This document shows, one piece after another, positions 1 through 64,000 of a stretch of DNA of 64,000 bases. Below the pieces are notes generated by a model. The model saw nothing but the letters and a program-made list of their open reading frames with translations. It had not been told where the DNA came from and searched no databases. The position numbers were made by a program, and so were the translations under genes. How positions within the stretch are numbered: position 1 is the first letter of the stretch; every line of letters starts with the position of its first letter. Source of the DNA: Pseudomonas putida (lineage in GTDB: Bacteria > Pseudomonadota > Gammaproteobacteria > Pseudomonadales > Pseudomonadaceae); contig CP124529.1 of the NCBI GenBank assembly GCA_029953615.1, positions 4,526,501 through 4,590,500 of the forward strand, in the 5' to 3' direction.

Positions 1-378
1 CTCGTCGCCGTTCAGCGCAATACCCGGCAGTGCGCCATCCACCGGCCGTGCGGCGTCGATCTCGACGATCCGGATATTGCTGCGCCGGGCCATCGGGTAC
101 AGCGGGTCGTCACGCCAGATCGAGCGCACGCCGATCACCGCATCGGCCTGCAGCGCGGCCTTGCTCAGGCTGGCGCCACCGCGCCCACTGAAATAGGACG
201 GCTGGCGGCTGGCCGGCAGGTTGGCGGGCACTGCACGGGTGAGCTGTACCGCGGTGCCCTCGAGCAGCGCACTGGCCAGGCTGTGAGTGACTGGCAGGGT
301 GGTCAGCACTTGTGTGGCGAAAGACAGCGACGGCAGGCCGGCCAGGGCCAGCACCAGGGTAAGGCGTTTCAGGTTCAT
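1..378 (-). CDS. fpvF: FpvF-like periplasmic metal-binding protein, C-terminus missing (left edge)
   Basis: This is the N-terminal 126 residues of a solute-binding protein of the ZnuA/metal-ABC type; the rest lies beyond the window. Residues 1-21 form a signal peptide (MNLKRLTLVLALAG start). The next part, with TTLPVTHSLASALLEGT, is the usual first strand and helix of cluster A-I binding proteins. The start codon overlaps the permease stop by ATGA, so it is the last visible gene of the operon. In P. aeruginosa this position is FpvF, which with FpvC binds ferripyoverdine or iron in the periplasm. The symbol rests on gene order as well as family. Confidence 0.8.
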   Translation of the reverse strand, partial: MNLKRLTLVLALAGLPSLSFATQVLTTLPVTHSLASALLEGTAVQLTRAVPANLPASRQPSYFSGRGGASLSKAALQADAVIGVRSIWRDDPLYPMARRSNIRIVEIDAARPVDGALPGIALNGDE

Positions 379-1274
379 GCCGGGTTTCCTTGCAGGCGGG
401 GAACGAGGGCACGGGCTAGTGCCGCCAGGGCGAAGCAGATGCCGGCCACCAGAATGATCGCGGCGCCGGATGGCACCGGCAGGTCGAAAACGATCGGCAG
501 CAGGATACCGAGCAGCGTGCTCAGCGTGGCGATCAGCACCGACAGAAAGAAAAACCCCCTTAGCGACTGGCTGACCAGGCGTGCGGCGGCAGCGGGAATC
601 ACCAGTAGCGCCCCGACCAGGATTGCCCCTATCACCTTCACCGAGGCCACGGTCACCAGGGTCACCAGCACCACGAACAGGTAGTCCAGGGTTTTAACGG
701 CCACCCCGCGCACGGCCGCCAGTTGCGGGTTGAAGCTGGCCAGCATGATGCGGTTGTACAGCGGCACGGCCAGCGCCAGCACCAGCACCGCGACGATGCC
801 CAGTACCATCAGGTCCTGGCCGCTCACGGTCAGCACCGAGCCGAACAGCACGTTCTCGAGGATGTGCACGTTGATCTTGCCGGCCAGCATTAGCAGCAGG
901 CTGGCGCCCAGCGCCAGCGACACCGACAGGAACACACCAATCAGCGTGTCCGGCGACAGCCCGGTGCGGTTGCGCAGGAAGTTGAGCAAGATGCCGAACA
1001 GCAGGCAGTAGCCGAACAGGCTGCCGTAGGGGCCGGTGTAGGGCTCGCCCAGCAGGATACCGATGGCCACGCCGGTCAGCGCGGCATGCCCGACCGCCTC
1101 CGAAAAGAAGGCGAAGCGCTTGACCACCACGAGGGTACCCAGGCCGCCGAGTACCGGGCCGATCATCAAACCGGCCAGCAAAGCGTTGACCACGAAGCCG
1201 TAACCCAGGGCCTCGGGCAGGTAGCCGGCAGAGGCCCAGTCCTGGACCGTTTGCCGAAAGATTTCAAAACTCAT
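375..1274 (-). CDS. fpvE: Metal ABC transporter permease (FpvE)
   Basis: A 299-residue polytopic inner-membrane protein of the ZnuB/ABC-3 family, with about eight hydrophobic segments. Typical stretches are GPVLGGLGTLVVVKRFAFFSE near residue 40 and the GAILVGALLVIPAAAARL segment near 215. It would form the channel of the ABC importer that takes up iron released from pyoverdine. It overlaps the ATPase gene by one base and the fpvF start by four, so coupled translation is likely. On family alone it could be a zinc or manganese permease; the FpvE assignment comes from the complete fpvGHJKCDEF order. Confidence 0.85.
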   Translation of the reverse strand: MSFEIFRQTVQDWASAGYLPEALGYGFVVNALLAGLMIGPVLGGLGTLVVVKRFAFFSEAVGHAALTGVAIGILLGEPYTGPYGSLFGYCLLFGILLNFLRNRTGLSPDTLIGVFLSVSLALGASLLLMLAGKINVHILENVLFGSVLTVSGQDLMVLGIVAVLVLALAVPLYNRIMLASFNPQLAAVRGVAVKTLDYLFVVLVTLVTVASVKVIGAILVGALLVIPAAAARLVSQSLRGFFFLSVLIATLSTLLGILLPIVFDLPVPSGAAIILVAGICFALAALARALVPRLQGNPA

Positions 1275-2020
1275 CAGGCAAGGCTCTCGTTACGCGGGTG
1301 AACGGAAAACAGGCCGAGCAGGCGCTGCGGGGTAAGGGCCTGGGCGGGCGGGGCGTCGAACAGCACCTGGCGGCTCAGGCCGGTAACCCTGTCGGCCAGG
1401 CGCATCACGGCCGCCAGGTCGTGTTCGATCCACAGCACGGTGGTGCCGGCCTGGCGCCAGCCCTGCAGCAGTTGTTCGAACACCTGGATGCCGGCTTCGT
1501 CCAGGGCCGACATCGGTTCGTCCAGCACCAGCAGTTGCGGCTCGGGGATCAGGCCCTGGGCCAGCAGCACCCGTTGGCGTTCGCCACCGGACAGCGCGCC
1601 CATGCGCCGTTTGCGCTTGTCGAGCATGCCGACCCGCGCCAGGGCCGCGTCGATGGCAGGCTGCACGCGGCGCGACAGGCCAAGAAAGGCGGGGCGGCGC
1701 TGGCACATGGCAGCCATGAAGTCGTCCACGGTCATCGGCAGGCCACGGTCGAACTCCAGCGCCTGCGGCACATAGCCTATCACTTCGCGTTCGCCGGGCC
1801 AGTGCAGGGCCAGCTGGCCCTGGTGCGGCATCTGCCCGAGCAGGGTCTTGATCAGCGAACTCTTGCCGCCGCCGTTGGGGCCGACGATGGCATGCACGCT
1901 GCCGGCGGCGACGTTGAAGCTGACCTGTTCGAGGATGCGGGTGCGGCCCAGGGTCAGGTCGATGTCGGCGAACTCGATGCGCGGCCCGCAGGCTGTCACC
2001 AGGTTGGCGGCGGCGGTCAT
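1274..2020 (-). CDS. fpvD: Metal ABC transporter ATP-binding protein (FpvD)
   Basis: A 248-residue ABC ATPase. Walker A is GPNGGGKS at residues 47-54, the signature LSGGE at 143-147 and Walker B LLVLDEP at 163-169, followed by a D-loop SALD. It energises the FpvE permease from the cytoplasmic side. The start overlaps the fpvC stop by ATGA and the stop overlaps the fpvE start by one base. All catalytic motifs are intact. Confidence 0.87.
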   Translation of the reverse strand: MTAAANLVTACGPRIEFADIDLTLGRTRILEQVSFNVAAGSVHAIVGPNGGGKSSLIKTLLGQMPHQGQLALHWPGEREVIGYVPQALEFDRGLPMTVDDFMAAMCQRRPAFLGLSRRVQPAIDAALARVGMLDKRKRRMGALSGGERQRVLLAQGLIPEPQLLVLDEPMSALDEAGIQVFEQLLQGWRQAGTTVLWIEHDLAAVMRLADRVTGLSRQVLFDAPPAQALTPQRLLGLFSVHPRNESLA

Positions 2021-2919
2021 GCGCGGTTCTCCTGGATGGCGCGGACCACGGTGTCAAGGTTGCGCTTCATCTCAACTTCGTACTTGTCCTTGGTGTATTC
2101 GCCGTAGGAAATGTGCGTAAGCGGGTACAGGCGCACGCCGGATTCACGCTGGATGGTTTCGACATAGGCCGACGGGAAGTCCATTTCCGAGAAGATCACC
2201 CGCACGTCCAGCGCCTTGAGCTGGTCGATGGTCTTCTTCAGCTGGGCCGGGCTGGGTTCGATACCATGGGCTGGCTCGACCACCGCGGTCACCTCCAGGC
2301 CGAAGTCGCGCACCAGATAGTCGTAGGCGGCATGGATGGTGGCGACCCGGAAGGTGGCGCTGGGCGCTTCGGTGACCTTGGCCAGTGCGTCGGCACGCAG
2401 GGTGCGCAGGCGCTTGGCATAGGCGCGGGCGTTTTGCGTGTACAGCCTGGCGTTGTCCGGGTCGAGCTTGCCCAGCTCGCGGGCGATATTGTTGACCTGG
2501 GCAATGGTGGTGCTGATCGACAGGAAGGTGTGCGGGTTGACCACCTTGCCGGCGCCACGGGCGGCAATGCCGGTGGCCGCCAGCAACGGTACGTTCTGGT
2601 TGGCCTCAATGGTGTTGATGCCGGGCTTTTCACTGGCGGCGATCATGCGGTCGGCGAAATCGTCATGGCCGACGCCGTTGAGTACCACCACGTCCAAGGT
2701 GCCGATGCGCTTGATGTCCTCGGCCCGTGGCTCGTAGGCGTGGGGGTTGAACCCTGCCGGAATCAGCGGCACCACTTCGGCCTTGTCGCCGACGATGTTG
2801 CTCACGTAGCTGTAGTACGGGTGCAAGGTAATGCCGATACGCAGGGGCTTGCCGTTATCGGCCAGGGCCAGTGCCGGCAGGGCAAGGGCCAGGAGCAGGG
2901 TGAGGGCGGAGCGGAGCAT
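2017..2919 (-). CDS. fpvC: Periplasmic metal-binding protein FpvC (ZnuA-like)
   Basis: A 300-residue solute-binding protein with a signal peptide (residues 1-20, ending ALALA) and a cluster A-I fold. Metal-ligand candidates include the histidine in GFNPHAYEP, the VNPHTFLS segment and H/E/D residues around TIHAAYDYL and FSEMDFPS. In P. aeruginosa FpvC binds ferrous iron and works with FpvF during siderophore-iron release. A gap of 16 bases separates it from fpvK. The family also includes zinc and manganese binders; the specific role is inferred from the operon. Confidence 0.85.
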   Translation of the reverse strand: MLRSALTLLLALALPALALADNGKPLRIGITLHPYYSYVSNIVGDKAEVVPLIPAGFNPHAYEPRAEDIKRIGTLDVVVLNGVGHDDFADRMIAASEKPGINTIEANQNVPLLAATGIAARGAGKVVNPHTFLSISTTIAQVNNIARELGKLDPDNARLYTQNARAYAKRLRTLRADALAKVTEAPSATFRVATIHAAYDYLVRDFGLEVTAVVEPAHGIEPSPAQLKKTIDQLKALDVRVIFSEMDFPSAYVETIQRESGVRLYPLTHISYGEYTKDKYEVEMKRNLDTVVRAIQENRA

Positions 2920-2935
2920 GGGGGATTCCTTGGCT

Positions 2936-3505
2936 TCAGTGACGGTGTTCGCGGGTGACCCCAGCGTCGTAATGGCTGACCACCTGCTGCCAGCCGGCGG
3001 CGATCAGGGCGGCCTGGCCAAGGTCGTCCGGGGGCACGGCGGCGCTGTCGCGGCGCAGCCAGACATCGGCCTGGCCGGTGCTGTCGGCCGGCAGGATCAG
3101 CAGCAGGCTGCCGGCCACTGCCGGGGCCTGGCTGCGGCCGAGGTAGGCTCCGGGTTCCAGCCATGACCATTGGTGGCTGCCGCGGCTCTGGCTGCCGACA
3201 TCGTCCACAAACGGCGGCAGGCCTTCCTCGGCCAGTGCCTGCACGCTTGGCACGGCGGCGTTTTCCTCACGCAGCAACTGGATTTCGTCGAAGGCCACCC
3301 GCAGGTCGGTGTACAGGCCTTGCTCGGCGGCGGTGAGGTCGCGACGGGCATCGATCTGGTGGCTGGCGATGGTCTGTTCATCCTTGCGTTCGCCGCGCAG
3401 CAGCACCACGCTGCTGGCGAGCACCACGATCAGCAGGCTGACCAGCAGCACGTAGAGGGTTTCGTGCCCAGCACCGGCCGGGCGAATCACTTGGGCGCGG
3501 CTCAT
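2936..3505 (-). CDS. fpvK: FpvK-like membrane-anchored protein (DUF6162 type)
   Basis: A 189-residue protein with one N-terminal membrane segment (about residues 17-39, LYVLLVSLLIVVLASSVVLL) and a periplasmic remainder with a charged helix (40-85) and Trp-rich stretches. No catalytic motif is seen. The position between fpvJ and fpvC matches P. aeruginosa FpvK (PA2406), one of the accessory proteins of the FpvG iron-reduction complex. The start overlaps the fpvJ stop by ATGA. Confidence 0.78.
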   Translation of the reverse strand: MSRAQVIRPAGAGHETLYVLLVSLLIVVLASSVVLLRGERKDEQTIASHQIDARRDLTAAEQGLYTDLRVAFDEIQLLREENAAVPSVQALAEEGLPPFVDDVGSQSRGSHQWSWLEPGAYLGRSQAPAVAGSLLLILPADSTGQADVWLRRDSAAVPPDDLGQAALIAAGWQQVVSHYDAGVTREHRH

Positions 3506-3822
3506 GGCTGGGCGATATCGGCGTAGTCGACTTCCACCACGTGCCCGGGGCCGGCATCGAACAGCACATAGAATTCGCCGTCCGGTCGCTTGAAGGTCAG
3601 GGTCGAGTCATCTCCGAGCTTGCCGCCGACCAGCACCTGTTCGTCGTAGCCGATCACATCGAGGGTTACCCCGGGGGCACCGCTGCCGTCCGAGAAGCCA
3701 CCGGTGCACTTGACCTGGCCACCAGGCAATTCTTCGCATTCGCACATCGGGTTGTGCGCCAGGGCCGGGCCGGCGACCAGCACCAGCAAGGGCAGGGCGA
3801 AGGTGCGCATCAGGTGTTTCAT
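3502..3822 (-). CDS. fpvJ: FpvJ-like small periplasmic protein
   Basis: A 106-residue protein that starts at MKHLMRTFALP, overlapping the fpvH stop by ATGA. A signal peptide ends at GPALA, so the mature protein begins with HNPMCECEE. The mature part has three cysteines near its start (CEC and QVKC) and His residues that could take part in metal or redox contacts, then a short beta-rich domain. The longer upstream reading frame antisense to nothing conserved was ignored because it would run inside fpvH. Gene order matches P. aeruginosa fpvJ (PA2405). Its biochemical role is not known from sequence. Confidence 0.78.
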   Translation of the reverse strand: MKHLMRTFALPLLVLVAGPALAHNPMCECEELPGGQVKCTGGFSDGSGAPGVTLDVIGYDEQVLVGGKLGDDSTLTFKRPDGEFYVLFDAGPGHVVEVDYADIAQP

Positions 3823-4358
3823 TTCTTGCCTCCTTGTTTTTCGAGCCAGGCCACGGTGGCTGGCGATGCCTTGGCCAGGGGGACCGACGCCTGGTGCATG
3901 CTGCCGTCCCAGCCTTCCAGGGTGATCCAGACCTGCGCGTCTGGCCTGGTGCGTGGCGGGATCGGCAACGAAGTGCCCATGTTGTACGGCGCACCGAAGA
4001 AAATCGTGCCGGCGGCGCGCAGGCTGCGCGGTTTGCCGATGCGCAGGTAGGCCGCCTTGACGCCGTTGACGCAGGCCTTGCACAGCGATGCATTGAAAAT
4101 CTTGAAATGGCCGGCCGGGCCGTCGGCGCGGGGGGGCTCGTCACGCATTTCGGCCAGGTCCAGGGTGTAGGGGCCGACCTGGATGTCGTTGATCACGTTG
4201 GCGCCAAGCCCCGCTTCGCCGCGAAACAGCCTGGCGTCGGCGAAGTACTTGGGCATGAAGCCCAGCGGGATTAGGATCAGCAGGATGTTCAGGTGAAAAC
4301 GCCACTTCAGCCATCGTTGCTTGAGCGGGCTGGCGGGCACGGCTTGGACCTGGCTCAT
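3819..4358 (-). CDS. fpvH: FpvH-like inner-membrane protein
   Basis: A 179-residue protein with a short cytoplasmic tail, one membrane segment (about residues 21-40) and a periplasmic domain. A CKAC motif near residue 93 suggests a redox-active or metal-binding cysteine pair. It lies between fpvG and fpvJ with four-base overlaps on both sides. In P. aeruginosa FpvH (PA2404) is part of the FpvG complex that reduces iron on pyoverdine. The function is assigned by gene order and fits the redox setting. Confidence 0.78.
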   Translation of the reverse strand: MSQVQAVPASPLKQRWLKWRFHLNILLILIPLGFMPKYFADARLFRGEAGLGANVINDIQVGPYTLDLAEMRDEPPRADGPAGHFKIFNASLCKACVNGVKAAYLRIGKPRSLRAAGTIFFGAPYNMGTSLPIPPRTRPDAQVWITLEGWDGSMHQASVPLAKASPATVAWLEKQGGKK

Positions 4359-5548
4359 GGGCGGATCTCCACGGGGGTTTCATTGCGCGTCCTGCGCGGC
4401 GCACGCTCACTGCGCTTGAGGGCGGCGGCGGTGGCCTGGGCGGTGCGTTTGGTCCAGATCAGCAAGCCGCTGAACACCATCAGGGTGAGGACCAGGCCGA
4501 AGAAGAACCACACCAGCTTGATCGGCAGGCCGCCGAAATCGCCGGTGTGCAGCGGGCGCATGGACTCGGTGACGAACTCCAGGGCGGAGCGGTCGCTGAT
4601 CAGGAACTGGCTGTCGACGTTACGCGTGTACGGGTTCACCGAGGCGCTCTGGAACATCAGCGGATACCAGCCTGGCCCCGCCAGGGTGATATGGCTGTAG
4701 GCGGTGGCTGGCAGCGAGATGAAGTTGATCTCCAGCCCCGGGACCGCCAGGCCGGCGATGCGGGCTGCTTCATCCAGGTCGATGCGCGCTGCCGGGCTGC
4801 CATTCGGGGTTTGCGGTACATCCTCACGGGCGATCACAGGCACGATGGGCCGGCTGGAAATGGTGATGTGGTTGTCCGCGAGGATCGCCTGGATCAGGAA
4901 CCAGGTGCCGGTGATGGAAATGACTGCAATGAACCAGATCGACCAGACCCCGGCCAGGCGGTGCAGGTCGCCCCAGAAAATCCGCGAACCGTGGCCGGTG
5001 CGCACCGGCTTGAAAAAGCCCTTCCAGAACTTCTTGTACACCACCAGGCCGGTGACCAGCGAAGCCAGCATGGGCAGGCCGAGCAGCGAGACCAGGTACC
5101 AGCCCCAGCTGAAACCATTTGTGAACGGCACCAGCCACCAGCCATGCAGGGCGCGGGTGAAGGCTTCGAAGTTGAAGTCCGGGGTCTTGCCCTGGATGGC
5201 CCCGGTATAGGGGTTTACATACAGCGTCGGGCTGGTGCCGTCAGGCAGGGTGACATTGGCTTTGACTGCGAAGTGCGAACCGTCGGGCTGGTTGAGCCGC
5301 TCCACCACCATGTCCGGCTCGGCTTTGTGCAGGGCCTCCAGTACCTGCTGGAAGCTCAGGCGTTCGGCGTCGGCGTCGGGCTTGTTGGCGCGCACGGCCG
5401 GGTCGGCCAGCCAGACGATTTCCTGGCTGACCACGGCGAGCATGCCGGTGAAGCAGACGATCAGGACAAAGAACCAGATCGGCAAGGCGAGCCAGCTGTG
5501 AACCAGGAACCACAGCCTGGATTTGGATTTTTTCGGTGATTTGGCCAT
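4355..5548 (-). CDS. fpvG: Ferripyoverdine reductase FpvG (PepSY-associated membrane protein)
   Basis: A 397-residue inner-membrane protein of the PepSY-associated (YddA/PiuB-like) family: a membrane helix near the N-terminus, a large periplasmic loop with PepSY-like repeats, further helices, and conserved membrane histidines (LVHSWLALP, LHGWWL, DLHRLAGVWS) that suit haem or electron transfer. FpvG of P. aeruginosa reduces Fe(III) in imported ferripyoverdine so the metal is released. I chose the start at MAKSPKKSK; a start 34 codons upstream would cover the candidate Fur site region and lacks the basic N-terminus. It is the first gene of the fpv operon. Confidence 0.85.
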   Translation of the reverse strand: MAKSPKKSKSRLWFLVHSWLALPIWFFVLIVCFTGMLAVVSQEIVWLADPAVRANKPDADAERLSFQQVLEALHKAEPDMVVERLNQPDGSHFAVKANVTLPDGTSPTLYVNPYTGAIQGKTPDFNFEAFTRALHGWWLVPFTNGFSWGWYLVSLLGLPMLASLVTGLVVYKKFWKGFFKPVRTGHGSRIFWGDLHRLAGVWSIWFIAVISITGTWFLIQAILADNHITISSRPIVPVIAREDVPQTPNGSPAARIDLDEAARIAGLAVPGLEINFISLPATAYSHITLAGPGWYPLMFQSASVNPYTRNVDSQFLISDRSALEFVTESMRPLHTGDFGGLPIKLVWFFFGLVLTLMVFSGLLIWTKRTAQATAAALKRSERAPRRTRNETPVEIRP

Positions 5549-5613
5549 CTGACGGTCTTCTGCATTGGGGTGTCGAGCGTGTGCCCAGCCAAAGAGGGGC
5601 TGTATTGATAAGG

Positions 5614-5632
5614 ACGAATGAGAATCAAAAAC
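5614..5632 (-). promoter_or_regulatory. Candidate Fur box upstream of fpvG
   Basis: This 19-base stretch matches the classical Fur consensus (GATAATGATAATCATTATC) at 12 positions, including the ATGAGAATCA core. It lies 66-84 bases upstream of the chosen fpvG start, and iron control of this operon is expected. No PvdS-type TAAAT-N16-CGT motif was found between pvdA and fpvG. The match is moderate and is a candidate only. Confidence 0.4.
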
Positions 5633-5703
5633 CTGCCGTTTTAAGTGCAAGCAAATGTTTCAAGGGCTTGGGCAAGGGCCAACCTGTGCGTCAGGGGCAT
5701 TGG

Positions 5704-5824
5704 GGGGCTGCTGCGCAGCCCATCGCCGGCAAGCCGGGCTCCCACAGGTAATACGCAACCTTGAGGTCTGTGCTGTCCCTGTGGGAGCCCGGCTTGCCGG
5801 CGATGGGCCGCACAGCGGCCCCAA
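5704..5824. repeat. Inverted pair of REP elements
   Basis: Two facing copies of a repeat built on CATCGCCGGCAAGCCGG and CTCCCACAGG are separated by about 35 bases. They lie between the pvdA stop and fpvG, where they could form a large hairpin that attenuates read-through from pvdA into the fpv operon. Confidence 0.75.
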
Positions 5825-5868
5825 TCGATTCAGGCCAAGGCCGGCCTGCTAGGCATGGGCAGGAGGGA

Positions 5869-7203
5869 TCAGGCGCGGGTCAGGGCTACTGCCGGTTGCG
5901 GCTTGCCGTGCAGCTGGGCGAGGTCCTGGTACAGCGCGCGGCCAATTTCCGCGGCGCGTGCCGGTAGCACCGAGAGCAGGGTGTCGCTCAGGCCGTGGCT
6001 GTTTTCGCAGAAACCCTGCAGGTACACCGAGGCCTGCAGATCGGGGCTGGCCAGCATGCGGTAGTTGCGGTCGACGCTGAAATCGTCCAGGTAACCGGCC
6101 AGGGGGGCCAGCAAGTCGCGGTGCGAGCGACGTTCGTAGCCGGTGGCGAGGATCACTGCGTCGTAGCGATGGGTTTGCTGCTGGCCGGTTGCAAGGTCGC
6201 AAAGGGTCAGCTCCAGGCCTTCGCGAGTGGCCACCACGGCTTCTACCTGGCGCCGGCACAATACGTTGTGACGGTACTGGTGGGCGACCTTCTGCCGGTA
6301 GAGGATGCCGTAAATGCGTTCGATCAGGTTGAGGTCGACTACCGAATAGTTGGTGTTGTGGTATTCGCCCAGCAGCTTGCTGCGCTGGTCGGCCGGTTCG
6401 TTGTAGACCAGGTCGGTGTAGTCCGGTGAGAAGATCTCGTTGACGAACGGGCTGTCGTCGGCAGGCTTGAGGGCCGAACCGCGCAAAATCATGTCGACCT
6501 TGACCGACGGGTAGCTGTCGTTGAGGTCGATGAACGCCTCGGCGGCGCTCTGGCCCGAACCGATCACGGCAATGCGCATCGGCTTGCCGGCGGTGCACGG
6601 CAGCTTGTTCAGGCTGCTCAGGTACTGGGAGTGATGGAATACCCGCGGGTCGTCCTTGAAGGCGCCGAACTTTTCCGGGATTTTCGGCGTGCCGCCGCTG
6701 CCGACCACCACCGAGCGGGTGCGGCGGCTGTATTCGCGGCCTTGGGCATCGCGCGAGACCAGGCGCAGGTGCTCGACCCGCCCCGCCTGCACCTCCGGCT
6801 CGATGCGCAGCACCTCCTCCCCGTATGCCGCCTGGGTGGCAAAATGCTCGGCGGCCCAGCGCAGGTAGTCATTGTACTCGAGGCGGCAGGGGTAGAACGT
6901 GCCGAGGTTGATGAAGTCGGCCAGGCGCTGCTTCTGGTGCAGGTAGTTGACGAAGCTGTAAGGGCTGGTGGGGTTGCGCAGCGACACCAGGTCCTTGAGG
7001 AACGAGATCTGCAGCTCGCTCTGGGTGGCCAGGGTTTCGCCGTGCCAGCGGTAGTCCTGCTGCTTGTCGATGAACAGCGCGTCGAGGGCGTGGCCTTGGG
7101 ACTCGGCAAGTTCTTCCAGGGCAATGGCCAGGGCCAGGTTGGAAGGGCCGAAGCCCACGCCGATCAGATCTTTGGTGGTTTCCCGCTGTGAGGGCTGGCT
7201 CAT
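5869..7203 (-). CDS. pvdA: L-ornithine N5-monooxygenase, pyoverdine biosynthesis
   Basis: A 444-residue flavin-dependent N-hydroxylating monooxygenase. The FAD site is GVGFGPSN at residues 15-22, the NADPH site GSGQSA at 215-220, and the family's C-terminal LATGYE at 352-357. It hydroxylates ornithine in the cytoplasm to make the hydroxamate iron ligand of pyoverdine. The length matches PvdA. It has its own PvdS-type promoter about 75-98 bases upstream and is followed by a REP pair and the fpv operon on the same strand, so siderophore synthesis and iron release sit together here. The rest of the pyoverdine synthesis genes are not in this window. Confidence 0.95.
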   Translation of the reverse strand: MSQPSQRETTKDLIGVGFGPSNLALAIALEELAESQGHALDALFIDKQQDYRWHGETLATQSELQISFLKDLVSLRNPTSPYSFVNYLHQKQRLADFINLGTFYPCRLEYNDYLRWAAEHFATQAAYGEEVLRIEPEVQAGRVEHLRLVSRDAQGREYSRRTRSVVVGSGGTPKIPEKFGAFKDDPRVFHHSQYLSSLNKLPCTAGKPMRIAVIGSGQSAAEAFIDLNDSYPSVKVDMILRGSALKPADDSPFVNEIFSPDYTDLVYNEPADQRSKLLGEYHNTNYSVVDLNLIERIYGILYRQKVAHQYRHNVLCRRQVEAVVATREGLELTLCDLATGQQQTHRYDAVILATGYERRSHRDLLAPLAGYLDDFSVDRNYRMLASPDLQASVYLQGFCENSHGLSDTLLSVLPARAAEIGRALYQDLAQLHGKPQPAVALTRA

Positions 7204-7277
7204 GGCTGCGATTCCCTGAATGGTCGAATTTGGACGCCCGCCGGGGCTCCGGCTCCTGCGCTAGTACATGAGTGGGA

Positions 7278-7301
7278 ACGAGCCAGCCGAGGGGGAATTT
7301 A
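7278..7301 (-). promoter_or_regulatory. PvdS (iron-starvation sigma) promoter motif for pvdA
   Basis: On the minus strand TAAAT (7301-7297) is followed by exactly 16 bases and then CGT (7280-7278), a perfect match to the iron-starvation box TAAAT-N16-CGT recognised by the ECF sigma factor PvdS. The pvdA start is 75 bases further downstream. This predicts PvdS-dependent, iron-repressed transcription. Confidence 0.85.
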
Positions 7302-7377
7302 AGCAGGCTAAAGAACTGCGTAAGGCGGCCGATAGGGTGGTCAAGGCAAGGACCCATCTTTCTGGCAGGGAATCGAC

Positions 7378-7824
7378 ATGAGCGGCATTACGGCAAGCAA
7401 CCTGATGATCAATGGCGTTTCAGCGCAGACGCTGAGCGCGAACGCAGCTACTGAACGCGAACAGGCAAAGCAGGCCGGTGAGGCACTGGGCCCGTTGAGT
7501 ATCAGCAGTGACAGCATGAAGGTCTCAGCGGGTGGCCAGGCGCAATCTACAGACAATGAAGACAGTGGCGAGTCGCAGGCGGTGACCGAGCTGCGTCAAC
7601 TGATCAAGGATCTGCAGAAGCAACTGGCCGAGGAGCAGAAGCAGTTGGCTGCGTTGCAGAACAGCAAGATGGACGAGGCTGCCAAGGCGGCGGCGGTGGG
7701 TGCCAAGCAGGCGAGCATTGCCACCATTAACGGGCAGATCATGGCTGCAACGGCACAGTTGCTGGAGCTGTTGCAGCAAGAGGGCGGCAGCAGTGCGGGC
7801 GGGATGGTCAGCGCCACGGCCTGA
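7378..7824 (+). CDS. FlxA-like family protein
   Basis: A 148-residue, Ala/Gln/Glu-rich soluble protein. A disordered N-terminal half is followed by a coiled coil (about residues 67-125, with repeats like LRQLIKDLQKQLAEEQKQLAAL). This pattern fits the FlxA-like family, whose function is unknown. A GCAGGGA ribosome site precedes the ATG. It is divergent from pvdA and probably a single-gene unit ending at a REP pair. Confidence 0.75.
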   Translation: MSGITASNLMINGVSAQTLSANAATEREQAKQAGEALGPLSISSDSMKVSAGGQAQSTDNEDSGESQAVTELRQLIKDLQKQLAEEQKQLAALQNSKMDEAAKAAAVGAKQASIATINGQIMAATAQLLELLQQEGGSSAGGMVSATA

Positions 7825-7832
7825 CGAACCTG

Positions 7833-7953
7833 GGGCTGCTGTGCAGCCCATCGCCGGCAAGCCGGCTCCCACATGGGCCGCGCAGGGCAGTTGCTCTCGC
7901 ATGCCTGTCACGGTGGGAACTGGCTTGCCGACGATAGGGCCGGTGCAGGCCCC
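7833..7953. repeat. Inverted pair of REP elements (diverged)
   Basis: The left copy holds CATCGCCGGCAAGCCGG and CTCCCAC. The right copy is an imperfect inverse (TGGGAACTGGCTTGCCGACGA). The pair lies between the convergent flxA-like and pbpG genes, where it may act as a two-way terminator. Confidence 0.65.
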
Positions 7954-7968
7954 ACATTCCCGCTCCGG

Positions 7969-8907
7969 TTACTCGGCCGCCAAGCGCCCCTTGCTCTGCC
8001 GCTCGGCCTTGTACTGCATGGCCACCGCCGGCGCCGGCTTGGCGGCACCGGTTTCCAGCCACTGGCGCATGCGGCTGGCATCGGCGAAGTGGGTGTACTT
8101 GCCAAAGGCATCGAGGATCACCATGGCCACCGGGCGGTTGTCCATGCGGGTCAGCAGCACCAGGCAGTGCCCGGCTTCATTGGTGAAGCCGGTCTTGGTC
8201 AGCTTGATGTCCCAGTTGCTCTTGTTCACCAGGTGGTCGGTGTTGCGGAAGCCCAGGGTGTAGTTGGGCTTGCGGAAGGCCACGGTCTTCTCGCGAGTGG
8301 TCGACAGTTCACTCAGCATCGGGTACTTGCGCGAGGCCATCAGCAGCTTGGCCAAATCGCGGGCGCTGGACACGTTCTGCGTCGACAGGCCAGTCGGCTC
8401 GACGTAGCGGGTGTGCGCCATGCCCAGGCTGCGGGCCTTGGCATTCATTGCCTTGATGAACGCGGGGTAGCCGCCGGGGTAATGGTTGGCCAAGGTGTTG
8501 GCCGCACGGTTTTCCGATGACATCAGGGTAATCAGCAAGGTTTCGCGGCGGTCGAGCTGGCTGCCCAGGCGCACGCGCGAATACACGCCTTTCATTTCCG
8601 GGTTGTTGGCAATGGTCATGGTGAGCATCTCATCCATGGGCTGTTTGGCATCCAGCACTACCATCGCCGTCATCAGTTTGGTCACCGAGGCAATCGGTAC
8701 CACGCGGTCGGCGTGGCTCGAATACAGCTCCTGGTTGGTGTTCAAGTCGATCAGCAAGGCGCTGCCCGAGGCGAGGTGCAGCTTGGACGGGTCACGTTGA
8801 ACCTGGGCCGGGGGTTGTGCAGCAGCGGTCGACGGAAGGGTCGCAGTACCTGTGAGCAACAGCAGCAGGCTGAGGATGGACAGGGATGTTTTCACGTTGA
8901 GGCTCAC
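7969..8907 (-). CDS. pbpG: D-alanyl-D-alanine endopeptidase (PBP7)
   Basis: A 312-residue serine peptidase of family S11. A signal peptide (residues 1-30) is followed by the SxxK motif SVTK at 74-77, SEN at 131-133 and KTG at 238-240. It cleaves D-Ala-meso-DAP cross-links in periplasmic peptidoglycan during growth and remodelling. The length and motif spacing fit PbpG rather than the larger carboxypeptidases with a C-terminal anchor. It is monocistronic and convergent with the FlxA-like gene. Confidence 0.9.
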
Positions 8908-9054
8908 TAAAAGTTGGTATGTCGTTGGCTGTGCAAGGGTTTTCCCCCAAAAACCGCTGCATTCTGGAGTATGGCTGAATGGCTGTCGAATGCCTTATGA
9001 CTAAAGGGCACAACGTGAACGAAATTTAATCCTGTACCCATTCTGTGCCAATCA

Positions 9055-10185
9055 TCACTCTGCCGAAGCCGACAGAACAACCTCGAAGGTCGTCCCTTGC
9101 TCTTCGGTCGACACGACGTCAATTCTGCCGCCGTGCTTCCCAACGATCTCCGATGCGATGAACAGGCCAAGGCCGAGCCCCGCTGCAGAGCCCCGCTCTC
9201 CGGAAGAATAGCTCGAGTATCTGCCTTCCGGCTTGAAGATGAAGGGCATCACTTCGGGTGGAATCGGTTCTCCGGAATTCTGTACGCTGACCCGTGGAAC
9301 ACCCTCCACCCTGGCCAGCGTGACCTTGACCGGTGCCGTCGCATCGCCATGGCGCAGGGCATTGCCTATCAGGTTGGAGAACACCTGAGCGATGCGGTCA
9401 GGGTCGAACTGACCGGTGATCTGCGCCTGCTCGTCGAGGATGATCCGTGCATGCGGGAATGCCGTGCGTAGTTCGTCAATGACAGCCCGGCAGATTGGAT
9501 TCAAGTCCACCTTGCGCAAGCCCACTGAAATACCAGTCCCCAGATTGCAGCGTGCCAGATCCAGCAGATCGTTGACGATGGAGTTTGCCCGCTGTGCGCT
9601 GGTACAAACCTGGCTTGCCAGTACCTTTCCCTTTTCATCCAGCCCCGCCTGCCGCTGGATCAGCCCGCCAGCCATCAGTATCGCGCCCAAGGGTGAACGC
9701 AGATCATGACCGAGCACGGCAAGCACCATTTTCCGGGTCGACTCGACTGCTGTTCCATAGGCAGCGATCGACTCTACGAGCGCCTGGTCAATCGCTTCAT
9801 TGAACCGGATCATGTCCTGGACATGATGCGCCTCTGTGAACGATTCCTGGGTAAGCCAGAGTGACAGAACGCTTGCGCGCAAAGCCCGGTATTCGGACAC
9901 CATCTGGTCCATCGAGAACCCGGCTACCAAACGCGCGACCGCGTGGGTCTGCGCTGCTGTTTCGCTGGAAGCCCTGGGGCCTCTCCCTTGGGCCTTCTCG
10001 GACTGCTGTTGCCTGCTCTGCGGCGTTCTCATGTCTGCGGCCACGGTGCGCAGCATTTTCTCGGCATGGTCGCGCAAGCCGGTCGAGTCCTGTTTCGGCA
10101 GCTCTGTTTCAACCGAGCGGGCGTAGTTTTCCCAAGCCTGCAGAATCGCTTCCATACCGTTATCAATGAAATCGGACAGTCTCAT
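9055..10185 (-). CDS. Sensor histidine kinase with RsbRD-like N-terminal domain
   Basis: A soluble histidine kinase of about 376 residues. The first 145 residues (MRLSDFIDNGMEAIL onward) resemble the RsbRD all-helical sensor domain. A HisKA helix follows with the phospho-acceptor histidine in LGHDLRSPLG (residue 160), then an HATPase domain with NLIGNALRHG and GLGLGLFIASEI. No transmembrane segment is present, so it would sense a cytoplasmic signal. An ATG 30 bases upstream is possible but adds no domain sequence. No response regulator lies next to it, so its partner is not visible here. Confidence 0.85.
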   Translation of the reverse strand: MRLSDFIDNGMEAILQAWENYARSVETELPKQDSTGLRDHAEKMLRTVAADMRTPQSRQQQSEKAQGRGPRASSETAAQTHAVARLVAGFSMDQMVSEYRALRASVLSLWLTQESFTEAHHVQDMIRFNEAIDQALVESIAAYGTAVESTRKMVLAVLGHDLRSPLGAILMAGGLIQRQAGLDEKGKVLASQVCTSAQRANSIVNDLLDLARCNLGTGISVGLRKVDLNPICRAVIDELRTAFPHARIILDEQAQITGQFDPDRIAQVFSNLIGNALRHGDATAPVKVTLARVEGVPRVSVQNSGEPIPPEVMPFIFKPEGRYSSYSSGERGSAAGLGLGLFIASEIVGKHGGRIDVVSTEEQGTTFEVVLSASAE

Positions 10186-10341
10186 GGGGCCTGACTCTAA
10201 TCGGAAAAAAGACATCCGGATAGATTAGTCCATCCCGGAAACAGGTCGTTCAAGCGCCAGCCACCCATGGCCACCTGGAGCGATCCCGATGCAACCTGCG
10301 CCGTGATACAGGGCATCGGGATGCGTGCCGGTTGCCTGGGT

Positions 10342-11016
10342 TCAGGCATGGATCAGCGAGAGGTCGCTGATGATGCAGATCGAGCCGTCATCGACGGGCG
10401 TCGTATCGGTGTAGTCCACCTGGTTGTAGACCCCGCCGTGGAACTCGAACAGCCGTGAAGCCCAGCTGCTGTCGAACTGCAGGTCGCCGGACGAACCGGT
10501 CACCCCGTTGCACCTGGCCGTCACGTTGATCACGCCTGCCGAGGTGGCGTGGATGCTGACCTCGAACTTCGCCCCCAGTGGAACCCCCTTGAGCACCGTC
10601 GAATTCACAGGATCTACCTGGTTGTAGATCTGCCGAAACCCAAGGGTGATGTCGCCCTTTTTCCAGAACACCTTCACGGGCGGGCTGTCGTCTGCGTAAA
10701 CGTGCATTTGCGCGATGACCACCTTTTGCGCCCAGTTCACCTTGGTCAGCGTCATTTCCTGGCGATTCCAGTGATCCTGAGCGCTGCCCAGCGTCCAGTA
10801 TTGCGGCTCCGACCACTCGCAGCGGGTCCTGCGGGTGCTTTTGCTCGAAGCGCCTTTGGTGGGGGCGAACAACTGGACCGAACCATCGCTGAGCACTGTC
10901 ACGTAGTCCGGGTATTGGGCAATGGCTTCGGTGCCTGTGAGTTCAGTCGCTACAGCGTTGACTGACGATACGGCTACCGGAACGGCGATTGTGAGGTTGC
11001 TGATATCTACGCTCAT
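10342..11016 (-). CDS. Polysaccharide lyase family 7 (alginate-lyase-like) without signal peptide
   Basis: A 224-residue beta-rich protein carrying the three PL7 landmarks in order: an Arg-rich strand RTRCEWSE (63-70), QMH (103-105) and FHGGVYNQ (192-199). PL7 enzymes cleave alginate by beta-elimination, and the size matches the single-domain cytoplasmic-type members. The N-terminus (MSVDISNLTIAVPVAV) is not a signal peptide. RBS AGGAG lies 6 bases before the ATG. The promoter contains operators like those of the neighbouring phage-type repressor, so it may be induced together with the lysis genes. Activity on alginate is inferred. The first motif departs from the usual R-S/T-E-L-R form. Confidence 0.75.
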   Translation of the reverse strand: MSVDISNLTIAVPVAVSSVNAVATELTGTEAIAQYPDYVTVLSDGSVQLFAPTKGASSKSTRRTRCEWSEPQYWTLGSAQDHWNRQEMTLTKVNWAQKVVIAQMHVYADDSPPVKVFWKKGDITLGFRQIYNQVDPVNSTVLKGVPLGAKFEVSIHATSAGVINVTARCNGVTGSSGDLQFDSSWASRLFEFHGGVYNQVDYTDTTPVDDGSICIISDLSLIHA

Positions 11017-11077
11017 GGGGAACTCCTGAATAAGATGATGGTGTGCCTGCAGCAGCGCGGAGGCAGCTGCTGGATTT

Positions 11078-11120
11078 AAATTAGCTCTGCGCTAAATCAT
11101 CGTCAATAGCCAAAAGCTAA
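11078..11120 (-). promoter_or_regulatory. Promoter of the PL7 gene with two repressor operators
   Basis: On the minus strand TTGACG (11106-11101) and TAATTT (11083-11078) are 17 bases apart, a good sigma-70 promoter. A perfect TTAGC-N5-GCTAA operator (11081-11095) overlaps the spacer and -10. A second with one mismatch (ATAGC-N5-GCTAA, 11106-11120) abuts the -35. The same operator occurs at the lysis promoter near 12.5 kb. Confidence 0.65.
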
Positions 11121-11124
11121 ATTT

Positions 11125-11159
11125 ATTTCGCCAGGCGGCAAATTACCTGTTGGCGAAAT
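11125..11159. promoter_or_regulatory. Inverted repeat, 9-base arms, between PL7 and DUF1654 genes
   Basis: ATTTCGCCA (11125-11133) and TGGCGAAAT (11151-11159) are perfect inverse copies around 17 bases. It could bind a second dimeric regulator or form a hairpin. It is distinct from the TTAGC operators and the LexA box on either side. Confidence 0.4.
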
Positions 11160-11215
11160 TTTTTGCAGCGGGGCTTTACGCTTGATTTGTCGGTGCGATA
11201 AGCTTTCCTTGAATA

Positions 11216-11231
11216 CTGTACGAATATACAG
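11216..11231 (+). promoter_or_regulatory. LexA (SOS) box upstream of the DUF1654 gene
   Basis: CTGT-ACGAATAT-ACAG matches the CTGT-N8-ACAG LexA consensus exactly and is flanked by TA and CT. It ends 16 bases before the DUF1654 start, so the gene is probably repressed by LexA and induced by DNA damage. Confidence 0.8.
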
Positions 11232-11247
11232 CTATCAGGATAAGAAT

Positions 11248-11572
11248 ATGTCTAACCACATGAAATCCCTACCCAATCAGCGCCAGGAAATGACCGGAAT
11301 AGAGCGCCTTGGCTTGCGGGTGTCAGCGATGATCAACCACCCGGTAGCCCAGACGCAGCGCTGGGTGACGGTGCATCGCCTGGATACCGACGGCGATGCC
11401 GAGTGGGAAGCGGTGATTGGCCTGCTGGCCGAAACGCCCGAACTGGAACTCACCTTCAACGACGACGAGAGCGTGACGGTGCGCTGGGTAGCGCGGCAGC
11501 GTGGAGGAGCGCGACGATTTTGTCGTCGAGCGGGACAGCGAGCAGCAGGTGGAGCAAGCGGCGCCTTTCTGA
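11248..11572 (+). pseudogene. DUF1654 family protein, frameshifted by one extra base
   Basis: The N-terminal part (ERLGLRVSAMINHPVAQ, then HRLDTD and ELTFNDDESVTVRW) is typical of DUF1654, a small Pseudomonas family often found beside phage-type repressors and SOS boxes. After VRW (about 11487) the starting frame becomes non-conserved and runs on through the following terminator. The +1 frame then reads VEERDDFVVERDSEQQVEQ and stops at 11572, a plausible native C-terminus. Removing one base near 11489 gives a 107-residue protein. Function is unknown; the LexA box suggests a DNA-damage response role. The fault may be a sequencing error. Confidence 0.6.
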
Positions 11573-11577
11573 CAGTC

Positions 11578-11605
11578 AGAAAAAAGCCCGCCGGGTGGCG
11601 GGCTT
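11578..11605 (-). terminator. Rho-independent terminator of the repressor gene
   Basis: On the minus strand AAGCCCGCC-ACCC-GGCGGGCTT is followed by a run of T (TTTTTT), just past the repressor stop. The hairpin could also end DUF1654 transcription from the other side, although its T-run there is poor. Confidence 0.8.
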
Positions 11606-11609
11606 CGCT

Positions 11610-12434
11610 TTACACAAGGTGTGCGTTCCACACCAGCAGTACCCTGGCCTGGATGTAGGTTTCTTCCCGGCGAATCATGCGGTCCTTGTGCCGCGAGTTG
11701 TCGGAGATCATCTCGAAATGGTCTTCGTCGGCAATCTGCAGCCGCTTGATGTAGATGTGGTCGCCCCAGGAGAAGAAGTAGATTCCATCGCCGACGAACT
11801 CGCGGATGCTGACGTCCACGATCAGCGGGTCGCGGTGCCTGATGGTCGGTTCCATCGACTGGCCCCAACCGGTCACCATCTTCAGGTGGTGGTGCTCGCT
11901 GAACTCCACACCCAGCTCGCGCAGATGGCTTGGGCTGACGCGAACATCCTTGAACATCTCGGGGTAGTCGTGCGGGATCTGCCCGCCGCCCATGGCCGCC
12001 CGGACGTCGTAGTGGGCAATCCATACTTCGTCACCCACCAGGCCTGGCCGGCCAGGTTCGGCCTTCAGCAGCGTCGAGTCTGCCGGTTCCTCGGCGGCGG
12101 CCAGCAGCCTTTGCCGGGTTTCCTCGGGGATACCCCGGCCGCTTCTGGCAAGCATCTGTTTGACCAGATCGGCCGCGGAAAGCTTGCTGTCGATGGCTTC
12201 GACGGGGGGGGGCGGCTGGTCGCCCGCTGCCATGGCGTCGAACCAGCCCCGTGGCAAACCTTCGATGCCCTCGATTCTGCGGGCCACATCATCGCCCAGG
12301 TTTTTCGCTGTCTTGTCCGAAAGGATCTGGCTCAGGTGCGCAGGCGCCATCCCCCAACGCTCTGCGCAGGATCCCTTTCTCTGGCTGCCGATCAGCTTGA
12401 CCAGGTTGTGCTTGCGAATTTCGTAGATGTCCAT
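11610..12434 (-). CDS. Phage-type repressor with helix-turn-helix and S24 (LexA/CI-like) domain
   Basis: A 274-residue protein. The N-terminal helix-turn-helix includes AERWGMAPAHLSQILS (25-40). A linker follows, then an S24 domain with nucleophile Ser193 in GQSMEPT and general-base Lys230 in YIKRL. This is the CI/PrtR plan: a repressor that self-cleaves when RecA is active. The usual Ala-Gly cleavage site is replaced by MGGG (148-151). It probably binds TTAGC-N5-GCTAA operators found on its own promoter side, on the lysis genes and on the PL7 gene. The start chosen (MDIYEIRKHN) lies about 11 bases after the likely transcript start; an ATG at 12446 is an alternative that would be nearly leaderless. 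Confidence 0.82.
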   Translation of the reverse strand: MDIYEIRKHNLVKLIGSQRKGSCAERWGMAPAHLSQILSDKTAKNLGDDVARRIEGIEGLPRGWFDAMAAGDQPPPPVEAIDSKLSAADLVKQMLARSGRGIPEETRQRLLAAAEEPADSTLLKAEPGRPGLVGDEVWIAHYDVRAAMGGGQIPHDYPEMFKDVRVSPSHLRELGVEFSEHHHLKMVTGWGQSMEPTIRHRDPLIVDVSIREFVGDGIYFFSWGDHIYIKRLQIADEDHFEMISDNSRHKDRMIRREETYIQARVLLVWNAHLV

Positions 12435-12454
12435 GGAACGAAGCATGCCAGTGT

Positions 12455-12521
12455 TTAGCTTGCTGCTAAATGTGCGCAAAGCTAAATTTCTCTTGTCATG
12501 AGATTAGCTTAAGGCTAAATT
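12455..12521 (+). promoter_or_regulatory. Divergent operator array and lysis-gene promoter
   Basis: Operators TTAGC-N5-GCTAA occur at 12455-12469 (perfect), 12471-12485 (left arm degenerate) and 12504-12518 (perfect). On the plus strand TTGTCA (12493-12498), 17 bases and TAAATT (12516-12521) form a promoter whose spacer and -10 hold the third operator, as in the PL7 promoter. On the minus strand a weaker repressor promoter (TTTGCG, 17 bases, TAAACA) overlaps the first two sites. The layout recalls the three-site OR region of lambda. Confidence 0.7.
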
Positions 12522-12596
12522 AAATGTGCAAGCAAGGGAAGCCATCGAGAAGCTGTTCTCCAGGCTTACGACATCACCATCGGTAATGAGGTTTTC

Positions 12597-12962
12597 ATGG
12601 ATCCGACTGACCTCGGCCCAGGCACCATCACCTGGCTGGGCGGAACAGGCACGGTGTTGCTGGGCGCATTCCTCTGGCTGCGCAAGTGGCTGTCCAGGGA
12701 TGCCGCTGACCGCGCCATGGACAACGCTGATATTGGCGTGGTCCGGCGCCTGAACGAGCTGCTCGATATCGAGCGTGACGCCCGAAGAGAAGCGCAGGCC
12801 AGAGCCGATCAATTTGCCAAGGAGCGCAATGAACTGGTGGTCACCGTAGGGCGCCTGGAAGGCAAGATCGAAGCGCTGACCAGTCGCGGTGGCCATCCTC
12901 CCCGGCAGGTCATCGTTCAGGGCGAGGGGATAGCCCGCCCACGCGGGAAGCAAGGTGAGTGA
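12597..12962 (+). CDS. Holin-like small membrane protein
   Basis: A 121-residue protein with one N-terminal membrane segment (about residues 11-27), then a basic turn (LRKWLSRD) and a charged coiled coil (about 50-98). It lies 62 bases before a lambda-R-type endolysin gene, behind a repressor-controlled promoter, which is where a holin or other lysis-triggering membrane protein is expected. A GAGG ribosome site precedes the ATG. Holins are too diverse for certainty. A role as an unrelated membrane-anchored coiled-coil protein remains possible. Confidence 0.6.
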   Translation: MDPTDLGPGTITWLGGTGTVLLGAFLWLRKWLSRDAADRAMDNADIGVVRRLNELLDIERDARREAQARADQFAKERNELVVTVGRLEGKIEALTSRGGHPPRQVIVQGEGIARPRGKQGE

Positions 12963-13024
12963 GGCAGCCCGCAAGACAATTCTGTTCACGCCCATGCGTA
13001 TGGGCTTTTCTGTAGGGAGACAAC

Positions 13025-13510
13025 ATGGCTCGACTGGATTCTGCCGCTGCCGGCGGCGCGAACGTGCTCGCATTCCTGGACATGCTGGCCTGGGCCGAAG
13101 GTACTTCGACCATCGTTGCCAGTGACGATGGCTACAACGTGCTGGTCGGCGGCCAATTGTTCACGGACTACAGCAGGCACCCGAAGCAGAAGGTGTGGTT
13201 GCCCAGCTACGGCATCCACAGCTCTGCGGCGGGGCGCTACCAGATTCTGGCGGGTACCTGGGATGCCATCGTGAGGGCTTATGGCTTCAATGGCCGGTTT
13301 ACCCCTGAGGCCCAGGACCTGGCGGCAATCAAGTTACTGAACGAGTGCGGCGCGCTGGCACTGATAAAGGCCGGCCGCATTGCCCAGGCGATCGCCAAGG
13401 CCGCGCCTGTCTGGGCTAGCCTGCCTGGCGCGGGTTATGGCCAGCGCGAACACGAGATGGCCGCATTGTTGGAGATGTTCATTACCTGCGGCGGTGAGAT
13501 GCAGGCGTAA
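13025..13510 (+). CDS. Lambda-R-type endolysin (GH104-like lytic transglycosylase)
   Basis: A 161-residue protein that follows the lambda endolysin R pattern from end to end: FLDMLAWAEGT (catalytic Glu25), VGGQLFTDYSRHP, SSAAGRYQIL and WASLPGAGYGQREH. Such enzymes cut the glycan strands of peptidoglycan. There is no signal peptide, so release depends on a membrane lesion made by the upstream holin-like protein. RBS GGGAG is well placed. No phage head, tail or integrase gene is near, so this is a stand-alone lysis cassette or prophage remnant. Confidence 0.85.
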   Translation: MARLDSAAAGGANVLAFLDMLAWAEGTSTIVASDDGYNVLVGGQLFTDYSRHPKQKVWLPSYGIHSSAAGRYQILAGTWDAIVRAYGFNGRFTPEAQDLAAIKLLNECGALALIKAGRIAQAIAKAAPVWASLPGAGYGQREHEMAALLEMFITCGGEMQA

Positions 13511-13520
13511 CGCCCCGGCA

Positions 13521-13547
13521 AAAAAAAAGACCCGCCAGGTAGGCGGG
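13521..13547 (-). terminator. Rho-independent terminator
   Basis: CCCGCC-AGGTA-GGCGGG; on the minus strand it is followed by TCTTTTTTTTT. It ends the 60-residue small gene on the minus strand and faces the endolysin stop. Confidence 0.8.
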
Positions 13548-13585
13548 CCAGAAGGGCGTAGGGAGCAACGCACAACAAATACGGG

Positions 13586-13768
13586 TCAGGCGACCAAGGT
13601 GCCTGGTTGCAACTGCTCGACCAGGGCCTGGGCCGAGGCGAGGGTGGGCATCGGGCCGCTTACGGCTTCGCCGTTGCGCACCAGGTACCAGCACGCCAGC
13701 AGGCCCTTCTCACGCAGCGAAGCGGGGACGGCACTGCCGACGACGGACATGATCTGGATAGTGGCCAT
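13586..13768 (-). CDS. Conserved small protein of unknown function
   Basis: A 60-residue protein (MATIQIMSVVGSAVPASL start). It is preceded by a near-perfect AGGAGGT ribosome site 4 bases before the ATG and followed by a strong terminator, so it is very likely translated. It holds a single cysteine in LLACWYLV, and its C-terminal half (NGEAVSGPMPTLASAQALVEQL) may form a short alpha/beta unit. No family or function was recognised. The 290 bases upstream, to the shikimate-dehydrogenase-like gene, hold nothing else I can identify. Confidence 0.65.
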   Translation of the reverse strand: MATIQIMSVVGSAVPASLREKGLLACWYLVRNGEAVSGPMPTLASAQALVEQLQPGTLVA

Positions 13769-14058
13769 GTGGACCTCCTGTAAAACATGGCCCTACCTTA
13801 CGCAGCAGCCGGGGCGGTTTGAAATCAACTTCTTCAATAGTGGTCATTGCTTCTATCAACATTTGCCCAGCAGGGTGATTCCGGGAATGTGGCGGTTGAA
13901 GCAACCCTCGCGAGAACACCTCAGTGTGGGGTCCTACTACCATGACTCCACTCTGCGTCAGCTGAGCACGGGGGAACGGTAAAGGTTTTGTAAGGGACGA
14001 CCAGCGTTTACCTCTGTTACGCTGAACAAACGTTTCAGTCATGACAAAGGAGCAGGTT

Positions 14059-14883
14059 ATGTCGACAACTCCCAGCAGAGATACGGTGCTGTGCATCTCC
14101 CTGGCCGGCCGCCCCGGCACCTTCGGTGTGCGCTTCCATAACCACCTGTACCAGCAGCTGGGCCTGGACTTCTACTACAAGGCCATGCGCACCGATGACC
14201 TGCCGGCGGCGGTGGCGGGCATCCGTGCTTTGGGGATCCGTGGTTGCGGGGTATCGATGCCGTACAAGGAGGCCTGCATGGCCCTGGTCGACGAGATCGA
14301 CCCGTCGGCGGCAGCCATCGAGTCGGTCAATACTCTGGTCAATACCGATGGCCACCTGAAAGCCTACAACACCGATTACCTGGCCGTGCGCCAGTTGCTG
14401 GCGCAGCACCAGGTCGACCCGGCCACGGCGTTTGCCTTGCGCGGCAGTGGCGGTATGGCCAAGGCAGTAGCCAGTGCCTTGCGTGATGCCGCCGGGTTCG
14501 CCGAAGGCATCATCGTTGCGCGCAACGAGCAGGCCGGGCGGCAGCTGGCGGATGTATGTGGTTATCGCTGGGTCCCGGAGCTGGGCGACCTGTGCCCACC
14601 CATGCTGGTAAACGTTACGCCGGTCGGCATGGCGGGCGGCCCCGAGGCCGAGGAGCTGGCGTTTTCCGAAAATGCCATCGCCGCAGCGGCGCGGGTGTTC
14701 GATGTGGTGGCGATGCCGGAGAACACACCGTTGATCAGACGGGCGCGGGCGTTGGGCAAACCGGTGATCACCGGGCTGGAAGTGATTGCGCTGCAGGCGC
14801 TGGAGCAGTTCGTGCTGTACACCGGGGTGCGGCCGACACCGGCGCAGGTAGCGGCGGCAGTGGCGTACGCCCGGGATATCTGA
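14059..14883 (+). CDS. Shikimate 5-dehydrogenase-like protein
   Basis: A 274-residue protein of the AroE fold. The substrate-binding lysine is in SMPYKEA, the aspartate in NTDYLAV, the nucleotide-binding turn is RGSGGMAKAV, and NVTPVGM and GLEVIALQALEQF are typical of the C-terminal part. It would oxidise or reduce shikimate- or quinate-like substrates with NAD(P). The divergence (RGSGGMAK instead of GAGGAAR) suggests an accessory paralogue and not the housekeeping AroE. AAGGAG lies 6 bases before the chosen ATG, so an upstream ATG at 14041 was rejected. Confidence 0.8.
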   Translation: MSTTPSRDTVLCISLAGRPGTFGVRFHNHLYQQLGLDFYYKAMRTDDLPAAVAGIRALGIRGCGVSMPYKEACMALVDEIDPSAAAIESVNTLVNTDGHLKAYNTDYLAVRQLLAQHQVDPATAFALRGSGGMAKAVASALRDAAGFAEGIIVARNEQAGRQLADVCGYRWVPELGDLCPPMLVNVTPVGMAGGPEAEELAFSENAIAAAARVFDVVAMPENTPLIRRARALGKPVITGLEVIALQALEQFVLYTGVRPTPAQVAAAVAYARDI

Positions 14884-14890
14884 CTATTCC

Positions 14891-14988
14891 TGTGCCGGCC
14901 CTTTCGCGGGCTCGCCCGCTCCCACAGGTACTCACAGATTTCAGATTCCCTGTGGGAGCGGGCAAGCCCGCGAAGAGGCCGGCACAGG
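14891..14988. repeat. Inverted pair of REP elements
   Basis: Two facing copies of the common P. putida REP (GCCGGCC-TTTCGCGGGC-TGCCCGCTCCCACAGG type) are separated by about 25 bases. They lie between convergent genes. Confidence 0.85.
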
Positions 14989-14999
14989 CATTGACAAGG

Positions 15000-15242
15000 T
15001 CAGAACACCTTGTGCCCTTCATCCAGCTGCTGGTCCACCAGCGCCCGACCATGGGCCAGCGACACATGCTGTGCGTTCTCAAGGTCGGAGAAGAACTTCA
15101 TCGGCATCGACATGCGCTTGCTGGTGTGCCCGTCAGGGTCGGTGATCAGGCACCCGGCGGCATAGGGCAGGGGGGAATCGGGGTGGGGCATCACGCTGGC
15201 GGTGATGGTGTGCTTGCGGTATTCACAGTGAAGAGATTGCAT
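15000..15242 (-). CDS. Conserved hypothetical protein, 80 residues
   Basis: It starts at MQSLHCEYRKHTITASVMP, with AAGGA placed 5 bases before the ATG. The protein is small and soluble with a beta-rich first half (YAAGCLITDPDGHTSKRMSMPMKFFSD) and a helical second half. No family was recognised. It is upstream of the REP pair and read towards it, probably as a single gene. Confidence 0.65.
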   Translation of the reverse strand: MQSLHCEYRKHTITASVMPHPDSPLPYAAGCLITDPDGHTSKRMSMPMKFFSDLENAQHVSLAHGRALVDQQLDEGHKVF

Positions 15243-15339
15243 CGTCCTTACCTCGCTGTGGCATGTGAAGCAGTTACCTTCATATACCACAGCAAGGGGC
15301 CGGGAGTTCCCGGCCCGACGAGCGAGTCGCGAGGAACGC

Positions 15340-15867
15340 TCAGCCTTTGAGCTCGGTCGGCTGGATGACTTCGACCCAGTAGCCGTCAGGGTCCTTGATG
15401 AAGGCCAGGTGGTTCATGCGCCCGTCCTGCAGGCGCTTCTGGAACGGCACATCCAGTGCCTCGAAACGCGCGCAGGCGGCGCGTACGTCCGGTACCGAGA
15501 CGCAGATGTGGCCAAAGCCGCGCGGGTCGGTATTGCCATCGTGGTAGGCAAATTCGGCATCGTTTTCGGTGCCGTGGTTGTGGGTCAGCTCCAGCACGCC
15601 AGGGATCGATTTCATCCACTGGTGGCGTTCGTGGTCATCGGCAGGGATCTGCGCCGGGTCGACCAGAGCCAGGAAGTACAGGCTGAAGGCAGCTTCGGGG
15701 AAGTCGCGCTTGTCCACCAGGCGGAAGCCCAGCACGCGGGTGTAGAAGTCCAGGGACTTCTCGATGTCCTTGACCCGCAGCATGGTGTGGTTGAAGACGA
15801 ACTGGGCGGTGGCGGCGTCCGGTTGTGCGGTGACGCCAGGCAGGGTTTGCAGATCGTGCAGGCTCAT
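15340..15867 (-). CDS. gloA: Lactoylglutathione lyase (glyoxalase I)
   Basis: A 175-residue enzyme of the long, eukaryote-like glyoxalase I type. The N-terminal strand is FVFNHTMLRVKDIEKSLDFYTRVLGF, metal ligands include the His in this strand and the Glu in VLELTHNHGTE, and the later ones lie in GFGHICVSVPDV and YWVEVIQP. It converts the methylglyoxal-glutathione hemithioacetal to S-lactoylglutathione in the cytoplasm. CAGGAG precedes the chosen ATG. Confidence 0.92.
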   Translation of the reverse strand: MSLHDLQTLPGVTAQPDAATAQFVFNHTMLRVKDIEKSLDFYTRVLGFRLVDKRDFPEAAFSLYFLALVDPAQIPADDHERHQWMKSIPGVLELTHNHGTENDAEFAYHDGNTDPRGFGHICVSVPDVRAACARFEALDVPFQKRLQDGRMNHLAFIKDPDGYWVEVIQPTELKG

Positions 15868-15956
15868 GGGAACTCCTGAGACGGGGCCGGGCGCAGGGCA
15901 CCGGCAAAACAGACAGGCTGGCCATGATACGGCAGTGCGCCGATTGCGCAAATGAA

Positions 15957-15981
15957 AGCGCCCTGCACGAGGCAGGGCGCT
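15957..15981 (-). terminator. Terminator downstream of the MvaT-family gene
   Basis: AGCGCCCTGC-ACGAG-GCAGGGCGCT has a perfect 10-base stem. On the minus strand it is followed by TTTCATTTG. A second small palindrome, GCCCGCATGTGCGGGC (15992-16007), lies just before it in the direction of transcription. Confidence 0.65.
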
Positions 15982-16092
15982 GGAATTAGAGGCCCGCATG
16001 TGCGGGCGCGTGATGGGGTCGCTAGTCCTTTAGCTGTCTCGATACTGAGCCAGCCCTTGTGAAAAAAGTGTGAAGTGCGTGTGGACGTTTCA

Positions 16093-16452
16093 TCAGCGTG
16101 CCCAGCTTTCTACCGTGGCGGCCCCGTACTGTTCTTTCCAGGCCTTGAGGCCGCGGTGGTTGCCGCCTTTGGTCTCGATCCGCTCACCGGTGTGCGGGTT
16201 GGTGTAAACCTTCACCACGCGCGGGCGGCGCTGTTGCTTGGGCGCTGCACTGGTAACCCGGGCCACGGCCTTCGGGTCGAGGATGGCGATGATATCGCGC
16301 AGGCTCTTGTCATAGCTCTTCATCAGGCCGACTAGTTTCTGCTCGAATTCGATTTCGCGTTTTAGGCCGGCATCCTTTTTCAACGCTTCCAGTTGCGCCA
16401 TCTGTTCCTGGAGCGCTTTTTCGGCAGCACGAAACTCTGCAAGTCTGGACAC
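16093..16452 (-). CDS. turB: H-NS-like nucleoid protein of the MvaT/Tur family
   Basis: A 119-residue protein. An N-terminal coiled coil for oligomerisation (SRLAEFRAAEKALQEQMAQLEALK) and a C-terminal AT-hook-like DNA-binding region (RRPRVVKVYTNPHTGERIETKGGNHRGLKAWKEQYG) are typical of MvaT, a xenogeneic silencer of Pseudomonas. The start is GTG, with AGGAG 8 bases upstream; longer ATG starts would add a non-conserved tail. The symbol turB is suggested because, as I recall, the KT2440 turB gene neighbours the same porin and cobF. It could be another Tur paralogue. Confidence 0.88.
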   Translation of the reverse strand: MSRLAEFRAAEKALQEQMAQLEALKKDAGLKREIEFEQKLVGLMKSYDKSLRDIIAILDPKAVARVTSAAPKQQRRPRVVKVYTNPHTGERIETKGGNHRGLKAWKEQYGAATVESWAR

Positions 16453-16801
16453 TGTAATCACTCCTGTACGTCGGTCGTGGCAGGGCGTGACGAACATTGA
16501 AGAAAAATAAAACGCCGGCCACGCGGGTGGGTTCCGCTGTTCGCTGATATCGAGTGTAGTCATTCGTGGGTACTGGGTAAACTGCAAACTTTTTGTAAGT
16601 AAGCCGGGAACTTTCCTAGTTTTGCGTGCGGTATTTGCCCGTTTTTCCGCGGTTGCCTATGTGCGCGCTTAGACCATGGTCCAATGGCCCGTGCCAGAGC
16701 CATTGCGCGATCATCATCAGATGATGGCCGGCTATTGTTCGGTCCCCTCGCAGTACCGTGGCCAGCACGTGCCACAGGTTGTTTACCCGCCTTGATTCTG
16801 G
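16453..16801. promoter_or_regulatory. Divergent intergenic region with a CATCATC-A-GATGATG palindrome
   Basis: These 349 bases separate the MvaT-family gene from the porin. At 16712-16726 there is a perfect 7+1+7 palindrome, CATCATC-A-GATGATG, 76 bases before the porin start, in the right place for an operator. CCATGGTCCAATGG at about 16674 is a weaker symmetric stretch. No gene was seen here. Confidence 0.4.
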
Positions 16802-18103
16802 ATGTTTTCTCGCATGTTTGCCCCTTTCCCCCGCGCCCCCGGGCGTCGTGTTGCCGGCCTGTTCCTGATGTGTGCCGGCGTCAGTGCCCAGGCCGCCGGT
16901 TTTCTTGAAGACAGCAGTGCCAAGGTCGAAGCACGCAATGTCTATTTCAACCGGGATTTTCGTGACGGCCACAGCAGTTCCAGCCAGGGCGCGTCCAAAC
17001 GCGAAGAATGGGCACAAGGCTTCATCCTCAATGTTCAGTCGGGTTATACCCAGGGGCCGGTAGGTTTTGGCGTGGATGCGCTGGGCATGTTCGGTTTCAA
17101 ACTTGACTCCAGCCCGGCGGACAGTAACAGCGGCCTGTTGCCGTCTTCCGGTCACGACCCGCGCCACTCGGCGGACCAGTACGCGAAGATGGGCCTGGCG
17201 GCCAAGGTCAAGGTTTCCAGTACCGTGCTCAAATACGGTTCGATGATGCCGGATGTGCCGCTGCTCAAGTACAACGATGGCCGCCTGCTGCCGACCATGT
17301 TCCATGGCGCCATGCTCACCTCCGAAGAAGTGCGCGACCTGAAGTTCACCCTGGCGCGTCTGGACAAATACACCGCACGGGATTCCACTGATCGCCAGGA
17401 TATTCGCGTGCACTGCAAGAACAAGCGCTATGCCTGTGATATCGAGGCTGACCACTTTGACCTGGCCGGTGTCGATTACCGTTTCAACGAGCGCTTCAGC
17501 GCCCAGTATCAGGTGGCCAGGCTGGAGAACATCTACCGCCAGCATTTCCTCGGCCTGGTGGCCAGCCAGCCATTGGCGCTGGGCAGCCTGTCGGCCGACC
17601 TGCGCTTGACAAAAAGCGATGACATCGGCAATGCCCGCGCCGGCGAAATCGACCATCGCGCGTTCAGCGGCATGCTCGGCTACAGCCTGGGTGGTCACAA
17701 GTTCAGTGCCGGCTGGCAGCGCATGTATGGCGACAGTGCCATGCCCTATCTGGATGGCACCAACCCGTACCTGGTCAACTATGCCCAGGTCAACGACTTC
17801 GCCGCCGCCAAGGAGCGTTCCTGGCAGGTGCGTTACGACTATGACTTCAAGGCTCTGGGCGTGCCCGGCCTGACCTTCTTCACCCGTTACATCAACGGTG
17901 ACAATATCAAGGTACCGGGCAGTACGGCCGAAGGCAAAGAGTGGGAGCGCGACACCGAGTTCAGGTACCAGGTGCAAAGTGGCACGTTCAAGGACGTCAG
18001 CGTGCGCCTGCGTAATTCCACTTACCGCAGCAACTATGAAAGGTGGGCCCGCGATATGGATGAGACGCGGGTCATTGTCAGCTACAACTTCTCCATCTTC
18101 TGA
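16802..18103 (+). CDS. OprD-family outer-membrane porin
   Basis: A 433-residue protein with a signal peptide (cleavage near AQAAG, residue 32) and the OprD-family opening FLEDSSAKVEARNVYFNRDFRD. Other family marks are EEWAQGFILN, LLKYNDGRLLPTMFHGAM and the final strand RVIVSYNFSIF, whose C-terminal Phe is the outer-membrane assembly signal. OprD porins take up small organic acids or amino acids; the substrate cannot be told here. An ATG four codons downstream is an alternative start. It precedes cobF by 67 bases. Confidence 0.9.
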   Translation: MFSRMFAPFPRAPGRRVAGLFLMCAGVSAQAAGFLEDSSAKVEARNVYFNRDFRDGHSSSSQGASKREEWAQGFILNVQSGYTQGPVGFGVDALGMFGFKLDSSPADSNSGLLPSSGHDPRHSADQYAKMGLAAKVKVSSTVLKYGSMMPDVPLLKYNDGRLLPTMFHGAMLTSEEVRDLKFTLARLDKYTARDSTDRQDIRVHCKNKRYACDIEADHFDLAGVDYRFNERFSAQYQVARLENIYRQHFLGLVASQPLALGSLSADLRLTKSDDIGNARAGEIDHRAFSGMLGYSLGGHKFSAGWQRMYGDSAMPYLDGTNPYLVNYAQVNDFAAAKERSWQVRYDYDFKALGVPGLTFFTRYINGDNIKVPGSTAEGKEWERDTEFRYQVQSGTFKDVSVRLRNSTYRSNYERWARDMDETRVIVSYNFSIF

Positions 18104-18170
18104 CGGGGCGCTTTGCCAAATGCCGGCAGCCACCTGACAATGGCTGCGGGTTCCCGCAAAGGGCAGGGCA

Positions 18171-18920
18171 ATGAAAGACCTGTTGTTGATCGGTATCGGC
18201 CCGGGTGACCCGCGTCAGGTCACCTACGAGGCGGTTGATGCGCTGCGCCAGGCCAGCGTGTTCTTCGTGCTCTGCAAGGGCAGCGACAAGGACGAACTGG
18301 TGCGCCTGCGCCAGGCCATCCTGCAACGCTACCGGCCCGAGGGCGGCTACCGCCTGGTGCAGGTCGCCGATCCTGCCCGCGATGGCCAGGCGGATGACTA
18401 CCTGGGGGCGGTGCAAGATTGGCACCGGCAGCGTGCGGCGCTGTATGCCCGGCTGATCGAGCAGGAAATTGGCGTTGGCGAAACCGGTGCCTTTCTGCTC
18501 TGGGGCGAGCCAACGCTTTACGACAGCACGCTGCGCATTTTTGACCTGGTTCGTGAGCGCGGTGTGGCGCTGCGGCTGCAGGTCATTCCGGGCATCAGCA
18601 GTGTGCAGGCATTGGCAGCGCGTCATCAGGTGCCGCTCAATCGTATCGGTGAACCGTTGATCGTGTTGCCGGGGCGGCGCCTGGCCGAGCAGGGGCAAAT
18701 CGACAATGTGCTGGTGATGCTCGACGGGCAGTGCGCGTTTGCCCGGCTTGATGACCCGGGGTTGATGATCTACTGGGCCGCGTACCTGGGGACCGCCGAT
18801 GAGGTGCTGATCGCCGGGCCATTGCAGGCGGTGAAGGCACAGATACTGGAAGTGCGTGAGCGGGAGCGGGCGCGCAAGGGGTGGATCATGGATAGCTACC
18901 TGTTGCGCCGGGAGCTGTAG
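18171..18920 (+). CDS. cobF: Precorrin-6A synthase (deacetylating)
   Basis: A 249-residue SAM-dependent methyltransferase of the tetrapyrrole methylase family. The N-terminal signature is LLLIGIGPGDPRQVTYEAVDAL, a GEPTLYDST motif lies in the middle, and IPGISSVQALAARH is the second conserved loop. It methylates precorrin-5 at C-1 with loss of acetate, in the aerobic cobalamin pathway. It stands alone, without other cob genes and without a visible cobalamin riboswitch upstream. It ends before a REP pair. Confidence 0.92.
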   Translation: MKDLLLIGIGPGDPRQVTYEAVDALRQASVFFVLCKGSDKDELVRLRQAILQRYRPEGGYRLVQVADPARDGQADDYLGAVQDWHRQRAALYARLIEQEIGVGETGAFLLWGEPTLYDSTLRIFDLVRERGVALRLQVIPGISSVQALAARHQVPLNRIGEPLIVLPGRRLAEQGQIDNVLVMLDGQCAFARLDDPGLMIYWAAYLGTADEVLIAGPLQAVKAQILEVRERERARKGWIMDSYLLRREL

Positions 18921-18933
18921 TCAGTTGCAGCTT

Positions 18934-19041
18934 GTGCCGGCCTCTTCGCGGGCTTGCCCGCTCCCACAGGTATTGCACTGCACTCGGCGCCCTGTGGCAA
19001 ACCTGTGGGAGCGGGCGAGCCCGCGAAGCAGGCGGCGCCGG
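18934..19041. repeat. Inverted pair of REP elements
   Basis: Facing copies of the CGCGGGCTTGCCCGCTCCCACAGG-type REP, between the convergent cobF and response-regulator genes. The second copy ends in a diverged GCAGGCGGCGCCGG. Confidence 0.8.
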
Positions 19042-19043
19042 TT

Positions 19044-19394
19044 TCAAGGTTGACCCAGAATGGCCTGCACCTTGTCCCGCAACTGGTCGATACCGAACGG
19101 CTTGCCGATCAGGTGCATGCCCTCCGGCACATCGACGCTTTCGGCATAGCCACTGGCGAACAGCACCGGCAGCAGCGGCCGCAGTTCGCGCGCCCTGGCT
19201 GCCAGCTCTTCGCCGCGCATGTCTGGCAGCCCCACATCGGTCATCATAAGCGCCAGCTGCTGGTCCGGGTCCTCAAGAATGCACAGCGCTGCGCTGGCAT
19301 GTTCCGCCTCGATGACCGTATAGCCCAACTCGTCGAGCACTTCGACCATCAGCATGCGTACGATGTCGTCGTCTTCGACTACCAGAAGGTGCAT
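19044..19394 (-). CDS. Single-domain response regulator
   Basis: A 116-residue CheY-like receiver. The acidic pair is in VVEDDD (7-9), the phospho-acceptor Asp53 in MMTDVGLPD, and the Lys in LIGKPFGIDQL. There is no output domain. It is divergent from the large hybrid kinase operon and could receive phosphate from it. Its own upstream region (19395-19642) is shared with that operon. Confidence 0.87.
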   Translation of the reverse strand: MHLLVVEDDDIVRMLMVEVLDELGYTVIEAEHASAALCILEDPDQQLALMMTDVGLPDMRGEELAARARELRPLLPVLFASGYAESVDVPEGMHLIGKPFGIDQLRDKVQAILGQP

Positions 19395-19642
19395 GGTCAG
19401 GATCCTGTGCGAATGAATGTCTTTAATCTGTGCTCCGGATGGCAGCAGAAGTTCCCGAGGATACCGGGCCCTGCAATCAGATGGAACGATTGGCGCACGC
19501 TACCTTCAAATACTGGCTAAATGCCCTGCCAGACCCGGCAAAGCTGGTTAGACTCGCTTAACAGGACGACGCAGTGGCAGCTACTGACAAAAACCGATTT
19601 GCCACTCCTTTCAATGGACTTTTCTAGCTCGGGCGTTTTCAC

Positions 19643-22600
19643 ATGATTCAAGCAGCCTCGATGGACCAGCGAAGCTTCCGCAAGCTGTTGAGCCGCAACA
19701 TCGGCCTCCCCTTGGGGGTAGGTCTGCTGGGGGCCGTGGCCTTCGTCGCGGTTATCAACTACCTGCTTTCGGCCTTGCAGTGGGTCGAGCACACCGACCG
19801 GGTGATCGGCAATGCCAATGAAACGGTCAAACTGTCGATCGACATGGAAACCGGCATGCGCGGCTTCCTGATCACCGGCGACGAGCGTTTCCTCGATCCT
19901 TACGAGGTGGCCAAGCCGCGTGTTATCGACAGCCTGCAGAGCCTGCGCGGCATGGTCGGCGATAACCTGCAACAGGTTGAGCGTATCGACCGCCTGATCG
20001 CCTTGCAGCAGGCCTGGAATGCCTTTGGTAGCCAGATGATCGAGCTGCGCCGTAGCGAGGGTGATTACCGTGCCCTGGTCGGCAACGGCCGCGGCAAGCG
20101 CCTGACCGACGAGATCCGCAAGGAGTTCGACAACTTGATCAGCAGCGAACAACAGTTGCGCATGACGCGCAACGAGCGGGTCAACAGTGTGACTGTCACG
20201 GTCATGTCGTCCTTCGTGTTGTTCATCGTCGGCCTCAGCGCCTTGCTGGCCTACCTCGGGCGACGCGACCTGCTGGCGCTGTCGGCGAGCTATGACGAAA
20301 ACCTCAAAGCCCAGCAGCGCGCGGCCGAGCGCCTGGAGCACCAGGCCTGGCTGCGCAACGGGCAGACCCAACTGGCCGAGCAGGTGCTGGGCCAGCTGAC
20401 CCTGCCCATGCTCGGTGACAATATCCTGCGTTTCTTCGCCAGTTACCTCGGCAGCGTGGTCGGCGCGTTGTACGTGCGTGACGAGCATGGCCGCCTGGTG
20501 CGTGTGGCCAGCTATGGCCTGGATGCCGAGGAGCAGGCGCGGGAGCAGGTGCTGGGTGACCACGAGGGCCTGCTGGCCCAGGCCGTGCGCGAAACACGGC
20601 TGCTGCGCCTGGAAGACTTGCCCGAGGACTATTTCCACCTCAGCTCCGGCCTGGGCCGAGGCCTGCCGCGCAGTGCACTGCTCATACCAACGGGCGACGA
20701 TGGGCAGGTCAATGGTGTGCTCGAGCTGGGCTTCCTGCGGCCGCTGCGGGCGCAGGACGAGGAGATGCTGCAACGGGTCAGTGGCAACCTCGGCATCTCC
20801 ATCGAAAGTGCCCGCTACCGGCAGCGCCTGCAGGAGGTGCTGGCCGAGACCCAGCAACTGAACGAAGAGCTGCAGGTGCAGCAGGAAGAGCTGAAAACCG
20901 CCAACGAGGAGCTGGAAGAGCAATCCCGCGTGCTCAAGGAGTCCCAGGCCCACCTGGAAACCCAGCAGGCAGAACTGGAGCAGACCAACGAGCAGCTGTC
21001 CGAGCGCACCGAAGCGCTGGACCGCAAGAACGACGAGCTGCTGCACGCCCAGGACGAACTGCAGGCGCGCGCCGATGAGCTGCAGCGTTCGAGCAAGTAC
21101 AAGTCCGAGTTCCTTGCCAACATGTCCCACGAACTGCGCACGCCGTTGAACAGTTCGCTGATCCTGGCCAAGCTGCTGGCGGAGAACGGCGAGGGCAACC
21201 TCAGCGACGAGCAGGTCAAGTTCGCCGAATCCATCTACTCGGCCGGCAACGATCTGCTTAACCTGATCAACGATATTCTCGACATCGCCAAGGTGGAGGC
21301 TGGCAAGCTCGAAGTGCGCCCCGAAAGCACCCAGGTGGAGCGCCTGGTCGAAGGCCTGCGCGGCATGTTCGAGCCGCTGGCGGGGCACAAGGGCCTGGCC
21401 TTCGAGGTGACCACCGAGGCGCAGGTGCCGGCCACGCTGTTCACCGACTGCCAGCGCCTGGAGCAGATCCTCAAGAACCTGCTGTCCAACGCCATCAAGT
21501 TCACCGAGCGCGGCCAGGTCAGCCTGAACATCAGCTACCAGCCCGACCACGGCATCGTCTTTGCCGTGCGCGATACCGGCATCGGCATTGCTGTCGACCA
21601 GCAGGAGGCGATATTCGGCGCCTTCCACCAGGTCGATGGCACCAGCAACCGCCGCTATGGCGGCACCGGCCTGGGGCTGTCCATTTCCCGCGACCTGGCG
21701 CACCTGCTGGGCGGGCAGATCAGTGTCGACAGCAGCCCCGGCCAGGGCAGCGTGTTCAGCCTGATCCTGCCGGAGCGCTATGAGCGCGTGGCGCAGGACA
21801 TCGAGCCGCTCAGCCTGCGCCCGGCGGTCGATACCCTGCCACCCGCGCCGCAGGTGCCGGCGGCGGCAACGCCGAAACGGCCGCAGCCGGCGTTTGCCGA
21901 TGACCGCGAGCAAGCGCCGTTCGGCAACCGCTGCATCCTGGTGATCGAGGACGAACCGAACTTTGCCCGCATCCTCTTCGACCTGGCCCACGAGCTGGGT
22001 TACAGCTGCCTGGTGGCGCAGGGCGCCGACGAGGGCTTCGAGCTGGCCGCCCAGTACATCCCCGATGCCATCCTGCTGGACATGCGCCTGCCCGACCATT
22101 CCGGCCTGACCGTGCTGCAGCGCCTGAAGGAACAGGCCAATACCCGGCATATACCGGTGCATATCATTTCCGTGGAAGACCGGGTCGAGGCGGCCATGCA
22201 CATGGGCGCCGTCGGTTATGCGGTCAAGCCCACCAGCCGCGAAGAGCTCAAGGAAGTGTTCGCCCGCCTGGAAGCCAAGCTCACCCAGAAGCTCAAGCAT
22301 ATCCTGCTGGTGGAGGATGACGACCTGCAGCGCGAAAGCATCGCCCGCCTGATCGGCGACGACGATGTCGAGATCACCGCCGTGGCCATGGCCCAGGATG
22401 CCCTGGCGTTGCTGCGCGAGAACATCTACGACTGCATGATCATCGACCTCAAGCTGCCGGACATGCTCGGCAACGAGCTGCTCAAGCGCATGACCGCCGA
22501 AGACATCCGTGCCTTCCCGCCAGTGATCGTGTACACCGGGCGCAACCTGACCCGCGAAGAAGAGGCCGACCTGCTCAAGTACTCGCGCTCGATCATCATC

Positions 22601-23110
22601 AAGGGCGCCCGCTCGCCGGAGCGCCTGCTCGACGAAGTGACGCTGTTCCTGCACAAGGTCGAGTCACAGCTGTCCAACGAACGCCAGCGCATGCTCAAGA
22701 CCGCGCGTAGCCGCGACAAGGTATTCGAAGGACGCAAGGTGTTGCTGGTGGACGACGATGTGCGCAACATCTTTGCCCTGACCAGCGCGCTGGAGCACAA
22801 GGGCGCGATCGTCGAAATCGGCCGCAACGGCCGCGAGGCCATCGAGCGCCTGGAGCAGCATGACGACATCGACCTGGTGCTGATGGACGTGATGATGCCG
22901 GAGATGGATGGCTTCGAGGCCACCCGGTTGATCCGCCAGCAACCGCGCTGGCGCAAGTTGCCGATCATTGCCGTGACCGCCAAGGCGATGAAGGATGACC
23001 AGCAGCGTTGCCTGCAGGCTGGCGCCAACGATTATCTGGCCAAGCCGATCGACCTGGACCGCCTGTTCTCGCTGATCCGTGTGTGGCTGCCGCAACTGGA
23101 GCGAATTTGA
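19643..23110 (+). CDS. Hybrid sensor histidine kinase: CHASE3, GAF, kinase, three receivers
   Basis: A 1155-residue inner-membrane hybrid kinase. Membrane helices at about 20-44 and 185-205 enclose a CHASE3-like periplasmic domain. A GAF-like domain (about 240-390), a long coiled coil (395-485), HisKA with His496 (SHELRTP) and HATPase with [12 protein letters not shown] (673-684) follow. Three receivers carry Asp813, Asp935 and Asp1082. The multiple receivers suggest a branched phosphorelay. The next genes (cheR, cheB, a second REC-kinase and a REC) overlap or are closely spaced, so it heads a five-gene signalling operon. Confidence 0.92.
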
Positions 23111-23928
23111 CTAGCGAACGTAACACCGACATCGAAATCCGCTTGCTGATCGAGGCCATCTACCTCAAGTACAGCTACGATTTCCGCAACTATTCCGGTG
23201 CGTCCATCAAGCGCCGGATCCTGCATGCGCTGCGCCAGTTCGACTGCCTCACGGTGTCGGCGCTGCAGGAGCGCGTGCTGCACGACCCGGGCATGTTCAT
23301 GCAGTTGCTGCAGTACCTGACGATCCCGGTCAGCGAGATGTTCCGCGACCCGGGGCATTACGTGGCGCTGCGCAACGAGGTGGTACCGCTGCTGCGCACC
23401 TGGCCGTCGATCAAGGTGTGGATAGCCGGCTGCAGCACGGGCGAGGAGGTGTACTCCATGGCCATCCTGCTGCGCGAAGAGGGCCTGCTGGAGCGCACCA
23501 TCATCTACGCCACCGACATCAACCCGCATTCGCTGGACAAGGCCAAGCAGGGCATCTACTCGATGCAGAGCATGCGCGAATACGCCGAAAACTATCGCCT
23601 CGCCGGTGGCCGGCGGGACTTTGCCGAGTACTACACGGCGGCCTACGGCAACGCCATCATGGACAGCACCCTGCGCGACAACGTGACCTTCGCCGACCAT
23701 AGCCTGGCCACCGACAGCGTGTTTTCCGAAACCCAGCTGGTGTCGTGCCGCAACGTGCTCATCTATTTCAACAAGGAGCTGCAGGATCGTGCCCTGGGCC
23801 TGTTCCACGAGTCCCTGTGCCACCGCGGCTTCCTGGTGCTGGGCAGCAAGGAATCGGTGGATTTTTCCGCTTACAGCGAGCGCTTCGAGTCGCTGGTCAA
23901 GCCCGAACGGATCTACCGAAAGTCATGA
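23107..23928 (+). CDS. CheR-type protein-glutamate methyltransferase
   Basis: A 273-residue protein with the CheR N-terminal helical domain (YDFRNYSGASIKRRILHAL) and a SAM-binding domain (WIAGCSTGEEVYSMA, then YATDINPHSL and SCRNVLIYF). The best start is TTG at 23107, which overlaps the kinase stop (TTGA); an in-frame ATG upstream would lie inside the kinase gene. It would methylate glutamates on a receptor or on the partner kinase. It is followed by an overlapping CheB. Confidence 0.87.
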   Translation: MTSERNTDIEIRLLIEAIYLKYSYDFRNYSGASIKRRILHALRQFDCLTVSALQERVLHDPGMFMQLLQYLTIPVSEMFRDPGHYVALRNEVVPLLRTWPSIKVWIAGCSTGEEVYSMAILLREEGLLERTIIYATDINPHSLDKAKQGIYSMQSMREYAENYRLAGGRRDFAEYYTAAYGNAIMDSTLRDNVTFADHSLATDSVFSETQLVSCRNVLIYFNKELQDRALGLFHESLCHRGFLVLGSKESVDFSAYSERFESLVKPERIYRKS

Positions 23929-24500
23929 AAGGCGTGCACGCGATGGTGATCGGTGCCTCGGCGGGCGGCGTGACGGCGCTGTTCAGCGTGCTGGGCGCGT
24001 TACCGGCCGGCTTCGCCATTCCGGTGATATGCGTACTGCACCTGCCGGATGACCGCCACAGCCAGCTGGCCGAGGTGCTGCAGCGCCGCCTGCGACGGCC
24101 GGTGTGCGAGGCCCGTGACAAGCAGCCGCTGCGCGCCGGGCAGATCTACGTGGCCGGGCCCGGTTACCACCTGTCGGTGGAGCGTGACCTGACCCTGTCG
24201 TTGAGCCAGGAGCCGCCGGTGCATTTTTCCCGGCCGGCGATTGACTACCTGTTCATGTCGGCGGCCGATGCCTACGGTGCCGGCCTGCTGGGCATGCTGC
24301 TCACCGGGGCCAATGAGGATGGCGCCGAAGGCCTGGCCTATATCAAGCACAATGGGGGCCGGACCGTGGTCCAGGACCCTTGCGACGCACAGGTGGCGCT
24401 GATGCCGGAGGCCGCCCTGGCCCTGCACCAGCCCGACCATATTCTTTCTCTGAGCGGCATCGAGCGATTGCTCGCGGCCCTGGAACCCAGCGCATGCTAA
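23925..24500 (+). CDS. CheB-type methylesterase without receiver domain
   Basis: A 191-residue protein that contains only the methylesterase domain. The catalytic triad is Ser12 in GASAGG, His39 in LHLPDD and Asp132 in GANEDGAEG. It lacks the usual N-terminal receiver, so its activity must be set by another protein, perhaps the receivers of the neighbouring hybrid kinases. Start overlaps the cheR stop (ATGA). Confidence 0.88.
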   Translation: MKGVHAMVIGASAGGVTALFSVLGALPAGFAIPVICVLHLPDDRHSQLAEVLQRRLRRPVCEARDKQPLRAGQIYVAGPGYHLSVERDLTLSLSQEPPVHFSRPAIDYLFMSAADAYGAGLLGMLLTGANEDGAEGLAYIKHNGGRTVVQDPCDAQVALMPEAALALHQPDHILSLSGIERLLAALEPSAC

Positions 24501-25720
24501 GCCACACCATCGCCAAACTGCTGATCGTCGACGACCTGCCAGAAAACCTGCTGGCCCTCGACGCCCTGATCCAGGGCCAAGACCGCGAGGTGCACCAGGC
24601 CCAGTCAGCCGAGGCAGCGTTGTCGCTGTTGCTCGAGCACGAGTTCGCCCTGGCCATCCTCGATGTGCAGATGCCGGGCATGAACGGTTTCGAACTGGCC
24701 GAGCTGATGCGCGGCACGGAAAAGACCCGCAACATTCCCATCGTGTTCGTCACGGCCGCCGGACGCGAGATGAACTACGCGTTCAAGGGCTATGAAAGCG
24801 GCGCGGTGGACTTTCTGCACAAGCCGCTCGACACCCTGGCGGTGAAGAGCAAGGTATCGGTGTTCGTCGATCTGTACCGCCAGCGCAAGGTGCTCGACCG
24901 CCAGTTGCAGGCCCTGGAGCGCAGCCGCCAGGAGCAGGAACTGCTGCTGGCCCAGCTGCAAACGGCACGCAGCGAACTGGAGCATGCCGTGCGCATGCGC
25001 GATGACTTCATGTCCATCGTGTCTCACGAAGTGCGCACCCCGCTCAATGGCCTGATCCTGGAAACCCAGTTGCGCAAGCTGCACCTGGCGCGCGGCAACC
25101 TGGACGCCTTCAGCGGCGACAAGCTGCAGGCCATGGTCGAGCGCGACGAGCGGCAGATCAACAGCCTGATCCGCCTGGTCGAAGACATGCTCGATGTATC
25201 GCGCATCCGCACCGGCAAACTGTCGCTGCGGCCCAAGGCGTTCGACCTGAGCCTGCTGGTGCGTGGCCTGGTGGAGAACTTCGCTGCCCAGGCCAGCGCA
25301 CTCGACACCTGTATCGAGTTGCAACGCTGCGAGCCGCTGCAGGGCGAGTGGGACGAGTTTCGCATCGAGCAGGTGCTGGCCAACCTGTTGTCCAATGCCT
25401 TGCGTTATGGTGAGCGCAAACCGGTGCAGGTGCGGGTGTTCGAGCAGGACGGCCTGGCCTGCGTGCAGGTGCAGGACCATGGCATCGGTATCGGCGTGGC
25501 CAACCAGCAGCGCATCTTCCAGCAGTTCGAGCGGGTCGCCACCCAGCAGGCCAGTGGTGGGTTGGGCCTGGGGCTGTACATATCGGAGCAGATCGTCCAG
25601 GCACACGGCGGGCGCATACTGGTGGAGAGTGAAGAGGGCAAAGGCGCCACCTTCACCTTGCAATTGCCACTGGCAACCTGCGAACAACAAAACGACCAGG
25701 CACGGGCAACCTCTGCATGA
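24494..25720 (+). CDS. Receiver-histidine kinase protein
   Basis: A 408-residue soluble protein with a receiver domain first (Asp57 in LAILDVQMPG, Lys110 in FLHKPLD), a coiled coil (about 125-168), HisKA with His178 (SHEVRTP) and HATPase with GGLGLGLYISEQIV near the C-terminus. Receiver-first kinases act as phosphorelay intermediates. It overlaps cheB by 7 bases and is followed after 44 bases by a lone receiver gene. Confidence 0.9.
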   Translation: MLSHTIAKLLIVDDLPENLLALDALIQGQDREVHQAQSAEAALSLLLEHEFALAILDVQMPGMNGFELAELMRGTEKTRNIPIVFVTAAGREMNYAFKGYESGAVDFLHKPLDTLAVKSKVSVFVDLYRQRKVLDRQLQALERSRQEQELLLAQLQTARSELEHAVRMRDDFMSIVSHEVRTPLNGLILETQLRKLHLARGNLDAFSGDKLQAMVERDERQINSLIRLVEDMLDVSRIRTGKLSLRPKAFDLSLLVRGLVENFAAQASALDTCIELQRCEPLQGEWDEFRIEQVLANLLSNALRYGERKPVQVRVFEQDGLACVQVQDHGIGIGVANQQRIFQQFERVATQQASGGLGLGLYISEQIVQAHGGRILVESEEGKGATFTLQLPLATCEQQNDQARATSA

Positions 25721-25764
25721 GCCTGGGGTCTGATGGCCAGTTGTAAGTATTTCAAGGCGTTGAC

Positions 25765-26142
25765 ATGAGTGAAGATGCACAAGATGTAGTGCTGGTGGTC
25801 GAGGACGAACCGGCGATTCGCATGATCCTGCGTGATTACCTGGCGGGCGAGGGCTACCACGTGCTGGTGGCCGAGGATGGCGAGCAGGCGTTCGCGATTC
25901 TGGCAAGCAAGCCGCACCTCGACCTGATGGTAACGGACTTCCGCTTGCCGGGCGGGATTTCCGGCGTGGACATTGCCGAGCCGGCGGTGAAGTTGCGGCC
26001 GGACCTGAAGGTGATCTTCATCAGCGGCTACCCGGCGGAGATTCTCGAGTCGGGCAGCCCGATCACCCGTAAGGCACCGATCCTGGCCAAGCCGTTCGAC
26101 CTGGATACCTTGCACGAGCAGATCCAGTCGCTCCTGCGCTGA
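25765..26142 (+). CDS. Single-domain response regulator
   Basis: A 125-residue receiver with the acidic pair in VVEDEP, Asp58 in MVTDFRLPGG and Lys in LAKPFDLDTL. It is the last gene of the signalling operon and is likely the terminal phospho-acceptor. It has no output domain. It ends next to a REP pair. Confidence 0.88.
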   Translation: MSEDAQDVVLVVEDEPAIRMILRDYLAGEGYHVLVAEDGEQAFAILASKPHLDLMVTDFRLPGGISGVDIAEPAVKLRPDLKVIFISGYPAEILESGSPITRKAPILAKPFDLDTLHEQIQSLLR

Positions 26143-26143
26143 C

Positions 26144-26252
26144 TGTGTTTGCCTCTTCGCGGGCGCGCCCGCTCCCACAGGTTCTGTGCAGACCTTGAAG
26201 CCTGCGGGTTTCCTGTGGGAGCGGGCAAGCCCGCGAAGAGGCCGGTGCAGGC
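26144..26252. repeat. Inverted pair of REP elements
   Basis: Facing copies of the CGCGGGC-CGCCCGCTCCCACAGG REP between the convergent receiver and tetR genes. The right copy reaches the tetR stop codon. Confidence 0.82.
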
Positions 26253-26833
26253 TAGCGCAAGGTCCGCTCCAGCCCACCCACCAGCATGCTTTCCATCAAC
26301 CCCAGCCCCTGTTCCTCGGGCAAGGCCTTCAGCAACCCCGGCAACTGGTTAAGCAGTGTCGCCACCACATGCGCCGTGGCCACCAGGGCCTCACCCTGCA
26401 ACTTCGCCTGCGGTGCGATCAACCTCAGCAACCCCGCCTCATAGCGCTTGCGCAACAAGGCCAGGCGCGCCTGCTGGTCGTCGCTCAGGCAACAGAAGTC
26501 GCGCTCCGCCAGGCGAAACTGCATGGGCCGCTCGGCATGCAGTTGCCAGTGCGCGGCAATCAGGCAGCTCAACGCCGATGCGCCGCGCGCCATGGCCCGG
26601 CGCCCCTGGTCGAGGGTGGCCTGCAACTCCTCGTACAGCTCCTCGATCAGGTCGTACAGCAAGTCCTGCTTGCTGGGGAAGTGGTGGTACAGCGAGCCCG
26701 CGGTAAGGCCCACATGGGCCGCCAGCTCGCGCATGCTGACCTGACCGAAGCCCTTTTCGGCAAACAGCGCCATGGCCCGGTCACGTCGCTCTTCAAAGTT
26801 GGCACAGCGCATCGCGGCATTGACCGGGGGCAT
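26252..26833 (-). CDS. TetR-family transcriptional regulator
   Basis: A 193-residue protein with an N-terminal TetR helix-turn-helix (GQVSMRELAAHVGLTAGSLYHHFPSKQDLLYDL) and a helical ligand-binding remainder. It lies 12 bases after the 3-hydroxyacyl-CoA dehydrogenase gene on the same strand, in an operon with that gene and the thiolase, so it probably regulates this acyl-CoA pathway in response to an acyl-CoA or related ligand. Confidence 0.87.
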   Translation of the reverse strand: MPPVNAAMRCANFEERRDRAMALFAEKGFGQVSMRELAAHVGLTAGSLYHHFPSKQDLLYDLIEELYEELQATLDQGRRAMARGASALSCLIAAHWQLHAERPMQFRLAERDFCCLSDDQQARLALLRKRYEAGLLRLIAPQAKLQGEALVATAHVVATLLNQLPGLLKALPEEQGLGLMESMLVGGLERTLR

Positions 26834-26845
26834 GGCATTCGCTCC

Positions 26846-27694
26846 TCAGTAGGTGAAGAAACCGCGGCCGCTCTTGCGCCCCAGCCAACCGGCCGCGACC
26901 ATTTCCTTGAGCAGCGGGGCAGGGCGGTACTTGCTGTCGTTGAAGCCTTCATGGAAGGCCTCCATGATCGCCAGCAGGGTGTCCAGGCCGATCAGGTCGG
27001 CCAGGGCCAGCGGGCCGATCGGCTGGTTGCAGCCCAGGCGCATGCCGGTGTCGATGTCCTCGGCACTGGCCAGGCCCTCCTGGCGCACGAAAATCGCTTC
27101 GTTGATCATCGGCACCAGAATACGGTTGACCACGAAACCCGGGCGGTTGCCGGCAGTGATCGGGGTCTTGCCGACCTTTTCGCTCACCACCAGTGCCTGG
27201 GCGTAGGTGCTGTCGCTGGTCTGCAGGCCGCGAATGATCTCGACCAGCGCCATCATCGGCACCGGGTTGAAGAAGTGCACGCCAATGAAGCGCTCGGGGT
27301 GCTCGATGCTGGCCGCAAGCTGGGTGACCGACAGCGACGAGGTATTGGTGGCAATCAGGCAGTCGGCGGCGACGTTGGCGGCTACCTGCTGCAGGATGCG
27401 CTGCTTGAGCTGCAGGTTTTCGGTGGCGGCCTCGATCACCAGCTGCGCGCCGCGCAGCTGGGCATAGTCGGTGCTGGTGCGAATGCGCGTGCGTGCAGCA
27501 GCCGCCTTGTCGGCGTCGAGGGTGCCTTTGTTGACCTGGCGCTCGAGGTTCTTGCTCAAGGTAGCCACGCCGCGCTCCAGCGCAGCGTCGGAAACGTCCA
27601 CCAGCAGCACCTGGTAGCCAGCCACCGCACACACCTGGGCAATGCCGTTGCCCATGGTGCCGGCGCCGATCACGGCAATCTGTTCAATGCTCAT
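26846..27694 (-). CDS. hbd: 3-hydroxybutyryl-CoA dehydrogenase
   Basis: A 282-residue NAD(P)-dependent dehydrogenase. The Rossmann signature is IGAGTMGNGIAQV (residues 9-21), the catalytic His lies in FIGVHFFNPVP and the partner Glu in IIRGLQTS. The C-terminal domain (GNRPGFVVNRIL) is intact. It interconverts 3-hydroxybutyryl-CoA and acetoacetyl-CoA. It lies 13 bases after the thiolase gene, giving two adjacent steps of short-chain fatty acid or aromatic-derived acyl-CoA breakdown. Confidence 0.9.
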   Translation of the reverse strand: MSIEQIAVIGAGTMGNGIAQVCAVAGYQVLLVDVSDAALERGVATLSKNLERQVNKGTLDADKAAAARTRIRTSTDYAQLRGAQLVIEAATENLQLKQRILQQVAANVAADCLIATNTSSLSVTQLAASIEHPERFIGVHFFNPVPMMALVEIIRGLQTSDSTYAQALVVSEKVGKTPITAGNRPGFVVNRILVPMINEAIFVRQEGLASAEDIDTGMRLGCNQPIGPLALADLIGLDTLLAIMEAFHEGFNDSKYRPAPLLKEMVAAGWLGRKSGRGFFTY

Positions 27695-27707
27695 GTGTCA
27701 GTCTCCT

Positions 27708-28892
27708 TCAGACGCGCTCGAAGACCACGGCGATGCCTTGGCCACCGCCAATGCACATGGTGGCCAGGGCATAGCGGCCCTGGATGCGCTGCAGCTCATG
27801 GATGGCCTTGGTGGCGATGATGGTGCCGGTGGCGCCCACCGGGTGGCCAAGCGAAATGCCCGAACCGTTGGGGTTGACCTTTTCCGGGTCGAAGCCCAGT
27901 TCGCGAGCCACGGCGCATGCCTGGGCGGCGAAGGCTTCGTTGGACTCGATCACGTCCAGGTCCTGCACTTTCAGGCCGGTCTTCTCCAGCACCTTGCGGG
28001 TGGCCGGGATCGGGCCCAGGCCCATCAGTTCAGGCTCGACGCCGGCATGGGCATAGCCCACCAGGCGTGCCAGCGGCTTCAGGCCCAGGCGGCGCACCGC
28101 ATCACCACTGGCCAGTACCAGGCCGCCAGCGCCGTCATTGATGCCACTGGCATTGCCGGCGGTAACGCTGCCGTCTTTCTTGAACACCGCCTTCATCCCT
28201 GCCAGTTGCTCGGCAGTCACCTCGCCACGCACATGCTCGTCAGTGCTGAACTGCACGCTGCCCTTGCGGGTTTTCAGTTCCAGCGGGACGATCTGGCTGG
28301 CGAAGCGGCCTTCGGCAATGGCGCGGGCAGCGCGGCGCTGGCTGGTCAGGGCCAGTTCGTCCTGCATTTCACGGGTAATGCCGTGCCTGGCCGCAACGTT
28401 CTCGGCAGTGATGCCCATATGGAAGTGTTCGAACGGGTCCTGCAGCACGCCGACGGTGTAGTCGATGCCTTGCAGGTCACCCATGCGTGCGCCCCAGCGT
28501 GCCTGTGGCAGCAGGTAGGGGCCACGGCTCATGGATTCGGCGCCGGCCGCCACGGCCACATCGGTGTCGCCCAACAGCAGGCATTGGGCCGCCGAGACGA
28601 TGGCCTGCAGGCCCGAGCCGCACAGGCGGTTAACGTTGAAGGCCGGGGTTTCCTTGGGAATGCCGGCGTTCATTGCCGCTACGCGGGCCAGGTAGGCGTC
28701 ACGCGGTTCGGTGGGGATCACCGTGCCCATCACCAGGTGGCCGATCTGCTCGGCAGCCACGCCCGAGCGCTCGATGGCGGCACGGGTGATGGCGCTGGCC
28801 AGGTCGGCCAGCGGCAGGTCCTTGAGGGAACCGCCAAAGCCACCAATGGCTGAACGGACGGCACTGACGACGTAGATTTCTGCGCTGCTCAT
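27708..28892 (-). CDS. bktB: Acetyl-CoA acetyltransferase / beta-ketothiolase
   Basis: A 394-residue thiolase II. The acyl-accepting Cys91 is in NRLCGSGLQA; the general-base residues are in GHPVGATG and MCIGGGQG near the C-terminus. The start at MSSAEIYVVSAVRSAIGGFGG has GGAG upstream and fits the family; longer frames upstream were not used. It is the first gene of the operon with hbd and tetR. The specific symbol is from memory of the KT2440 neighbourhood, and substrate chain length is not proven. Confidence 0.88.
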   Translation of the reverse strand: MSSAEIYVVSAVRSAIGGFGGSLKDLPLADLASAITRAAIERSGVAAEQIGHLVMGTVIPTEPRDAYLARVAAMNAGIPKETPAFNVNRLCGSGLQAIVSAAQCLLLGDTDVAVAAGAESMSRGPYLLPQARWGARMGDLQGIDYTVGVLQDPFEHFHMGITAENVAARHGITREMQDELALTSQRRAARAIAEGRFASQIVPLELKTRKGSVQFSTDEHVRGEVTAEQLAGMKAVFKKDGSVTAGNASGINDGAGGLVLASGDAVRRLGLKPLARLVGYAHAGVEPELMGLGPIPATRKVLEKTGLKVQDLDVIESNEAFAAQACAVARELGFDPEKVNPNGSGISLGHPVGATGTIIATKAIHELQRIQGRYALATMCIGGGQGIAVVFERV

Positions 28893-29060
28893 AGGGGCTC
28901 CGATTGCGAAGGCATGGCGGGACCGGGCCAGGCTCTGCGAGAATGGCCGGCGATCCCGGAGTGGGACCGAGTCTAGGCAAAGGCTCTGTAGCAGCCTATG
29001 CCGTAACTGTTCAGACAACCTGGCACTTTTTGCCACTCAGCATAGACAGCGAAAACCGCC

Positions 29061-30071
29061 ATGCGCGATAGCGATTCGGTCGCCGTGTACTTCCTCAATG
29101 CCATGCTCCATGCCCTGCGCGACTGCCCCGGCGAACGCGATGTGCAGCTGCGTGCGGTGGGCATCGACCCGCAACTGCTCCAGCAACCCCAGGCCCGTGT
29201 TCCGGCCAAAGCCTTCGCCCAGCTGTGGCTGGCGCTGATCCAGCGCCTGGACGACGAGTTCTTCCGCCTCGATAGCCACGGCATGCCGCCGGGCAGCTTC
29301 GCCCTGATCTGCCGGGGCCTGATCCTGGAGCCGAACCTGGAAAAAGCCTTGCGCCAGTGCATGGCTGGTTTCGGCCTGTTCCTGCGTGACCTGCGCGGCA
29401 ACCTGACGGTGCGTGGCGGGCGGGCGCTGATCAGCGTGCAGTCGAGCATCGCCGACCCGCTGACCCGGGTGTATGCCGAGGAAACCTACCTGGTGCTGAT
29501 GATCGGCATGCTGTGCTGGCTGGCCGGGCGGCGGATCGCCATCGACCGCACCGAGCTGGCGGTGTCGCGCCCGGCCCAGGAGGACGACCTGCTGCTGTGG
29601 GGGCCGGACCTGCGCCTGGGCAGCGGGCGCACCGAGGTGGAGTTCGACAGTGCCTACCTGCGCCTGCCGGTGGTGCAGGACCTGGCGGCCCTGAAAACCT
29701 TCCTGCGCAGCGCGCCGCAGGGGTTGGTGATTCGCTTTCGCAACCAGAACGGGCTGGTGGCCGAGGTGTACCGGCACCTGCGGGCGCGGCGCTATGGGCA
29801 GTGGCCGACGCTGGCGGCACTGGCGCAGCTGCAGGGGGTCAGTGCCAGTACGTTCCGTCGGCAGCTGGAGCGGGAGGGGCGTTCGTACCAGCAGATCAAG
29901 GATGAAGTGCGCCGGGCAATGGCCTTCGAGCGGCTGCGCGAAGGGGAGTTGAGCATTGCCGAGATTGCCGAGCAGACCGGGTTCCAGGAGCCCAGTGCGT
30001 TTCACCGGGCGTTCAAGAAATGGACCGGGCAGAGCCCTGGGAGCTACCGGGCGCGGTTGGCCGGGCGGTAG
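29061..30071 (+). CDS. AraC-family transcriptional regulator (OruR/FadR-like architecture)
   Basis: A 336-residue protein with a large N-terminal domain of the arabinose-independent type (LHALRDCPGERDVQLRAVGI onward) and a C-terminal AraC DNA-binding domain with two helix-turn-helices, the second ending IAEQTGFQEPSAFHRAFKKWTG. It is divergent from the thiolase operon with 168 bases between starts, so it most likely activates that operon. Its inducer is unknown. Confidence 0.87.
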   Translation: MRDSDSVAVYFLNAMLHALRDCPGERDVQLRAVGIDPQLLQQPQARVPAKAFAQLWLALIQRLDDEFFRLDSHGMPPGSFALICRGLILEPNLEKALRQCMAGFGLFLRDLRGNLTVRGGRALISVQSSIADPLTRVYAEETYLVLMIGMLCWLAGRRIAIDRTELAVSRPAQEDDLLLWGPDLRLGSGRTEVEFDSAYLRLPVVQDLAALKTFLRSAPQGLVIRFRNQNGLVAEVYRHLRARRYGQWPTLAALAQLQGVSASTFRRQLEREGRSYQQIKDEVRRAMAFERLREGELSIAEIAEQTGFQEPSAFHRAFKKWTGQSPGSYRARLAGR

Positions 30072-30078
30072 CGTTTAC

Positions 30079-30187
30079 CTGCACCGGCCCTTTCGCGGGC
30101 TTGCCCGCTCCCACAGGTGCAGCACAGCTTTCAGGCCCTGTGAGATCCCTGTGGGAGCGGGCAAGCCCGCGAAGAGGCCGGTACAGG
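30079..30187. repeat. Inverted pair of REP elements
   Basis: Facing copies (GCACCGGCCCTTTCGCGGGC at left, inverse GCAAGCCCGCGAAGAGGCCGG at right) between convergent genes. Confidence 0.85.
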
Positions 30188-30201
30188 CGACCGATCAATG
30201 A

Positions 30202-30639
30202 TCAGGCCGGCACCATGGCAAACCCGACCCCGAAACGGTTCCAGGCATTGATGGCGGCAATTGCCAGGGTCAGGTTGGCCACTTCGGCCGGCTCGAAGTG
30301 TGCCTGCAAGGCTTCATATTCCGCCTGCGGCGCACCGTGCTCGGGCAGCCGGGTCAGGCTCTCCACCCAGGCCAGTGCAGCACGTTCGCGTGGGGTGAAG
30401 TAGGCGGTTTCCTGCCAGACGCACAACGTCTGCAGGCGTGCCTCGGTCTCACCGGCCTTGCGCGCGTCGTTGGCGTGCAGGTTCACGCAATAGGCGCAGC
30501 CGTTGATCTGCGAAGCCCGCAGCCGCACCAGCTCCAGCAGGGAATTCTCCAGTCCGCTCTTGGCCAGGGCTTGCTCCAGGCCGACCATGGCCTTGTAGGC
30601 CTCGGGGGCGTGCTTGGCCCATTCGATACGGTTGTGCAT
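30202..30639 (-). CDS. Carboxymuconolactone decarboxylase / AhpD-like protein
   Basis: A 145-residue all-helical protein with the CXXC pair and His of the AhpD-like core (NGCAYCVNLHANDARK). Members act as alkylhydroperoxidase-type antioxidants; the motif suggests thiol redox chemistry. The start at MHNRIEWAKHAPEAYKAM is supported by a GGAGA-like site 5' of it. It is not clustered with ahp genes. Confidence 0.83.
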   Translation of the reverse strand: MHNRIEWAKHAPEAYKAMVGLEQALAKSGLENSLLELVRLRASQINGCAYCVNLHANDARKAGETEARLQTLCVWQETAYFTPRERAALAWVESLTRLPEHGAPQAEYEALQAHFEPAEVANLTLAIAAINAWNRFGVGFAMVPA

Positions 30640-30837
30640 GGCTGTCTCCAAAGGGTGTGTGATGGGGATGGCGTTACTGTAGCGCCGCCCGTTGGCCGCC
30701 CCGATAGCCAATCGCGCGCATAAGCGGGAGGCCAATCGACCATTTGGGGGGCCACTGACAGGCATCCAATCTCTTCATTTCTGCCAGGCCGCCCAAGCCC
30801 GGATAATGACCAGCTCTTGCAACAGGAGCACCGATTC

Positions 30838-31297
30838 ATGTCCGAAGAACGCTACATGCGCGAAGCCCTCGAACTGGCCCGCGCCAACATTCAGGCCGGT
30901 GGCCGGCCCTTCGGCGCCGTGCTGGTGTACCAGGGGCAGGTACTGGCGCGTGCAGTCAACGAGATTCACAGCACCCAGGACCCGACCGCCCCACGCCGAG
31001 ATGCAGGCCATCCGCAAGGCCAGCCACGCCTTGGGCCAGGCGCGCCTGGATGGCGCCGAAATCTACGCCAGCGGCCACCCGTGCCCGATGTGCCTGGCAG
31101 CCATGCACCTGTGCGGCATCGAGCGGGCCTGGTTTGCCTACGATAACGCCGAGGGCGAACCGTACGGTTTGTCCACCGCGGCGGTATACGCGCAGATGGC
31201 TCGCCCACCCCAGCAGCAGAGCCTGCCGCTGCGCGCCCTGAAACCCAGCGGCGAAGCCGGTCTGTACCATGAATGGAAACAGGCCAACGCACAATGA
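30838..31297 (+). pseudogene. Nucleoside deaminase (guanine/tRNA adenosine deaminase-like), one-base frameshift
   Basis: The first half (YMREALELARANIQAGGRPFGAVLVYQG to STQDPT) and the second half (HAEMQAIRKASHALG, then the zinc motif HPCPMCLAAM) belong to one deaminase but lie in different frames. The switch is at the CCCC run at 30989-30992; with three C the sequence reads PTAHAEMQA and gives a 152-residue enzyme with His-Ala-Glu and PCPMC zinc ligands. An AGGAG site precedes the ATG. The fault is a single inserted C, either mutation or base-calling error. The stop overlaps the MFS gene start. Confidence 0.85.
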
Positions 31298-32490
31298 GAG
31301 CAGCATTGAACCTGTTGCTGGTCATGCTGCTGGCCCTGAACCTGCGGCCGATCCTGACCAGCATCGGCCCTTTGCTCGAACCCATGCGCGCCAGCACCGG
31401 CCTGGGTTACCAGCAGGCGGCCTTGCTGACGGCGTTGCCGGTGCTGTGCATGGGCCTGGTGCCGTTGCTGCAACCCTGGTTGCGGCGCTGGATCAATGAA
31501 CATGGCGGCATGCTCGCTGGCCTGGCGGCCATCGCCCTGGCCTGCCTGTGGCGCCTGCAACTGGACAGCGCCTGGGCGCTGATTGCCAGTGCGGTGGTCG
31601 CCGGCCTGGGGGTAGCGGTAGTGCAGGGCATGATGCCGGGGCTGGTCAACCGCTGGTTCCCCGGCCGCCTGGCGGGGGCGATGGGCCTGTATTCGGCAGC
31701 GCTGATGAGCGGCGGCGGCCTGGCCGCCGTGCTCGGGCCGCACATCAGTGGCTACTTCGGCCACTGGCAGGTCGGCCTGGGGGTGTGGGCGACCCCTGCC
31801 GTGCTGGCGCTACTGGCCTGGGTCGTGCTGCGGCCACGCCAGCAGGCGCCGAAGCTGGGCGGTGCCACCGGCGGGCACTGGTTCGGTACGCGCCGGGCCT
31901 GGTTGCTGGCGTTGTACTTCGGCTTGATCAACGGCGGCTACACCAGCATGGTGGCCTGGTTGCCGGCCTATCACCTGGAGCATGGCGGCAGCGCCCAGGG
32001 TGGTGCCGACCTGGTGGGCCTGATGACCATCTTCCAGGTGGCCGGCGCACTGGGCCTGCCACTGTTGTTGCGGCGCTGGGCAGACCGGCGCCCGGGCCTG
32101 TGGCTGGCCTTGGCGATCCAGCTGGTGGGTTTCCTCGGCCTGTTGCTGGCGCCCACGCTGGCCTCGGGACTGTGGGTGGCGATGATCGGTTTCGGCCTGG
32201 GCGCCTGCTTCAGCCAGAGCCTGACGCTGACCCTGGAACACCTGAAGACGCCAGCCGAGGCCGGCAGCCTGGCGGCGTTCGTGCAGGGCATCGGCTTCAT
32301 CATCACCGGCATCGTGCCGTACATCACCGGCTGGCTGCGCGATGTGAGCGGCGATTTCCAGGCCTCATGGACGCTGCTGACCGTGACCGTGGTGGCGATG
32401 TTGCTGGTTACCGCGTGCTTCAACCCTCGCGGTTATGCCGCGGCCATTGCCCGCCCGGTTGTCGGGGCCAAGCCTGCGCCCGTCAACTGA
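31294..32490 (+). CDS. MFS transporter, CynX/NimT-like
   Basis: A 398-residue membrane protein with 12 predicted helices. NLRPILTSIGPLLEPMR near the N-terminus is the mark of the CynX/NimT (cyanate or nitroimidazole transport) group. The start ATG overlaps the deaminase stop (ATGA), so the two are co-translated and the substrate may be a nucleobase-like or small nitrogenous compound. The 3' end overlaps the convergent MocR gene by 8 bases. Confidence 0.85.
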   Translation: MRAALNLLLVMLLALNLRPILTSIGPLLEPMRASTGLGYQQAALLTALPVLCMGLVPLLQPWLRRWINEHGGMLAGLAAIALACLWRLQLDSAWALIASAVVAGLGVAVVQGMMPGLVNRWFPGRLAGAMGLYSAALMSGGGLAAVLGPHISGYFGHWQVGLGVWATPAVLALLAWVVLRPRQQAPKLGGATGGHWFGTRRAWLLALYFGLINGGYTSMVAWLPAYHLEHGGSAQGGADLVGLMTIFQVAGALGLPLLLRRWADRRPGLWLALAIQLVGFLGLLLAPTLASGLWVAMIGFGLGACFSQSLTLTLEHLKTPAEAGSLAAFVQGIGFIITGIVPYITGWLRDVSGDFQASWTLLTVTVVAMLLVTACFNPRGYAAAIARPVVGAKPAPVN

Positions 32491-33916
32491 GGCGCTGCAG
32501 GGTGTCGCGCACCCGGTCCAGTGCCGGGTCGATGTCCAGCAGCTCGATGGCGCCGAAACCCAGCAACAGCCCTGGGCGCACTGGCGCTTCGCTGAAGAAC
32601 GGTGCCAGCGAGTACAGGCCGACCTCCACCTTGCGCGCGAGGTTGGCCAGCAGCTCGACATCGACTCCAGGTCTGGCCAGGGCGCTGAGGTGGAAGCCGG
32701 CGCTGGCCGGGATGGCGCTGAACCATGGCGCCAGGTCGCCACCCAGCCGTGCGAGGATGCGTTCGCGACGGGCGCTGTAGACTTCGTGGCAACGACGGAT
32801 GTGCTTGTTCAGGTGGCCTTCGCCGATAAACCGCGCCAGTGCCCACTGCAACAGGGTCGGGCTGTGCCAGTCGCTTAGGTGCTTGGCCACGCAGGCGGCC
32901 TTCAACACGGCGGGCGGCAGGATGGCGTAGCCCAGGCGCAACTCGGGCAGCAAGGTCTTGGAAAAGGTCCCCACATAGGCCACCAGGCCATGCCGGTCGA
33001 GGCGCTGCAACGCATCCGCGGCTGGCCCGTGGTAGCGGAACTCGCAGTCGTAGTCGTCTTCGATGATCAACGCGCCCAGCTCGGCGGCCCGCGCCAGCAG
33101 GGCGTGCCGGCGTGGCTCGCTCATCGGCATGCCCAGCGGGAACTGGTGCGAGGGCGTCACATAGATCAGCCGGGTGCCGTCGGCGATCTGCTCCACGCAC
33201 AGGCCTTCATCGTCCACCGGTACCGATTGCAGGCGCGCGCCCAGGGCCAGGAACAGTTGCCGCGCCGGCGGGTAACCGGGGTCTTCCATGGCCACCTGGC
33301 AACCTGGCTCGACCAGCACCCGGGCGATCAGGTCCAGTGCCTGCTGGGCGCCGTTGCATACCAGCAGGTCGGCGGCGCTGCAGTGCACGCCGCGGGCATA
33401 GGCAACGTGATGGGCGATGGCCTCGCGCAGCTCGGGCAGGCCCTGGGCCGGGAACTGTCGCTCCGGGTGGCGCTGGCTGCGGCGCAAGGCATGGTTCAGG
33501 CAACTGCGCCACTGGTCGAACGGGAACTGCGCCTTGCTCGAGGCCCCGCCGATGAAGTCATAACGCGAGGGTGCCTGCAGCTGACGTTGGCTCAGCACGG
33601 TAGCGCGCTGCTGCCAGCGCTCGAGGGACGCGGCAGCGGCCAGGGGAATGGCGGTTGATTCGCTGCTGCGCAGCGGCTGGCGCGGGGTGATGAAGGTGCC
33701 ACGGCCGACCACGCCGCTTAGCAGGTTGTCGTAGGTCAGCCGGGAGTAGGCCTCGGCCACGGTCTTGCGCGATACGCCCAATTGCTCCGCCAGCAGGCGG
33801 CTTGGCGGCAGTTGGGTGCCGGCGGCCAGGTGGCCGCTGTCGATGCCGGCGCGCAATTGCTGGTAAAGCTGGTCGGCAAGGCCTTTGCGGCCTTCCAGGC
33901 GAATGTGCAGTTCCAT
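32483..33916 (-). CDS. MocR-type regulator (GntR helix-turn-helix fused to aminotransferase domain)
   Basis: A 477-residue protein: a GntR winged helix (residues 1-75, with GTQLPPSRLLAEQLGVSRKT) followed by a PLP-fold class I aminotransferase domain, with PLP lysine in TFSKTLLPELRLGY. Such proteins are regulators that use PLP or amino-compound ligands. The target here is unknown. It converges on the MFS gene. Start MELHIRLEGRKGLADQLY. Confidence 0.88.
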   Translation of the reverse strand: MELHIRLEGRKGLADQLYQQLRAGIDSGHLAAGTQLPPSRLLAEQLGVSRKTVAEAYSRLTYDNLLSGVVGRGTFITPRQPLRSSESTAIPLAAAASLERWQQRATVLSQRQLQAPSRYDFIGGASSKAQFPFDQWRSCLNHALRRSQRHPERQFPAQGLPELREAIAHHVAYARGVHCSAADLLVCNGAQQALDLIARVLVEPGCQVAMEDPGYPPARQLFLALGARLQSVPVDDEGLCVEQIADGTRLIYVTPSHQFPLGMPMSEPRRHALLARAAELGALIIEDDYDCEFRYHGPAADALQRLDRHGLVAYVGTFSKTLLPELRLGYAILPPAVLKAACVAKHLSDWHSPTLLQWALARFIGEGHLNKHIRRCHEVYSARRERILARLGGDLAPWFSAIPASAGFHLSALARPGVDVELLANLARKVEVGLYSLAPFFSEAPVRPGLLLGFGAIELLDIDPALDRVRDTLQRLS

Positions 33917-34009
33917 GGTGCGGTCCGGAGCGGGGAAGTGCTCAGGATAGCGGATTGACCGCGGACGGGCATGGGGCCGCAAAGCGGCCCTGAAACAGGC
34001 AGTCGGTGA

Positions 34010-34348
34010 TCAGAACCTGGCAGTGCTCACCGTGATGTAGCCCTTGTCCGCCAGGGCGATGCGTATCACCGTCTCGTCCGCCGGTGCCTTGCGGTTGCGC
34101 TTGATGCGCACGCCTTCCACCGCAGCCGCTTTCATCTGCTCGGAAATGGCCCGCCCGTTCGGGTCGAAGAACACTTCGCTGGCCAGCAACTCGATACGCT
34201 CGATCAGTTGCCGGGAGCGTTCATCGGTAGCGCAGAAGAACATCACCCCCGACAGGTGCGGGTCGTCATCGGGGTTGTTCATGTCATGGGCCAGCAGTTC
34301 GCGCAGGGTACTGCGCAATTCGGCGGTGGGGCGGGCGTACAGGTGCAT
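34010..34348 (-). CDS. Conserved hypothetical protein, 112 residues
   Basis: A small soluble alpha/beta protein (MHLYARPTAELRSTLREL start; basic stretch VRIKRNRKAPADETV near the end). No family was recognised. It is separate from neighbours and is followed by a small hairpin (GGGCCGC-AAA-GCGGCCC, 33974-33990) that may end its transcript. Confidence 0.6.
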   Translation of the reverse strand: MHLYARPTAELRSTLRELLAHDMNNPDDDPHLSGVMFFCATDERSRQLIERIELLASEVFFDPNGRAISEQMKAAAVEGVRIKRNRKAPADETVIRIALADKGYITVSTARF

Positions 34349-34490
34349 GCGGAAGCTCCTCTGGATCGCGACCTTGCGTCATCCAGTGCCGATCATGTTT
34401 TCCGGGGACAGGAGCTACAAGTAGGACGCTTCCGTGCGTCGCGTAGGAAGTTTCCGAAGATGTCGGAATGCCAGGTGTTTTCATGCGGTT

Positions 34491-34507
34491 GGGCCGCACA
34501 GCGGCCC
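34491..34507 (-). terminator. Small GC hairpin downstream of glcB
   Basis: GGGCCGC-ACA-GCGGCCC lies 10 bases past the glcB stop. There is no T-run, so it may be a weak terminator or a stability element. Confidence 0.35.
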
Positions 34508-34516
34508 TTGTCAGCA

Positions 34517-36688
34517 TCAGCGCCCGACTTCCCGCTTGAAACGCAAGCGCCAGCCATGCAGCAACGGTTCGGTATAGCCACTGGGCTGCTGCCGCCCCTT
34601 GAACACCAGTTCACGCGCAGCGCGGAAGGCATGCGATGCCTCGAAACCGGCCGCCATCGGTCGATACGCCGGGTCCCCGGCATTCTGCTGGTCGACCACG
34701 CTGGCCATGCGCTGCAAGGTCGCCTCGACCTGATCGGCATCGACCACCCCGTGATGCAGCCAGTTGGCAATGTGCTGCGCCGAAATCCGCAGGGTTGCGC
34801 GGTCTTCCATCAGGCCTACGTCATGGATATCCGGCACTTTGGAACAGCCGACCCCTTGCTCGACCCAGCGCACCACGTAACCGAGGATACCCTGGCAGTT
34901 GTTGTCCAGTTCGGCCTGGATGTCGGCTGCGCTCCAGGGCCGCTCGGTGCTGACCGGGACACTGAGCAGGTCATGCAGCAACTCGGCACGCTGGGCATTC
35001 AGGTCAATCTGCTCCAGCGTTTGCTGCACGGCCGCAACATCCACCTGATGGTAGTGCAGCGCATGCAGCGTCGCGGCTGTGGGCGAGGGTACCCAGGCCG
35101 TGTTGGCGCCGGCCCTGGGCTGGGCGACTTTCTGTTCGAGCATGGCCGCCATCAGGTCGGGCATGGCCCACATGCCTTTGCCGATCTGCGCCTTGCCGCG
35201 CAGGCCACAGGCCAGCCCCACCAGTACGTTGCTGCGCTCGTAGGCCTGGATCCAGGCGCTGCCTTTCATGTCGCCCTTGCGCAGCATGGCGCCGGCTTCC
35301 ATGGCTGTGTGCATCTCGTCGCCGGTGCGGTCGAGGAAGCCGGTGTTGATGAACACCACTCGTGACGCGGCGCTGGCGATGCAGGCCTTGAGGTTGACGC
35401 TGGTACGTCGTTCCTCGTCCATGATGCCCATCTTCAGCGTGTGTGCAGGCAGGCCGAGCAACGCTTCGACGCGGCCGAACAGCTGGTCGGCAAAGGCCAC
35501 TTCGGCGGGGCCATGCATCTTCGGCTTGACGATGTACAGGCTGCCCTCGCGGGAATTGCCGCGGCGCTTGAGGTCGTGCAGGCCGATCAGGCTGGTGACC
35601 ACGGCATCGAGGATGCCTTCCGGGATTTCCCGGCCATCGCGGTCGTGGATGGCGGGGTTGGTCATCAGGTGGCCGACGTTGCGGATGAACAGCAGCGAAC
35701 GGCCTGGCAGGGTCAGTGGCTGGCCGTCTGCGCCGTGGTAGTGGCGGTCATCGGCCAGGGTGCGGCTGAAGGTTTTGCCACCCTTGCTGACCTGCTCGCT
35801 GAGGTCGCCTTTCATCAGGCCCAGCCAGTTGCGGTAGACGTTCACCTTGTCGTCGGCGTCCACCGCGGCTACCGAGTCTTCGCAGTCGATGATGGTGGTG
35901 AGCGCAGCCTCCAGCAGGATGTCCTTGACCCCTGCCGGGTCCTGCTGGCCGATGGCGTTGGCCGGGTCGACCTGGATTTCGAAATGCAGTTGGTGATGCT
36001 GCAGCAGAATCGCCGTTGGCGTGTTCGGCTCACCTTGGTAGCCCCGCAGTTGCGTCGGGTGCCTGAGGCCGACCTGGCGACCATCCGCCAGGGTTACCTG
36101 TAGCGTGCCCTGGTCGATCGCGTAGGCCTTGGCATCATTGTGCGACCCGCCGTCGAGAGGGGCAGCGGTGTCGAGGAACTGCCTGCCATAGGCGATCACC
36201 TTGGCGCCGCGTCGCGGGTTGTAGCCCTGGCCACGTTCGGCTCCATCGGTTTCGGCGATGGCATCGGTGCCGTACAGGGCATCGTACAGCGAGCCCCAGC
36301 GGGCGTTGGCGGCGTTGAGGGCGTAACGGGCGTTGCTCAGTGGCACCACCAGTTGCGGGCCGGCCTGCACGGCGATCTCGCGGTCGACGTTGCGGGTGCT
36401 GACCTGCACGCTGGCCGGGGGCTCCACAAGGTAGCCGATGGCTTGCAGGAACTGCTGGTAGGCGGCCATGTCACGGATCGGGCCAGGGTGCTGGCGGTGC
36501 CAGTTGTCCAGTGCTGTCTGCAGGCGCTCGCGTTCGGCGAGCAGGGCGCGGTTCTGCGGCGCGAGGTCGTGGACCAGGGTGCTGAAGCCTTGCCAGAAGG
36601 AGCGGGCTTCGATGCCGGTGCCGGGGAGGACTTCGTCTTCGATGAAACGTTGCAGGGTCGGGGCGATCTGGAGTGGATGGTTTGGCAT
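34517..36688 (-). CDS. glcB: Malate synthase G
   Basis: A 723-residue enzyme at the normal length for isoform G. Conserved stretches include [44 protein letters not shown] and the C-terminal lid [14 protein letters not shown]. It condenses glyoxylate with acetyl-CoA to malate in the cytoplasm, consuming the glyoxylate made by glycolate oxidase GlcDEF. It lies downstream of glcG with a REP pair between, so part of its transcription may be separate. Confidence 0.95.
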
Positions 36689-36730
36689 TGTCTGTTCGCT
36701 CGATGTTCAGTCTTCTGGAAAGTTTTTGCC

Positions 36731-36838
36731 TGTGCCGGCCTCTTCGCGGGCTTGCCCGCTCCCACAGGTACTGCACAGGTCTCACGTCTTGTGAAAGCCC
36801 TGTGGGAGCGGGCAAGCCCGCGAAGAGTCCGGTACAGG
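36731..36838. repeat. Inverted pair of REP elements
   Basis: Facing REP copies between glcG and glcB, two genes on the same strand. The hairpin could reduce read-through into glcB or stabilise the upstream message. Confidence 0.85.
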
Positions 36839-36840
36839 AC

Positions 36841-37239
36841 TCAGAGGGCAGCCGCCCCGGCCTTGGCCACCTGGGCATCCTGCTCGGACTTGACCCCGGA
36901 CACGCCGATCGCCCCCACCACCTGCCCATCCACCCGCAGCGGCACGCCACCTTCAAGACTGGTCAGCAGCGGCGCGGTGACGAAAGCGGTACGGCCGCCA
37001 TTGACCATTTCTTCGTAATCCCGCGTCTCCTTGCGCCCCAGTGCGGCGGTGCGGGCCTTTTCCATCGCGATGTAGGCACTGGCCGGCGCGCAGCCGTCCA
37101 GGCGCTCCAGGGCCAGCGGGTGGCCGCCATCGTCGACCACGGCAATGGTCACGTTCCATTGTTGCGCCTGGGCTTCCTGGCGCGCGGCGCTGAGCGCGCG
37201 GGCGACTTCGGCCTGGCCGATCACGGGCTTGTTATGCAT
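36841..37239 (-). CDS. glcG: GlcG/HbpS-family protein
   Basis: A 132-residue protein of the GlcG/HbpS family (VIGQAEVARALSAARQEAQAQQWNVTIAVVDDGGHPLALERLDG and GGVPLRVDGQVVGAIGVSGV). The family binds haem or small ligands, and GlcG is co-transcribed with glycolate oxidase in E. coli; its exact role is unclear. The start overlaps the glcF stop by 8 bases. Confidence 0.9.
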   Translation of the reverse strand: MHNKPVIGQAEVARALSAARQEAQAQQWNVTIAVVDDGGHPLALERLDGCAPASAYIAMEKARTAALGRKETRDYEEMVNGGRTAFVTAPLLTSLEGGVPLRVDGQVVGAIGVSGVKSEQDAQVAKAGAAAL

Positions 37240-38467
37240 GGTGGTTCTCCGGATTCAAGGCTGCTTCGACGATTTCGATCCAGTGCCGCACCGGTGTGCG
37301 CCCGGCCCCGTCGAGGTGGGCCTGGCAGCCGATATTGGCGGTGGCGATGACTTGCGGTTTGCCGCTTTCCAGGGCGTTCAGGCGGTTGTCGCGCAGTTGT
37401 AGCGACAGCTCAGGCTGGGTCAGCGAGTAGGTGCCCGCCGAGCCGCAGCACAGGTGGCCGTCCGGCACCTGGGTCAAGGTGAAGCCCAGGCGCGTCAGCA
37501 GCGTCTCCACCGCACCGCCCAGTTTCAGCGCGTGCTGCAGGGTGCACGGGCAATGGAACGCCAGGCGCTGTTCGGCGCACAGGCCCAGTTGTTCGACCGG
37601 CTCGTCGCGCAGCACTTCCACCAGGTCGCGGGACAGGGCGCTGACCCGTGCGGCCTTGGCGGCGTAGCGCGGGTCCTTCTCCAGCAGGTGGCCGTAGTCG
37701 CGCACGAACGCGCCGCAGCCGCTGGCGGTTTGCACGATAGCCTCGGCGCCGGCTTCGATGGCTGGCCACCAGGCATCGATATTGCGCCGTGCCCGTTGCA
37801 GGCCTTGTTCCTGGGCATTGAGGTGGTAGTCCACCGCGCCACAGCAGCCGGCCTGCCGGACCGGTACCACGCTGATGCCCAGGCGGTCCAGCAGGCGTGC
37901 GGCGGCGGCATTGGTGTTGGGTGAAAGGGCCGGTTGCACGCAACCTTCCAGCATCAGCAACCGACGCGCATGGCGCGGTGCGGGGCGTTGGCCGGGGGCG
38001 ATGACCCGCGCCGGCAGCTTGCGCTTGAGCGTGGCCGGCAACAGCGGGCGCAGGGCCTGGCCGCTGCGGGTCAAGGCCTTGAACAGCGCGGGGCGTGGCA
38101 CCACTGCTCGCAGGCCCTGGCGCAACAGGCGCTGGCCAAGCGGGCGCGGCACCTGCTGGTCGACCACGGCGCGGCCGATGTCCAGCAGGTCGTGGTACTT
38201 CACCCCGGAAGGGCAGGTGGTTTCACAGTTGCGGCAGGTCAGGCAGCGATCCAGGTGCAACTGGGTGCTGGCGGTGATCGGCGCGCCTTCGAGCATCTGC
38301 TTGATCAGGTAGATGCGCCCGCGTGGGCCGTCCAGTTCATCGCCCAGCAGCTGGTAGGTGGGGCAGGTGGCGGTGCAGAAGCCACAGTGCACGCAGGAGC
38401 GCAGGATGCTTTCGGCCTCGTCGGCGCGGGCCAGGTGCCGGGCGGTTTCGCTCAGGTTGGTTTGCAT
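37232..38467 (-). CDS. glcF: Glycolate oxidase iron-sulfur subunit
   Basis: A 411-residue protein with two [4Fe-4S] clusters: Cys25, 28, 31, 35 (CVHCGFCTATC) and Cys75, 78, 81, 85 (CLTCRNCETTC). Two CCG-type domains follow (AGCCGAVDYH and LCCGSAGTYS). It carries electrons from GlcD/GlcE towards the respiratory chain at the inner membrane. It lies between glcE and glcG, all on the minus strand. Confidence 0.94.
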   Translation of the reverse strand: MQTNLSETARHLARADEAESILRSCVHCGFCTATCPTYQLLGDELDGPRGRIYLIKQMLEGAPITASTQLHLDRCLTCRNCETTCPSGVKYHDLLDIGRAVVDQQVPRPLGQRLLRQGLRAVVPRPALFKALTRSGQALRPLLPATLKRKLPARVIAPGQRPAPRHARRLLMLEGCVQPALSPNTNAAAARLLDRLGISVVPVRQAGCCGAVDYHLNAQEQGLQRARRNIDAWWPAIEAGAEAIVQTASGCGAFVRDYGHLLEKDPRYAAKAARVSALSRDLVEVLRDEPVEQLGLCAEQRLAFHCPCTLQHALKLGGAVETLLTRLGFTLTQVPDGHLCCGSAGTYSLTQPELSLQLRDNRLNALESGKPQVIATANIGCQAHLDGAGRTPVRHWIEIVEAALNPENHHA

Positions 38468-38476
38468 GGTCTGGCC

Positions 38477-39529
38477 TCACAGGTCCGGGTACAGGCGACC
38501 AGGGTTGAACACCCCCTGGGGATCGAGTTGCTGCTTGAGCGCACGGTGGTAGCGCATCAACGCGGCGGGCAGCGGCGGGCTGCTGGCAGCGCCAGGGGCA
38601 TGGCAGGTGGCGTGGCCACCGACCTTTGCGACCTGCTCGCGAATGTCCTGCGCCGGTGCCGTGGACTTGAGCCAGCGCTGGGCGCCACCCCAGTCGATCA
38701 GTTGCTGGCCGGGCAGGTCCAGCTCGCCGGTGGCAGGGGGCACGGACAAGCGCCACAGCGGTGCCGGGGCAGCAAAGAACGCTAGGCGCTGCTCGCGCAG
38801 GTCGCTCCAGAAGCTGCTGTCCAGTGTCTCGCCGCCCAGGCGCTGGCGCGCCGATTGTACCGAGCCTTCGCCGCCTTCCAGGCGCAGGTACAGCGCGTCG
38901 CCGTCGTGGCAGGCCGCGCTGATCGGCAGCGGCTGCTGGCCCCATTCGGCCAGCTCCGCCAACGCCTGGTGGCGGCCCATCGGCAGGCGCAGGCTGAGGC
39001 ACTGGCGCGGGCGCGGCAGTACTTTCAGCGACACTTCGGTGAGCAACCCGAGGCAGCCGAAGCTGCCCGCCATCAGCCGCGACACGTCATAGCCCGCGAC
39101 GTTCTTCATCACTTCGCCACCAAAGCGCAGCAGCTTGCCGTGGCCGGTGATCACCCGCGTGCCCAGCACATAGTCGCGTACCGACCCGGCCCAGGGCCGC
39201 CGTGGCCCCGACAGCCCGGCTGCGACCATGCCACCCAGAGTGGCGTCGGGGCCCAGGTGCGGTGGTTCGCAGGGCAGCATCTGGCCAGCTTCGTGCAGTG
39301 CCGCCTCGATCTCGCGCAGCGGTGTACCGGCGCGGGCAGTCAGCACCAGTTCGGTCGGGTCGTAACTGACGATGCCACGGTGGCTGCGAGTGTCGAGCAC
39401 CTCGCCGGCCACCGGGCAGCCGAGCATGGCCTTGCTGTTGCCGCCCTGGATACGCAGTGGCGTGGCCTGGTTCAGCGCCTGGTTGACCTGCTCCAGCAGG
39501 GCCTGGCTGATATCGCGGTCCATGCTCAT
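38477..39529 (-). CDS. glcE: Glycolate oxidase FAD-binding subunit GlcE
   Basis: A 350-residue FAD-binding type 4 protein, shorter than GlcD. Marks are IQGGNSKAMLG, the FAD loop GTPLREIEAAL with GPDATLGGMVAAGLSGP, and the C-terminal QLDPQGVFNPGRL. It forms the glycolate oxidase complex with GlcD and GlcF. The start overlaps the glcD stop (ATGA); an ATG two codons later is also possible. Confidence 0.93.
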   Translation of the reverse strand: MSMDRDISQALLEQVNQALNQATPLRIQGGNSKAMLGCPVAGEVLDTRSHRGIVSYDPTELVLTARAGTPLREIEAALHEAGQMLPCEPPHLGPDATLGGMVAAGLSGPRRPWAGSVRDYVLGTRVITGHGKLLRFGGEVMKNVAGYDVSRLMAGSFGCLGLLTEVSLKVLPRPRQCLSLRLPMGRHQALAELAEWGQQPLPISAACHDGDALYLRLEGGEGSVQSARQRLGGETLDSSFWSDLREQRLAFFAAPAPLWRLSVPPATGELDLPGQQLIDWGGAQRWLKSTAPAQDIREQVAKVGGHATCHAPGAASSPPLPAALMRYHRALKQQLDPQGVFNPGRLYPDL

Positions 39530-41028
39530 CAGAAACGCTCCAGTTCGGGAAAGGGCAGTTGCCCATGGTGCACGTGCATGGCGCCGAATTCGGCGCAGCG
39601 GTGCAGGGTGGGGATGTTCTTGCCGGGGTTGAGCAGGCCCTGCGGGTCGAAGGCGGCCTTGACCGCATGGAACAGGGTGATTTCGTCGCTGTTGAATTGT
39701 GCGCACATCTGGTTGATCTTCTCGCGCCCCACGCCGTGCTCGCCGGTGATGCTGCCGCCCACGGCCACGCACAGTTCGAGGATCTTGCCGCCGATGGCTT
39801 CGGCACGTTCCAGCTCGCCAGGCAGGTTGGCATCGAACAGGATCAACGGGTGCATGTTGCCGTCGCCGGCGTGGAACACGTTGGCCACGCGCAGGCCGTA
39901 TTCGTTGGAAAGTTCGCTGATGCCCTTGAGCACCCGCGGCAGTTCGCGACGCGGGATGGTGCCGTCCATGCAGTAGTAGTCCGGGGAAATGCGCCCCACC
40001 GCCGGGAAGGCATTCTTGCGCCCGGCCCAGAAGCGCACGCGCTCGGCCTCGTCGCAGGCTAGTCGCACATCACGCGCGCCGGCCTGGGCCAGCACGGCGG
40101 CGACCCGTTCGCAGTCGTCGTGCACATCAGCCTCGACACCATCCAGCTCGCACAGCAGGATGGCCGCCGCGTCCACCGGGTAGCCGGCATGGATGAAGTC
40201 CTCGGCGGCGCGGATCGCCAGGTTGTCCATCATTTCCAGGCCGCCGGGGATGATCCCGGCAGCGATGATCTCGGCCACTGCCCGGCCGGCGTCCTCGACA
40301 CTGTCGAAACTGGCCAGCAGCACCCGCGCCACCTGGGGTTTGGGCAGCAATTTGACGGTGACTTCGGTGACGATGCCGAGCATGCCTTCGGAGCCGGTGA
40401 ACAGTGCCAGCAGGTCGAAACCAGGGCTGTCCAGCGCATCGCTGCCGAGCGTCAGGCGCTCGCCCTCGACCGTGAGGATTTCCACCTTGAGCAGGTTGTG
40501 CACGGTCAGGCCGTACTTGAGGCAGTGCACGCCACCGGCGTTCTCGGCGACATTACCGCCGATGGAGCAGGCGATTTGCGAGGACGGGTCCGGCGCGTAG
40601 TACAAGCCGTGGGGCGCGGCCGCCTGGGAGATGGCCAGGTTGCGCACGCCGGGTTGCACACGGGCGAAGCGGCCCTGCGGGTTGACTTCGAGAATGCGGT
40701 TGAAGCGCGCCATCACCAGCAGGATGCCTTTGGCCAGTGGCAGGGCGCCGCCCGACAGGCCGGTACCGGCGCCGCGTGCCACCACCGGCACGCCACGCTG
40801 GTGGCAGAGCCTGAGTAGCGTCTGTACCTGTTCAAGGCGCTCGGGCAATACCACCAGCAGCGGCACCGTGCGATAGGCCGAAAGGCCGTCGCACTCATAG
40901 GGCTTGAGGTCTTCCTCGCGGTGCAGGATCTCGAGGTCCGGCAGGGCATTGCGCAGCGCCTGCAGCAGCGCCGCTCGGTCCACATCGGGCAGCGCGCCAT
41001 CGACGCGTTCGTCGTACAGGATATTCAT
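39529..41028 (-). CDS. glcD: Glycolate oxidase catalytic subunit GlcD
   Basis: A 499-residue FAD-linked oxidase: FAD-binding domain with VPVVARGAGTGLSGGALP and IACSIGGNVAENAGGVHCLKYG, and the C-terminal FAD-oxidase domain with HAGDGNMHPLILFD and GEHGVGREKINQM. It oxidises glycolate (and D-lactate less well) to glyoxylate. First gene of glcDEFG. The ATG (MNILYDER) was preferred; a TTG five codons upstream is possible. Confidence 0.94.
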   Translation of the reverse strand: MNILYDERVDGALPDVDRAALLQALRNALPDLEILHREEDLKPYECDGLSAYRTVPLLVVLPERLEQVQTLLRLCHQRGVPVVARGAGTGLSGGALPLAKGILLVMARFNRILEVNPQGRFARVQPGVRNLAISQAAAPHGLYYAPDPSSQIACSIGGNVAENAGGVHCLKYGLTVHNLLKVEILTVEGERLTLGSDALDSPGFDLLALFTGSEGMLGIVTEVTVKLLPKPQVARVLLASFDSVEDAGRAVAEIIAAGIIPGGLEMMDNLAIRAAEDFIHAGYPVDAAAILLCELDGVEADVHDDCERVAAVLAQAGARDVRLACDEAERVRFWAGRKNAFPAVGRISPDYYCMDGTIPRRELPRVLKGISELSNEYGLRVANVFHAGDGNMHPLILFDANLPGELERAEAIGGKILELCVAVGGSITGEHGVGREKINQMCAQFNSDEITLFHAVKAAFDPQGLLNPGKNIPTLHRCAEFGAMHVHHGQLPFPELERF

Positions 41029-41120
41029 CGGCTTACTCGGCAACGGTTCTTGTTGTGGTTGGCGAAGCGCTCACCCTTGCAGCCTGCGCGTGGCAGCGGC
41101 CGCGGTCGAGTATGAAAGGA

Positions 41121-41208
41121 ACTGGTCCTACCAGTTTTTGCCGAAGGTACTGGTTATTGACTGCTACGCCCGGCTAGATTGAGGCAGGTGGTTCAAGTGG
41201 TCCTACCA
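41121..41208. promoter_or_regulatory. Pair of GlcC operators in the glcD-glcC divergent region
   Basis: The 11-base palindrome TGGTCCTACCA occurs twice, at 41123-41133 (inside the longer ACTGGTCCTACCAGT) and 41198-41208, 75 bases apart from start to start. TGGT-N3-ACCA is the typical site of FadR-subfamily GntR regulators such as GlcC, LldR and PdhR. One copy lies towards glcD and the other just before the glcC start, fitting activation of glc and autoregulation. Confidence 0.75.
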
Positions 41209-41223
41209 GCAAGAGGGTACGCA

Positions 41224-41988
41224 GTGGGTACTGAAGGCAAGGCCAAGGTCGCCGACCAGGTGGCCGAACGGGTCGAGCGGCTGATCGTCGAAGGGGTGCT
41301 CAAGGTGGGCCAGGCCCTGCCGTCGGAGCGACGCCTGGTGGAGAAGCTGGGCTGTTCGCGCTCGGCGCTGCGTGAAGGCCTGCGCATACTGCGCGGGCGC
41401 GGCATCATCGACACCGAGCAAGGGCGCGGCTCGTTCGTCGCCGACCTGACGGGGCAGGCGGGCGTCACGCCGTTGATGCACCTGTTCAGCTCGCAGCCGC
41501 GCACGTTGTTCGACCTGTTGGAGGTGCGGGCGTTGCTGGAGGCCGAGTCGGCGCGCCTGGCAGCGTTGCGGGCTACCGAGGTTGACCGTTTGCTGATCCG
41601 TCGGCGTTATGAAGAAATGCTGGCTGCGCACGAAGCACCTGAAGCGATCGATGCCCGTGAACATGCCCGCCGCGACCATGCCTTTCACCGGGCGATCAGC
41701 GAGGCGTCGCACAACCCGGTGCTGGTGCATACCTTGCAATCGCTCAGTGACCTGACCTTGAGCACGGTGTTCGCCTCGGTCAACAACCTGTATTGCCGGC
41801 CGGCACAGAAGCGCCAGATCGACCGGCACCATGCGCGGTTGTATCACGCGGTGATGGAGCAGTTGCCCGAGCAGGCGCAGCGGGCGGCGCGCGAGCATAT
41901 CAACGGGATTCGCGACAGCTTGCGGGAGATAGAGCAGGAAGAGCAGCGGCTGGTGCGAGCGACCATGCGCATGGATGGCTGGGGTTGA
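41224..41988 (+). CDS. glcC: GlcC, GntR-family regulator of glycolate use
   Basis: A 254-residue FadR-subfamily regulator: winged helix with LPSERRLVEKLGCSRSALREGLRILRGRGII, and an FCD ligand-binding domain with metal-binding histidines (RRDHAFHRAISEASHNPVL and HHARLYHAV). It would respond to glycolate and activate glcDEFG-glcB. GTG start, chosen because AGAGGG lies 6 bases upstream and the longer frame would cover an operator. Confidence 0.9.
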   Translation: MGTEGKAKVADQVAERVERLIVEGVLKVGQALPSERRLVEKLGCSRSALREGLRILRGRGIIDTEQGRGSFVADLTGQAGVTPLMHLFSSQPRTLFDLLEVRALLEAESARLAALRATEVDRLLIRRRYEEMLAAHEAPEAIDAREHARRDHAFHRAISEASHNPVLVHTLQSLSDLTLSTVFASVNNLYCRPAQKRQIDRHHARLYHAVMEQLPEQAQRAAREHINGIRDSLREIEQEEQRLVRATMRMDGWG

Positions 41989-41995
41989 GGTTTTG

Positions 41996-42105
41996 CCTGT
42001 GCCGGCCTCTTCGCGGGCTTGCCCGCTCCCACAGGGACCGCACCGGGTCTGATGCCTGTGCACTACCTGTGGGAGCGGGCAAGCCCGCGAAGAGGCCGGT
42101 GCAGG
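41996..42105. repeat. Inverted pair of REP elements
   Basis: Facing REP copies (GCCGGCCTCTTCGCGGGC left, inverse right) between the convergent glcC and DUF2388 genes. Confidence 0.85.
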
Positions 42106-42115
42106 ATTACCTCAA

Positions 42116-42433
42116 TCAATGATCGGCTATGCGGTCATCCTGCGAGAGGAGGGCCCGGGCCAGTTCTTCATCATTGGCCTGCAGGCCAGGGTTGTCCTTG
42201 CGGGCTTGTTCCAGCGCCGACTCCACATAGGCGCCACGGATTGCACCACCGCTGGCGACGTAAGCCGAAAGCTCGTCACGCGCCGGGATGATCCGTTTGT
42301 CGTCCTTGAAGGTCGAATAAAGCGAGGCGGAAACACCGGCCGAGGTTGCGACGTCGCCTGCGTCGACGTCAGCCAGGGCAGCACCGGCAGGCAGCAGGAG
42401 CAGCAGCGCAGGGGCGAGGAGTAGGTGGCGCAT
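42116..42433 (-). CDS. DUF2388 family exported protein
   Basis: A 105-residue protein with a signal peptide (MRHLLLAPALLLLLPAGAALA) and a mature part with TSAGVSASLYSTFKDDKRIIPARDELSAYVASGGAIRGAYVESAL, which matches the Pseudomonas DUF2388 family. It is probably periplasmic. Function is not known. RBS GGAG lies 8 bases before the ATG. Confidence 0.8.
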   Translation of the reverse strand: MRHLLLAPALLLLLPAGAALADVDAGDVATSAGVSASLYSTFKDDKRIIPARDELSAYVASGGAIRGAYVESALEQARKDNPGLQANDEELARALLSQDDRIADH

Positions 42434-42611
42434 GGTGTGTTCTCCAGTAGCGTGAAGCCCAAGTAATTGAACCACTCAGTGTTTAAGAAAGCGCAGGTGG
42501 GGTGGTAGTTCCCTTGTTCGTCGCGGCAGCAGGCATTGACCATGTCGAGCCGGGCGTGATCTGCTCGGGCTGATGGCCCAATCATTCAATGGATACTGAA
42601 GGTTCTCACCC

Positions 42612-43238
42612 ATGCCCGACTACAAGCTGCATTGTTTCGCCGAATCCGGTAACGCCTACAAGGCGGCGCTCATGCTCGAACTCACCGGCCAGGACTGGCA
42701 GCCGGTGTTCGTCGATTTCTTCAATGGCCAGACGCGCGGACAAGCCTGGCGCGACGAAGTGAACGAGCAGGGTGAGGTACCGGTGCTGGAACACGCCGGT
42801 AAATCCTTCACTCAGTCTGCGCTGATTCTCGATTACCTCGCGGAGCAAACCGGGCAGTTCGGCCCCCGCGACGATGACGAAAAGCGCGAGATCTGGCGCT
42901 GGATGCTGTTCGACAACCACAAGTTCACCAGTTACTACGCGGCCCTGCGCTTTCTGTTCTGCCTGAAGAAGACCGGTGAAACGGACGTGACCCGGTTCCT
43001 GCGTGATCGTGCCACGGCGGCCTACCGTATTGTCGACGCGCACCTGGCAAAGACGCCGTTCATGGTCGGTGGCCGGCTGACTATTGCTGACCTGTCGCTG
43101 GCGGGGTATGTGTTCATGCCGGAGGACACTGGCATTGCGTTGGCGCAGTTCACCCACATCGAGGCATGGAAGGCGCGGATCCAGGCGTTGCCAGGGTGGA
43201 AGCACCCGTATGAGTTGATGCCGCGCACGGCCTCCTGA
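42612..43238 (+). CDS. Glutathione S-transferase
   Basis: A 208-residue GST with a thioredoxin-like N-terminal domain (LHCFAESGNAYKAALMLELTG; glutathione motif EVPVLEHAGKSFTQSALILDYLAE with the cis-Pro) and an all-helical C-terminal domain (GRLTIADLSLAGYVFM). The substrate cannot be told. It stands alone. Confidence 0.9.
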   Translation: MPDYKLHCFAESGNAYKAALMLELTGQDWQPVFVDFFNGQTRGQAWRDEVNEQGEVPVLEHAGKSFTQSALILDYLAEQTGQFGPRDDDEKREIWRWMLFDNHKFTSYYAALRFLFCLKKTGETDVTRFLRDRATAAYRIVDAHLAKTPFMVGGRLTIADLSLAGYVFMPEDTGIALAQFTHIEAWKARIQALPGWKHPYELMPRTAS

Positions 43239-43258
43239 CCCATCCGAGCAATTTGGCT

Positions 43259-43370
43259 GCCTGTGCCGGCCTCTTCGCGGGCACGCCCGCTCCCACAGGT
43301 ATCGCGCCGCTTTCAAGGTTGGCGCGGCACCTGTGGGAGCGGGCGTGCCCGCGAAGAGGCCCGAACAGGC
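43259..43370. repeat. Inverted pair of REP elements
   Basis: Facing REP copies with CACGCCCGCTCCCACAGG and inverse, between the convergent GST and sfnR genes. Confidence 0.85.
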
Positions 43371-43380
43371 CATACACCCT

Positions 43381-44481
<1,101 letters not shown>

Positions 44482-44490
44482 GGGCAATCC

Positions 44491-45679
44491 TCAGGAATAG
44501 AAGGATGGGGCAGGGCGCTTGTCGTTGAGGGCCCACTCGCCGAGTTCGTGAATGCGGTAGTCCACCGGGTCGTGCAGGGTTTGCGTGCGCAGGTTGCGCC
44601 AGTGGCGGTCGAAGCGCAGCGAAGCATGGGTGGCGCGGGCGCCGGTGACCTCGAACAGCCGGTTGCAGATGTCCAGGCCATGGCGGCTGGCGGCGACCTT
44701 GGCGGTGCCAATGGCCAGGGCCAGGTCGCCGCGCTCTTGCGCCGTGAGGGCGTGTTCCTTGGCCCAGGCGGCATCGAGCTGGTGTGCGGCCCGTTCGATC
44801 AGCAGGCGCACGCTTTCCAGAGCGACCCAGAATTCGCCGTAATGGCGCAGCACGTATGGGTCTTCGGCGCTGCTGGCGGCGCTGGAGCGGAACCACGGCC
44901 GGCTTTCCTTGAGGGTGTACTGGCGGGCCTCCTCGAACGCCCCTTCGGCAATGCCGAGGAACAGGTTGGCGAAGTGCAGTTGGGCAATTCAGCGGGCGCA
45001 GGGCGGCGAACGGCGTGCTCAGGGGGCCAGGGTCTAGCAGCAGTTCGTTGCGTTCCACCCGTACCCGCTCGAAGGTGGCGCTGCCGCTGTCGGTCTGGCG
45101 CTGGCCTATGTTGTTCCAGTCGCTGTGCAGGCTTATGCCGGTACGGCCACTGGGGATGGCCGCGATCAGCAGCTTGCCGCCAGCACGTTCGTCCACCGCC
45201 GAAGCGATGAGCATTTCCGAGTCGCTGGCGCCGGAGCAGAAGCTTTTCTTGCCGGAGAACTCGCACCAGCCATCGAAGTGCTTGACCAGGGTGCGGGTGT
45301 CCAGCGGGTTCAGGGCATTGCCCCAGAACCACTGCTTGCGGGCGGTCTGTTCGAACCACGGTTGCCATTGCTCCGGGCGCGAGAACAGGCGCACGGTAGC
45401 CAGCATCAGGTGATGGAAGCCGAATACGTGGGCGATGGAGCTGTCGACCCGGGCGAACTCGCGCACCACCGCGAAGGTGTCGTACCAACTGGCGCCCTGG
45501 CCACCGAAGGCCTGCGGGATCACCAGCGACAGCAGGCCGCTGTCACGCAGGGCGTCGCGCTCGGCTTTTGGCGTGCCGCCGCGCTCATCACGTTCGACCG
45601 CGGTCTGGGCAAACTGCCCGGCCAGTTCGCGGGCGATGGCCAGGGCTGGGCGCGGGGGCGTATTCACAGGTGCATTCAT
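44491..45679 (-). pseudogene. sfnC: SfnC, acyl-CoA-dehydrogenase-type flavoprotein, one-base frameshift
   Basis: The N-terminal 230 residues (ERDERGGTPKAERDALRDSGLLSLVIPQAFGGQGASW, GKKSFCSGAS) and the C-terminal part (LRHYGEFWVALESVRLLIERAAHQLD to GARATHASLRFDRHWRNLRTQTLHDPVDYR) together form one DszC/SfnC-like flavin monooxygenase of 395 residues. They are split by one extra base in the AATT at 44986-44989, where CTGATTGCCCAACTG would restore LIAQLHFANL. SfnC is part of organosulfur assimilation with the FMN reductase SfnE. Either a sequencing error or a real null allele; the flanking sfnR and sfnE are intact. Confidence 0.85.
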
Positions 45680-45688
45680 GGCCGCTCC

Positions 45689-46249
45689 TCAGGCGCTCTT
45701 GCGCAGCGCGTGATGGGCACCGAACAGTGGCACGGCGCGCTCGGCGGCCAGGCGGATACGGGCGGCGAGGGCTGCGCTGGAAACCCGGTAGTCGGCCATT
45801 TCCGCCTGGCTGGCGAACACGCCGACGGGCAGGGTCAGGGCTTGCAGGAAGCTGAACAGTGGACGCAGCTGGTGGTCGAGCACCAGCGCGTGACGTTCGC
45901 TGCCGCCGGTGGCGGCGAGCAGCACCGGGGTGTCGACCAGGGCGTCCTGGCCGATCAGGTCGAACAGATGCTTGAAGTGGCCGGTGAAGCTGCCGCGGTA
46001 CACCGGCGTGGTCACCACCAGCAGGTCGGCTTTTTCCACCAGGCGCAGTTGCTGTTCGACGGCCTCGGGCAGTTCGCTGCGCCACAGGGCGCTGCCCAGC
46101 GGGCGGGCGATCTCGCCCAGCTCGATCAGGTGCGGCTTGATGTGCAGGTGCTCGGCCAGTTCGGCGAGGATCGCCTCGGTCAGGGCCAGGGTGCGCGAGG
46201 GACGGGCAGTGCCGCCAGACAGGGCTACGACGTTCAGTGGGGTGCTCAT
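45689..46249 (-). CDS. sfnE: NAD(P)H-dependent FMN reductase SfnE (MsuE-like)
   Basis: A 186-residue flavodoxin-like reductase with the FMN-phosphate motif SGGTARPSRT (residues 11-20) and the VVTTPVYRGSFTGHFKHLFDL segment typical of MsuE/SsuE. It supplies reduced FMN to the SfnC-type and other organosulfur monooxygenases. First gene of sfnECR, 9 bases from sfnC. In P. putida this operon is switched on by sulfate starvation through CysB. Confidence 0.88.
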   Translation of the reverse strand: MSTPLNVVALSGGTARPSRTLALTEAILAELAEHLHIKPHLIELGEIARPLGSALWRSELPEAVEQQLRLVEKADLLVVTTPVYRGSFTGHFKHLFDLIGQDALVDTPVLLAATGGSERHALVLDHQLRPLFSFLQALTLPVGVFASQAEMADYRVSSAALAARIRLAAERAVPLFGAHHALRKSA

Positions 46250-46471
46250 GGGCAGGTCTCCGGTTCGGGGTGAGCGGGGGACTTTGCTTGAGCAATCGTC
46301 GTGCCGGATTTGAATGTTCTTCTATTTCAACTGGTTAGCGCATTTTTGGTGCTTGCAGCGCTGTTGCCGTGTGGGCGTTGCCTGTTGATCGTGTGTTGCG
46401 CTGCAGACAGTTGGCCGGGTGTTGGCGGCTGTGCAGTTGGGGATTTATAGAAGATTACGGGCTGATTAAAA

Positions 46472-46499
46472 AGGAATAAGATTTTATATTCTTATTCCT
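46472..46499. promoter_or_regulatory. Long AT-rich dyad upstream of sfnE
   Basis: AGGAATAAGA (46472-46481) and TCTTATTCCT (46490-46499) are perfect inverse 10-base arms around TTTTATAT. It lies 223 bases upstream of sfnE, in a 380-base region between sfnE and mrdA whose remainder is AT-rich without any gene. It may be a regulator site or a hairpin. CysB binding is a guess from the family. Confidence 0.4.
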
Positions 46500-46511
46500 G
46501 ATTTTGGTTTT

Positions 46512-46625
46512 TATGGGCTGGGGCTGCTTCGCAGCCCTTTCGCGACACAAAGCCGCTCTTACACGCGGACGCGGTCTCTTGCAGGAGCGGCCTTGCGTCG
46601 CGATGGGGCGCGAAGCGGCCGCAAA
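46512..46625. repeat. Inverted REP pair of a second type
   Basis: Left copy CAGCCCTTTCGCGACACAAAGCCGCTC, right copy CAGGAGCGGCCTTGCGTCGCGATGGGG. The same type recurs at 59.2 kb. It directly follows the mrdA stop. Confidence 0.75.
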
Positions 46626-46629
46626 GACC

Positions 46630-48525
46630 CTAAGTGTGCGGCACGCTCCGAGGTACTACTCCGCCCGCATACTGCGGCTTCAGATGCCCCTGCTCATCCA
46701 GCAGGTAGGCATCCATCACCTCCCGCACCACCGGTCCAGCCACCCGCCCACCGGCTTCACCGTTCTCGATCATCACCGCCACCACGACGCTCGGGTGATC
46801 TGCCGGAGCAAAGCCGACGAACAGGGCATTGTCGCGGTGCCGCTCCAGGGTCTTGTCGCGGTTGTAGCGTTCGCCCTGCTTGATCGCCACCACCTGCGCG
46901 GTGCCGCTCTTGCCGGCAATCCGGTATTGCGCACCGGCCGCGGCAGCGCGGGCGATGCCGCGCGGGTCGTGCATGACCATCTGCATGCCCTGGCTGACCT
47001 GGTCCCAGGCGTGCCTGTCGTGCAGCACGATATCGGGCATCGGGTTGGGGTCGACCGGCGCATCGCCACCCACGGTCATGGCCAGGTGCGGGCGGTGCCA
47101 CACGCCCTTGCTCGCCAGCAGGCTGGTGGCCTGGGCCAACTGCAGTGGGGTGACCTGCATGTAGCCCTGGCCGATGCCCAGGATCAGCGTCTCGCCCGGG
47201 AACCAGGCCTGGCGCCGGGTGGCGCGCTTCCACTCGGCCGACGGCATCAACCCGGGCGCTTCCTCGAACATGTCCAGCGACACCTTCTGGCCCAGGCCGA
47301 ACTCGGCCAGGTAATCGTGCAGGCGGTCGATGCCAAGCTTGTGCGCCAGGTCGTAGAAGTAAGTGTCGTTGGAACGCATGATGGCGGTGTACATATCCAC
47401 CCAGCCATCGCCGCTGCGGTTCCAGTTGCGGTACTTGTGGTCGTAGTTGGGCAGTTCATAGTAACCCGGGTCGAACACCCGACTGCCCGGGGTAATCACG
47501 CCGCTGTCGAGGCCGGCGATGGCCACCTCCGGCTTCACCGTCGAACCGGGGGCATACAGGCCGCGCAGCACGCGGTTGAACAGCGGGCGGTCGATGGAAT
47601 CGCGCAGGGCCGCGTACTGTTTGAAGCTGATGCCCTTGACGAACAGGTTGGGGTCGAAGCTGGGGTTGCTGACCATCGCCAGCACGTCGCCATTGGCCGG
47701 GTCGAGCACCACCACCGAGCCGCGGCGGTCGCCCAGGGCCTTTTCCGCGGCCAGTTGCAGGTGGGCGTCCAGGGTCAGGACGATGTTCTGGCCCGGGGTC
47801 GGGGCCTTGTGGTTGAGCACGCGCATTATCCGGCCCTGGGCGTTGGTCTCGACTTCCTCGTAACCCACGTGGCCGTGCAGCTGGCTTTCGTAGAAGCGCT
47901 CGATGCCGGTCTTGCCGATCGATTGGGTGCCCCGGTATTCGGTACTGTCGAGGGCCTTGGCCTCTTTCTCGTTGATGCGCCCCACATAGCCCACCGAGTG
48001 GGCGAAATGCTCGGCCAGCGGGTACTCGCGGATGAACTGTGGTTCCACCTCCAGGCCTGGCAGGCGGAACTGGTTCACCGCCACCAGAGCAATCTGCTCT
48101 TCGCTCAGGCCGACCATCAGGGTCACCGGCTCGAACGGCTTGCGCCCACGGCGCAGGTCCTTGTCGAACTGCTTGCGGTCGTCTTCGCCAAGGTTCAGCA
48201 CCTGGGCTAGCGTGTCGAGCACCTTGGCCGTGTCGCCGCCGGCCCGCTCGCGGGTCATGGTCAGGTCGAAGCTGGGCTTGTTGTCGGCCAGCACCACGCC
48301 GTTGCGGTCGTAGATCAGCCCGCGTTCGGGGGCGATGGGCAGCACGTGAACGCGGTTGTTTTCCGACACGGCAGTCTGCTGGTCGTGCTGCAGCACCTGC
48401 AGCACGTAGAGCCGGCCCACCAGGACGGCACACAGGCTGAACACCAGGGCGGCGCAGGCCAGAAGCCGGCGGTTGACCAGGTGCTTTTCCTTTTCGTGGT
48501 CCTTGAGAGGGATAGGTTGCGGCAT
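46630..48525 (-). CDS. mrdA: Penicillin-binding protein 2 (class B transpeptidase)
   Basis: A 631-residue class B PBP: membrane helix at about 20-42, dimerisation domain (RGLIYDRNGVVLADN), transpeptidase SxxK at Ser328-Lys331 (GSTVK), SND in RSNDTYFY and KSG in IAGKSGTAQ. It cross-links lateral-wall peptidoglycan in the elongation complex. It stands without rodA or mltB partners. I recall that P. putida has a second mrdA elsewhere; this may be the accessory copy. Confidence 0.93.
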   Translation of the reverse strand: MPQPIPLKDHEKEKHLVNRRLLACAALVFSLCAVLVGRLYVLQVLQHDQQTAVSENNRVHVLPIAPERGLIYDRNGVVLADNKPSFDLTMTRERAGGDTAKVLDTLAQVLNLGEDDRKQFDKDLRRGRKPFEPVTLMVGLSEEQIALVAVNQFRLPGLEVEPQFIREYPLAEHFAHSVGYVGRINEKEAKALDSTEYRGTQSIGKTGIERFYESQLHGHVGYEEVETNAQGRIMRVLNHKAPTPGQNIVLTLDAHLQLAAEKALGDRRGSVVVLDPANGDVLAMVSNPSFDPNLFVKGISFKQYAALRDSIDRPLFNRVLRGLYAPGSTVKPEVAIAGLDSGVITPGSRVFDPGYYELPNYDHKYRNWNRSGDGWVDMYTAIMRSNDTYFYDLAHKLGIDRLHDYLAEFGLGQKVSLDMFEEAPGLMPSAEWKRATRRQAWFPGETLILGIGQGYMQVTPLQLAQATSLLASKGVWHRPHLAMTVGGDAPVDPNPMPDIVLHDRHAWDQVSQGMQMVMHDPRGIARAAAAGAQYRIAGKSGTAQVVAIKQGERYNRDKTLERHRDNALFVGFAPADHPSVVVAVMIENGEAGGRVAGPVVREVMDAYLLDEQGHLKPQYAGGVVPRSVPHT

Positions 48526-48738
48526 CAGGAGCTCTTTTCTACGGGGTCGCCTTGGCCGTGCGGGCGCGCGAACGGGCGGGGGATGCTACGCAACACGCTA
48601 CGCAGCCTCAAGGCGAGTGCCAGCTGGCGATAGCGTGGCATCGGCTGTGTGCCCCGTGATCAGGGCGCTGGCGGGCAATATGAAGATTTGTTCATGGCTG
48701 GCCCTTCGTGAAGGGTGAATAGAGGTTTTCCGTGCCTT

Positions 48739-48750
48739 TATGGATCCATA
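48739..48750. promoter_or_regulatory. VanR-type operator (distal, vanK side)
   Basis: TATGGATCCATA is a perfect 12-base palindrome. The same TGGATCCA core lies at the vanA promoter. It resembles the Caulobacter VanR operator ATTGGATCCAAT. It is in the 559-base space between mrdA and vanK, in which no gene was seen. Confidence 0.6.
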
Positions 48751-48899
48751 GCGCAACTTCGTTCGATAACCGAACATTAAATGCTGGCTCATGAGATCCA
48801 ATAACCTATTGAAATACATCAATAAATATTTAATAGATCGATCTTTTAGTAGCGTTTCGCCAAGAAGGCCTGCGCTTATTGAGTCTTCAGTGATTGTTT

Positions 48900-48910
48900 G
48901 TGGATCCATT
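48900..48910. promoter_or_regulatory. VanR-type operator (proximal, vanK side)
   Basis: GTGGATCCATT, with the 8-base palindrome TGGATCCA at 48901-48908, is 160 bases downstream of the other copy and 177 bases before the vanK start. The extended context TTTGTGGATCCATT recurs at 54.87 kb. Confidence 0.6.
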
Positions 48911-49084
48911 ATCTGGTTGATTAGCGCCTGACAACGGCCGGAAACCTCCAGCCGTATGCGACAACAATTACAAAAAGGGTCCAGTCATGAATGGCTTTTC
49001 AAGGGTGTGGAACCGTCAGGGTTCCTTGCGCTTTGCCTGCGCGTGCGCATCTGTTCTCTCACCTGTGAACCGGCGGGTGAGCCC

Positions 49085-50425
49085 ATGAATCCTGACCTCA
49101 AGCAACGTCTGGACACCGACCCGATGGGGCGCTTCCAGTGCCTGGCCATTGGTATCTGCATCATCCTCAACATGATCGACGGCTTCGATGTACTGGTCAT
49201 GGCCTTCACCGCTGCCTCGGTGTCTGCCGAGTGGCGCCTGAGCGGGGCGCAGGTGGGGCTGCTGCTCAGCGCTGGCCTGTTCGGCATGGCGGCTGGGTCG
49301 CTGTTCATCGCGCCATGGGCCGATCGCCTGGGCCGACGCCCGCTGATCCTGTTGTGCCTGGCGCTGTCCGGCGTTGGGATGTTGCTCTCGGCGCTGAGCC
49401 AAAGCCCGCTGCAACTGGCACTGTTGCGTGGACTGACCGGTTTGGGGATCGGCGGCATCCTGGCCAGTAGCAACGTGATTGCCAGCGAATACGCCAGCAA
49501 GCGCTGGCGTGGCCTGGCGGTCAGCCTGCAGTCCACCGGCTATGCGCTGGGCGCGACCTTGGGCGGTCTGCTGGCAGTATGGTTGCTGGGGCACTGGGGC
49601 TGGCGCTCGGTGTTTCTTTTCGGCGGCATCGTCACTGTCCTGGTAATTCCGCTGGTGTTGCTGTGGTTGCCGGAGTCACTGGACTTCCTGCTGGCACGCC
49701 GGCCAGCCAATGCCCTGGCACGGGTCAACCGCCTGGCAGCGCGCCTCGGCCAGCCGACACTGGTGCAACTGCCAGCAACGGCGGCAAGGGAGCAGGGCGC
49801 AGCCAGCGGTTTCAAGCAGCTGCTGGCACCGGCCATGCGCCGCACCACGTTGGTGATCTGGTTGTTGTTCTTCCTGGTCATGTTCGGCTTCTACTTCGTC
49901 ATGAGCTGGACGCCGAAGCTGCTGGTGGCCGCTGGGCTGTCGGCCGAGCAGGGCATCACTGGCGGGGTGCTGTTGAGCGTTGGCGGCATCCTCGGCGCGG
50001 CGCTGATCGGCGGCCTGGCTTCGCGCTGGCCACTGACCCGCGTGCTGGCGCTGTTCATGCTGATTACCGCGGTGCTGCTGGTGCTGTTCGTGGCAAATGG
50101 CGCCTCGGTCAGCGCGGCGTTGGTATTGGGGTTGTTGATCGGGCTGTTCTCCAACGGCTGCGTGGCCGGGCTGTATGCCCTGTCGCCGGTGGTCTATGGC
50201 GCTTCGGTGCGCGCCACTGGTGTGGGCTGGGGCATTGGCATCGGCCGCATGGGCGCGATCCTGTCGCCGACGGTGGCTGGTGTGCTGCTCGATGGCGGCT
50301 GGCAACCGTTGCACCTGTACGGGGTGTTCGCCAGCGTGTTCGTGCTGGCCGCAGGTTGCCTGCTGTTGCTGCGGAGCGGAACCAGGCCGGCTCCAGGCTT
50401 GGCTAGCGACGCACTGAGCCACTGA
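49085..50425 (+). CDS. vanK: Aromatic-acid MFS transporter, vanillate uptake
   Basis: A 446-residue transporter of the aromatic acid:H+ symporter family, 12 helices. The family signatures are DGFDVLVMAF in helix 1 and GWADRLGRRP-like APWADRLGRRPLI in loop 2-3. It precedes a porin and the vanR gene and shares TGGATCCA operators with vanA, so vanillate is the likely substrate. The start at MNPDLKQRLDTDPMGRFQ was preferred to one 43 codons upstream that gives no family sequence. Confidence 0.88.
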   Translation: MNPDLKQRLDTDPMGRFQCLAIGICIILNMIDGFDVLVMAFTAASVSAEWRLSGAQVGLLLSAGLFGMAAGSLFIAPWADRLGRRPLILLCLALSGVGMLLSALSQSPLQLALLRGLTGLGIGGILASSNVIASEYASKRWRGLAVSLQSTGYALGATLGGLLAVWLLGHWGWRSVFLFGGIVTVLVIPLVLLWLPESLDFLLARRPANALARVNRLAARLGQPTLVQLPATAAREQGAASGFKQLLAPAMRRTTLVIWLLFFLVMFGFYFVMSWTPKLLVAAGLSAEQGITGGVLLSVGGILGAALIGGLASRWPLTRVLALFMLITAVLLVLFVANGASVSAALVLGLLIGLFSNGCVAGLYALSPVVYGASVRATGVGWGIGIGRMGAILSPTVAGVLLDGGWQPLHLYGVFASVFVLAAGCLLLLRSGTRPAPGLASDALSH

Positions 50426-50528
50426 GTACTGCCCGGCCAGGTCGGGCACCTGAATGCAGCTTGTCGCCTTGTGCCCATGCCGGCACGAGGTGGTCGGCTG
50501 CGCCTACGAAAAGCGGAGAACAATAATA

Positions 50529-51782
50529 ATGATGCACACGACTTGCACGCTGACCCGTTCGGCCCTGGCGGTTTCGCTGGCGCTGGGCCTGGGGTTGCCG
50601 GCCTGGGCCGAAGAAGCGGGCTTCTTCGAGGATGCCAAGGCCGGGTTGACACTGCGCAACTACTATTTCAACCGTGATTTTCGCGACCCAGGGGCGGCCA
50701 AGAGCAATGTTGAAGAATGGGCCCAGGGCTTCATCTTCAAGTTCAGTTCAGGCTACACCCCAGGGTTGATCGGTTTGGGCCTGGACGGCATCGGCATGTT
50801 CGGCGTTAAGCTGGACAGTGGCCGCGGTACCAGCGGCTCCGAATTGCTGCCGGTGCATGATGACGGCCGCGCGGCTGACAACTATGGGCGCGCCGGGTTG
50901 GCGGCGAAGCTGCGCGTTTCGGCCACCGAGTTGAAGGTGGGTGAACTGCTGCCGGACATTCCATTGCTGCGCTACGACGATGGCCGCCTGTTGCCGCAGA
51001 CCTTCCGCGGCGCTATGTTCGACTCACGCGAGATCGAAGGCCTGAGCTTGCAGGCTGGCCAGTATCGTGAGGTAAGCCTGCGCAATTCGTCTGACATGCA
51101 GGACCTTTCTGCCTGGGCTGCGCCAGGAGTGACTTCGGACGGTTTCAACTATGCCGGTGCCGAGTACCGTTTCAACCAGCAGCGTACGCTGATCGGCGCC
51201 TGGCATTCGCAGCTGAAGGATATCTACCAGCAGAGCTACTTCAACCTGTTGCATAGCCAGCGGGCTGGGGAGTGGACGCTGGGTGCGAACCTCGGTTACT
51301 TCATCGACCGGGACGATGGCCAGGCGCGCATCGGCGATATCCAGAGCCGTACCGGCTACGCCTTGCTGTCTGCCGCGCGCAGTGGTCACACGTTGTACCT
51401 AGGGCTGCAGAAGGTGAGTGGTGATAGCCAGTGGATGTCGGTGTACGGCAGTAGCGGGCGGACCTTGGGCAACGACATGTTCAACGGCAACTTCAGCAAT
51501 GCTGACGAGCGCTCATGGCAAGTGCGTTACGACTACAACTTTGCCGCGTTGGGCGTGCCAGGCCTGCTGGCCATGGTGCGTTACGGGCATGGCGAGAACG
51601 TGAGCACGGCGGCAGCCAGCAATGGCAAAGAGTGGGAGCGCGATACCGAGGTCAACTACACCTTCCAGAGCGGGCCATTGATGAACCTCAATGTCCGGCT
51701 TAACAACGCGACCAACCGGCGTAGCTTCAGTGGTGACTTTGACCAGACACGGTTGATCATCACCTATCCGCTGACGTTGTAG
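50529..51782 (+). CDS. OprD-family porin of the vanillate locus
   Basis: A 417-residue OprD/OpdK-type porin: signal peptide (residues 1-27, ending PAWAE), the opening AGFFEDAKAGLTLRNYYFNRDFRD, EEWAQGFIFKF, and the last strand TRLIITYPLTL. OpdK of P. aeruginosa is a vanillate porin, which fits the location between vanK and vanR. RBS GGAG lies 9 bases before the first ATG of ATGATG. Confidence 0.9.
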   Translation: MMHTTCTLTRSALAVSLALGLGLPAWAEEAGFFEDAKAGLTLRNYYFNRDFRDPGAAKSNVEEWAQGFIFKFSSGYTPGLIGLGLDGIGMFGVKLDSGRGTSGSELLPVHDDGRAADNYGRAGLAAKLRVSATELKVGELLPDIPLLRYDDGRLLPQTFRGAMFDSREIEGLSLQAGQYREVSLRNSSDMQDLSAWAAPGVTSDGFNYAGAEYRFNQQRTLIGAWHSQLKDIYQQSYFNLLHSQRAGEWTLGANLGYFIDRDDGQARIGDIQSRTGYALLSAARSGHTLYLGLQKVSGDSQWMSVYGSSGRTLGNDMFNGNFSNADERSWQVRYDYNFAALGVPGLLAMVRYGHGENVSTAAASNGKEWERDTEVNYTFQSGPLMNLNVRLNNATNRRSFSGDFDQTRLIITYPLTL

Positions 51783-51799
51783 GCGCGTCGCATCGTTGA

Positions 51800-51895
51800 A
51801 GTTGTGGGAGTGGGCGTACCCGCGAACGCCAGCAAAGCCGATCGCATGCCCCGCGTCGTCTGCTTTGCGGCCATACCCGCTCCTGCATCTACAGC
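51800..51895. repeat. Degenerate REP-like pair
   Basis: GTGGGAGTGGGCGTACCCGCGAA at left and GCGGCCATACCCGCTCCTGCA at right resemble REP ends but are diverged. They lie between the porin stop and vanR. Confidence 0.4.
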
Positions 51896-51985
51896 GCATG
51901 GCTTGAAGCGGGGGCGTTGTCATGCAGACCGGCCAACCCCAACAGACCAGCAACAACCTCTCAGCTTGCGCTAAGATGCCCGCTC

Positions 51986-52720
51986 ATGTCTCTGGAAGCT
52001 GCCTGGATGAGCAAACCCGGTCAAATGGTGCTGGTCGCGTTGCGCAAGATGATCGCCTCGGGCGAGCTGGCGGCCGGCGAGCGCTTGATGGAAGTCCCCA
52101 CCGCAGAATTGTTCGGTGTCTCACGCATGCCGGTGCGCATGGCGTTCCGTACCCTCGAGCAGGAAGGCTTGCTGGTGCGCTTTGGTGGCCGGGGGTTCCA
52201 GGTGCGTTCAGTCAGCGCCGATGACATCGCTGGTGCGGTCGAGGTGCGAGGCGTGCTGGAAGGATTGGCTGCCCGCCAGGCCGCCGAACGTGGCTTGTCT
52301 GCGCAAGCACGCGGGGCCCTGCAACAATGCCTGGTCGATGGCGACCAGCTGTTCGACAAGGGCTTCGTGACCGAAGCAGACCTGCAGGCCTACCACGATC
52401 TCAACATGCGTTTCCACCAGGTGATCATCGAGGCCAGCCACAACCCGGCCATCGCCGTAGCTCTGGCACGTAACGACCACCTGCCGTTCGCTTCTGTCAC
52501 CGCGCTGGCTGTGGACCGCCATAACCTGGCCCGCGAGTACCGGCGCTTCAACTTCGCCCACATGCAGCACCATGCGGTGTTCGATGCCTTGATCAACCGC
52601 CAGGGTGCTCGCGCCGAAGCGATAATGCGCGAGCATGCCAATGCCACCCTGCGTTACGCCGAGACCTTCGGTGGCGCTGCAGCAGACCCGGGCATGAAGG
52701 TCATCCTGCCGACTTCGTGA
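51986..52720 (+). CDS. vanR: VanR, GntR/FCD repressor of vanillate genes
   Basis: A 244-residue GntR regulator: winged helix (GERLMEVPTAELFGVSRMPVRMAFRTLEQEGLL) and FCD domain with histidines in MRFHQVIIEASHNPAI and HMQHHAVFDAL. Converges on vanB and follows the porin. In VanR systems vanillate releases the repressor from DNA; four TGGATCCA palindromes at vanA and vanK are its likely sites. An ATG seven codons later is a second possible start. Confidence 0.88.
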   Translation: MSLEAAWMSKPGQMVLVALRKMIASGELAAGERLMEVPTAELFGVSRMPVRMAFRTLEQEGLLVRFGGRGFQVRSVSADDIAGAVEVRGVLEGLAARQAAERGLSAQARGALQQCLVDGDQLFDKGFVTEADLQAYHDLNMRFHQVIIEASHNPAIAVALARNDHLPFASVTALAVDRHNLAREYRRFNFAHMQHHAVFDALINRQGARAEAIMREHANATLRYAETFGGAAADPGMKVILPTS

Positions 52721-52726
52721 GCCGGC

Positions 52727-53678
52727 TCAGATATCCAGAACCAGCAACGGCGTTTTCGACCGCGAGCAACAAGGCGTGAACTGATCGTTCAGGGCTTGCT
52801 CTTCCTCGGTGAGGAACATGTCGCGATGGTCAGGCGTACCCCCTAGCACACGGGTCAGGCAGGTACCGCAAATACCTTGCTCGCACGACATCGCGATCTC
52901 GATGCCGTTCTGTTCCAGCACCTGCACCACGGTCCGGTCGGCCGGCACCTCGAACACTTGCCCGGTACTGTTGACCTGCACCGAGAAAGTACCGTCGTTA
53001 CTGGCATCCACTGGCGCCGCTGCAAAGTACTCGCGGTGCAGGTTGGCTTCCTGCCAGCCCAGCTCCTTGGCATTCTCGAGCACATGCTGCATGAAACCAC
53101 CTGGCCCGCACACATACAGGTGCATATCGCCTTGTGGGTTACCCAGCACACGAGCAATGTCCAAAGCGGTTTCCGGCTGCTCGTCAAAATGCACGATCAG
53201 CCTATCGGCAAACGGCGCATTGCGAATACGCTCGACAAACGCCGCACGCTCGCTGGAGCGGGCGCAGTAGTGCAGTTCGAAATCATGGCCACGGTGGGAC
53301 AACTGCTCGGCCATGCACAGGATCGGGGTAATGCCAATGCCTCCGGCGAACAGCAAACTGCGCCGTGCATCCTCGGCCAGCGGGAACAGGTTGCGCGGCG
53401 CGCTGATACGCAGCCGGGCGCCGGCCTGCACCTTCTCGTGCAGGCTGCGTGAACCGCCCCGCGAGGCCGGGTCGTTGAGCACGCCGAATCAAGTAGCGGT
53501 GGCGCTCTTCGGGGTGATTGCACAGCGAATACTGGCGCACCAGCCCGTCGGGCAGGTGCACATCGATGTGCGCACCAGCGCTGAACGCCGGCAGCAGGCT
53601 GCCATCTGCCGCCGCCAGCTCGAAACTGCAGATACCCTGGGCTTCATCGTTACGGGATACCACTACGACATCGATCAT
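52727..53678 (-). pseudogene. vanB: Vanillate O-demethylase reductase VanB, one-base frameshift
   Basis: The flavin/NAD reductase part starts MIDVVVVSRNDEAQGI and runs through RQYSLCNHPEERHRYLI. The rest (LNDPASRGGSRSLHEKV, FAGGIGITPILCMAEQL, [2Fe-2S] cysteines in CEQGICGTCLTRV) lies one frame away. Removing one A of the pair at 53487-53488 gives YLIGVLNDPASRGG and a 316-residue protein, the normal VanB length. VanB passes electrons from NADH to VanA. As written, vanillate demethylation would fail, although vanA, vanR and vanK are intact; a sequencing error is a strong alternative. Confidence 0.9.
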
Positions 53679-53690
53679 GTTGGCAGTTCC

Positions 53691-54758
53691 TCAGGCAGGG
53701 GTGGCGCTGGTTGCGATCAGTTGTGGCTGGGGAGTGCGTTCTTTGGCGATGAGCCGCTCCAGTACCTTGCGCGACTGCACGCCGCCGGCATCGATGTTCA
53801 GCTTCAGCAGGTTGCGCTCGGGGTTGGCCAGAAGGTTTTGTTGCTGGCGTTCGAGCATCTCCAGGTCTTCGCTGAAAATCTTGCCCTGGCCCTCGCGAAT
53901 GTTGTCTGTCAGGGCCTGGTCGTGCGCCGCGAAATTGCGCGCCATGCCCCAGAAGTACCAGATCGAGGTATCGCTTTCCGGGGTGATGAAGTCGACCACG
54001 ATGCTCGACGCCTTGTGCTGCGCCTCGGCGTGGTAGCCACCTTTGCCAGCATGCGCCACGCCGACTTCGATCAGCACATGGCTGGGCGGTGTGAAGCGGC
54101 AGATCTGCCAGCGGTCCACTGGCACATCGTCGGCCAGGCCGTTGCCGCGCAGGGCCATGCGCCAGAAGGGCGGGGCCATGATGTTTTCCATGTGCCGGGC
54201 GGTGACTACTTCGTCGCCGGTGACGGTGGTGACCGGTGGCGCCTCGTCGATCTCTTTCTGGCCGATGCTGGAGGCGTGCACGTAGGTTTCGTGGGTCAGG
54301 TCCATCAGGTTGTCGATCATCAGGCGGTAGTCGCAGCCGATGTGGAAAAGCCCACCTCCATAGGCCCACTCATCACTCACCGCCCATTCCAGGTGCGGGA
54401 TCAGCGCCGGGTCGGCCTGCGCCTGATCGCCGGGCCAGACCCAGATGAAGCCATAGCGCTCGACTGCAGCAAAGGTCTTGTTGCAGGGGAAGCCCCGTAC
54501 CCGCTGGCCCGGCATCGACACGGTCTTGCCGTCGCAACCCATGACCAGGCCGTGGTAGCCACATACCAGATTGCCGTCCTCGACATAGCCCAGCGACAAC
54601 GGCGCACCACGGTGCGGGCAAAAGTCTTCGACGGCTGCTACGCGGTTTTCGCGGCCACGATAGAACACGATTTTCTCCCCGCAGATCTGTCGGCCCAGGG
54701 GCTTGGTGGCGATTTCGTCGGGGGTGCAGGCGACGTACCAGGTGTTCTTGGGGTACAT
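53691..54758 (-). CDS. vanA: Vanillate O-demethylase oxygenase subunit
   Basis: A 355-residue Rieske oxygenase: Rieske ligands Cys47, His49, Cys66 and His69 (FCPHRGAPLS and VCGYHG), and mononuclear iron motif with Asn150, His156 and His161 (DNLMDLTHETYVHAS). It converts vanillate to protocatechuate and formaldehyde with VanB. A VanR-type operator overlaps its promoter. Start MYPKNTWYVACTPDE with GGAGAG upstream. Confidence 0.95.
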   Translation of the reverse strand: MYPKNTWYVACTPDEIATKPLGRQICGEKIVFYRGRENRVAAVEDFCPHRGAPLSLGYVEDGNLVCGYHGLVMGCDGKTVSMPGQRVRGFPCNKTFAAVERYGFIWVWPGDQAQADPALIPHLEWAVSDEWAYGGGLFHIGCDYRLMIDNLMDLTHETYVHASSIGQKEIDEAPPVTTVTGDEVVTARHMENIMAPPFWRMALRGNGLADDVPVDRWQICRFTPPSHVLIEVGVAHAGKGGYHAEAQHKASSIVVDFITPESDTSIWYFWGMARNFAAHDQALTDNIREGQGKIFSEDLEMLERQQQNLLANPERNLLKLNIDAGGVQSRKVLERLIAKERTPQPQLIATSATPA

Positions 54759-54788
54759 GGGTAGGGCTCTCCGGGTGTTGTTTTTATT

Positions 54789-54827
54789 TAATGGATCCAT
54801 TAGAGCCATATGAGTCCACGGGGTCAA
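54789..54827 (-). promoter_or_regulatory. vanA promoter with overlapping VanR-type operator
   Basis: On the minus strand TTGACC (54827-54822), 17 bases and TCTAAT (54804-54799) form a sigma-70 promoter. The 14-base perfect palindrome TAATGGATCCATTA (54789-54802) covers the -10 and the predicted transcript start, an arrangement that suits repression. Confidence 0.7.
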
Positions 54828-54873
54828 CATAAATAGCCTATGTTTTAAGGGTTTTGTGCGGTAATCGGATTTT

Positions 54874-54885
54874 TGTGGATCCATT
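54874..54885. promoter_or_regulatory. Second VanR-type operator, vanA side
   Basis: TGTGGATCCATT holds TGGATCCA at 54876-54883. It is 85 bases upstream of the main operator and 83 bases before the ABC ATPase start, so it may also affect that gene. Confidence 0.55.
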
Positions 54886-54965
54886 GTTGGTGGGTGTAGG
54901 TAGCTTCATGCCCAACAGCGCTTGGCCTGCTATTACTAGACAGACACCTCACCACCTAGGCCTCT

Positions 54966-55632
54966 ATGCTGGTCATCGAAAACCTCTACAAATCGTTCCC
55001 TTCCCCCCAAGGCCCAATCCCGGTTTTGCAGGGCGTTGACCTGCGCCTGGCGCGCGGCAGCAGCCTGGCGCTGATGGGCGAGTCGGGCAGCGGCAAGAGC
55101 ACCTTGCTGCATCTGGTGGCCGGCCTGGACCGTGCCGACAGTGGCCGCATCCTGATTGACGACGCCCCGCTCGACAGCCGTTCAGAGGCGTCGCTGGCGC
55201 TGTGGCGACGGGAGGGCATAGGCCTGGTGTTCCAGCAGTACAACCTGATCAGCAGCCTGGATGTGGAGGCCAATCTTGCGTTTCAGGCCCGGCTGGCCGG
55301 TCGGCATGATCCCGATTGGCTGGCCTACCTGGCGCAGCGCCTGGAGCTGGCGGATTTGCTGGCGCGTTATCCGGAGCAATTGTCTGGCGGCCAGCAACAG
55401 CGGGTAGCCATTGGCCGCGCCCTGGCCGGGCGCCCGGCCTGGTTGCTGGCCGACGAACCCACTGGCAGTCTCGACGAAGGCAGCAGCCGACGAGGTGTTG
55501 AGCTTGCTGCTGCAATTGGTCGCCGAGGCTGGCAGTGGTGTCCTGATGGTGACCCACAGTCGCCGGCTGGCGGCGCACCTGCAGCAGCGTTGCTACTTGC
55601 AGGCTGGGCGCGTACAGGCAGAGCAGGACTGA
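54966..55632 (+). pseudogene. ABC transporter ATP-binding protein (LolD/MacB-like), one-base frameshift
   Basis: Walker A GESGSGKS (38-45), signature LSGGQ (139-143) and Walker B LLADEP (160-165) are intact up to SLDEGSS. There one extra C in AGCCGAC (55487-55488) shifts the frame; without it the protein continues [34 protein letters not shown] and stops at 55632 after 221 residues. The TGATG junction with the permease start supports this. As written the reading frame runs straight into the permease and loses the H-loop region. It powers the permease next to it, probably for export of an outer-membrane-related or lipid substrate. Confidence 0.85.
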
Positions 55633-58094
55633 TGAGACTGTTGTCGCTGGCCCTGCTGGCGCTGCTCAGCCATTGGCGACGCCATCGCGTGCAGTTCTTC
55701 AGCATCCTCACCGGCCTGTGGCTGGCCACGGCACTGTGGACCGGGGTGCAGGCGCTGAACAGCCAGGCACGCAGCGACTATGCCCGGGCCAGTGCGGTAC
55801 TGGCGGGGCCGCTGCAGGCGCAGCTGCTACCGCGCCATGGCGAGCGCTTCGACCAGGCGCTGTACGTGCAATTACGCAGGTTGGGCTGGGCAGTGTCGCC
55901 AGTGCTGGAAGGGCGCTTGCGCCTGCCGGGCGAGCCAGCGCGCAGCGTGCGCTTGATCGGCATCGAGCCGTTGAGCCTGCCGCCGGCCAGCAGCATTGCC
56001 GGCATTCAGCCGCAGGCATTCGACCTGCAGGCGTTCATCGGCATGCCCGGGCAAGCCTTGGTTGGGCCAGACACCTTGCAGCAATTGAACATCAACGCCG
56101 GGCAGGTAGCACACGATAACGAAGGGCAGTCGCTGCCTCCGTGGATATTGCAGCCTGAATTGGCGCCCGGAGTGATCGTGGTCGATATCGGCCATGCGCA
56201 GGCGTTGCTGCAAGCGCCTGGGCAGTTGTCGCGATTGCTGGTGGCCGATAACCCTGGGCGTTTGCCAACAGATGTCGAGGCATACCTTGAACTGCAACCC
56301 AAGGAGGACGACGGCGGTTTGCAGCGCCTGACCGACAGTTTCCACCTCAACATGACTGCCTTGGGCTTGCTGGCGTTCGTCGTTGGCCTGTTCATCGCCC
56401 ATGCGGCGATCGGCTTAGCGCTGGAGCAGCGGCGGGGGTTGATTCGCAACCTGCGCGCCTGTGGCATCAGCTTGAAGACCCTGTCATGCGCACTGGTGCT
56501 GGAGCTGGGCCTGTTCGCGCTGCTGGGCGGGATCGCCGGAGTGGCCAGTGGTTACGGGTTGGCTGCTTGGTTGCTGCCCGATGTCGCTGCCAGCCTGCGG
56601 GGCCTTTATGGCGCGCAGGTCGCTGGCACGTTGAGCCTGCCTGCGGGTTGGTGGCTGGCAGGGCTGTTGGTGAGCTTGCTCGGTGCATTGCTGGCAGGGC
56701 TGAGCAGCGTTCTGCGGGCAGCACGGTTGCCATTGCTGGCACTGGCGCAGCCGCAGGCCTGGCGAGTGGCGCTGGGGCCGTGGTTGAAGCGTCAAGCTTC
56801 AGTGGCGGGCCTGTTGCTGTTGCTGGCTGTGGGTTGTGGCGTGCTTGGCGATAGCCTGCCCAGCGCTTTCGCCATGCTGGCCGCGCTGCTGCTGGCGGCG
56901 GCGCTGTTGCTGCCGGCCTTGCTCGACCGGGTGCTGGCCTGGTTGGCGTGCCGTTGTCGGCGGCCCTTGTCGCAATGGTTCGTCGCCGACAGCCGCCAGC
57001 AATTGCCGGCCCTGAGCCTGGCATTGATGGCACTGTTGCTGGCGCTGGCCGCCAGTGTCGGCGTGGGCAGCATGACCGAGGGCTTTCGCAAGACCTTTGT
57101 CGGCTGGCTTGACGTGCGCCTTTCCGCCGACCTGTATGTCACGCCAAGGGACACCGCCCAAGGCTTGCAGATGGCCGAGTGGCTCGGGCAGCAACCTTCG
57201 GTGCGTGTGGTACTGCCCGGCTGGCGTGTGGAAACACAGCTGCAGGGCTGGCCGGTGCAGCTCCAGGGCATCGTCGATCATCCCGTCTATCGCACTCGCT
57301 GGCCATTGCTGGCGCAGCAAAAGCAGGCCTGGGAGCAACTGGCCGCCGGGCAGGCCGTGATGCTCAGTGAACAGCTGGCCAGGCGACTGAAGCTGCAAGT
57401 GGGCGATCACTTGAGGCTACCCGCATGCACTTCGCCAGCCCTGAGCGTTGTGGGCATCTATGCCGATTACGGCAACCCCAAAGGGCACATGCTGGTCAAT
57501 GCCGGCTGGCTGCGCGGGCACTGGTCACAGGCAACCCTGACCGGGTTGAGTGTCGATCTGGCGGTCGAGCAGGTGTCTGCGCTCAAGGCCGCTTTGCAAC
57601 AGCGCTTTGCCCTGGACGACAGCCGCGTGGTCGAGCAGGCGCGTCTCAAGCGCTGGTCCACCGAGGTGTTCAACCGCACCTTCGCCGCCACCGCCGCGCT
57701 CAACAGCCTCACCCTTGGCGTGGCTGGCGTGGCGCTTTTCATAAACCTGCTGACCCTGGGTCAGACCCGCCTGGGCCAGTTGGCGCCGCTGTGGGCACTG
57801 GGCGTGCGGCGCATGCATCTGGTGTGGCTAACCCTTGGGCAGACACTGTTGCTGAGCAGCCTTACCGTGCTGCTGGCGATCCCGCTGGGTATCCTGCTGG
57901 CCTGGTGCCTGGTCGCGGTGGTGAACGTGCAGGCATTCGGCTGGCGTTTGCCACTCTACGTGTTCCCTGCACACCTGCTGCAACTGGCCGTGCTGGGCAT
58001 GTTGACCAGCCTGTTGGCCAGCGCCTGGCCACTGTGGCGGCTGGCACGTCGCCAGCCGCGCGAACTGTTGAGGCCGTTTGCCGATGAAGCGTAG
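55632..58094 (+). CDS. ABC transporter permease, FtsX/MacB-like (AttG-type)
   Basis: An 820-residue membrane protein with two repeats of the FtsX-like permease, each with a large external domain and several helices. Helices are seen at the N-terminus ([13 protein letters not shown]), around 245-265, in the central block (about 300-470), and at the C-terminus ([13 protein letters not shown] onward). The start overlaps the ATPase stop by one base. Together with the ATPase and the following CrtC/AttH-like lipoprotein it forms a module like Agrobacterium attEFGH; the substrate is unknown. Confidence 0.85.
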
Positions 58095-59139
58095 CGCGTG
58101 GCTGTTGCTGTGCGGGTTGCTGGGCGGCTGTGATCAGCCCGCCGAGCAGAGCTATGCCGGGCTCGGGCAGCAGGCGGGCGAATTCAGCCAGGTAAGCCGC
58201 GGCCATCACCTGGAATTTCCGCGTGACCACGGGGCCCACGATGGCTTTCGTATCGAATGGTGGTATGTCACCGCAAACCTCCAGGACGCCCAAGGGCGTG
58301 ACTGGGGTGCGCAGTGGACGCTGTTCCGCTCGGCCCTGCGCCCCGGCCCCGAGACTGCCGGCTGGAACAGCCCGAACCTGTGGATGGGGCACGCGGCGCT
58401 GACCGGCCCGGGCGCTCATCAGTCTGCCGAAACCCTGGCGCGCGGGGGTATCGGCCAGGCGGGCGTGGAGGCGCAGCCGTTCCGGGCGTGGATCAATGAC
58501 TGGTCGTTGCAGGGCAGCCGTGGCATCGAGCAGCTGCAAATGGTCGCCAGTGGTGAAGGCTTTCGCTATGACCTGCAACTGCACAGCGATCGGCCCTTGG
58601 TGCTGCACGGGGATCAGGGTTACAGCGAGAAGTCCGGCAAGGGGCAGGCTTCGTACTATTACAGCCAGCCGTTCTACCAAGTGAGTGGGGAGGTGCAACG
58701 TGACGGCCAGTGCATTGCGGTCACCGGCAAGGCCTGGCTGGACAGGGAATGGAGCAGCCAGCCACTGGCCGCCGGGCAGACGGGATGGGACTGGTTTTCC
58801 CTGCACCTGGACAGTGGCGCCAGGCTGATGCTGTTCCAGGTACGCGAGGCGCAGGGGAAGGCGTATCGCGCTGGGACCTGGGTTGGCCCGCAGGGCGCGG
58901 TGGTGGCGCTGCAGGGTGCGCAGGTCCAGCTGCTTGCGCTGGCCTGGGCGCGGCAGAAGAATGGCAAAAAGGTGCCGACGCGGTGGCGGGTGCAGGTGCC
59001 GGGGCAGGGGGTGGATGTGCAGGTCGAGGCGGTGGAATCGCAGGCCTGGATGGAGACGCGGTTCCCGTATTGGGAGGGGCCGGTGCGCTTGACCGGGAGT
59101 GCGGGGGGGCGGGGGTATCTGGAGATGACTGGCTATTAG
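58084..59139 (+). CDS. AttH/CrtC-like lipoprotein
   Basis: A 351-residue protein with a lipobox LLGGC (lipid-anchored Cys at about residue 15) and the AttH/CrtC lipocalin-like fold: HDGFRIEWWYVTANLQD, NLWMGHAALTG, GKAWLDREWSSQPL. The family includes carotenoid hydratase CrtC, but here the ABC partner suggests a cell-envelope role. The ATG overlaps the permease end by 11 bases. Lipid attachment is predicted from sequence. Confidence 0.83.
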   Translation: MKRSAWLLLCGLLGGCDQPAEQSYAGLGQQAGEFSQVSRGHHLEFPRDHGAHDGFRIEWWYVTANLQDAQGRDWGAQWTLFRSALRPGPETAGWNSPNLWMGHAALTGPGAHQSAETLARGGIGQAGVEAQPFRAWINDWSLQGSRGIEQLQMVASGEGFRYDLQLHSDRPLVLHGDQGYSEKSGKGQASYYYSQPFYQVSGEVQRDGQCIAVTGKAWLDREWSSQPLAAGQTGWDWFSLHLDSGARLMLFQVREAQGKAYRAGTWVGPQGAVVALQGAQVQLLALAWARQKNGKKVPTRWRVQVPGQGVDVQVEAVESQAWMETRFPYWEGPVRLTGSAGGRGYLEMTGY

Positions 59140-59160
59140 CCGCCCATATCCATGCCATAA

Positions 59161-59283
59161 CGCGGTCCCGTGTAGGAGCGGCCTTGTGTCGCGAAAGGGG
59201 TGCGAAGCGCCCCCCAGGGTCCTCGTACACCACAGCATTGCCGGGGCCGCTTTGCGGCCCTTTCGCGACACGAGGCCGCTCCT
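59161..59283. repeat. REP pair, second unit interrupted by an IS110-family element
   Basis: The first unit is at 59161-59199. The inverse unit starts at about 59258 and stops at GCCGCTCCT (59283); its remainder, ACACAGGGCCGCG, lies at 60555-60567 beyond the insertion sequence. Joining the two parts gives a 39-base unit that differs from the inverse of the first at only 3 positions. Confidence 0.85.
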
Positions 59284-59299
59284 TGTATGTTGTGTCTGG

Positions 59300-59475
59300 C
59301 CTAGCGGGAGAGGTTATTCTCGTCGGGCTGAAGAAGCACTTCCGGGGAGGCCGATCGCTCCTGAAGGCAGGTATTGCCCCTGACCTTGTATGTAGAGAGG
59401 CCCCCCGCCTCATTGCCCACTGCGAAGAGTATCGAGAAGCCGACAAGTCGGACTTCGCATTACAAGGTTGCAGCA
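59300..59475 (+). ncRNA. Predicted bridge RNA of the IS110 element
   Basis: A 5' hairpin (about 59303-59330) is followed by two stem-loops. In the target loop, closed by GGGG-A-GGCC with GGCCCCCC, CGCTCCT (59356-59362) equals the left target CGCTCCT of the REP, and TATGTAG (59389-59395) pairs with the right target CTACACA with one mismatch. In the donor loop, AGAGTATC (59426-59433) equals the right end of the element (60546-60553), and TACAAG (59461-59466) is the exact complement of the core plus left end CTTGTA. The order 5' hairpin, target loop, donor loop follows IS621. Ends of the RNA are estimates. Confidence 0.65.
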
Positions 59476-59541
59476 GCATGAAGTTCGAAGGTCGGGGAAC
59501 CGGAGGCCATTGTTACCTAACTCGCTTGGGAGAGGGAAGGA

Positions 59542-60537
59542 ATGAGTGTCTGGGTTGGCGTCGATATCGGCTCACGTACTTCGGTCGTTGGGGTGCGTAA
59601 AGATGGGCGTCCGGCCGGACAGTGGGATATCGCTCAAACCCCTGCAGGCCGTAAGGCTGCGGTGAAAAAGCTGCTGGCACTCAAACCCAAGTCGATCGTG
59701 ATGGAGGCGACCGGAATCTATTACCTGGACTTGGCCCTTGAGCTACATGCGGCTGACCTCCCTGTATCCGTGATCAACCCCAAGAGCTTCCACAATTTCG
59801 CCAAACTGATGCTGGTGAACAGCAAGACCGATGCAATAGATGCTCAACTGCTGTCCGAGTACGGCGAGCGTATGACACCGCGCTTGTGGACACCTCCAAG
59901 CCTTGTGCAGCTTGAACTGAGGGCTCTGGGGCGACACATCAATCGTTTGGTGGGGCATCGTACAAGGGCGAAGAACGAACTGCATGCATTGCAGGCGACC
60001 GCTACAACCGTGTCGATGCTGATCGAGGATCAGGAGGAAGCGATTGCTTCACTGGATAATCGAATTGAGCGCTTTCGTAAGGCGGGCCGCGAGCTGGTCG
60101 CCCAGTGTCCGACGCTTACTCGGCAGTACAAGCAGCTGCTCGCAGGGCCTGGGATGGGAGAAGTCTCTGCACTTGCGGCATTGGCTGAACTGACCATCCT
60201 TCCTCAAATGCTCAAGTCCTCGCAGGTAGCTCGCCACGCGGGTCTCGATGTTCGACAGACCCAATCGGGAACGAGCATTGATAAGCCCGGCAGACTCGGC
60301 AAAAGTGGGAATGCTTATCTACGGGCAGCCATGTACATGCCTGCCTTGACCGCAGTGCGCTGCGACCCTTATGCGAAGGCTTTTTACGAGTCGTTGGTCA
60401 ACAGGGGCAAGAAGAAAATGCAGGCTATCGCTGCTGTCATGCGCAAGTACCTGACAGGCATCTGGGCATGTATGCGCGGGGATGAGCCATTTGATACGGC
60501 CAAGCTTTTCAGCTCTGAACACCTCAGAAAAGCTTGA
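59542..60537 (+). CDS. IS110-family transposase
   Basis: A 331-residue recombinase: RuvC-like DEDD domain with Asp8 (VGVDIGS), Glu55 (VMEATGIYY), Asp97 and Asp100 (KTDAIDAQLL), a coiled coil, and the C-terminal Tnp domain with GPGMGEVSALAALAEL and the serine nucleophile Ser242 in TQSGTS. All catalytic residues are present, so the element may be active. GGGAAGGA precedes the ATG. Confidence 0.92.
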   Translation: MSVWVGVDIGSRTSVVGVRKDGRPAGQWDIAQTPAGRKAAVKKLLALKPKSIVMEATGIYYLDLALELHAADLPVSVINPKSFHNFAKLMLVNSKTDAIDAQLLSEYGERMTPRLWTPPSLVQLELRALGRHINRLVGHRTRAKNELHALQATATTVSMLIEDQEEAIASLDNRIERFRKAGRELVAQCPTLTRQYKQLLAGPGMGEVSALAALAELTILPQMLKSSQVARHAGLDVRQTQSGTSIDKPGRLGKSGNAYLRAAMYMPALTAVRCDPYAKAFYESLVNRGKKKMQAIAAVMRKYLTGIWACMRGDEPFDTAKLFSSEHLRKA

Positions 60538-60576
60538 CCGCCAACAGAGTATCTACACAGGGCCGCGTCAGCCCAT

Positions 60577-61323
60577 TCAGTCTTTGATCAAGCCCCGCAA
60601 CACCGCCCGCGCTTCTTCGGTGCGCAAGCACTCGATGAACAACCGGCTTTCCCGCGCCACTGTCGCCTCTAGCTCGGCCCGCTGGCCGTCCTTGAGCAGC
60701 CGCTTGCTGATACGCAGCGCCGCCTGTGGGTAGCCTTGCAGCTGTCGCGCCAGCTTGCGGGCTGCAGCCAGGCACTGTTCGCCATCCTCATGCAGTTCAT
60801 TGGCAAGCCCCCAGGCCAGCATCTGTTCGCCGTCGAGCAACTCGTTTGCCAGCAGCAGGCGAGCCGCACGGGCATGGCCAAGCAAACGCGGCAGCAGCAG
60901 GCTGGAACCAAACTCCGGGCACACGCCCAACGGCGCGAAAGGGATGCGCAGCTTGGTCGTACGGCTGACCAGCACTTGGTCGCAATGCAACAGCAAGGTG
61001 GCACCGATGCCGATCGCCGCACCACTGACCGCGGCAATCAGCGGCTTGTCCAGGCCCATCACCACCCGCATCAGGCGGAACACCGGGCTGTCCAGGTCGG
61101 CGGGCGGGTTGTCGAGGAAGTCGCGCAAGTCATTGCCAGCGGTAAAGCAGTGCGGCCCACCGGTAATGATGATGGCCTCGACATCAGGGTCTTCACCTGC
61201 CGCCAGCAGCAGGTCGCCCAGCTGTTGGTACATGGCGGTGTTCAAGGCGTTGAGCTTGTCGGGGCGGTTGAAGGCCAGGGTCAGCAGGCCCTGGTCCAGG
61301 TCACGTGTGATCAGGTCGTTCAT
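60577..61323 (-). CDS. Enoyl-CoA hydratase/isomerase family protein
   Basis: A 248-residue crotonase-fold protein. The oxyanion-hole segments are IITGGPHCFTAGNDLRDF and VSGAAIGIGATLLLHCD. The acidic catalytic residues of true hydratases are not clearly in place (FAPLGVCPEFGSSLLLPRLLG holds one Glu), so it may be an isomerase or other crotonase. It is divergent from a TetR-type regulator 102 bases away. Confidence 0.85.
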   Translation of the reverse strand: MNDLITRDLDQGLLTLAFNRPDKLNALNTAMYQQLGDLLLAAGEDPDVEAIIITGGPHCFTAGNDLRDFLDNPPADLDSPVFRLMRVVMGLDKPLIAAVSGAAIGIGATLLLHCDQVLVSRTTKLRIPFAPLGVCPEFGSSLLLPRLLGHARAARLLLANELLDGEQMLAWGLANELHEDGEQCLAAARKLARQLQGYPQAALRISKRLLKDGQRAELEATVARESRLFIECLRTEEARAVLRGLIKD

Positions 61324-61425
61324 GGCAGCCGCTTTTGTTGTTGTGGGCTAGGGTGCCAAGGGTTTATCACGCAGTCTGGCTTGTTGTACAGTCGTTCAGT
61401 CCAACCCCTAGCCCGAGAGCCGCCG

Positions 61426-62070
61426 ATGAACCAGGAAGCCCGCTACCACCGCATGCTACCGGAATTGCGCAAAGCCAACCTGGTCGAGGCGACCCTGGCA
61501 TGCCTCAAGCGCCATGGCTTCCAGGGCGCGTCGATCCGCAAGATTTCGGCCGAGGCCGGGGTTTCGGTCGGGTTGATCAGCCATCACTACGCCGGCAAGG
61601 ATGAGCTGGTTGCCGAAGCCTACATGGCGGTCACCGGCCGGGTGATGGGCCTGCTGCGCGAGGCCATGGCCCAGGCCGCGCCCAATGCCCGCGAACGGTT
61701 GTCGGCGTTCTTCCGCGCCTCGTTCTGCGCCGAGTTGCTCGACCCGCAATTGCTCGACGCCTGGCTGGCGTTCTGGGGCGCGGTGAAGACCGCCGAGGCG
61801 ATCAACCAGGTGCATGACCATTCTTATGGAGAATACCGCAACGAACTGAGCGGGCTGCTGGCCACGCTGGCCGGGGAGGAGGGCTGGCAGGGCTTCGATG
61901 CCGACCTTGCGGCCATCAGCCTGAGTGCCTTGCTCGACGGCCTGTGGCTGGAGTCGGGGCTCAACCCCGGTACATTCACCCCCGAGCAGGGCGTGCTGAT
62001 CTGCGAGGCCTGGGTCGATGGCCTGCAGGCCGGTGGCCGGCGCCGCTTCAGTCTGCCGGAGGGTTGTTGA
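61426..62070 (+). CDS. TetR-family regulator, BetI-like
   Basis: A 214-residue protein with an N-terminal helix-turn-helix (GFQGASIRKISAEAGVSVGLISHHYAGKDELVAEAY) and a C-terminal domain like BetI. It is divergent from the enoyl-CoA hydratase gene, which it may control. Its ligand is not known. Confidence 0.85.
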   Translation: MNQEARYHRMLPELRKANLVEATLACLKRHGFQGASIRKISAEAGVSVGLISHHYAGKDELVAEAYMAVTGRVMGLLREAMAQAAPNARERLSAFFRASFCAELLDPQLLDAWLAFWGAVKTAEAINQVHDHSYGEYRNELSGLLATLAGEEGWQGFDADLAAISLSALLDGLWLESGLNPGTFTPEQGVLICEAWVDGLQAGGRRRFSLPEGC

Positions 62071-62144
62071 TCGCCTGTTCAGTAACGAGTACGCTGCTGT
62101 CGCGAGTGTGTAGAACAAACCAATAAAAAAAGAGACGACACGCA

Positions 62145-62861
62145 ATGACGCCTCGGGTATTGATCGTCGATGACGATCCGCTTATTCGTGACTTGCTGCA
62201 GGCCTATCTGTCCCGGGAAGGCTATGACGTGCACTGCGCCGACACCGCGGAACAGGCCGAAGCCCTGCTCGGCAGCCAAGATGTCGACCTGGTGTTGCTG
62301 GATATCCGCCTGCCCGGCAAGGACGGCCTTACCCTGACCCGCGAGCTGCGGGTACGTTCGGAGGTGGGCATCATCCTCATCACGGGGCGCAACGACGACA
62401 TCGACCGCATCGTCGGCCTGGAATGCGGCGCCGACGACTACGTGATCAAACCGCTCAACCCCCGCGAACTGGTATCCCGCGCCAAGAACCTGATCCGCCG
62501 CGTGCGCCATGCCCGTGAAGTACACCCGGCACCGGCCTGCGCGCAATCGCTGAAGCAGTTCGCCGACTGGGCGCTGGACACCGACCGCCGGCGGCTGATC
62601 GACGCCCGTGGCGGGCAGACACTGCTGACCCATGGCGAGTTTCAGCTGCTCAGCGTGTTTCTGCGTAACAGCGGCCACACCCTCAGCCGCGACCAGTTGA
62701 TGGACCAGATCCGCAACCGCGAGTGGGTGCCCAACGACCGCTCCATCGACGTGCTGGTCGGCCGCTTGCGGCGCAAGCTGCACGACGACCCGGCCGAGCC
62801 CCAACTGATCATCACCATCCACGGCACCGGTTACCTGTTCACTGCCAGTGTGGCGGCATGA
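62145..62861 (+). CDS. OmpR-family response regulator
   Basis: A 238-residue regulator: receiver with DDDP at the N-terminus, phospho-Asp in LVLLDIRLPG and Lys in YVIKPLNPREL; a winged-helix output domain with LLTHGEFQLLSVFLRNSGHTLSRDQL and RSIDVLVGRLRRKL. It overlaps the binding-protein gene (ATGA), which overlaps the sensor kinase, so the three form one two-component unit. It resembles TorR/AruR-type regulators; the signal is unknown. Confidence 0.92.
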   Translation: MTPRVLIVDDDPLIRDLLQAYLSREGYDVHCADTAEQAEALLGSQDVDLVLLDIRLPGKDGLTLTRELRVRSEVGIILITGRNDDIDRIVGLECGADDYVIKPLNPRELVSRAKNLIRRVRHAREVHPAPACAQSLKQFADWALDTDRRRLIDARGGQTLLTHGEFQLLSVFLRNSGHTLSRDQLMDQIRNREWVPNDRSIDVLVGRLRRKLHDDPAEPQLIITIHGTGYLFTASVAA

Positions 62862-63634
62862 CCCGCAGCGCCTGGGTGCTGGCCTTGGCATTGTTCGCCG
62901 TGCAAGCCAGCGCAGGGCAACCGGTGCGCTACTGCGACTACCCGGTGTACCCGCCGATTTCCTGGAGTGACGGCCACCAGGTGCGCGGCCTGGCCCCCAC
63001 CGTGGTGCGAGAGCTGTTCGCGCGCATGGGCCATGAGGTGCAGACCGTGGTGCTGGGCAACTGGAAGCGTTGCCTGATGGACGCCGCCGCCGGGCGAGTG
63101 GACGTGGTGCTGGCCTATAACAGCGACCAGCGTGACCAGCGCATGCGCTTTTCCACGGTGCCGGTGGTGCGCGAGGAAGTGGCGGTGTTCTACAACCGCC
63201 TGCGGCCGGTGCAGTTCCAGCGCCTTGAGGACCTGGCCGGCTACCGCGGCGGCCTGCTGTACGGCGAAAGCTACGGCGCCGAGTTCGACCGCTTCGTCGC
63301 CCGCCACCAGAACATCGAACGGGTGTCGTCCAGCCAGCAGAACTTCGGCAAGCTGATCCGTGGGCGCATCGACTACGTGATCCAGGAGCGGCGCACCGGC
63401 CAGCTGTTCATCGAAAACCTGCCCGGGGCGCAGGACATCCGCGTATTGCCCACGGCCCTGAGCGTGGACTACTTGCGTGTTGCAGTATCACGGCAATCGC
63501 CATTGAGCCAGCATATGGATGAAATCGACGCGCAGCTGCGGCGCATGAACCAGGCCGGCGAGATCGAGCGCTGGCTGGAACAAAGCGAAGTGACCTACCG
63601 CGACATGATCAACCTGCCGGCGGATACCCGATGA
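62858..63634 (+). CDS. Periplasmic solute-binding protein (family 3) in a two-component operon
   Basis: A 258-residue protein with a signal peptide (ending VQASAG) and an amino-acid-binding-type fold (YPPISWSDGHQVRGLAPTVVRELFARMGHEVQ, RVDVVLAYNSDQRDQRMRFS, RIDYVIQERRTGQLFI). No ABC permease or ATPase lies beside it. It sits between the response regulator and the sensor kinase with ATGA overlaps on both sides, so it probably delivers a ligand signal to the kinase rather than taking up nutrients. Confidence 0.87.
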   Translation: MTRSAWVLALALFAVQASAGQPVRYCDYPVYPPISWSDGHQVRGLAPTVVRELFARMGHEVQTVVLGNWKRCLMDAAAGRVDVVLAYNSDQRDQRMRFSTVPVVREEVAVFYNRLRPVQFQRLEDLAGYRGGLLYGESYGAEFDRFVARHQNIERVSSSQQNFGKLIRGRIDYVIQERRTGQLFIENLPGAQDIRVLPTALSVDYLRVAVSRQSPLSQHMDEIDAQLRRMNQAGEIERWLEQSEVTYRDMINLPADTR

Positions 63635-64000
63635 ACCACCGGCGCACCGATGGCCTGCTGCGCCGCCTGCTGCTGTTCATCCTGCTGTTCAGCCTGTGCT
63701 TCACGGTGCTGGCCAGCTCGGTGCAGCTGTACTTTGAATACCGCCGCGAAATGCGCGATATCGAGGCGCGCATGGCATTGATCCGCGCCGGCTACCTGGC
63801 CAGCCTTGAGCGCAGCCTGTGGGACCTGGACGAGGCCCAGCTGGATACGCAACTGCGCGGCCTGGTGGACTTTTCCGATGTCGCCCGGGTGCGCCTGGTC
63901 AGCGACGATTTCCAGCTGCTGCGCGGTGCCGCCGAGCCCAAGGGCCCGCTGCGCATCGAACGCTTCCCGCTCGATTACCAGCCGCCCTCGGGGCCGGCCA
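63631..64000 (+). CDS. Sensor histidine kinase, N-terminal part (right edge)
   Basis: The first 123 residues are visible: a membrane helix (about residues 10-32, LLRRLLLFILLFSLCFTVLASSVQL), then a periplasmic sensor stretch (EYRREMRDIEARMALIRAGYLASLERSLWDLDEAQLDTQLRGLVD). The rest is outside the window, so the kinase domain is inferred from the operon. The start overlaps the binding-protein stop (ATGA). Confidence 0.8.
   Translation, partial: MNHRRTDGLLRRLLLFILLFSLCFTVLASSVQLYFEYRREMRDIEARMALIRAGYLASLERSLWDLDEAQLDTQLRGLVDFSDVARVRLVSDDFQLLRGAAEPKGPLRIERFPLDYQPPSGPA

Follow-up and report, generated by a model that had tools for sequence, protein, structure and literature searches.

An IS110-group element in a host REP

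The window analysed here, a stretch of 64,000 nt from Pseudomonas putida, carries an IS110-group insertion sequence that interrupts a REP and adjoins a second, inverted REP. The locus is composed as follows:

59171..59210, minus strand: intact inverted REP adjoining the element (limits approximate), an in-window picture of the uninterrupted target with few base differences
59258..59283, plus strand: left part of the interrupted REP, including the left target CGCTCCT at 59277-59283
59282..59283, plus strand: left CT core (2-bp duplication)
59284..60554, plus strand: IS110-group insertion sequence, 1,271 bp including the right-hand CT core, with ends set by comparing the 11 copies of its own genome
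59542..60537, plus strand: IS110 recombinase of 331 aa, with residues aligned to the catalytic residues of IS621
60553..60554, plus strand: right CT core
60553..60569, plus strand: right part of the interrupted REP with the right target CTACA (outer limit approximate)

The domains of the recombinase, its serine and the layout of the ends identify the element as a member of the IS110 group. The protein showed a DEDD domain (PF01548, 1e-21) and a Transposase_20 domain (PF02371, 1.6e-17) with the catalytic serine present. Its residues D8, E55, D97, D100 and S242 align with D11, E60, D102, D105 and S241 of IS621, the roles of which are described in PMC11208158; the numbering of the IS621 structure chain in this alignment is the published numbering plus two. 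Solved relatives of the recombinase are ISCro4 (E 7.1e-40) and IS621 (E 8.7e-33). The non-coding left end is long, with 258 nt before the recombinase gene (tnp), and the right end is short, with 17 nt past the tnp stop codon including the core.

The host genome contains 11 near-identical copies of the element, comprising seven distinct sequences of 1,269-1,271 bp and suggesting recent activity. Plasmid records with a match numbered 2,674, every one of them below 60% identity. The copies of the own genome (L001-L011) differ in the length of a run of C inside the RNA modelled below, and this RNA may be tuned or broken in some of them.

Copies carrying the same guides in unrelated targets would weigh against RNA guidance and were looked for. 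All 11 copies lay in the same REP target, at one REP base and in one orientation, with the layout ...GGCCGCTC-[CT]-ACA..., so that no unrelated target was encountered in this genome. Exact GGCCGCTCCTACA sites numbered 231 in the host, against 6 for a reversed-pattern control. On the right side only CTACA was constant among the 11 targets; the sixth base was A in four, G in four, T in two and C in one.

The joined flanks of the window copy are identical to the intact inverted REP at 59171-59210 (minus strand) except for a few bases. This uninterrupted REP was used for the comparison in place of an empty site; a search for the latter by means of the right flank matched 9 of 57 genomes, the own genome included, and the five of eight loci of relatives that were checked (L181-L185) were without GCTCCTAC. 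An Rfam scan of 57000-63000 returned no bridge RNA family at E 1. Its sole match, mir-138 at 59177-59280 (26.1 bits against a gathering score of 50), was spurious and reflects the pair of inverted REP hairpins, not a microRNA.

A predicted bridge RNA with four guides

According to the original prediction the non-coding left end encodes a bridge RNA of two stem-loops in the order known from IS621, with guide segments matching both the target and the ends of the element. The features of this RNA and of a putative promoter, all on the plus strand, are:

59286..59291, plus strand: -10-like sequence TATGTT
59298..59480, plus strand: predicted bridge RNA, with predicted start and end
59298..59329, plus strand: 5' stem-loop (RNA fold)
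59343..59407, plus strand: target-binding stem-loop (RNA fold, covarying helices)
59356..59362, plus strand: left target guide (LTG) CGCTCCT
59389..59395, plus strand: right target guide (RTG) TATGTAG
59414..59478, plus strand: donor-binding stem-loop (RNA fold, covarying helices)
59426..59433, plus strand: left donor guide (LDG) AGAGTATC
59459..59466, plus strand: right donor guide (RDG) ATTACAAG (A, U, bulged U, ACAAG) for CTTGTAT, with a putative bulge modelled on the IS621 pairing
60534..60539, plus strand: -35-like sequence TTGACC, overlapping the tnp stop codon and 17 nt from the -10 in the circular form only

All four proposed matches were confirmed. The LTG (59356) agrees with the left target at 7 of 7 positions, the LDG (59426) with the right end of the element at 60546-60553 at 8 of 8, and the TACAAG of the RDG (59461-59466) with the complement of CTTGTA at 6 of 6. 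In 4,000 dinucleotide shuffles of 59297-59480 the chance rates of the single guides were 0.0155 (LTG), 0.148 (RTG), 0.00375 (LDG) and 0.0225 (RDG). The four guides together occurred in none of the 4,000 shuffles and in none of 640 pieces, each 184 nt long (both strands of 320 pieces from the first 58.9 kb of the window). The RTG match (59389), taken alone, is weak evidence. Its claimed agreement with the complement of CTACACA at 6 of 7 positions is correct, but the 7-nt target is not a constant one: since CTACA alone is shared by the 11 right targets, the effective right guide in this genome is about 5 nt.

In the predicted fold LTG and RTG face each other across one internal loop, and the second stem-loop contains LDG and RDG. 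In other words, sequence and predicted fold both give the order LTG, RTG, LDG, RDG over two stem-loops, and the IS621-like arrangement that had been proposed holds. The single-sequence fold energy was unremarkable (z -1.63; 13 of 200 shuffles were equally stable). The guides had further been said to include or abut the CT core. The core lies at 59282-59283 and 60553-60554, and the LDG takes in only its C. The same is reported for IS621, whose LDG (A123-C130) stops at the core C and whose RDG pairing is interrupted (PMC11208158). In the window element one bulged U would let the RDG, read as A-U-(U)-ACAAG, pair with all seven bases of CTTGTAT.

A consensus scan of the integrated sequence found no promoter-like site, as a promoter confined to the circle would predict. 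There, circularisation would join the -35 of the right end to the -10 of the left end and probably drive the bridge RNA. With the score defined as matches to the consensus plus 0.5 for a 17-nt spacing, TTGACC-17-TATGTT scored 9.5 in the circle, a value reached by 0.9% of 2,000 shuffles; the integrated left end scored 7.5. A promoter formed across the circular RE-LE junction is reported for IS621 (PMC11208160).

Guides and targets in Pseudomonas relatives

Searches with RNA models detected relatives in 13 and in 28 of 398 genomes of the genus. Combined with protein-based loci and fetched copies, these matches yielded 117 distinct insertions, which fall into 43 element groups; the genus searches covered 298 and 398 genomes, with at most 7-8 candidates scored per genome and the listed copies fetched in part. 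Two RNA matches with an unreadable left end (L086, L129) were left out. Insertions sharing genome and 30-nt flank were merged, which reduced the own genome from 11 to 8 and G312 from 6 to 3.

Covariance with other copies of the IS, suggested in the original prediction as a check, was present among relatives in the helices. Both sides had changed in 24 of 37 pairs of alignment A3 (the distant set, 28 distinct sequences) and in 4 of 39 pairs of A4 (the window element's own kind, 20 sequences), counts that none of 500 shuffles reached and that are somewhat inflated, A3 and A4 having been fitted to the structure of the models. For further pair types, the window element's own kind did not exceed its shuffles (500 of 500 reached its count). 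One member of the distant set (L025) has a recombinase 30% identical to that of the window.

The left guide covaries with the target as well. Over the 43 groups, 6.22 of 7 non-core positions of the LTG fitted its own target; permuted guides gave 3.96, and none of 10,000 permutations did as well. Groups count as independent in these permutations, although related genomes are not. In the 17 groups of the window's own kind the values were 5.23 and 4.80 (0 of 10,000), a smaller effect because guides there vary little. Left ends were located by the letters TTGTAT, and as this fixes the last T of each left target, that T was not counted as evidence. In the distant set, 65 of 69 insertions matched the LTG at all of the first 8 positions; the targets are of 12 different kinds, ACCCACCCT, GTACGCCCT, GTCCGCCCT, CGCGCTCCT and GCAGCGGCT among them. 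In the window's own kind, 46 of 48 insertions matched at positions 4-8 and 35 at positions 3-8. Positions 1 and 2 matched poorly (6% and 50%, group means); target position 2 was C or T in 45 of 48 insertions, which is compatible with U-G pairing. The guide ATCGCTCCT was associated with 34 insertions, ten of which had a mismatch at position 3 and one at position 4. The latter (L016 in G034, guide G and target A) is a counter-example.

On the right side, 93 of the 117 insertions offered a target of 7 nt or more. Where there were several right-end candidates, one followed by CTAC was preferred; this biases bases 3 and 4 of the right target, and the evidence was therefore confined to bases 5 to 7. 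RTG bases 5 and 6 covary with the target (0 of 2,000 permutations each by Watson-Crick pairing; 0 and 4 of 2,000 with wobble) and base 7 showed no covariation (1,520 of 2,000 permutations reached it). On the donor side there are three LDG forms, each equal to its own right end: right end AGAGTATCT with LDG AGAGTATC in the window element, ACGATATCT with ACGATATC in G182, and ACGGTATCT with ACGGTATC in other relatives. Right ends were sought with the guide letters; comparison of copies fixed them independently for the window's kind, for several relatives and for G182, which has two copies.

It might be argued that the main role of the left-end RNA is to regulate tnp, either as a structured 5' leader or as a small RNA, as proposed for Asr9 and Ssr9 of ISPpu9, and not to guide. 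ISPpu9 of P. putida is reported to have a 5'-UTR of 244 nt, and two sRNAs, each about 180 nt long, that affect tnp translation (PMC8450116), and the RNA predicted here ends about 60 nt upstream of tnp. A regulator, however, does not predict that loops covary with external target DNA, and we regard a mainly regulatory RNA as very unlikely. Guiding and regulation of tnp could coexist in one RNA.

The guide-RNA interpretation also gains from copies and relatives that use other REP variants, in which the guide changes that had been proposed for comparison were found, both in LTG and in RTG bases 5 and 6. The recombinases of G312 and PfAR1 are 98.5% identical and their guides read CGCTCCT and CACTCCT. 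At the changed guide position the G312 target GCAGCTCCT has G and the PfAR1 target CTCACTCCT has A, the same change as in the guides; the two targets differ at further positions, and for PfAR1 a single insertion was seen. G312 contains 577 CTCACTCCTACA sites, used by none of its six copies. G213, with the guide CACTCCT, contains 875 CTCACTCCTACA sites, and all four of its insertions are at CTCACTCCT.

These cases bear on the idea that the recombinase protein alone recognises the REP, by its sequence or its hairpin, with the guide-like matches being coincidence or captured REP sequence. Such recognition would agree with the finding that 11 of 11 host insertions lie in REPs, and transposases themselves have been credited with REP targeting for two IS of another family (Tobes and Pareja 2006, PMC1525189). 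It is at odds with nearly identical recombinases that use different targets when their guides differ, with the poorer fit of permuted guides, with the avoidance of the 577 CTCACTCCTACA sites by the six G312 copies, and with donor guides that match the ends of the element and not REPs. We consider recognition by protein alone extremely improbable.

Further groups show how far guides, targets and REP content go together. In G020, with the guide CGGTCC, four of five left ends are at GCCGGTCCT, and the four readable right targets start CTACG, as the RTG CCGTAG predicts. GCCGGTCCTACR sites number 113 in G020 and 243 in G182, with at most one in ten other genomes tested; GCCGCTCCTACA, the class of the window element, occurs 233 times in the host, 100 times in G217, whose elements have a left guide identical to that of the window element, and at most 8 times in ten others. 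The G182 element uses CCGGCTCCT despite the 243 GCCGGTCCTACR sites in its genome. The G041 target TGTCCGCCCTACR has only 2 sites in its genome, so that G041 lends no support to the tracking of an abundant REP class. Guides follow targets in nearly all groups, and the target is not always the commonest REP of the host.

Some copies showed unusual arrangements. Within G217 the guide is polymorphic: the RTG is TATGTAG in L054 and TCTGTAG in L013, L030 and L055-L058. In G213, a 75% relative, L079, L031 (= L092) and L100 share an extra piece, and three of the four copies were read through. The piece consists of a first right end AGAGTATC, some 410 nt from the 3' portion of tnp, a second right end and CTACAGG, and looks like a composite moving as one unit of about 1.7 kb. 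One place in G020 (L033, L082, L093) has two tandem left ends 286 bp apart, the second of which starts after a few codons of the first element's transposase gene, at GTCGGTCT, as if an element had inserted into its own gene and the remainder had been lost. Recombinase pieces of the Pseudomonas type also turned up at the ends of contigs in a metagenome bin labelled Klebsiella pneumoniae (L051, L052); these contigs are possibly mis-binned.

Proposed mechanism and relation to known elements

Taken together, homology and covariation indicate that the window element is very probably a REP-targeting IS110-group element guided by a bridge RNA. The element would be excised as a circle in which the right end is joined to the left end at CT. 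The circle would place the right-end -35 17 nt before the left-end -10, giving rise to a bridge RNA of about 180 nt, which would bind the recombinase. The first loop would pair with the host REP, the LTG with the bottom strand of CGCTCCT and the RTG with the top strand of CTACA, and the second loop with the circle junction, the LDG with AGAGTATC and the RDG with CTTGTAT. Strands would then be exchanged by the recombinase next to CT. As target choice would lie in the RNA, single guide mutations would shift the element to other REP classes, and the covariation supports such moves. The bridge RNA might even be the host-range gene of the element: one-base guide changes would shift near-identical Pseudomonas IS110 elements between host REP classes, guides and REP families would co-evolve, and REP turnover would set where the element spreads. 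To this wider proposal we give an even chance.

The system itself is of an already known type, its bridge RNA mechanism being known from related elements. A study of 2024 reported bridge RNAs and, over 5,511 pairs, how they covary with their targets (PMC11208160); natural reprogramming is reported for a pair of IS1111-family elements (PMC11187229), and insertion of ISPpu9 and ISPpu10 into REPs was reported in 2006 (PMC1525189). IS621 of E. coli resembles the window element in the order and place of the guides, the CT core, the LDG ending at the core C and the catalytic residues, and, as predicted for the window element, in an interrupted RDG pairing and a circle-junction promoter. It differs in that the recombinases are distant (E 8.7e-33) and another REP is targeted; the left guide is effectively 7-8 nt in the window element and 9 in IS621, and the RDG appears from its sequence to have one unpaired U where IS621 has two.

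The claim that the element provides a natural Pseudomonas member of this class was overstated. ISPpu10 of P. putida is among six examples drawn with LTG, RTG, LDG and RDG, according to the legend of Extended Data Fig. 10c of Durrant 2024, and ISPa11, which targets REPs of P. aeruginosa, is described as having had its seekRNA sequenced (Siddiquee 2024). The seekRNAs of ISEc21 and ISPa11 are presented there as RNAs of a non-coding region that match both target strands, like the RNA of the window element. Unlike the latter, ISPa11 is an IS1111-group element whose RNA lies downstream of tnp and whose guides come in reversed order. ISPpu10, an IS110-family element of strain KT2440, is described as sharing REP specificity, a 2-bp duplication and bridge RNA guides with the window element. 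Its name was absent from the names listed among the best 120 matches of two protein searches. Its REP target, ending in ACCCGCTCCTAC, differs from the target of the window element outside the reach of the guide. The junction ACCCGCTCCTTGTAT, used as a pattern for ISPpu10, was found in 0 of 398 genomes, which decides nothing on identity.

What is new here is only the natural series of guide changes that follow target classes, mostly REP classes, across Pseudomonas; a search of the open-licence literature found no paper on bridge RNA guides following REP classes across the genus. With 11 near-identical copies and more than 200 matching sites in its Pseudomonas genome, the element is a well-supported natural case of an RNA-guided recombinase. 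Its near relatives, whose guides differ by one or two bases, constitute a natural experiment on guide length, tolerance of mismatches and adaptation to the host, and the guide series may serve as a Pseudomonas-adapted tool.

ISPpu9, also from KT2440, is described as an IS110-family element with a REP target and sRNAs of about 180 nt, in these respects like the window element. It differs in duplicating AG, not CT, and in having two segments with Asr9 and Ssr9, which its authors read as regulators. Ssr9 is reported to be about 180 nt long, to lie on the sense strand between repeated A and B end boxes and to occur also in orphan copies (PMC8450116). Ssr9 looks as if it could act as a guide RNA carried by a minimal element and not solely as an RNA sponge.
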